Source: a virus. From it: 22,980 bases of DNA. The stretch spans positions 1 through 22,980 of IMG/VR virus record IMGVR_UViG_3300015371_000191. One strand, given 5' to 3'. Positions 1 through 22,980 of the stretch are shown one piece after another. The notes below the pieces were generated by a model. That model saw only the letters and a list, made by a program, of their open reading frames with translations. It was not told the origin of the DNA and made no database searches. The position numbers and the translations under genes were made by a program. Within the stretch, counting starts at the first letter, position 1. The number at the start of each line of letters is the position of its first letter.

Positions 1-1017
1 AAGCCTGAGAACAGTTGGTCGTGTATCCAACGTCTGGCTGATGAGGTGGATTGGCACGCTTTCTTCGTAAGTGGAACGTTCTATTTCCTCAGCGAAGATG
101 ACATGCTTCAGCAGCAACCAATGGCCGTCATAACTGAATTCATGGAGGGAATCACATCAGTTGACGGTGATGTCGATACCAACAAGAAGGTGGCTACCCT
201 GACTATCGGTGCTCGCGTGGGGCGCTGGATCTCACCACCTGGATCAGTGGTGGTTGTGCAGAACATGGGGCCTTGGAATGGAAGATGGATTGTCTCGGAA
301 TTTGAGAGAAGCCTCTTCGATTTGAATGCCAACATTACCCTGACCAAGGGTCTTCCTTCGTTGCCTGAGCCTGAGGGCGGTAACCAAGATGTCCTCGAAT
401 CATCGTGGTTCCCGCAGCCATCCAAGGACGGTGCATCACGCAGTCACGCCAGCGATGCACATGACAGAACTGCGTCTGATCTGGTTAACCTTACCAGATC
501 CCAGCTAGCGCAAATGCTGGTGAGGAAGTACAACGCTGGTGACTTCAAGGACGACTACCAGGGCCAACCGGATGATATCAGTCAGGTCAGAAAAACCCTG
601 AACAACCAGAGGTTGAATAGCAAGTGTGGGAATCAGGTTTGGTTGGACAACAAGGTGATGCAGGTCATCTTGTGGCTCATTCAGCAGGGCTACAAGATCG
701 GTGTGTATGCTCTATGTGAAAATCACGATTGCCACACCAATTCGGGAAACATCAGCCGTCATTCCGAAGGTTATGCCGTTGACATTAGTTCCATCAATGG
801 CGTCAACATCGGCACTGATCCCAAAGCTGGGCCACTGGTACATGCAGTCAATCAGTTGTTGAAAGACGATGTACCCAAAGCTTTCGAGCCTAACCAGCTA
901 ATCTCTGGAGGATTTGCTGGGCATCAGGACGAGCAATGTATCCGTCAAAGCTTCGGTGGGAGTTATGATCAAAGCACGTTGAACGGCCATCTCGATCACA
1001 TCCACGTGGGGTACTGA
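1..1017 (+). CDS. Tail hub / baseplate protein with C-terminal M15-type peptidase domain (5' partial)
   Basis: The frame is open from the first base, so the true start lies upstream; the GTG at 46 is only the first possible start inside the window. The N-terminal part looks like the end of a phage tail-hub protein (gpD/XkdQ type), which is a weak resemblance. The C-terminal third carries the zinc peptidase signature of the M15 (VanY/D-Ala-D-Ala carboxypeptidase-like) group: HSEGYAVD (His239 and Asp246 counted from the GTG at 46) and the terminal HLDHIHVGY (His315, Asp317, His318, His320). This suggests a structural protein that carries a tail lysin to cut peptidoglycan during DNA injection. 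The stop overlaps the start of the spike gene (TGATGA), as expected for a hub-spike pair. The peptidase call is fairly secure; the hub role is inferred from position. Confidence 0.72.
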   Translation, partial: KPENSWSCIQRLADEVDWHAFFVSGTFYFLSEDDMLQQQPMAVITEFMEGITSVDGDVDTNKKVATLTIGARVGRWISPPGSVVVVQNMGPWNGRWIVSEFERSLFDLNANITLTKGLPSLPEPEGGNQDVLESSWFPQPSKDGASRSHASDAHDRTASDLVNLTRSQLAQMLVRKYNAGDFKDDYQGQPDDISQVRKTLNNQRLNSKCGNQVWLDNKVMQVILWLIQQGYKIGVYALCENHDCHTNSGNISRHSEGYAVDISSINGVNIGTDPKAGPLVHAVNQLLKDDVPKAFEPNQLISGGFAGHQDEQCIRQSFGGSYDQSTLNGHLDHIHVGY

Positions 1018-2654
1018 TGAGTAGCTACATGAGAGTGGGAACCGACAACCCTCAGCCTCTTCAGCGTGTGTGGAGTGGGGTGATTGCCACTGATGCCGTT
1101 GACAAACAAGATCGTGTGTCAGTGGTTCTCCCCGGCCTCGACAGGACTCTCAGGTGGGAAGACTGTAGGTGGCCCACACGATCCGATTCGACTGGGCCTC
1201 AACGTGGTGACGATTGTGTAGTGGTCATCGATGACAACAACGAGTTGTGGATCGCGAACTGGTGGCCTCAGAATCCTGTCGATAGTGTCGATGGTGGCGG
1301 TAGTGGAGTCGTTGTCAGTGGTACGTGGAGATGGACTACGAGCACGGGAGCCGTAGCCACAAGGGAGATCGGTGTCAATACGGGAGTGGGCTGGTCGTCT
1401 GTGACACAGGTGCGTGTGTCGAAAACGTCTGGGGCTGGAGGCGACGTATCTAACGTCCTCGCTGCCATACAGCCCGGTGATAAGCTCTACTTGCAGGAAT
1501 CGGCTAGTTCTGCTAATTGGGGACGATACACGGTCACGAATCCTGGTACTGACATGGGAACGTACGTCAGCTACCCAGTCTCACTCATTGACTACGGTGG
1601 GATTTTCCCAGCTAACAATGCCGATACGGGACTAGCTATCTCTGTGCCTCCTGTACCTGGCCCACCTGGCCCGACAGGCCCAACAGGCCCAACTGGCCCA
1701 CAAGGCCCACAAGGCAACACAGGTGCCACTGGCCCACAAGGTGCACAAGGTGTCCAGGGCAACACAGGTGCTACTGGCGCGCAAGGCCCAAAGGGTGACA
1801 CAGGTGCACAGGGCATCCAAGGCCCACAAGGTGTCCAGGGAATCCAAGGTACTCCAGGTGGGCCGGTTCCCACAGGTGGCACACGTGGTCAACTCATCAC
1901 CAAGAATAGCGCCACCGACTACGACACGGTGTGGTCACCACGCATCACATTCCCGCCAGATGGTGCGGGTGGTGACATCATCTTCGGTACCGACACGAGC
2001 CTCTATCGTGCAGCAGCGAATGCACTCCAGACAGGTGGTTCCTTCTACGCGGTTGGGGACATTGTCGCCCGCCTCGGCAGCGCACTCCAGGTGGTCGTCG
2101 GTGACGACAACGCAGGTCATGCTGGATTCCGTTTTGGCTCTGCGGCCGATGTCACTCTCTACCGTCTAGGTGCTGGACAACTTGCAACAGGCGGCAGTTT
2201 CTATGCGACAGGCGATTTTGGTGCGGCTCTCGGCACCGCGATGCAAGTTCTCGCTGGGGATGACAACACAGGTCGTGCCGGACTTCGCTTCGGAAGCTCG
2301 GCTGACGCAACTTTATCTCGTTCGGGTTCAACCGCGCTTACGACCGACAGTTCGTTTTCGACCAAGCGGCTTGCTGGACGCATCGGTGCAAACCTGGCGC
2401 TTGCTAGTGGTGTGATTACCGTGACAGGTGGATTGCACCGGATCACATCAACTGACGCCTCGTCACTTGCAACGATCAATGGCACACTCGACGGTGCGTT
2501 TCTTGTGTTGGTCAACAAGACCGGCTCCGGCCTCGTGACCTCGAACGCCGGGAACATCGTCAACGGTGGATCAACCGTCGCTAACAACGGAATTATTTTC
2601 CTCGTGTATGACAACGGCGAAAACAAATGGCATTCGATCGCCACAAATAGCTAA
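1017..2654 (+). CDS. Baseplate spike (gpV/gp5 OB-fold) fused to collagen-like stalk and repeat fibre
   Basis: A 545-residue protein. Residues ~15-85 (SGVIATD...RVSVVLPG...GDDCVVVIDDNNELWIANWWP) have the beta-strand rhythm of the OB-fold in gpV/gp5 tail spikes. A further globular stretch follows to ~210. Then come 22 Gly-X-Y triplets (1659-1859), the linker GQLITKNSATDYDTVWSP that is typical before phage fibre repeats, two and a third copies of a 52-residue repeat (2001-2363), and a C-terminal head ending NKWHSIATNS. In T4-like and P2-like phages the OB-fold is followed by a trimeric beta-helix needle; here a collagen-like triple helix takes that place. It overlaps the hub gene upstream and is followed by a strong ribosome binding site for the next gene. 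It could instead be simply a tail fibre with an OB-like head. Confidence 0.75.
   Translation: MSSYMRVGTDNPQPLQRVWSGVIATDAVDKQDRVSVVLPGLDRTLRWEDCRWPTRSDSTGPQRGDDCVVVIDDNNELWIANWWPQNPVDSVDGGGSGVVVSGTWRWTTSTGAVATREIGVNTGVGWSSVTQVRVSKTSGAGGDVSNVLAAIQPGDKLYLQESASSANWGRYTVTNPGTDMGTYVSYPVSLIDYGGIFPANNADTGLAISVPPVPGPPGPTGPTGPTGPQGPQGNTGATGPQGAQGVQGNTGATGAQGPKGDTGAQGIQGPQGVQGIQGTPGGPVPTGGTRGQLITKNSATDYDTVWSPRITFPPDGAGGDIIFGTDTSLYRAAANALQTGGSFYAVGDIVARLGSALQVVVGDDNAGHAGFRFGSAADVTLYRLGAGQLATGGSFYATGDFGAALGTAMQVLAGDDNTGRAGLRFGSSADATLSRSGSTALTTDSSFSTKRLAGRIGANLALASGVITVTGGLHRITSTDASSLATINGTLDGAFLVLVNKTGSGLVTSNAGNIVNGGSTVANNGIIFLVYDNGENKWHSIATNS
1659..1859 (+). repeat. Collagen-like Gly-X-Y repeat (22 triplets)
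   Basis: Translated in the spike frame, every third residue is Gly for 22 consecutive triplets, starting GPPGPTGPTGPTGPQ and ending GIQGTPG. At DNA level it is a run of near-identical 9-base units such as ggcccaaca. Such runs in phage tail fibres form trimeric triple helices. The bias also creates long antisense open frames that are not genes. Confidence 0.95.
2001..2363 (+). repeat. Tandem 52-residue repeat (156-nt period) in the spike/fibre
   Basis: Unit starts are at 2001 (LYRAAANALQTGGSFYAVGD), 2157 (LYRLGAGQLATGGSFYATGD) and a truncated third at 2313 (LSRSGSTALTTDSSF). The period is exactly 156 nt. Shared positions include TGGSFYA-GD, A-LG-A-QV, GDDN-G-AG-RFGS. This looks like a duplicated beta-structured module of a trimeric fibre shaft. 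Confidence 0.9.
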
Positions 2655-2663
2655 GGAGGTGAA
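2653..2663 (+). promoter_or_regulatory. Strong Shine-Dalgarno AAGGAGGTGAA
   Basis: The 11-mer AAGGAGGTGAA lies directly before ATG 2664, with four bases between the GGAGG core and the start. The identical 11-mer recurs at 2824-2834 before ATG 2839 with an 8-base gap. It fixes the starts of both small genes that follow. Confidence 0.85.
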
Positions 2664-2909
2664 ATGATCGAGAGGTTCAAGTACATCATCCAGGCTGTAG
2701 CAATCGAGCGTGATGATTCAACGGGAGAAATCATCCGCGAGATACCAGCACAGCCAGTCAACGCATACAACATCAACCAAGCTGTACAGGTGATGTCTGA
2801 GTTTGAACATCGGCTACAGCCACAAGGAGGTGAAGTAAATGGGAATGGAACAGGCGACGGTGGTGAACATCACATGCGACAACCCGAAGTGTCCGGGAAA
2901 CAGGCTTGA
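2664..2909 (+). CDS. Small conserved-type phage tail-region protein, function unknown
   Basis: An 81-residue protein with a near-perfect ribosome binding site. The first ~52 residues (starting MIERFKYIIQAVAIERD) are mixed alpha/beta and acidic; the last ~25 residues are Gly/His-rich (GGEVNGNGTGDGGEHHMRQ) and lie entirely inside the overlap with the next gene. That overlap is 71 nt, unusually long for this block, so the tail of this protein may be constrained mainly by the other frame. I do not recognise a family. Position between the spike and the gp25-type wedge gene suggests a small tail accessory protein. Confidence 0.6.
   Translation: MIERFKYIIQAVAIERDDSTGEIIREIPAQPVNAYNINQAVQVMSEFEHRLQPQGGEVNGNGTGDGGEHHMRQPEVSGKQA
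2824..2834 (+). promoter_or_regulatory. Strong Shine-Dalgarno inside the preceding gene
   Basis: The second copy of AAGGAGGTGAA ends four bases before ATG 2839. It is internal to the 2664-2909 gene and shows that the overlapping zinc-finger gene is independently translated. Confidence 0.8.
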
Positions 2910-3087
2910 TCCGCATGAGCGTCTGGGGTGGATCTTCGTGTCGCATGAGGTGTATGGAGATCCGACGAAGCAGAGTGTCTTCTGTTCGTCTACGTGTGTG
3001 AGTGTGGCTGCGTCGCTGGTGGATCCGGAGGTCAGTCCGAAGATGGTGTTCGCAATTAAGGATAGCGATGCTGGCCCCGCACTTTGA
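2839..3087 (+). CDS. Small zinc-finger-like protein of the tail operon
   Basis: An 82-residue protein with Cys pairs CDNPKC (residues ~13-18) and FCSSTC (~48-53) around a compact hydrophobic core (LGWIFVSHEVYG). This layout fits a small zinc ribbon or treble-clef-like fold. Similar Cys-rich proteins occur among actinophage structural genes, but their function is not established. The start is fixed by a strong Shine-Dalgarno at 2824-2834. It overlaps the previous gene by 71 nt and the following gene by 20 nt. Zinc binding is inferred from the Cys spacing only. Confidence 0.72.
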   Translation: MGMEQATVVNITCDNPKCPGNRLDPHERLGWIFVSHEVYGDPTKQSVFCSSTCVSVAASLVDPEVSPKMVFAIKDSDAGPAL

Positions 3088-4102
3088 CATGCCGTTCAGG
3101 CTGAGCGGTGGGCCTGGACAGTACACGCCGTACAAAAGCATGATCCTCGATGACAACGCTGAGGCGTATTGGCGCTTGGAGACAGCGACCCCAAACGCAG
3201 ATGAGAGGAGCAGACGTACACTCACATCCACAGGTGGGGTAGTACAAGGCGGTGGCCTGATCCTGGATGGTGGGACTTCCAGGTATTTCGCTGGCGCTCA
3301 ATACGCTGATGCGAGCGTGTTGGGTTCGAGATACCAATACAATGGTTTCTCGATGGAAGCATGGGCCAAGATGGATACCATCAGTGCCAACTACGAGATG
3401 ATATTCTCGTGTGGTGGTGTAACCACCTTCATAGGACTGGTTGCTACTAGTGGTGTGATGTATCCGATTATGTCAATGCAATTTGGCACAGTCGGGCAAA
3501 TAGTTGTTGGGGGCTTCGGCACTCCTGTGAGTCTCAATACAACGTTCCACCTCGCAAGCACCTGGGATCCAGCTGCCAAGCTTTTCACGCTGTGGTTGAA
3601 TGGAAAGGATGTTGTATCTACCACAGTGACAGCCCCATACGTGGATACGGGTACGTTTTGGAGAATCGGAGACTATATCGGGCCATCATACCCATTTAGG
3701 GGATGGATCGATGAAGTAGCCGTCTACACCTACCCACTGAGCGCCAAGCAGATAGCTCTCCACTACCAAGCTGGGAGCCAGGGCTTCTACAGGTCTAGTG
3801 CTGCTGTAGCAGAACAGGACACGTTTGAAGACATCGCCAACTGTGTTGAGGCCATCATCAGGACTCCTCTGGGATTCCGCGATGACAACCTCACGTTCGG
3901 TATGCCGGGTTTCGAGCTTATGACACAGCCAGTGATGAGCCAGATCATCACAGACATCGTGTCATCCCAGGAACCACGGGCGGAGATTTTCATGGAAGAG
4001 AACCGCAACGAGTTCGACCAGTTCATAGCCAGGGTCATCGTACAGGTCAGACAGAATCCAGAAACCGGGAGCAGATATGGGCTACATCAGGATCCCACTT
4101 GA
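3068..4102 (+). CDS. LamG-like lectin domain fused to gp25/gpW-type baseplate wedge domain
   Basis: I place the start at ATG 3068 because AAGGA lies five bases upstream and it overlaps the previous stop by 20 nt; the frame itself is open to 3002, and ATG 3089 is a second candidate. The 344-residue product has two parts. Residues ~20-240 form a concanavalin A-like/LamG jelly roll (AYWRLE..., FSMEAWAK, LWLNGKDV, GWIDEVAVYTYPLSAKQIALHY). Residues ~250-335 (FEDIANCVEAIIRTPLGFR through FIARVIVQVRQNP) match the gp25/gpW 'lysozyme-like' wedge family, including the TPLG..R turn. It lies directly before baseplate J and I, as gpW does in P2. LamG domains commonly bind carbohydrate. The fusion is unusual and suggests a glycan-binding arm built into the wedge. 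Confidence 0.82.
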   Translation: MLAPHFDMPFRLSGGPGQYTPYKSMILDDNAEAYWRLETATPNADERSRRTLTSTGGVVQGGGLILDGGTSRYFAGAQYADASVLGSRYQYNGFSMEAWAKMDTISANYEMIFSCGGVTTFIGLVATSGVMYPIMSMQFGTVGQIVVGGFGTPVSLNTTFHLASTWDPAAKLFTLWLNGKDVVSTTVTAPYVDTGTFWRIGDYIGPSYPFRGWIDEVAVYTYPLSAKQIALHYQAGSQGFYRSSAAVAEQDTFEDIANCVEAIIRTPLGFRDDNLTFGMPGFELMTQPVMSQIITDIVSSQEPRAEIFMEENRNEFDQFIARVIVQVRQNPETGSRYGLHQDPT

Positions 4103-5246
4103 AACCAACGCCAGTGTCCTCTCACAAGAGGTCTACGACAGCATCGTAGCTCAGGCTCCTGGTTGGCTTCCACAGGAAGGAAACCTGGATGTCTGGATCA
4201 TCAGGGCTGTAGCTGCTCTTGCCAGCGAGAACAGGGACATCGCCAGCGATGTGCAGGACAACATCTTCCGGTACTTCGGGGCGAATCTCGTAGGTGTCCA
4301 GCCCATCGACGCAACCGTCGCAACCGGTACAACCACCTGGACAATGGTGGATTCCGATGGATACACGATCCCAGAGGGCACACTGGTAGGTATTCAAGAC
4401 CAGCTAGGAAACATCATCTCGTTCCAAGTTGTGAATGAGGTGGCTGTACCATCAGGCAGCGTAGCCACTGGGCCTGGTGAGGTACTCATTCAAGCCATCG
4501 AACCTGGCAGTTCAGGTTCGTCACTTGGTTTGGCTGGTACACAAGTCACGCTGATCGACGTTCTCGACTACGTTCAGGCAATCACGCTCACAGCACCTAC
4601 AGCAGGTGGCTTGGATGACGAGACAGATTCGGTGTATCTCGACAGGCTGGTGAGGAAGTTGCAGGGACTCTCACAGAGGCCAATCCTCGCACGTGACTTC
4701 AGCTCGATGGCACTCGACGCTGATCCCTCAGCATATCGTGCTGTGACCATCGATGGGTACAACCCCGCAGGAGGCACGTACAACAACGAACGGATGGTTG
4801 CCGTAGCTGCCATCACGAGTCTCGGACAGCCTGTATCCGCACAGGCCAAGGCCAACATCGACAGCTATCTACAGGCCAACAGAGAGATCAACTTCGTTGT
4901 GAACGTGATCGATCCCAACTACACCACAATCAACATCGCGGTCACGGTCGTAAATGCGCCTGGATATACCAGCCAAGTCGTGGACGACGGTATCCTCGGA
5001 GCCATCCACAACAAGATCGATCCCCAAAACTGGGGGCGTGACCCATCTATCACGAATATCACAAATGCACAGACGTGGGTGGAAACCACAGTCTTGTACT
5101 ACAACGACATGATCACCGCAATTTCCAACGTCTTGGGAGTAGCTCGCGTGACCTCCTTGACGTTGAATGGCGGCACCGCCAACATCACCCTGACAACTCC
5201 GGCCGCTCTCACACAGGTCGGTACGGTCACGATCACTCATGCCTGA
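4077..5246 (+). CDS. Baseplate J-like protein
   Basis: A 389-residue protein whose layout matches the baseplate J (gpJ/gp47) family: an N-terminal helical region (ETNASVLSQEVYDSIVAQAPGWLPQEGNLDVW split across ~8-45), a beta-rich middle (TIPEGTLVGI..., GSSGSSLGLAGTQVTLID), the typical GGLDDETDSVYLDRLVRKLQ helix (~175-195) followed by ILARDFSSMALD, and a C-terminal beta domain. J proteins link the wedge to the central hub. The ATG at 4077 overlaps the previous gene by 26 nt and its stop overlaps the start of the tail protein I gene by 8 nt, so all three are probably translationally coupled. Confidence 0.88.
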   Translation: MGYIRIPLETNASVLSQEVYDSIVAQAPGWLPQEGNLDVWIIRAVAALASENRDIASDVQDNIFRYFGANLVGVQPIDATVATGTTTWTMVDSDGYTIPEGTLVGIQDQLGNIISFQVVNEVAVPSGSVATGPGEVLIQAIEPGSSGSSLGLAGTQVTLIDVLDYVQAITLTAPTAGGLDDETDSVYLDRLVRKLQGLSQRPILARDFSSMALDADPSAYRAVTIDGYNPAGGTYNNERMVAVAAITSLGQPVSAQAKANIDSYLQANREINFVVNVIDPNYTTINIAVTVVNAPGYTSQVVDDGILGAIHNKIDPQNWGRDPSITNITNAQTWVETTVLYYNDMITAISNVLGVARVTSLTLNGGTANITLTTPAALTQVGTVTITHA

Positions 5247-5811
5247 GGCGTTCGCACAGCGACTCATGGCTCTGCTAGAGCCGATGTTCTACGACGATGA
5301 CGGGTCGCTGGCTATCTACCTGAGTTCGATCGGTGACGAGTTGTTTCAGATAGTCGATGATTGGGCCAGTGATACCGATGATGGTAAGCCTGGATACAGT
5401 CTACTCATTGATCCGCTCAGGGTTCCTGAGGAGGCTATCCCATGGTTGGCGCAGTTCGTGGGATCCACGATTTGGGAGGGTTTGTCGGAAGATGATAAGA
5501 GGTCGCAGCTAGTCTCGCTTGGTAACTGGAAGCGTGGGACTGTTCAGTCCATACAACTAGCAGTTGCGCCACTTCTGACAGGAAGCCAGACCGTACAGAT
5601 TAAGGAGAGAGACACTTCCCCCTACCATTTCCAGGTTCTCACGTTTTCCAGTGAGACTCCCAATCAGACACAAGTGATAGCAGCCATCAACTCCACGAAG
5701 CCAGCAGGGCTGCAATTCACTTACGTGTACTTCTTGGGACAGAAAGCGTTTTCTGCACGTGGTTCATCACTACGTGGAACACCGCCAGACGCCTTGCGTT
5801 TGGTGGTTTAG
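5239..5811 (+). CDS. Tail protein I-like baseplate wedge protein
   Basis: A 190-residue protein directly after J, as in P2-like baseplates. The middle section PLRVPEEAIPWLAQFVGSTI...DKRSQLVSLGNWKRGTVQSI is the characteristic core of gpI-like proteins, which connect the baseplate to fibres. The N-terminus (MPEAFAQRLMALLEPMFYDD) is helical. The ATG at 5239 overlaps the J stop. The next gene downstream is a fibre, consistent with gpI acting as its attachment partner. Confidence 0.82.
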   Translation: MPEAFAQRLMALLEPMFYDDDGSLAIYLSSIGDELFQIVDDWASDTDDGKPGYSLLIDPLRVPEEAIPWLAQFVGSTIWEGLSEDDKRSQLVSLGNWKRGTVQSIQLAVAPLLTGSQTVQIKERDTSPYHFQVLTFSSETPNQTQVIAAINSTKPAGLQFTYVYFLGQKAFSARGSSLRGTPPDALRLVV

Positions 5812-5833
5812 AGAGCAGGAGGAGAGAGAGCCT

Positions 5834-7231
5834 ATGCCATTCACAATTCCGAACGCTGCGAGCGCGGAAGATGTAACCCAGGCTCAGCCCGATTCCATCG
5901 ACTTCGCAATCTTGGTTGCAGCGTTCTCTGGAACGGGAGTTGTGTCTGGTTGTGCGGTTACAGCACAGGGAACACCAAACATGACAGTCGCAATAGCCTC
6001 AGGTTCTGTGGCTGTCAACGGGAGTCAGGTTTCTGTGACGGGTGGCAACGTCACCATTGCAGCGGCCAACGCCACAAATCCCAGATTCGATCTGGTGGTG
6101 GTAGACAACGCAGGCACCAAAGCTGTGGCAGCAGGCACAGCAGCCGCTAATCCTGTATTCCCCGTGATCCCCGCAAACAACGTGGTTCTCGCTGCTGTGA
6201 GAGTTCCTGCGGGAGCCACGTCCATCAACACACCGAAGATCACCGACAAGCGTGTGACCGCTGTGATGCCTCCACCGCCCTCATTCTCTGTGGGAATGAT
6301 GATGCCCTATGCGGGTGCCGCAGCCCCTTCAGGATGGGCGCTTTGTGATGGATCAGCAATTAGCCGCAGCACCTACTCCGGCCTATTCTCACTGGTGGGC
6401 ACAGCTTACGGTGCCGGTGACGGAAGCACCACGTTCAACCTGCCTGACCTCAGAGGCCGTGTGCCAGTGGGATACGCAGCCTCCGGTGGACACGCAGATG
6501 TTGCGGCCCTTGGGGCTAACGACGGCACAGCCCTTGCCAGTCGCAGACCAAGGCACATACACACGAATGGCTTGACGCTGCCTAACCACGTCCACAGCCA
6601 CACGTTGAGCCTGCCGGATCACGCACACGCAAGCTCCTTCACGCTGCCCAACCACATCCACTCCCACTCGTTCACCCTGCCATCCCACACCCACTCGCAC
6701 AGCCTGTCGTTGCCAAACCACGTCCACTCATTCAGCGATCCTGGACACATCCACTCGCTGACGGATCCGGGCCACGCCCACAGTATCTACGATCCGGGCC
6801 ACGCCCACAATCTCTACACGGGCGGAGCAAATGAGGGAAGCGTCTATATTCGCTCAGCCACGGACGCGGGACACAACATATCTACACCCGTTGATCCAGC
6901 GGTCACAGGCATCGCGATCAACAACAACTTCACAGGCATGTCAGTCAATGGAAATGGCACGGGAGCGTCGATTGGGAATCCGAGCACCAATCCCACGGTA
7001 GGCGGGGGTATCGGTGCTCCCAGTGGTTCTCCAGGAATCGACGGTGCTGTTGGTAATCCATCCAGCAACCCTTCAGTCAGTGGCTCAGTCGGTAGCGTCA
7101 CTAGCTCGCCAGCTATCCCAGGTTCTGTGGGAAATCCATCCACCAACCCATCGATCATCGGCACCATTGGTGTGGTTGGTTCCACAGATTCCGAGTCGTA
7201 TCAGGTGGTGAATTACATCATCAAGCTGTGA
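5834..7231 (+). CDS. Tail fibre with tail-collar domain, His-x-His needle and 13-residue repeats
   Basis: The start is ATG 5834, preceded by AGGAGG at 5817-5822; the open frame runs further upstream only as read-through of the end of the previous gene. The 465-residue product has an N-terminal adaptor (FTIPNAASAEDVTQAQPDS), a beta-rich section, and a phage tail-collar domain at ~155-215 (PSGWALCDGSAISRSTYSGL split, STTFNLPDLRGRVPVGY). Residues 241-325 carry nine clusters of HxH or HxHSH. A repeat of 13 residues follows (6968-7162) and then a short C-terminus. HxH clusters in T4 gp37 bind iron along the receptor-binding needle, so the same role is inferred here. It is the likely receptor-binding fibre. 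Confidence 0.85.
   Translation: MPFTIPNAASAEDVTQAQPDSIDFAILVAAFSGTGVVSGCAVTAQGTPNMTVAIASGSVAVNGSQVSVTGGNVTIAAANATNPRFDLVVVDNAGTKAVAAGTAAANPVFPVIPANNVVLAAVRVPAGATSINTPKITDKRVTAVMPPPPSFSVGMMMPYAGAAAPSGWALCDGSAISRSTYSGLFSLVGTAYGAGDGSTTFNLPDLRGRVPVGYAASGGHADVAALGANDGTALASRRPRHIHTNGLTLPNHVHSHTLSLPDHAHASSFTLPNHIHSHSFTLPSHTHSHSLSLPNHVHSFSDPGHIHSLTDPGHAHSIYDPGHAHNLYTGGANEGSVYIRSATDAGHNISTPVDPAVTGIAINNNFTGMSVNGNGTGASIGNPSTNPTVGGGIGAPSGSPGIDGAVGNPSSNPSVSGSVGSVTSSPAIPGSVGNPSTNPSIIGTIGVVGSTDSESYQVVNYIIKL
6554..6802 (+). repeat. His-x-His repeat region of the tail fibre
   Basis: Two alternating unit types are seen: LPxHxH(SH) (for example LPNHVHSHTLSLPDHAH) in the first part and DPGHxHS in the second (DPGHIHSLTDPGHAHSIYD). 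Nine HxH clusters lie between residues 241 and 325. The spacing is about 9-10 residues, which fits one metal layer per unit in a trimeric needle. Confidence 0.9.
6968..7162 (+). repeat. Five tandem 13-residue repeats (39-nt period)
   Basis: The units read SIGNPSTNPTVGG, GIGAPSGSPGIDG, AVGNPSSNPSVSG, SVGSVTSSPAIPG and SVGNPSTNPSIIG. The consensus is x-[IV]-G-x-P-S-x-x-P-x-[IV]-x-G. The period is exact with no insertions, which suggests a shaft made of stacked turns in a trimeric fibre. Confidence 0.9.
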
Positions 7232-7431
7232 TTGGCACCGAGGTTAGTGGTGACATCCTTGGCACCATCGGGGTCTTTCTTTCAGGTGCTGGCAGTATTC
7301 TCACGGCGTTTGGTGCAATTCACTATGAGCGCAGACGTGGAGAGAAAATCTGCAACGAACGTATACAAGCCTTCAAGGAGGGAATGAAAATTAGAGACGA
7401 ATTTGATGGGAACGGCCATGATGGGGTTTGA
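7228..7431 (+). CDS. Small single-span membrane protein
   Basis: A 67-residue protein that starts at GTG 7228 and overlaps the fibre stop by 4 nt (GTGA), a typical coupled start. Residues ~8-30 (DILGTIGVFLSGAGSILTAF) form one hydrophobic segment, followed by a basic patch (YERRRGEK) and an amphipathic helix (ERIQAFKEGMKIRDEF). The positive-inside rule predicts a cytoplasmic C-terminus. Its place at the end of the structural block, beside the convergent lysis genes, makes it a holin or antiholin candidate, but no family is recognised. Confidence 0.6.
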   Translation: MIGTEVSGDILGTIGVFLSGAGSILTAFGAIHYERRRGEKICNERIQAFKEGMKIRDEFDGNGHDGV

Positions 7432-7552
7432 TCCTGTTGGTGCGTTCAACCTGATCTTGGAGCGACTCGACAGGATCGCAGAGGCTCTGGAGAAACTCGT
7501 AGTAGCTTTAGCGATTCAGACTAACGAGGCCAAGAAGAAGGGAAAGGACTGA
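7418..7552 (+). CDS. 44-aa amphipathic helix microprotein
   Basis: ATG 7418 (or the adjacent ATG 7421) to TGA 7552. The middle is one long amphipathic helix (FNLILERLDRIAEALEKLVV) with heptad-like Leu/Ile spacing, followed by a lysine-rich tail (EAKKKGKD). It overlaps the previous gene by 14 nt, and its TGA shares an A with the ATG of the next gene. The reading frame is supported by these tight junctions and by the coherent helix, since the ribosome binding site is weak. It could be a small coiled-coil or membrane-peripheral partner of the flanking membrane proteins. Function unknown. Confidence 0.6.
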   Translation: MMGFDPVGAFNLILERLDRIAEALEKLVVALAIQTNEAKKKGKD

Positions 7553-7836
7553 TGTCTGGGTGGAGAACGATCTTGCTGGGCATGATGAGTCTTGCGCTTG
7601 CTGGCACAGCAGGAGCGTTAGGTGCATACAAGTTAGGAAGCAACTCCCAACAAGCTGAGAGGACTGTGACCATCAACGTAGGAACAGGAGAACAAGGGCC
7701 ACCAGGGCCAGAAGGGCCATCAGGGCCAATAGGGCCGCCAGGTACGTTGGCATGTCCTACGAAGTTTTCACCTGGGGATCTAGTGATTAACCATCCAGGT
7801 GGTCAGACGACAATCTTCACCTGCATACACGACTAG
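7552..7836 (+). CDS. Membrane-anchored short collagen-like protein
   Basis: A 94-residue protein. The N-terminus (MSGWRTILLGMMSLALAGTA...) is a signal peptide or signal anchor ending near residue 25. Six Gly-X-Y triplets follow (GEQGPPGPEGPSGPIGPPG, ~46-64), then a small domain with two Cys (ACPTKFSPGDLVIN... FTCIHD) that could form a disulfide outside the membrane. The start overlaps the 44-aa gene stop by one base. This is the second collagen-like gene in the block and is not a typical virion fibre, since it has a membrane-targeting segment. Function unknown; a lysis-related or surface role is a guess from location. Confidence 0.68.
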   Translation: MSGWRTILLGMMSLALAGTAGALGAYKLGSNSQQAERTVTINVGTGEQGPPGPEGPSGPIGPPGTLACPTKFSPGDLVINHPGGQTTIFTCIHD

Positions 7837-7842
7837 CGGATT

Positions 7843-8049
7843 ATGGACATTGACGGCCTCACACTAGGAGCAATAGCGATACTGGCTGTCGTTGTCTGTT
7901 TCCTTGCTCTCGTCATCCGCTCGTTCAAGAGAGACAGGGACACGTATGTAACTCGCGTGGGATTCTTCATCGAACGTGAGAGGTTCGATGATGAAGATGA
8001 AGAGGATACCGCTATTAGGCATTGGCCTGAACGGGAGGATAGCGGTTAG
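7843..8049 (+). CDS. Small single-span membrane protein with acidic tail
   Basis: A 68-residue protein starting at ATG 7843, six bases after the previous stop. Residues ~6-28 (LTLGAIAILAVVVCFLALVI) are strongly hydrophobic, then a basic stretch (RSFKRDRD) and a very acidic tail (FDDEDEEDTAIRHWPEREDSG). This charge pattern fits a type III single-pass topology with the tail in the cytoplasm. It is the last gene on this strand before the convergent junction. Holin is possible from topology and location, but nothing in the sequence is diagnostic. Confidence 0.62.
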   Translation: MDIDGLTLGAIAILAVVVCFLALVIRSFKRDRDTYVTRVGFFIERERFDDEDEEDTAIRHWPEREDSG

Positions 8050-8051
8050 AT

Positions 8052-8126
8052 GTTAGGGGCGCGCCACACTCGCCTGACGCTGTGACTCTCTCCCACACGT
8101 GCCAAGTGAGAGGCTGCGCCCCTAAC
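8052..8126. terminator. Inverted repeat in the convergent intergenic gap, likely bidirectional terminator
   Basis: GTTAGGGGCGC (8052-8062) pairs perfectly with GCGCCCCTAAC (8116-8126). The 53-nt loop contains smaller pairings such as CTCTC with GAGAG. It lies 3 bases after the last + strand stop and 9 bases after the last - strand stop. Neither side has a T-tract, so this is a structural terminator or mRNA end rather than a canonical intrinsic terminator. Confidence 0.6.
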
Positions 8127-8134
8127 TACTTAGG

Positions 8135-8488
8135 TCACCAGGGCTTACATGCCCAAGGTGACCAATCACGCCCGCTAGCCACAAAGTATCGCCAAGCAGC
8201 GCGGGCCTGCGACCACACATCTCCACCGTGGCCGTATGTGGCTCTCTCCGTAGATCCCATCTGAAATATCCCAAGGTACTGTCCGTTTCGTGACCATGGG
8301 TAGTAGGTGTGACCAGTCTCACAACCTACCACCCTCATCGCTTGATCGCAGTATACCCCGAAGTAATGACACACAGCCGTCCTTGCTTGGGTGTAGTAGG
8401 TACTCCCACCCCCTGTGCGGGCAGTTGAACTGAGGGGCGCGATTCCTGAGATTGCTGCGAACGTGGCGATTGTGGCTGTTAAACGCAC
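8135..8488 (-). CDS. Small secreted transglycosylase-like lysis protein
   Basis: A 117-residue protein starting at GTG 8488 with AAGGAG seven bases upstream. It has an N-terminal signal-like segment (MRLTATIATFAAISGIAPLS). The mature part contains ALRVVGCE-type sequence AMRVVGCETGHTYYP with the candidate catalytic Glu57, NGQYLGIFQMGSTERATYGH, and the C-terminal RYFVASGRDWSPWACKPW. This pattern is found in lysozyme-fold transglycosylases encoded by actinobacteria and their phages. Four Cys (40, 47, 56, 114) could form disulfides outside the cell. It follows the endolysin gene by 18 bases, so a peptidoglycan-cleaving partner is the best reading; secretion would let it act without a holin. Confidence 0.78.
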   Translation of the reverse strand: MRLTATIATFAAISGIAPLSSTARTGGGSTYYTQARTAVCHYFGVYCDQAMRVVGCETGHTYYPWSRNGQYLGIFQMGSTERATYGHGGDVWSQARAAWRYFVASGRDWSPWACKPW

Positions 8489-8506
8489 GGTTATCTCCTT
8501 GTTAGA

Positions 8507-9439
8507 TTACAGGGCTGGTTCTTTCACACGGACGAAAACCGTCTGCTGACCATTGATATCACGGTAGCGACGCATTACCTGACCACCGTTGCTGTCGCTG
8601 CTTGTAGAAGTGTTGCCCTCGATGGCGCTGAAGGTGTGTGCTCCTGTCCACTTCTCGAAGAATCCGACATGATCGAATTCTTCGTTCCATTCCCAGTCGT
8701 AGCACACTAGGTCACCTGGCTGAGGATCGCCTGTAATTGACAGGCCATTTCTCTTGTTGCGTGCGTCGCCCACGATGTATGGAACGTAGGCGTATTTGGT
8801 GCCCTTCACGAACGTTGGTGAATGACCAGTATCGTTGGTTTCGTAGGCCCATGTGCAGAACATCGCACACCAGGGGCCGATCATGCCGTACCACTCGGTG
8901 TACTTCACCTTGTTCGATCCAGTTGGAGACTCCTTGATTCCCAACTGAGTTATGGCATGACTGAGCGCGACCTTACGCAGAGTGACTGGAGGTTGGGGAT
9001 CAGGCTCGTGACCCCCAAAGATGTTCCATGCCTTGTTCAGGAGATCGACACAGATCGAGTCGAAGATCGGCTCTCCGTAGTGGGGCGCTTCTGGATCGGA
9101 GATCAGCGAGTAGCGCATGTTGTTGAACGTTTTTTCTCCAAGCCAGCCGGTGTCGTCCAGGTGTTGTTGACGCTGGAAGCCTGCAATTCCTGAGTCTTTC
9201 AGGTTGCCGGTGCCCTTTCCGTGTGAGAATGCGTTGGAATAGGAGTCGTCCCACAAGGTGGGATCCCAGACTCCCCAACGTCCTGCGCGACAGATGGCAC
9301 GCTTGTATGCCTCTACGTCAGGCCCGTCTTTCGATGGTGGCTTCCCGTATTTGCTCGCATCGGGTGGATAGAGTGGCCTGGGGAATTTCACCTGAACAGG
9401 CCCACCACCCCTGTATGCATTCTCGTACCACTCTGCCAT
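8507..9439 (-). CDS. Endolysin with CHAP amidase/peptidase domain
   Basis: A 310-residue protein. Residues ~40-115 resemble a peptidoglycan-binding-like helical domain (DVEAYKRAICRAGRWG, GIAGFQRQQHLDDTGWLGEK). Residues ~155-305 are a CHAP domain with catalytic Cys191 (GPWCAMFCTWAYE), His257 (EEFDHVGFFEKW) and the acidic/amide site AIEGNTS (Glu274, Asn276). CHAP enzymes cut peptide bonds in peptidoglycan. No signal peptide is seen, so it would need a holin for release. The ATG at 9439 follows the resolvase stop by two bases and has GGAGGG ten bases upstream. It lies at the far end of the replication operon. Confidence 0.88.
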   Translation of the reverse strand: MAEWYENAYRGGGPVQVKFPRPLYPPDASKYGKPPSKDGPDVEAYKRAICRAGRWGVWDPTLWDDSYSNAFSHGKGTGNLKDSGIAGFQRQQHLDDTGWLGEKTFNNMRYSLISDPEAPHYGEPIFDSICVDLLNKAWNIFGGHEPDPQPPVTLRKVALSHAITQLGIKESPTGSNKVKYTEWYGMIGPWCAMFCTWAYETNDTGHSPTFVKGTKYAYVPYIVGDARNKRNGLSITGDPQPGDLVCYDWEWNEEFDHVGFFEKWTGAHTFSAIEGNTSTSSDSNGGQVMRRYRDINGQQTVFVRVKEPAL

Positions 9440-9441
9440 CG

Positions 9442-9945
9442 CTACGTTGCCCTCCCTCCACCATCAACTTCGGCCCAATTTGCAATAATCTTGGCAGTTG
9501 TGCCACCAGTCTTCAAGTCCACGAGATTGAAACCTGCGCCGAATGTGGCCCATTGTAGGAGATGACGCAGAGCGTCCATCCCGTGTGGGATTCCACGTTT
9601 GTAGACCCCGTGGCTCCTGAGCATTTTGTCGGTGTAGTAGGCTTTCCCGAATGACGCCTTCTGCATGAAGACCCTGAGCTTGCCAGTAGGCTCGGTCATC
9701 TCCCATAACCTGACGACACCGATCAACTGCACTGGAAACAGGTTGAGTCCCGTGCTTGCACGTCCACGAAACTCAAAGTCTTCCATGACTATGATGTTAG
9801 GTTTGAACTCGTCTAGCCTGCGCCACAAGTCGTCAACCTCGTCCATCATCTGAAACGGAAGACACTCAAGTTGTTTGTCTTCAGTGATCCTGGCGTACAC
9901 GTATCCAGTCATCACGCCAGGATCAATCGCCAGGATCTTGGTCAC
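9442..9945 (-). CDS. RuvC-like Holliday junction resolvase
   Basis: A 167-residue protein with the RNase H-like resolvase fold: strand 1 ILAIDPGVMTGYVY (Asp8), IIVMEDFEFRGR (Glu55), and a C-terminal helix HGMDALRHLLQW with Asp124 and nearby His121. These are the expected metal-binding acidic positions of RuvC-family enzymes. The GTG start at 9945 lies four bases after the stop of a 27-residue microprotein gene. It probably resolves branched replication or recombination intermediates before packaging, working with the annealase and nuclease encoded upstream on this strand. Confidence 0.82.
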   Translation of the reverse strand: MTKILAIDPGVMTGYVYARITEDKQLECLPFQMMDEVDDLWRRLDEFKPNIIVMEDFEFRGRASTGLNLFPVQLIGVVRLWEMTEPTGKLRVFMQKASFGKAYYTDKMLRSHGVYKRGIPHGMDALRHLLQWATFGAGFNLVDLKTGGTTAKIIANWAEVDGGGRAT

Positions 9946-9949
9946 GTGG

Positions 9950-10033
9950 TCACCAGGTGTGGATCAGCCAGATGATGAGGATGATGTCGAGTACGATGAA
10001 GGCCATCTCTGATACTGTGAGTCTCGCGTTCAC
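9950..10033 (-). CDS. 27-aa single-span membrane microprotein
   Basis: GTG 10033 to TGA 9950. The start overlaps the DNA polymerase stop by four bases (GTGA), with AAGGAG about eight bases upstream. The product reads MNARLTVSEMAF followed by a hydrophobic stretch IVLDIILIIWLIHTW, so nearly the whole second half is a membrane span. The coupled start, ribosome binding site and fit into the gap before the resolvase gene support it. Function is unknown; it is the nearest membrane protein upstream of the endolysin on this strand. Small size leaves real doubt. Confidence 0.55.
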   Translation of the reverse strand: MNARLTVSEMAFIVLDIILIIWLIHTW

Positions 10034-12552
10034 ACCGTCATCTCCTTCATGTTGCCCCAGTTGTGTCCGACACTCAAGTCGGCCTTGAATGGGAAAGCCC
10101 ACCCTATTGACTCCAGAGCAGCCTTCTCCATAAATTCCTTAAGTAGCGCGCCCACTTCTTCGACATGGCTCTCCCTCGCGTTGACGAGAATGCTGTCGTG
10201 GACTGTGATGCGTGGCTGAGCAATGTGCCACATGTTGTTCTCTCGGAGATACTTGGTGAACTTGATGAGTGCCCACAACGTGATGTTGGCTGCGATGTTC
10301 TGAGGCTTGAAGTTGATTCCTTCCTTGATAACATGCAACCTGGCCGACTCATCTGCGGGAATGATGTAAAACCGACGCTTGTGACCGAATGGGGATTGTA
10401 GCTCACCTTTGGTCATCACCAGTTTCTCAGTATCCTTCGTCCATTCCCATACCTGCGGGAACCGTTCCCACCAAAAGTCGATGTACTTCTGAGCCTCAAC
10501 CTGCGGCATGTGGTAAAGCTGCGCGAAGCTGAAAGCTGACTGCCAGTACGCTACTCCGAAGTTGATGTTTTTGGCTCGGACATATTGCTCGTAGGTGTAG
10601 TCCTTGCCATAAAATTCTGCCGCCACTTCCTTGTGAAGCGAGCGATCTGTGTCGAGATAAACGGACTGAAGACTTCTATCTCCTGACAGTACGGCAATCG
10701 CTCGAAGCTCTGCCTGAGACAAGTCTCCACTAACGAATACACATCCGGGGTCAGGGATAAATGCAGCTCGTATTGATGGGATGCCTGCTTTTGGTCTGGT
10801 GACGTTCTGGAGATTCGGATTGGCACTAGATACTCTCCCGCTTTCCGTGCCGTGAATCTTAAATTCAGTGTATATTCTTCCATTCGGGAACCTCCTGAGT
10901 ACCAGACCCTCAAAGTACGTTCCACGTTGCTTGTCCAGTTCTTTGAAATCGTCGTAGATTTGCGTGAACTGTTGGATGGCCTCTCGTCCCTTGTCGTGGC
11001 CGTACGTGACAGTGGTGAACTCACCCATCAGGATCGCTTCGCGGACGTACTGATCTGTTGAGCGTTTGCCCAGCCTTTCTATCTTTGGACGGATTAGCTG
11101 GTGCTTGATGCCCCAGTCCTCGTAATACAACTTCTCCATCTGCTTTGGAGAATTGGGGTTAACTGCGCGACCAGCCATACGCGACAACGATCCACGCTGT
11201 TTCTTTAGCTTGGGCCATACCTCATCCTCAAGGATGTCACACGCTCTATCTGAGTCGAATAGGTTGCCTTCCAACTCGATGTGAGCCAGCGTCTCAGAGA
11301 GATCGATGAGCATGAGCTTGTACGGCCTTGTCCATACCTCATCGTTTATCGCCCTGGCCTTGAGGATATGAAAGAGAGCAAGAGTACCAGCGCAGTCAAA
11401 ACCGTTATATCCATATAGTTCACTTTGTGCCCTCTTTATCTGGTCGGGTGCAGATCCGTAATAGTCAAACGTGCCCTTCGTCTTGAAATGGCGTACTGAG
11501 GGAGGCTCATACTTGGGCCAACCGATCTCATCCTTGAGTAGCCAGTCAAGCGAATGACCACCGGCACCCGAATCAGGATCGCCAGGTCGTTCATCCAGAC
11601 ACCATGACAACAACAGGGTGTCCTCGTCAACTCGCATATCGATGCCCTTCGACAGAAGCACCTTGGCATCGTACTTCCCGTTGTGCCAGATATACGAGCA
11701 GCCTGGGATATTCCACAGACCAGCGACTAGGTGCAGTCCCTCGGGATCAGTACATACGTTCTCACCGAAAGCCACGGCACGCTCAGGACGTATAGAGAAC
11801 CCGACGCACACAACTTGTGCCGTGTGTCGCAGACCCCCTCTACCCTTCTCAGTGTCCTTGTACGACACGTCATCGGTGCCCCTCGCCTCAATGTCGGTTG
11901 CAACCAGCGTGGGATTGTCGATCAACTGCTCGCGCATGGCATCCACAGCAATCCTGGCTTCATCGGTAGTGTCGATGATGCGAACCTTGGGGAGTTCCGG
12001 CGTAGGTAGGGGATCCAGCGCAAGTCGGAAGTCACGCATCAGCTCGGGGTAGGTACCATCGTTTCTGATAGCCATTGCGGGATTACTGGATACGATCACA
12101 CGTTGGGTTTTTCCATCAACTCTACGATCGTGGACAAAACCACGATTACGACCGATCGAATTGACACCAGCAATTGCCCACGCAGACTCTACACCACAAG
12201 CTATGATCGTGTCAGCGTGAGCAATCTCAGCCTCTAGGCGAGGCTCGCAGCAGCCCATAGCCAAAGAGAAAGCAGTCTTGTCCTTCTCTTCCTGCGGCCC
12301 TGGTGATTCACAAAGCACGACGTTTGTGGCTAGCACGTCCTTGCGCGAAGTGCCGTGAACCTGTAGCAGGTGGTCGAGTACCTTGCCTGACAGACCTGCG
12401 AACGACCTACCCTGCTGTGCCTCCATGTAACCCGGCGAGCGTGACACTACCGCTACCTTCGCATCATGTGGCCCCGTTGTAGCAGCGAACGCCCTATCCT
12501 TGAACGGACATTTCTCGCACACGGCGAGTGGATGCTTGCGCTCATTCTTCAT
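10030..12552 (-). CDS. Family A DNA polymerase with N-terminal uracil-DNA-glycosylase-like domain
   Basis: I choose ATG 12552 (840 residues) because it overlaps the upstream stop by 11 nt; the frame is open to 12651 but those residues are read-through of the upstream gene's Pro-rich end. Residues ~10-180 resemble family 4 UDG: CEKC (12, 15), SPGYMEAQQGRSFAG, VLCESPG (Cys81), GCCEPRLE (Cys101/102) and SSNPAMAI, so a 4Fe-4S cluster is likely. The 3'-5' exonuclease has DIE (Asp220, Glu222), HNGKYDAK (Asp294) and YNGFD (Asp385). The polymerase has GDLSQAELR (Asp609), RAKNINFGVAYW (Lys660, Phe664) and VHDS (Asp785). Phage SPO1 polymerase has a comparable fused N-terminus. It is the replicative polymerase. 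Confidence 0.93.
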   Translation of the reverse strand: MKNERKHPLAVCEKCPFKDRAFAATTGPHDAKVAVVSRSPGYMEAQQGRSFAGLSGKVLDHLLQVHGTSRKDVLATNVVLCESPGPQEEKDKTAFSLAMGCCEPRLEAEIAHADTIIACGVESAWAIAGVNSIGRNRGFVHDRRVDGKTQRVIVSSNPAMAIRNDGTYPELMRDFRLALDPLPTPELPKVRIIDTTDEARIAVDAMREQLIDNPTLVATDIEARGTDDVSYKDTEKGRGGLRHTAQVVCVGFSIRPERAVAFGENVCTDPEGLHLVAGLWNIPGCSYIWHNGKYDAKVLLSKGIDMRVDEDTLLLSWCLDERPGDPDSGAGGHSLDWLLKDEIGWPKYEPPSVRHFKTKGTFDYYGSAPDQIKRAQSELYGYNGFDCAGTLALFHILKARAINDEVWTRPYKLMLIDLSETLAHIELEGNLFDSDRACDILEDEVWPKLKKQRGSLSRMAGRAVNPNSPKQMEKLYYEDWGIKHQLIRPKIERLGKRSTDQYVREAILMGEFTTVTYGHDKGREAIQQFTQIYDDFKELDKQRGTYFEGLVLRRFPNGRIYTEFKIHGTESGRVSSANPNLQNVTRPKAGIPSIRAAFIPDPGCVFVSGDLSQAELRAIAVLSGDRSLQSVYLDTDRSLHKEVAAEFYGKDYTYEQYVRAKNINFGVAYWQSAFSFAQLYHMPQVEAQKYIDFWWERFPQVWEWTKDTEKLVMTKGELQSPFGHKRRFYIIPADESARLHVIKEGINFKPQNIAANITLWALIKFTKYLRENNMWHIAQPRITVHDSILVNARESHVEEVGALLKEFMEKAALESIGWAFPFKADLSVGHNWGNMKEMTV

Positions 12553-13078
12553 AGAAATTGGAAGGTGGGGGTTGTGGGGGCTGTGGGGACGTACGATTCC
12601 TGACGAATGTGTCCCGGTATGGCAGGAACGGCAGAGACTCCACGATATCACTTCTGCCGATCGCTGTCAAGAGCCGGTCGGCAGATAGGATTCCCGCGTA
12701 CTCAATCCCACCAGTCATGTAGTTCCTGATGCTTCGTCTGGAAACACCTGACAGACGTTGGAGTTGTATCATTCCTCCACGTCCACCGTTCATGTTGTTG
12801 TACTGCTCCAACCATTCCCTGATGTACGGGAGGATGAAGCTGACGTGAACGAACAATTCCTGTCCACTACTGCCACGTCTCTCAAACGTGGGAGGCTCGT
12901 ACAGTATCCGCTTGAGACGACGTTTCTCAGAATTGAGGGTCGCACGTTTGTCTCTGAGAGCAGCGATCTGTTTGTCGATGTCGAGAATCTCATCGACTAT
13001 CGTTCGTACACGTGGAACTAAAGCTGTATGGAGAGCTGACTGCTTTCCCTCAGCTATCTGACGTGATGATTGTGGCAC
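12542..13078 (-). CDS. Helix-turn-helix protein with N-terminal coiled coil
   Basis: A 178-residue protein from GTG 13078, with GAGG six bases upstream. It overlaps the dNMP kinase gene by 29 nt. Residues ~20-58 form a charged helix (ALRDKRATLNSEKRRLKRIL) likely to dimerise. Residues ~105-150 contain LQRLSGVSRRSIRNYMTGG, a helix-turn-helix similar to Xre/MerR-type recognition helices, followed by ILSADRLLTAIGRSDI. The end is Pro-rich (PQPPQPPPSNFYEE). It probably binds DNA, as a regulator or replication accessory factor; it is the only clear HTH candidate for the operator-like sites on this strand. Family not recognised. Confidence 0.6.
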   Translation of the reverse strand: MPQSSRQIAEGKQSALHTALVPRVRTIVDEILDIDKQIAALRDKRATLNSEKRRLKRILYEPPTFERRGSSGQELFVHVSFILPYIREWLEQYNNMNGGRGGMIQLQRLSGVSRRSIRNYMTGGIEYAGILSADRLLTAIGRSDIVESLPFLPYRDTFVRNRTSPQPPQPPPSNFYEE

Positions 13079-13634
13079 CTAAAGCCTCTTCCACCCTCGC
13101 GTAGAGGTCTTCGATTGTCCCGTTATTGTCGATGTACTTATCACAATCGAATCCGAACTGCTCGCTGGCGTGAGTGTCAGGTATCAGTTCCATGGATTGT
13201 CTCAGGATCATCCACAACTCCCCACCCAACTCCCTGACTCTGTTTGCTTCGTTTGGGAACCTAACGTCCGTGACGCAAATCGCGCGGCCCGGATAGTACC
13301 CCCGCACAGGAAGTGTGTAGTCCAGCCAGAAGTCCTGATCGAACACATCACGATGGGCCTCTGTTCCGTACCGTTGAAGAAACGTCCTGAACGTCATGTC
13401 ATGGTGGCTAGAAAAAGCACCATGAACGTCCTTGTGATGAACACGAAGCACGACTTCCGCGTTGGAATCGTTCTTCAATTGATCCACCATCGTGAATGGA
13501 ATGTCGAACAGAGCAGCCACAGATCGCTTCAGAGGGTCGGCAAAAGCCTTGCGCTCGAATCTGTGCTGCTTGACTAGATACGCAGCTACCGTATCTTTGC
13601 CCGAATTCTTGAGTCCCGCAAGCCCTATGATCAT
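13050..13634 (-). CDS. Deoxynucleoside monophosphate kinase
   Basis: A 194-residue P-loop kinase. The N-terminus MIIGLAGLKNSGKDTVAAYL carries the Walker A loop, followed by KAFADPLKRSVAALFDIP, the substrate-side motif seen in T4 gp1-like dNMP kinases, and FRTFLQRYGTEAHRDVFDQDFW and VTDVRFPNEA typical of the same family. It phosphorylates dNMPs to dNDPs to feed replication. The ATG at 13634 overlaps the upstream stop (ATGA). The C-terminus overlaps the HTH gene. Confidence 0.87.
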   Translation of the reverse strand: MIIGLAGLKNSGKDTVAAYLVKQHRFERKAFADPLKRSVAALFDIPFTMVDQLKNDSNAEVVLRVHHKDVHGAFSSHHDMTFRTFLQRYGTEAHRDVFDQDFWLDYTLPVRGYYPGRAICVTDVRFPNEANRVRELGGELWMILRQSMELIPDTHASEQFGFDCDKYIDNNGTIEDLYARVEEALGATIITSDS

Positions 13635-13867
13635 TCGGGATCTTCCACTACCACACGGATGTCCTGAGGAATTAGACAGATGCGCCTTCCGTCACGCAAC
13701 GTGAACAGGAAATTGCCGCGACCCTCCATGCGGTTCTGTGGCTCAGCCAGTGGGAACAGCTTGTTGAACACCACGTCGAAGCTATCCGCTAGCTCGTATG
13801 TGATTGAACCTGTGCCATCGGTGTTCTGAATGGCAAGGATGACCGTGCATGTTCCTTTGTAGACCAT
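13631..13867 (-). CDS. Small beta-rich protein of unknown function
   Basis: ATG 13867 lies four bases after the primase stop, giving 78 residues (MVYKGTCTVILAIQNTDG... to VVVEDPE). The frame is open further upstream to 13960, but that part would lie inside the primase gene, so I prefer the short start. The ribosome binding site is weak; coupling to the primase stop is likely. Alternating hydrophobic residues suggest a small beta-barrel or barrel-like fold. Pleckstrin- or SH3-like is only a guess. Its stop overlaps the dNMP kinase start by 4 nt. Confidence 0.6.
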   Translation of the reverse strand: MVYKGTCTVILAIQNTDGTGSITYELADSFDVVFNKLFPLAEPQNRMEGRGNFLFTLRDGRRICLIPQDIRVVVEDPE

Positions 13868-13871
13868 TTTT

Positions 13872-16058
13872 TCAATTAATCCAGTAGGCGTATCCACGAC
13901 CTCTTGGCTCCTTTCGTATTTGTCCTCTCTCCTCCAGAGTCTGCAATATCGCTGCTGCATCTCTAGATGACAAATGAAACCTCTTCATGATGGTGCTTTT
14001 TAGAGCACCAGGCATTGATTGAACGAACTCGTGTATCCTCTCCAAGAACTTCTCGTGTCGTCCCTTACCAGCGGACACGACGAGATCGATAGAGTTTGGC
14101 CCCCAACGTTGCACGTATGTGGCAGCGTTGGCGATGTCCATTTCCTCAACCATGATGCGCTCATTCTTTGGCTTCTGACGACAGGCAGCAAAGATGACAG
14201 CGATTTTCAACATGCTGCGACTGAGCCTGTCCATCGTCGGAAGCGCCAGGTCTTTAACCAGGCTATCCTGCGCTGTATGCAACATCGTGGTTTCGAGTTG
14301 GGCATTGAATCTCCACGCCTCCGGTGACATGCGTGCGGTGATACGTGGAGTCGCCATGTGTATCTGTCCCCCCAAATTCTGCTTGATTGGGGTGGCGTAA
14401 GTCTCGTAGAGGTCTGCGATCTTGTTTACTATGTGTGGCCTCTTGCTAAGTCCCAAGTGCGTGGGAGGGCCAAGCGGCCTACGATCATCGATGTGTGCGT
14501 TACCAGACACAACGAGGAATCGTGGCAGAAAACCACCCAAGACGAAGTGCTCGTCAATCGACTCAAAGATGCGATCTGGCACACCACCACACAAGAAGAT
14601 GAAAGCTGGAGACTCGATGATGATTGTCTCCTTGCGAAGAAGACGTGTGGTGATGGGAGGGACATCGTACAGGGCTGTCAGCGTCTCCTGAAAGCCTGCA
14701 AGATAGTCCTTCTTCGTCATCGAGTTGAATAGTCCCGATACCTCATCCTTGAAAAAGATGCTGGCCTGGTTGGGCCTGTTCGACAGGCCACTCAGCAATC
14801 CCTCTGCTGTACCATCAGTAGCCACGATGAGTGACGGATCGATCATGATGAGGAAATCCATCGCGAGCCGCATAGCTGTGGTCTTGCGCGTCAGCGTGGA
14901 ATCTCCAAGGATCAGTCCCCAAATGTTGGGCGTGATGGAACCCGCAGAAGTCTCAAGCTTGACAGAAGACGAGACAATCGCACTGAGGACAATCAGCATC
15001 GACATGTCGTGGAAGTCAGGAACTGCATCTGTAGCCTCTGATGCCCAATCTCTGTAGGTATCTAGGAAGGTGCTGGTGACTCGACTGTCACCCTCCTCAA
15101 TCAGAGTGGGCATCTGGATCAATGCAGAACTGATGTCGATGTGTTTATACTCCTGGGCAGCCTTCAACACATCACGCCACAGATGTTCCAGTGGTCTTCC
15201 GTCACGGGCGTACTTGTTGCAAGGCGCTGAGCGTGCAACAACGAAGGTTTCCTCCGATGACATCCCCACTCTGTAACATTCGTGGAGAAGTCGCCAGAGG
15301 ATAGAAGACCAGTTGTCGTTCTCTTCTGGATCCTGTGTATACAGCGCATAGAACGCTGTGTTCCTCAGGAGAGAACTGTATTTGACGATGATTGTCTCTG
15401 GCTCTGCCTGATGCTCGTCGTCAGGAATCGGTGGCTCGTCAGGAGCCAACCTCAACAGAGTTCCATGGCTCACCGGCAGTACCTCGAACACCGCAGCATT
15501 CACGGTTAGCTCGCTCATGCGTTGTAGTTCGATCTGCACAGGTGTGTTGTACTTGTAGTTGGCGGTTAACGGGATACGCATTAGTTGCCCAAGATCCCAT
15601 CCAGATTTGTCCGCGCCAAGGTGATACGCAAGGCGGCGTGAGTAATCTTCAGCCTGATACGATGGGATCTTTGAAGTGAGACGCCAGAACGCCTGCCACC
15701 TACCGGGACTAGACCTCAACACAATAGGAGGTGGATAATCCACGATCATGTCAGGATTCACGGAATCCAGGTCGGCCCACAACAAGTCAGTCTCCTGACA
15801 GTATTCCTTCTTGCGCTCAAACTGATTCAGGAGATTGACACAGAAATACATGTTGTAGTGTCTCTCGTGCTTGAGGATGAAGTTCTCTACTTTGATGGAG
15901 TCTTTGGGCCAATCAAAGAAATGCTGTTGGAAGGTCGTTTTCGGAGATCGTGGATCTGTCACCGCAAGACAGAGAATGCCTACGGTGTCAGAGAACAGCA
16001 ACTCAAAGAACCGGAGTCGCTGAAGGCTCTTGGCTGTACTAGCTGTTCTCTGTGTCAT
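13872..16058 (-). CDS. Primase-helicase (AEP/PrimPol-like domain plus DUF3987-type ATPase)
   Basis: From ATG 16058 the product has 728 residues. The N-terminal ~190 residues look like an archaeo-eukaryotic primase: YFCVNLLNQF, LLWADLDSV (Asp96, Asp98), LRSSPGRWQAFWRL (~115-128) and WDLGQLMRIPLTANYK (Asp155). The middle region is a helicase-like ATPase related to DUF3987 proteins, with a noncanonical P-loop GDSTLTRKTTA (385-395) and Walker B IFFKDEVSGLF (Asp438, Glu439). The C-terminus is a winged-helix (LKSTIMKRFHLSSRDAAAIL). It should make primers and unwind DNA for the polymerase in the same operon. No ribosome binding site precedes ATG 16058; a perfect hairpin ends seven bases upstream. 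A GTG at 16085 would lie in that hairpin. Confidence 0.83.
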   Translation of the reverse strand: MTQRTASTAKSLQRLRFFELLFSDTVGILCLAVTDPRSPKTTFQQHFFDWPKDSIKVENFILKHERHYNMYFCVNLLNQFERKKEYCQETDLLWADLDSVNPDMIVDYPPPIVLRSSPGRWQAFWRLTSKIPSYQAEDYSRRLAYHLGADKSGWDLGQLMRIPLTANYKYNTPVQIELQRMSELTVNAAVFEVLPVSHGTLLRLAPDEPPIPDDEHQAEPETIIVKYSSLLRNTAFYALYTQDPEENDNWSSILWRLLHECYRVGMSSEETFVVARSAPCNKYARDGRPLEHLWRDVLKAAQEYKHIDISSALIQMPTLIEEGDSRVTSTFLDTYRDWASEATDAVPDFHDMSMLIVLSAIVSSSVKLETSAGSITPNIWGLILGDSTLTRKTTAMRLAMDFLIMIDPSLIVATDGTAEGLLSGLSNRPNQASIFFKDEVSGLFNSMTKKDYLAGFQETLTALYDVPPITTRLLRKETIIIESPAFIFLCGGVPDRIFESIDEHFVLGGFLPRFLVVSGNAHIDDRRPLGPPTHLGLSKRPHIVNKIADLYETYATPIKQNLGGQIHMATPRITARMSPEAWRFNAQLETTMLHTAQDSLVKDLALPTMDRLSRSMLKIAVIFAACRQKPKNERIMVEEMDIANAATYVQRWGPNSIDLVVSAGKGRHEKFLERIHEFVQSMPGALKSTIMKRFHLSSRDAAAILQTLEERGQIRKEPRGRGYAYWIN

Positions 16059-16065
16059 GCGGCGA

Positions 16066-16100
16066 GTTGGGCGCGGGCACCCCACAGACCCGCGCCCAAC
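16066..16100 (-). promoter_or_regulatory. Perfect 12-bp hairpin immediately before the primase start
   Basis: GTTGGGCGCGGG (16066-16077) and CCCGCGCCCAAC (16089-16100) are perfectly complementary with an 11-nt loop. On the - strand the hairpin begins 15 bases after the DUF669-like stop and ends seven bases before ATG 16058, where a Shine-Dalgarno would normally be. There is no T-tract. It could be a terminator/attenuator, an mRNA 3'-end stabiliser for the upstream genes, or a protein-binding site controlling primase translation. Confidence 0.75.
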
Positions 16101-16115
16101 GTGGGCTAGATCGAA

Positions 16116-16613
16116 CTAGAGAAGCCCTGACGAAACACCGACGCCGATACTACCGGCAGGCTTCACACCCTTGACGGGATTGTTGAACTCCCCATCAACG
16201 ATGTTGCCCTGGCGATCCTTCTTCGGCTCCTTACCAAGAACCACAACACACTCGCGATCCTTGTAGTCCTCGAAGTCAGGGTCGAACTTCTTGCTTCGCA
16301 CAGTCTCCTCACTCTCTCCGAGTGCGATGAAGAAACGTGCGATCATCCCGTTCATCTTCGCAGCCTTCTGCTGATCGTAGTCCTTGGGGGGAACCACGAA
16401 CTGCTGCCACACCCGACGATTCTCCAGTCCCTCGCCCATGTGCTCGTTGCCCGTGAGCTTGTACTGAATCTTAATCATCGGTGTACCCACAGGCACCTTG
16501 CCTGCGTTCTTCACCGCGTCGAGTGAGATGTCGAACACACGTGCGTTGTAGCGACCCGGTTCCAGTGGCTCAAAGCCACTCAGATCAGAGCCACTGAGGT
16601 CGAGCAATCCCAT
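16116..16613 (-). CDS. DUF669-like ssDNA-binding protein
   Basis: A 165-residue protein starting at ATG 16613. Features of the DUF669/OB-type phage proteins found next to Sak4 ATPases are seen: an N-terminal PGRYNARVFDISLD strand pair, PMIKIQYKLTG, WQQFVVPPKDYDQQKA and ECVVVLGKEPKKDRQG. The C-terminus is Gly/Ser-rich, as in many SSBs, but lacks a clear acidic tip. It follows the RecA-fold ATPase gene by 19 bases. Likely role: coat ssDNA and help the annealing or recombination ATPase. The family link is by pattern and context, not proven. Confidence 0.65.
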   Translation of the reverse strand: MGLLDLSGSDLSGFEPLEPGRYNARVFDISLDAVKNAGKVPVGTPMIKIQYKLTGNEHMGEGLENRRVWQQFVVPPKDYDQQKAAKMNGMIARFFIALGESEETVRSKKFDPDFEDYKDRECVVVLGKEPKKDRQGNIVDGEFNNPVKGVKPAGSIGVGVSSGLL

Positions 16614-16632
16614 GCTCTACCAGCCTTTCTGG

Positions 16633-17451
16633 TTAGGTGAGTTCACCAGCGTCGGACTTGTCCGGCGTGGTGTTGTTCTGGATCATGTCCCACATCATTG
16701 GGATTGTGGGATTGTCCAGTTTTCCTCCGAGAGCACTCGTACGATCCTTCGCTTGCACGCGACGAGTACCCTGGAATTGCAAAGTCCGCTTCAGCTCTCC
16801 TGTGCTGTTGTCGTTGTAGTAGTAACCAACTATATCACAGAAGCCTGGGACTTCCGTTTGGAGCTTCCCTGAAAAACCAGGGTAAACCTTGTTGGGCTGT
16901 CCCTCTTCCTGACGGGTGGCGACACCGCAGCAGAAGATGACGTGACACGGGAGATCACGGAACGCACGCACAAGCTTCCTGATGTGGGAACGGTTGATCC
17001 CGTACTCACGAGGAGATGGAACGTCGATGTCCACCTTGTCAGGATTGCGGGCGTATGCGTCACGCATGATGTACCGCATGTCCACGTCAGCCAACTCATC
17101 GAGCCTGTCGATGGCTACGGTCTTGTAGTGTTCGATCCGCTCAAACCCGTCGTCATCGATGAACTTGGACGAGTGGAGTTTCTCGTAGACCTGATTGAGT
17201 TGGGGGATGGAACGAACAGGGATGACATCGACATCCCTGTGACGCAGCGTGGTCACGCCACCATCGATGTCCAAGATGAGTAGCGGTGCTGTGTCAGGAT
17301 GATCCTCTGCTGTACCGGCGAGCCACGTCTTACCAACACCAGGCTCACCATACAACAGGAGATTGAGCGTGTCTACGATGTCAGACGGTTGCTTGACTTC
17401 CAGTGACTCACGTAGCGAAAGCTCTGACTTATCAGAGGTAGCTGTCGCCAT
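16633..17451 (-). CDS. Sak4-like RecA-fold ATPase (AAA_24 type)
   Basis: ATG 17451, with GGAG five bases upstream, gives 272 residues; GTG 17454 is the alternative. Walker A is LLLYGEPGVGKTW (Lys41), strand 2 is LLILDIDGGVTTL (Asp61, Asp63), and a later VAIDRLDELAD and VIFCCGVATRQEEG fit the RecA-like core of phage Sak4/AAA_24 proteins. Such proteins promote single-strand annealing, usually beside an SSB-like gene, as here. It overlaps the upstream gene by 20 nt. It probably works with the DUF669-like protein, the Cas4-like nuclease and the RuvC-like resolvase in recombination-dependent replication or repair. Confidence 0.8.
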   Translation of the reverse strand: MATATSDKSELSLRESLEVKQPSDIVDTLNLLLYGEPGVGKTWLAGTAEDHPDTAPLLILDIDGGVTTLRHRDVDVIPVRSIPQLNQVYEKLHSSKFIDDDGFERIEHYKTVAIDRLDELADVDMRYIMRDAYARNPDKVDIDVPSPREYGINRSHIRKLVRAFRDLPCHVIFCCGVATRQEEGQPNKVYPGFSGKLQTEVPGFCDIVGYYYNDNSTGELKRTLQFQGTRRVQAKDRTSALGGKLDNPTIPMMWDMIQNNTTPDKSDAGELT

Positions 17452-17869
17452 CACTCTCCGATCCTGTGATGATGTTTGACATAACTACGGGGATGCGTCC
17501 CTCGTTTACCGGAGCTGCAACCCCTCCGGTAGCAGTTGGCACCCCCGTAGTCTTGATCGCCCCATTGTGGGACAAGAGATTGATCTCATGCACCAGCGCG
17601 AAGATCAGATGTAGATTACACAACACCTGACCACGCAGCCTGTGGTGACTAGGACAGTGGCACCCGGAAGACTCACAGGGCATACTTCGACCATCACTGT
17701 TGGCCGGGTAAACTAGGTGGTTCTTAGGCAGTTTCCCATAGTGGGTGTGGATGCGCCCCAGTTTGCGCCGCACCCCCTGTGCGGTCTTGCCATCCCCAGG
17801 GGCCGGTTTCTGAGATTTGTTAGCCTTTTTAGCATACAAGGCTGCAATCTGTTCAGGAGTCAGTGGCAT
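17432..17869 (-). CDS. Zinc-binding-type conserved hypothetical protein
   Basis: A 145-residue protein from ATG 17869. The N-terminus is Lys-rich (LYAKKANKSQKPAPGDGKTA). The central Cys/His cluster PCESSGCHCPSHHRLRGQVLC (split: Cys65, Cys70, Cys72, His75, Cys84, His87) could bind one or two zinc ions, followed by a hydrophobic helix LIFALVHEINLL. I do not recognise the family. It overlaps the Sak4-like gene by 20 nt, which suggests a role linked to DNA recombination. Function unknown. Confidence 0.6.
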   Translation of the reverse strand: MPLTPEQIAALYAKKANKSQKPAPGDGKTAQGVRRKLGRIHTHYGKLPKNHLVYPANSDGRSMPCESSGCHCPSHHRLRGQVLCNLHLIFALVHEINLLSHNGAIKTTGVPTATGGVAAPVNEGRIPVVMSNIITGSESDGDSYL

Positions 17870-18076
17870 TTATTCTTTCTCTACAGGTGTCTCGGCACTG
17901 AAGTTACCAACAAGCGCGAGCACACTGAGGATGGTGACGTATAGCACGTATCGACCGAAGAAGACCGTGAGGATTGCGGCTACGACCAGCGTCCAAAAGA
18001 AGAACGCGCGTCTGTCACGTGACGAGAACTTCGTCACTAGCCAGTCGGGTGGGCCGTAGAAGATCCGCGCGATCAA
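17870..18076 (-). CDS. Small two-span membrane protein (TTG start)
   Basis: The start at 18076 is a TTG, three bases after the upstream stop, with GGAAAG nine bases before it. The 68-residue product has two hydrophobic segments, FFFWTLVVAAILTVFF (~25-40) and YVLYVTILSVLALVG (~43-57), with a basic N-terminus (SSRDRR) and acidic C-terminus (ETPVEKE). Stop and next start abut (17870/17869). A membrane protein inside a recombination cluster is unexpected. It could anchor replication proteins or act in lysis timing; nothing is diagnostic. An internal GTG start is possible. Confidence 0.55.
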   Translation of the reverse strand: MIARIFYGPPDWLVTKFSSRDRRAFFFWTLVVAAILTVFFGRYVLYVTILSVLALVGNFSAETPVEKE

Positions 18077-18079
18077 TAG

Positions 18080-18604
18080 CTAAATCTTTCCGTGTACAAC
18101 GATCCCGTTTTCCCTTGCACATCTCTTGCAGTATCCCTTGCTGTCCTCTTCGATCTTGACTTCGTGCTCTCTACATACTGAGCAGAGGTTCTCTGCTTTT
18201 ATCAGTATGCTTACATCGTCGATCCATCTCTCTATCTTCTTTCTGCCCAGCTTGTACCCACGAGCCAGGTCACGTTCCAACTCTGCTCGCTCGCGCATGT
18301 ATTGCCTGATCGCTACCATGACAGTATCTTTCTTCTCTGTCTTTTCGATCTCCCCAAGGATGTCAGGGAACGGATGCGCCAGTCTCTTGACGTCAGCAAG
18401 CTCTTTTGTGAACTCCCCGATGAGCTTCATCAGTTCACCAGGGTTGTTCTCGTCATCGCTGTACGCACAGGCAAGAATCTTCTCACGCAACGTGATCAGC
18501 AGTTCGCTCTTCTCCCTGATGATTTCAAGTTGATTGAGCTGGGTCTTCTTGGTTGCCAAGTCCCTTGTCTTGCTTTGATATACCTTCTTACTTATCTTGC
18601 CCAT
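18080..18604 (-). CDS. Coiled-coil protein with C-terminal Cys4 zinc ribbon
   Basis: A 174-residue protein from ATG 18604, which is preceded by the CAAACGGGAGAG cassette two bases upstream. Residues 1-135 are mostly charged helix with coiled-coil character (KTQLNQLEIIREKSELLITL, RERAELERDLARGYKLG). Residues 141-162 form CSVC...YCKRC, a four-Cys zinc ribbon or knuckle. This architecture fits a dimeric nucleic-acid-binding or adaptor protein. Family not recognised. Confidence 0.65.
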   Translation of the reverse strand: MGKISKKVYQSKTRDLATKKTQLNQLEIIREKSELLITLREKILACAYSDDENNPGELMKLIGEFTKELADVKRLAHPFPDILGEIEKTEKKDTVMVAIRQYMRERAELERDLARGYKLGRKKIERWIDDVSILIKAENLCSVCREHEVKIEEDSKGYCKRCARENGIVVHGKI

Positions 18605-18606
18605 GA

Positions 18607-18618
18607 CTCTCCCGTTTG
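18607..18618 (-). promoter_or_regulatory. Start-associated cassette CAAACGGGAGAG (copy 1)
   Basis: The - strand 12-mer CAAACGGGAGAG ends two bases before ATG 18604 and includes the Shine-Dalgarno GGGAG. Identical 12-mers precede ATG 20869 and ATG 21078. The identity extends beyond what ribosome pairing needs, since CAAAC is also conserved. Confidence 0.7.
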
Positions 18619-18635
18619 GGTTATCGAGGCCACAC

Positions 18636-18767
18636 CTACCGCAGCTTGTCGTACATGTAATCCCGCCACTCCTGGCGGCGCTGCTCGGCCCTGTCGTTCC
18701 ACCAGCAGAGAGCGATCAGACCAAGGAAGAGCAGGAACCCTAGCACGGACTCGATGTATTCAGACAT
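18636..18767 (-). CDS. 43-aa single-span membrane microprotein
   Basis: ATG 18767 follows the previous stop with no gap (TAGATG). The product starts MSEYIESVLGFLLFLGLIAL, giving one transmembrane span at ~7-23, then a strongly charged helix (NDRAEQRRQEWRDYMYDKLR). The topology should be Nout-Cin with a basic cytoplasmic helix. AAGGG lies about eight bases upstream, inside the preceding gene. It is too short for automatic calling but fits the gap exactly. Function unknown. Confidence 0.62.
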   Translation of the reverse strand: MSEYIESVLGFLLFLGLIALCWWNDRAEQRRQEWRDYMYDKLR

Positions 18768-18887
18768 CTATTTGCCCTTGCGCTTACCAGGGTTTGCGTT
18801 GGTGATTTTGGCTGCGCTTGTCTTGCTTTTGCCCTGCCTACGTAGGGCATGGTACTTACTCCAATTCTTAACCTGTTTACCTGGCAT
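18768..18887 (-). CDS. 39-aa highly basic microprotein
   Basis: ATG 18887 to TAG 18768. The product starts MPGKQVKNWSKYHALRRQGK and ends NPGKRKGK; about a third of residues are Lys or Arg and there is almost no hydrophobic core. It probably binds nucleic acid or is disordered. It begins six bases after the nuclease stop, with a weak AGG nearby, and abuts the next microprotein. Support comes from the exact tiling between neighbours. Function unknown. Confidence 0.55.
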   Translation of the reverse strand: MPGKQVKNWSKYHALRRQGKSKTSAAKITNANPGKRKGK

Positions 18888-18893
18888 TATCTG

Positions 18894-20153
18894 CTACCTA
18901 TCTCTTGTTCGTGTGTAGTTGTCTGCGAGGAGTGCTTCCCAATCACCGCCGTCTTCCTTGGCTAGACACGGCGCTCGGAATGCACAGTTGAGGCAACGAT
19001 GATCGTTCGACAGATTCGGGTAGATGCGAAGATTGGGGTCTAGCATGTCCATCGCCTCTTGATACGCACGGTATCCTGCGTTCTTGAGTTGATGTCTGTT
19101 CCTCCGCTCTAGCTTGCGGATGAAGAACTGCTCGTCACCTATCTCCTGCACGTACCTGACGTACTCCTGGTGCTTCTCAGGCAGCGAGTCGAAGTCGATC
19201 GAGTTGGCCTGCATGAACTCTTCAAGCATCTCCCACGTGGTTGACTCGTTGTTTCTGTCAACGGAGAAGAGGCCACCGCGTACCATCGTTGGGGGCTTGG
19301 GATACGTTTTGCGGAGTACATTGTATACACACTCCTCCATTTCCTGACCAGCGTAGGGCAGCCCGTAATACTTGGCTTCAACCTGCGCTGCATAGAGATA
19401 GGACGTGACCTGCTCATCAGTCTCCAACTTCCTGAAGAAGTCTTCATCTATGCGAGAGCTGGTCTTGTGGTCAATCACTCCTAGCTTACCATTTGGTTTG
19501 GCCCAAATGGCATCCATCCTACCTCTCTGATGGACTTCCAACACTTTGCCGTAGTTGGGTGAGTGCTTGCGTAGATCGACAGCTTGAAGAATGGTGTCGT
19601 GCTCGTAGTCCCAGATCGGGATGGAGAAGTCGTGCTCACACACAAGCACTTCAAAGTTGTCGCGCATTTCAGCGAACTTCTTGTACGCTGTCATCATCTG
19701 AATCCCTAGCTCTTTAAGCTCGTCGTACTCCAACGAGTCAGCATCGGGGATGATGTCCTCTAGCCCACGCACCACCCATAGGTGTTCGCCCTTGTGTTCC
19801 ATGGGGCGGGGATTAAGGTCGTATACACGATCTAGCCACTCTTCTGTGACTGTCCCGCCGCGCCACTGAACGTCGAACCATGTGAGCCATGCTTCGACAG
19901 GATCCCGGCGCAGGCCAGGTGTGTAGTATTGCTCTAAGGCCCAGTGTATTCCGGTGCCAAACCACAAGTCTGTGTTGACACCATGTATGTCCGCGCGCAG
20001 AGACAGGTTATGTCTCGCGGGACTAGTCCAATCGAAGTATCTACGACACCGCTTGAAGGATCCCCGATCCGAATTGTGAATCGGGATCACTTCGTACTTC
20101 GATGGAATTTTTGGAGGCTGCCACAGACCTTGCGCTATCTGTGTTTCTGTCAC
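18894..20153 (-). CDS. Cas4/AddB-like PD-(D/E)XK nuclease with iron-sulfur cluster
   Basis: GTG 20153 with GGAG nine bases upstream; 419 residues. The PD-(D/E)XK core has GTGIHWALE (His70), GRMDAIWAKPNGKLGVIDHK (Asp214, Asp228, Lys230; here motif II is D and III is HK) and a helix with QVTSYLYAAQ. Cys36 (FKRCRRYFDW) together with Cys387, Cys390 and Cys396 (HRCLNCAFRAPC) forms the split four-Cys 4Fe-4S pattern of Cas4, AddB and related RecB-family exonucleases. It probably resects DNA ends to make ssDNA for the Sak4-like annealase. It is the first gene after the promoter and structured leader at 20200-20302. Confidence 0.87.
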   Translation of the reverse strand: MTETQIAQGLWQPPKIPSKYEVIPIHNSDRGSFKRCRRYFDWTSPARHNLSLRADIHGVNTDLWFGTGIHWALEQYYTPGLRRDPVEAWLTWFDVQWRGGTVTEEWLDRVYDLNPRPMEHKGEHLWVVRGLEDIIPDADSLEYDELKELGIQMMTAYKKFAEMRDNFEVLVCEHDFSIPIWDYEHDTILQAVDLRKHSPNYGKVLEVHQRGRMDAIWAKPNGKLGVIDHKTSSRIDEDFFRKLETDEQVTSYLYAAQVEAKYYGLPYAGQEMEECVYNVLRKTYPKPPTMVRGGLFSVDRNNESTTWEMLEEFMQANSIDFDSLPEKHQEYVRYVQEIGDEQFFIRKLERRNRHQLKNAGYRAYQEAMDMLDPNLRIYPNLSNDHRCLNCAFRAPCLAKEDGGDWEALLADNYTRTRDR

Positions 20154-20199
20154 TCACTCAGCTCCCGTGCTTGTGCGTGAGACGTGCCAGATGAATTAT

Positions 20200-20256
20200 G
20201 CGGTTCTGGTGGGAGAGCGCAATTGCCTAGGCGAGGGGGGAACCGCGCTCTCCCAC
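20200..20256 (-). promoter_or_regulatory. Structured leader: 12-bp stem with competing 7-bp pairing
   Basis: In the predicted 5' leader of the nuclease gene, GTGGGAGAGCGC pairs perfectly with GCGCTCTCCCAC (20245-20256 with 20209-20220; loop 24 nt, containing the palindrome GCCTAGGC at 20225-20232). A second pairing, GCGGTTC with GAACCGC (20240-20246 with 20200-20206), starts inside the first loop and closes after the first stem. The two overlap by two bases, so they are alternatives or form a pseudoknot. This looks like a regulated leader or a strong mRNA cap. Confidence 0.65.
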
Positions 20257-20262
20257 AGACGC

Positions 20263-20291
20263 CCGAAGGGGGGATACTATCACACCTTCGG
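20263..20291 (-). promoter_or_regulatory. Operator-like palindrome centred on the -10 box
   Basis: CCGAAGG (20263-20269) and CCTTCGG (20285-20291) are inverted 7-bp half-sites with a 15-bp spacer. The centre is base 20277, inside the -10 hexamer at 20274-20279. Half-site centres are 22 bp apart, about two helical turns, which suits a dimeric repressor on one face of the DNA. Confidence 0.5.
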
Positions 20292-20302
20292 CCGGGAGTC
20301 AA
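20274..20302 (-). promoter_or_regulatory. Sigma-A-type promoter for the nuclease-to-lysis operon
   Basis: On the - strand, TTGACT (20302-20297) is followed after exactly 17 bases by TAGTAT (20279-20274), with TGA directly before it, so it is also an extended -10. TTGACT matches TTGACA at five of six positions. Transcription would begin near 20267, giving a leader of about 113 nt before GTG 20153. It lies in the largest gene-free gap of the - strand block (20154-20322). Confidence 0.65.
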
Positions 20303-20322
20303 GGCCGGTCATTAGGATTTCG

Positions 20323-20664
20323 CTATGAATCCCCAGGCTCGATGCCTCCGTCACTTCCCGTGGAGTTCTCGACTTTGCTGAGAGTCGCAATCAGCTTGCC
20401 TATCTCGATTCCCACACAGATCCCATGGCGCACAGATTGCATTGCCCACGGTGCTGTGGCATGGATGACCTCGTGTGGAATTGACGTGTGTATGTCGAGG
20501 ATCTGTTTGATGGTGTCTGCGAACAACACAGGGTTGAGGCCAAACTGTAGACACTCAGCGAAGATACGTGTTTCGGGATCGTCTCTGTCGAACTCCAACA
20601 ACACGTTGTTGTGAACCGCAGACACTCTGTCAAACGCTTGCTCGACTTCAGTCTCAGTGAGCAT
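20323..20664 (-). CDS. Hypothetical protein, mostly helical
   Basis: I prefer ATG 20664 (MLTETEVEQAFDRVSAVHNN..., 113 residues), which overlaps the previous stop by 11 nt and has GGTGAG seven bases upstream. GTG 20688 and ATG 20679 in the same frame are possible. The protein is largely helical, with VLFADTIKQILDIHTSIPHE and a Gly-containing hydrophobic helix VRHGICVGIEIGKLIATL that may be buried rather than membrane-spanning. The C-terminus is Gly/Asp-rich. No family recognised. It is the last gene before the gap with the internal promoter. Confidence 0.58.
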   Translation of the reverse strand: MLTETEVEQAFDRVSAVHNNVLLEFDRDDPETRIFAECLQFGLNPVLFADTIKQILDIHTSIPHEVIHATAPWAMQSVRHGICVGIEIGKLIATLSKVENSTGSDGGIEPGDS

Positions 20665-20869
20665 CGGTTGTCTCACCATCCTCTTCACGTTCAGTTAGCT
20701 CACTCGCCTTGATGTCCACACGGATGATCGTGCCTGCCCAATACACCTTGTACTGGGCCGTGTCGATGCGGAATGGTGCAGGTCTGTGTGCGACCTCGTT
20801 GATGTCACTCAACAGACGACTAGAGATTCCCAAGTCGAAATCCCACTTGAAGGGCAAGCCTATTTCCAT
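20654..20869 (-). CDS. Small hypothetical protein
   Basis: ATG 20869 is chosen because the CAAACGGGAGAG cassette ends five bases upstream; the open frame to 20941 overlaps the end of the preceding gene. The 71-residue product starts MEIGLPFKWDFDLGISSRLL, has a beta-rich middle (YKVYWAGTIIRVDIKA) and an acidic end (ELTEREEDGETTDAH). No family recognised. It overlaps the following gene by 11-35 nt depending on that start. Confidence 0.62.
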   Translation of the reverse strand: MEIGLPFKWDFDLGISSRLLSDINEVAHRPAPFRIDTAQYKVYWAGTIIRVDIKASELTEREEDGETTDAH

Positions 20870-20874
20870 GTTGT

Positions 20875-20886
20875 CTCTCCCGTTTG
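20875..20886 (-). promoter_or_regulatory. Start-associated cassette CAAACGGGAGAG (copy 2)
   Basis: The same 12-mer as at 18607-18618, here five bases before ATG 20869. It lies in the 29-nt gap after the 59-residue gene and fixes the start of the 71-residue gene. Confidence 0.7.
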
Positions 20887-20898
20887 TATTGATTGGTG

Positions 20899-21078
20899 TC
20901 AGTTTCTCGACATCCAGTCGTCGAACTGAGCTGTCACCCAAGACGGTTCACTGATGCCGTACTCCTTGAACGCCTCGGTGATTACGTCTTCGATCCGGGT
21001 GAGCAAGTCCTGGCCCTGCTCGCCATCAGGTATGGGTTTGTTGGTCTTGATTAGCACGTTGATGATGACGCTAGGCAT
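20899..21078 (-). CDS. 59-aa hypothetical protein
   Basis: ATG 21078 to TGA 20899. The cassette CAAACGGGAGAG ends four bases upstream, and the start overlaps the previous stop by eight bases (ATGCCTAG). The product starts MPSVIINVLIKTNKPIPDGE, followed by an amphipathic helix (QDLLTRIEDVITEAFKEYGI) and ends TAQFDDWMSRN. A strand-helix-strand layout is likely. Ribosome binding site and tiling both support it although it is short. No family recognised. Confidence 0.68.
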   Translation of the reverse strand: MPSVIINVLIKTNKPIPDGEQGQDLLTRIEDVITEAFKEYGISEPSWVTAQFDDWMSRN

Positions 21079-21262
21079 TACTCTCTCCCGTTTGATTGTT
21101 GAGAGCGGACGCTACTATGTCTGCTTTCTCTATCGTGTCAGTAGTACAGACGAACCGCTCACCAAGTGTCTTGCCTGTTGTGTCGATCACCGCGAATTTG
21201 GCCGGTGGGTAGGTTGATTTGGTTCTCTTGACTTGGAATCTGCCCTCCTCCACGTTACTCAC
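21071..21262 (-). CDS. Small hypothetical protein
   Basis: The likely start is GTG 21262 (MSNVEEGRFQVKRTKSTYPP..., 63 residues), which overlaps the helicase stop by 8 nt; GTG 21253 and upstream starts to 21289 are possible. The sequence AKFAVIDTTGKTLGERFVCTTDTIEKADIVASALNNQ (read in parts) has the strand-turn-strand-helix pattern of small phage proteins that resemble 'value-of-field' repeats, but I cannot name a family. The last codons double as the third cassette copy (encoding QTGES). Confidence 0.58.
   Translation of the reverse strand: MSNVEEGRFQVKRTKSTYPPAKFAVIDTTGKTLGERFVCTTDTIEKADIVASALNNQTGESNA
21083..21094 (-). promoter_or_regulatory. Start-associated cassette CAAACGGGAGAG (copy 3)
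   Basis: The third identical 12-mer, four bases before ATG 21078. It lies inside the coding end of the preceding gene, so the cassette is kept even where it must also encode Gln-Thr-Gly-Glu. A related but shorter form, AACGGGAG, precedes ATG 22916. Confidence 0.7.
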
Positions 21263-22916
21263 TCTCGTCAGGTAGGGCATCCGAGCCACCCTGGCCGCCG
21301 AAGATTTGGCGGAACCAGCCAGCCTTGGTGTTTACAGTGTCGAGGACACGATAGTCCACTGTGTTACGCGCACGGATGTAGATGAGCTGGACAGCACCAG
21401 TCTGACCCGGCCTGTACACACGACCAATCGCCTGCTTGTTCTTTGCAGGACTCCATGACTGATCGATGAAGATGGCCCTGTGTGCGCTGGTGAGGTTGAT
21501 TGACTCAGCACCCAGATCCAGCGTGCTGATGAACACCATGTGCTCCTTCTTGGGCCATGTCTCGTGCCACATCTCGTACCTGGCCTTGTCGTTCATCTCA
21601 GCCTTGAGATGCAGGAACGGGATGTTCGCCTTCGTGAGCCTGGTTGCGAGTAGTTCAAGTGGATCCTTGAAGTTGCAGAACACGACCACCTGATCCCTAC
21701 GCTCGTCATCCCACTCAAGACCGTCGATGACTTCCATCGCAGCATCGAGTTTGGATGATGGCTCCGTGAGCTTCACCTTAATCTCACGGCGTTCGAGCTT
21801 CTCATTCCACTCGTCACTCTTCACCTCAGGCGTGGCATCCGACACCTGCCTCAGACGATTGAGCAGCGACAGAACGTTGGGACTGTGGAGTGGCACACCC
21901 TGTGCGTCCAGTGTCCACAACTCGTCCATCAGCTCGTTGTACATCTTCTGCTGGATCGGCCCAAGATCCACAGGGATCTCAGTCTCGATAGGCTCTGTGA
22001 TGTTCGGGAAGCACTCCAGCATCGTGCGCCTCACGCCCACATTCCTGACGAGTTGCTTGAACTCCTCTTCCTTGTCGGGCTTGATACCCACGATCTTGCG
22101 GTACCCGCTGTAGTCGTCCTCCTGACAGAAATACTCCCTGAACGGCCAGTACCCTGTGCTGTTGACGATGCTTGCGTGAGGACTGCTGCGCGATCCGCTG
22201 TACAGGAAGTCAAGCAGACTCCAAATCTCGGCTGGGTTATTCACGAACCCTGTACCGGTCATGAGGTGCTTGTACGCAGCCTTGATCTTCTTGATGTTGC
22301 GTGTCCACTGGCTGTCCATGTTCTTCAGCCTGTGCGCCTCATCGGTAATCACGACGTCCCAGTGTGCATTGAGTAGCCAGTTGCACTTGGGGATCACCAT
22401 GTCAATCGTCCCGTCCTCCTTGAGGATAGGCCGCTTGACCTTCTTGCCGTTGTCGAGCGTGACCATGTGCGTCTTCTGCTGTGGAATGCACGCTCTGTTG
22501 GTGAAACAGTGGTAATGCGCGAGCGCAATCACCGGCCGCATGTACAGCGGGTTGGGAAACTTCACGTTCCACGGTGTGACCCGTGATCCCATCACCAGCG
22601 ATGTCTTCTTGGCGTCGATGTTGAAGATGTCCCACTCAGGCAACACCTCCCACAGACTCTCCAAGTATGGCCCCTTGCCGGTCTTCGTGGTGATAATCAG
22701 GATCCTCGGATTGGGGATGTGCGTGGTCTTCTGCTCAAGAAGCCACTCCGCAGTCGAGGTCTTGAATGATCCCATCTCAGACCAGTTGGCAGACCCGTGA
22801 GGAATCTCGTTCATGTACGCGATGTCCTCACGTTGGAAGTCACGGATCTGAAACTTTCCCGTTGGCTTGCGCTTCAAGATCGGCTTCCTCCGTGGCTGTG
22901 CTGATGTCTCACTCAT
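21255..22916 (-). CDS. SNF2-family DNA helicase/translocase
   Basis: A 553-residue superfamily 2 protein from ATG 22916, with GGGAGGTGA just upstream. Motif I is EMGSFKTSTAEW (Gly49-Thr53), motif II DEAH (192-195), motif III region HLMTGTGFVNNPAEIWSLLD (~218-237), motif V LDLGAESINLT (~467-477) and motif VI QAIGRVYRPGQ (495-505). The motif I loop reads GSFKT instead of the usual GxGKT, so Phe replaces the second Gly. SNF2-type proteins in phages are thought to remodel replication forks or clear bound proteins. A segment of ~75 residues separates motif Ia from motif II. The ATG follows the previous stop directly. Confidence 0.9.
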   Translation of the reverse strand: MSETSAQPRRKPILKRKPTGKFQIRDFQREDIAYMNEIPHGSANWSEMGSFKTSTAEWLLEQKTTHIPNPRILIITTKTGKGPYLESLWEVLPEWDIFNIDAKKTSLVMGSRVTPWNVKFPNPLYMRPVIALAHYHCFTNRACIPQQKTHMVTLDNGKKVKRPILKEDGTIDMVIPKCNWLLNAHWDVVITDEAHRLKNMDSQWTRNIKKIKAAYKHLMTGTGFVNNPAEIWSLLDFLYSGSRSSPHASIVNSTGYWPFREYFCQEDDYSGYRKIVGIKPDKEEEFKQLVRNVGVRRTMLECFPNITEPIETEIPVDLGPIQQKMYNELMDELWTLDAQGVPLHSPNVLSLLNRLRQVSDATPEVKSDEWNEKLERREIKVKLTEPSSKLDAAMEVIDGLEWDDERRDQVVVFCNFKDPLELLATRLTKANIPFLHLKAEMNDKARYEMWHETWPKKEHMVFISTLDLGAESINLTSAHRAIFIDQSWSPAKNKQAIGRVYRPGQTGAVQLIYIRARNTVDYRVLDTVNTKAGWFRQIFGGQGGSDALPDESE

Positions 22917-22980
22917 TTATTCACCTCCCGTTATTTCGTCGTAGCCTACAAGGTAAGTACACTTGATACAGAAGCGATGG
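22917..22980 (-). CDS. C-terminal end of a gene with a CxxC motif (partial)
   Basis: On the - strand one frame is open from the window edge to TAA at 22917-22919, reading HRFCIKCTYLVGYDEITGGE. The CIKC pair suggests the end of a small zinc-binding protein. Its last codons contain the Shine-Dalgarno of the helicase gene, whose ATG follows the TAA with no gap. Only about 20 residues are visible, so the call is tentative. Confidence 0.42.
   Translation of the reverse strand, partial: HRFCIKCTYLVGYDEITGGE

Follow-up and report, generated by a model that had tools for sequence, protein, structure and literature searches.

A conserved promoter and a leader hairpin before a phage exonuclease gene, and a covarying helicase-leader RNA whose loop may adjust early-gene translation

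Judged from conserved sequence features, the gap upstream of a phage exonuclease gene is a genuine start of both transcription (as predicted) and translation for the exonuclease operon. The balance of evidence tips slightly towards a clade of phages with an early-gene ribosome-binding motif of its own, AAACGGGAG, and a helicase operon that opens with a hairpin presenting the complementary sequence in its 12-nt loop, such that one RNA would set the translation of many early genes, the exonuclease included, with loop and motif coevolving. For the gap as a whole, the best explanation combines a conserved promoter, a leader hairpin and exonuclease translation tuned by pairing with the helicase-leader loop, and to this combination we give about even credence.

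The window analysed here is the whole of a 22,980-base IMG/VR virus record, and the region is near-identical to record IMGVR_UViG_3300000440_000033 (L002/L005, 29,670 bases). Its minus strand encodes a Sak4-like protein, a primase and a deoxynucleotide kinase in addition to the two genes of most concern:

18894–20153, minus strand: PD-(D/E)XK exonuclease gene, with a GTG start
21255–22916, minus strand: SNF2-type helicase

A nucleotide search among named phages returned no near relative of the window, named phages with a related exonuclease or helicase show less than 30% identity, and a search for the exonuclease in bacterial genomes confirmed no relative. The nearest relative is L003, with an exonuclease that is 80% identical; the exonucleases of two distant phages, G013 and G014, are 43–44% identical. 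Loci L016–L020 and L022 were retrieved with a hairpin pattern copied from L003 and none encodes the exonuclease or helicase, and four matches to a promoter-plus-box pattern (L076, L081, L083 and L084) were set aside as lacking exonuclease and helicase. Elsewhere in the window, the structural-gene region contains, at 1647–1844 and 6554–6817, collagen-like Gly-x-y coding repeats together with 33-bp and 27-bp repeats, and the proteins that carry them are probably tail or fibre proteins.

The promoter elements lie at the far end of the gap:

20297–20302, minus strand: −35 element TTGACT, identified from sequence and with the same architecture in relatives
20274–20282, minus strand: extended −10, TGA then TAGTAT (20279–20274), identified from sequence and conservation

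The spacer between the −35 and −10 is 17 nt and ends in TGA, exactly the minus-strand arrangement that an earlier note on this DNA had described, and the predicted start falls at about 20267–20265. These are the features of a sigma-70-type extended −10 promoter (a TTGACA-like −35, a spacer of 16–18 nt and TGN before TANNNT). A plain consensus scan gave no surplus of such sites (2 found against 2.3 expected), and the backing for the promoter comes instead from conservation: most relatives in which the sequence ahead of the exonuclease could be read have TTGAC(A/T)-17-TANNNT there, mostly with TGN preceding the −10. In some of these it sits 500–850 bases upstream with another ORF intervening, and in L010/L044, L048 and L052 no convincing promoter was found close to the exonuclease gene. 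An extra ORF between promoter and exonuclease in L008, L009 and L012 resembles, by eye, an HNH homing endonuclease with an AP2-like end. From the conserved architecture, host RNA polymerase bearing the principal sigma factor would initiate near 20267 at this extended −10 promoter.

Superimposed on the promoter is a dyad centred on the −10:

20285–20294, minus strand: upstream arm of the dyad, CGGCCGAAGG
20260–20269, minus strand: downstream arm of the dyad, CCTTCGGGCG

The CCGAAGG/CCTTCGG palindrome seen earlier is indeed present, with its centre at 20277, and is weak on its own (7-bp core, shuffle P = 0.034). A strict promoter scan over the contigs of the clade yielded 42 distinct promoters, and the window dyad is among the strongest of these, tying for third; six of the 42 reach a dyad score of at least 8 against 0.52 expected (maximum 4 in 200 permutations). 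Across the same set, complementarity between a promoter's own spacer and its own downstream sequence exceeds that between different promoters, whether scored by alignment (z = 3.4, 25/20,000 permutations) or by duplex energy (z = −4.0, 2/20,000 permutations), although the dyad P values are approximate, as the 42 promoters include related sequences and the dyads were spotted by eye before testing.

The placing of the dyad over the −10, and the excess of such dyads among the 42 promoters, would suit a phage repressor that binds CCGAAGG/CCTTCGG and shuts off the nuclease operon, a reading we consider unlikely. The arms are unrelated between promoters of a single phage (window:20302, CGGCCGAAGG, against window:12670, GATCGGCAGA; likewise L007:8892 against L007:5267), which makes one shared repressor site unlikely, and several relatives, L003 included, have no −10 dyad at all. 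Repression through an operator, as the earlier note had proposed, is thus unsupported in the form of one shared operator, which we rejected on the diversity of the arm sequences; the protein at 12542–13078, which that note had called a helix-turn-helix protein, has no Pfam or PHROG match. A symmetry that recurs while the arm sequence varies freely might instead reflect structure: a cruciform, or a hairpin in read-through RNA from the upstream operon, would carry the −10 in its loop and would tune promoter opening or stop read-through. The sole mismatches in L007:8892 and L028:7047 are G-T, in keeping with such a structure, but pooled mismatches are mixed (6 G-T, 2 A-C and 8 others), strong dyads occur in just about six of the 42 promoters, and the dyad is followed by no U-tract and so is not a standard terminator; we regard this second reading as distinctly improbable. 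That these promoters have dyads whose arms are unrelated is a puzzle of its own.

Downstream of the predicted start, the leader contains the following features:

20245–20256, minus strand: 5′ arm of the leader hairpin, GTGGGAGAGCGC
20221–20244, minus strand: loop of the leader hairpin, 24 nt, with outer bases able to form further G-U and A-U pairs
20209–20220, minus strand: 3′ arm of the leader hairpin, GCGCTCTCCCAC
20200–20206, minus strand: GAACCGC, the proposed partner of 20240–20246, partly within an outer stem of the minimum free energy (MFE) fold

The perfect 12-bp stem reported earlier is confirmed; it begins 11 nt downstream of the predicted start and closes a 24-nt loop. Perfect 12-bp inverted repeats with a loop of up to 30 number three in the window, against 0.017 expected per window in first-order Markov simulations. 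A second forms a hairpin at 16066–16100 (GTTGGGCGCGGG/CCCGCGCCCAAC, minus strand) in the interval separating a DUF669 gene from the primase and ends just short of an ATG, by a few bases, and the third lies at 9885–9925 (TGATCCTGGCGT/ACGCCAGGATCA, minus strand), near the start of ORF 9442–9945. The exonuclease leader has an MFE of −48.0 kcal/mol (z = −2.83), and its predicted fold consists of one long stem close to the start and, farther along, a weaker structure. At the corresponding place L003 has an 11-bp stem, GGGGAGCGCGG/CCGCGCTCCCC, and its leader has an outer stem, CGGTGC/GCACCG. When the window and L003 stems are aligned on AGCGC/GCGCT, by our reading both bases of one pair differ (A-T in the window, G-C in L003), two inner G-U pairs become G-C and one pair is broken, in a comparison of two sequences that is too small for a covariation test. 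Long leader stems are found elsewhere in the clade (13 bp in L054, 10 bp at L010:1107) with no common sequence, and many exonuclease leaders have short stems only. Taken as a set that includes the helicase leaders, the leaders of the clade fold modestly better than control segments do (mean z of −1.28 for the leaders and −0.58 for the controls, P = 0.028). Rfam gave no match in the window and tRNA only in nine related loci, which agrees with the earlier view that the leader is no known riboswitch. The earlier interpretation holds up only in part: the hairpin stands as a structure with a counterpart in the nearest relative, but a long stem is not seen in most other relatives, so that any role of the hairpin in control is putative.

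In our preferred account the transcript would open with a very stable hairpin, most likely protecting the 5′ end of the mRNA, and the hairpin would also stop the leader folding onto the ribosome-binding site. Since the long hairpin is seen in only one close relative, and the stems of L053, L054 and L010:1107 have unshared loops, 5′ protection is a default role rather than a demonstrated one. The position of the hairpin directly after an early-type promoter, comparable with that of putL just downstream of PL in phage HK022 (PMC9378689), might alternatively point to a nascent hairpin that binds RNA polymerase and confers termination resistance on the nuclease operon. This we judge very unlikely: put RNA is a pair of stem-loops that together span about 70 nt, whereas the exonuclease leader has one predicted stem, and its loop is not conserved in L003.

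The earlier note had gone further and proposed a pseudoknotted regulatory leader, in which the loop pairs with its downstream flank. The 7-nt complementarity on which that proposal draws does exist (GCGGTTC/GAACCGC, 20246–20240 with 20206–20200; shuffle P = 0.005), but the first two bases of GCGGTTC are already used in the leader stem, and the 7-bp competing pairing is weaker than the stem it invades (−9.3 against −24.0 kcal/mol). In L003 loop-to-flank complementarity reaches at most 3 nt, so the conservation or covariation of both stems in relatives that characterises an H-type pseudoknot is missing. A connector of 2 nt would, on geometrical grounds, also need to span the 12-bp stem. The pseudoknot was accordingly rejected on conservation, energy and geometry, and we regard it as extremely unlikely.

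At the other end of the leader is the ribosome-binding site of the exonuclease, ACGGGAG, which recurs on the minus strand:

20162–20168, minus strand: ribosome-binding motif ACGGGAG of the exonuclease, the proposed target of the helicase-leader hairpin loop
18609–18615, minus strand: ACGGGAG, 4 nt before ORF 18604–18080
20877–20883, minus strand: ACGGGAG, 7 nt before the ATG of a 71-codon ORF
21085–21091, minus strand: ACGGGAG, 6 nt before the ATG of a 59-codon ORF
22925–22931, minus strand: ACGGGAG, 8 nt before the helicase start at 22916

All five minus-strand copies in the window thus lie 4–8 nt before an ORF start, and most plus-strand copies are away from the starts of structural genes. 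Over 13 related records, 55 of the 88 copies of AACGGGAG have an ORF start 3–12 nt downstream, compared with 22.9% of random positions. By this distribution the ACGGGAG of the exonuclease is the early-gene motif of the clade, and exonuclease translation would begin from it at the GTG at 20153. In one related phage, G004 (L026–L028), ACGGGAG is favoured upstream of early-strand starts and AGGAGG on the opposite strand, which suggests that its two gene sets use different ribosome-binding signals.

The stronger RNA signal bears on translation: the candidate regulator of this motif lies outside the window, in a helicase-leader element (L005:5236–5306) about 700 bases upstream of the helicase start. 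A hairpin there (L005:5279–5306) closely follows a promoter of the same type as that of the exonuclease, and its 12-nt loop, UUNCUCCCGUUU, is complementary to AAACGGGAG. Promoter and hairpin with the same loop are also found at L006:2506, L007:5267, L009:5029, L010:5425, L011:3853, L012:4964, L013:1392, L043:1986 and L048:256 and in L079. The loop is shared by ten phages (one with UC for UU), with ten positions invariant, and across these phages all nine stem pairs have changed on both sides. Pairing is retained in 80% of cells, compared with 44.6% when shuffled and at most 54% in slid versions of the stem, and covariation is 0.889 against 0.253 when shuffled (0/500). Swapping 3′ arms between phages abolishes the fold (z = −6.7, 0/50,000). 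The stem limits were set by eye from the same sequences, which favours the structure over the slid controls but can hardly account for the permuted-arm result.

Beyond these ten phages, the hairpin was also seen in L079, G009 and L039; the one at L039:4673–4701 has a CUCCCGUUU loop and lies before a different gene, within a longer outer stem (CTTGGCTGGGG/CCCCAGCCAAG). An Rfam search of the helicase leaders matched no family. The exonuclease leader hairpin was considered as a member of this CUCCC-loop family and rejected: the helicase-leader covariance model, R1, gives no match in the window at E values up to 1, so the two hairpins are different elements. A second, longer hairpin follows the first at about L005:5315–5390 and at equivalent places in relatives. 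The likely start codon of a small CxxC-type (zinc-finger-like) protein falls in the 3′ arm of this longer hairpin and a GGGGGAG sequence in its 5′ arm, so that the start of this protein may be masked.

The helicase-leader hairpin has what is expected of an anti-Shine-Dalgarno RNA, namely a conserved loop, a covarying stem and complementarity to the ribosome-binding sites of several genes. In many records the early-gene strand carries exactly one reverse-complement copy of the motif, and that copy is the hairpin loop. In G013 (L056) and G014 (L057) the helicase is likewise preceded by a similar promoter and then a hairpin, with the loops UACCUCCCUGGU and CCUCCCAAACG, respectively (in G014, GUUA ends the 5′ arm), and early ribosome-binding sites of CAGGGAGG(TA) in G013 and AGGGAGGTAAC in G014. 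Sites before ORF starts with 8 nt complementary to the CTCCCGTTT loop number ten in G001, two in G014 and none in G013. For sites matching the G014 arm-plus-loop sequence the count in G014 is 16/17, and the G013 record has just three such sites. G001 and G003 also hold sites for the G013 and G014 sequences, because the motif is often followed by GT there, and G008 fits poorly (2/11 sites before ORF starts). Separation of the loop classes, in a comparison that rests on two distant phages, is clear but not absolute.

Within the window, a scan of the minus strand with the phage's own loop ranks the exonuclease ribosome-binding site best (−16.3 kcal/mol) and places the other four ACGGGAG sites among the eight best. 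Plus-strand sites reach a similar pairing strength (−16 or better in 60 windows, against 15 on the minus strand), and most ACGGGAG copies on that strand are away from structural-gene starts, so this ranking supports targeting but does not prove it. Any C-rich loop partly complements any Shine-Dalgarno sequence, and only the flanking bases can therefore discriminate. The match could then be a C-rich loop meeting a G-rich site and nothing else, with an ordinary early promoter, a 5′ mRNA-stabilising hairpin, and a dyad and distant-loop complementarity that have no role in this operon. The promoter and hairpin require nothing further, and the hairpins of the exonuclease and helicase leaders have no sequence in common. 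Yet the loop is invariant over ten positions while its stem varies freely, the match between the loop's flanks and the motif extends past the GGGAG core, and in G013 and G014 a different loop goes with a correspondingly different motif; for these reasons we think this plainer account rather unlikely.

We propose, from complementarity and joint change, that the helicase-leader hairpin controls exonuclease translation. Pairing of its loop with ACGGGAG would tune translation of the exonuclease in concert with that of other early genes, most likely by repression; that both RNAs are transcribed, that they pair, and in which direction the effect runs, we infer from sequence. Should the pairing prove real, one short RNA made by the phage could govern how a whole set of early genes is translated through a matched motif, and regulation would persist where loop and motif changed together and fail where one changed. 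The translational regulators of phage T4 have a comparable reach; the proposed phage RNA would act by base pairing instead.

Bacterial anti-Shine-Dalgarno small RNAs, such as those of staphylococci and alphaproteobacteria, present C-rich loops. Like them, the helicase-leader hairpin has a stem-borne C-rich loop that can pair with the Shine-Dalgarno sequences of several mRNAs; unlike them, it is phage-encoded, heads an mRNA leader right after an early promoter, and has a loop suited not to the general GGAGG but to a motif specific to the clade, with AAAC as an extension. The exonuclease leader, for its part, shares a strong stem near the mRNA 5′ end with the 5′-terminal stem-loops that stabilise bacterial mRNAs such as ompA, but a distance of 11 nt separates its stem from the predicted 5′ end. 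In the open-licence literature we found no phage RNA of the helicase-leader design. Among the literature compared, the nearest described system for the helicase-leader hairpin appears to be the c4 antisense RNA of P1 and P7, another phage RNA with sequences complementary to a ribosome-binding region, which are thought to lie in loops and which block translation by pairing near the ribosome-binding site (PMC12197685). c4 has one target gene, ant, whereas the motif matched by the helicase-leader loop stands before many genes and differs from one phage group to another in step with the loop. For a hairpin immediately after an early phage promoter, as in the exonuclease leader, the nearest system in the same literature appears to be HK022 put RNA (PMC9378689), in which two stem-loops with shared sequence act on RNA polymerase, whereas the exonuclease leader has a single stem, with a loop that is not conserved.
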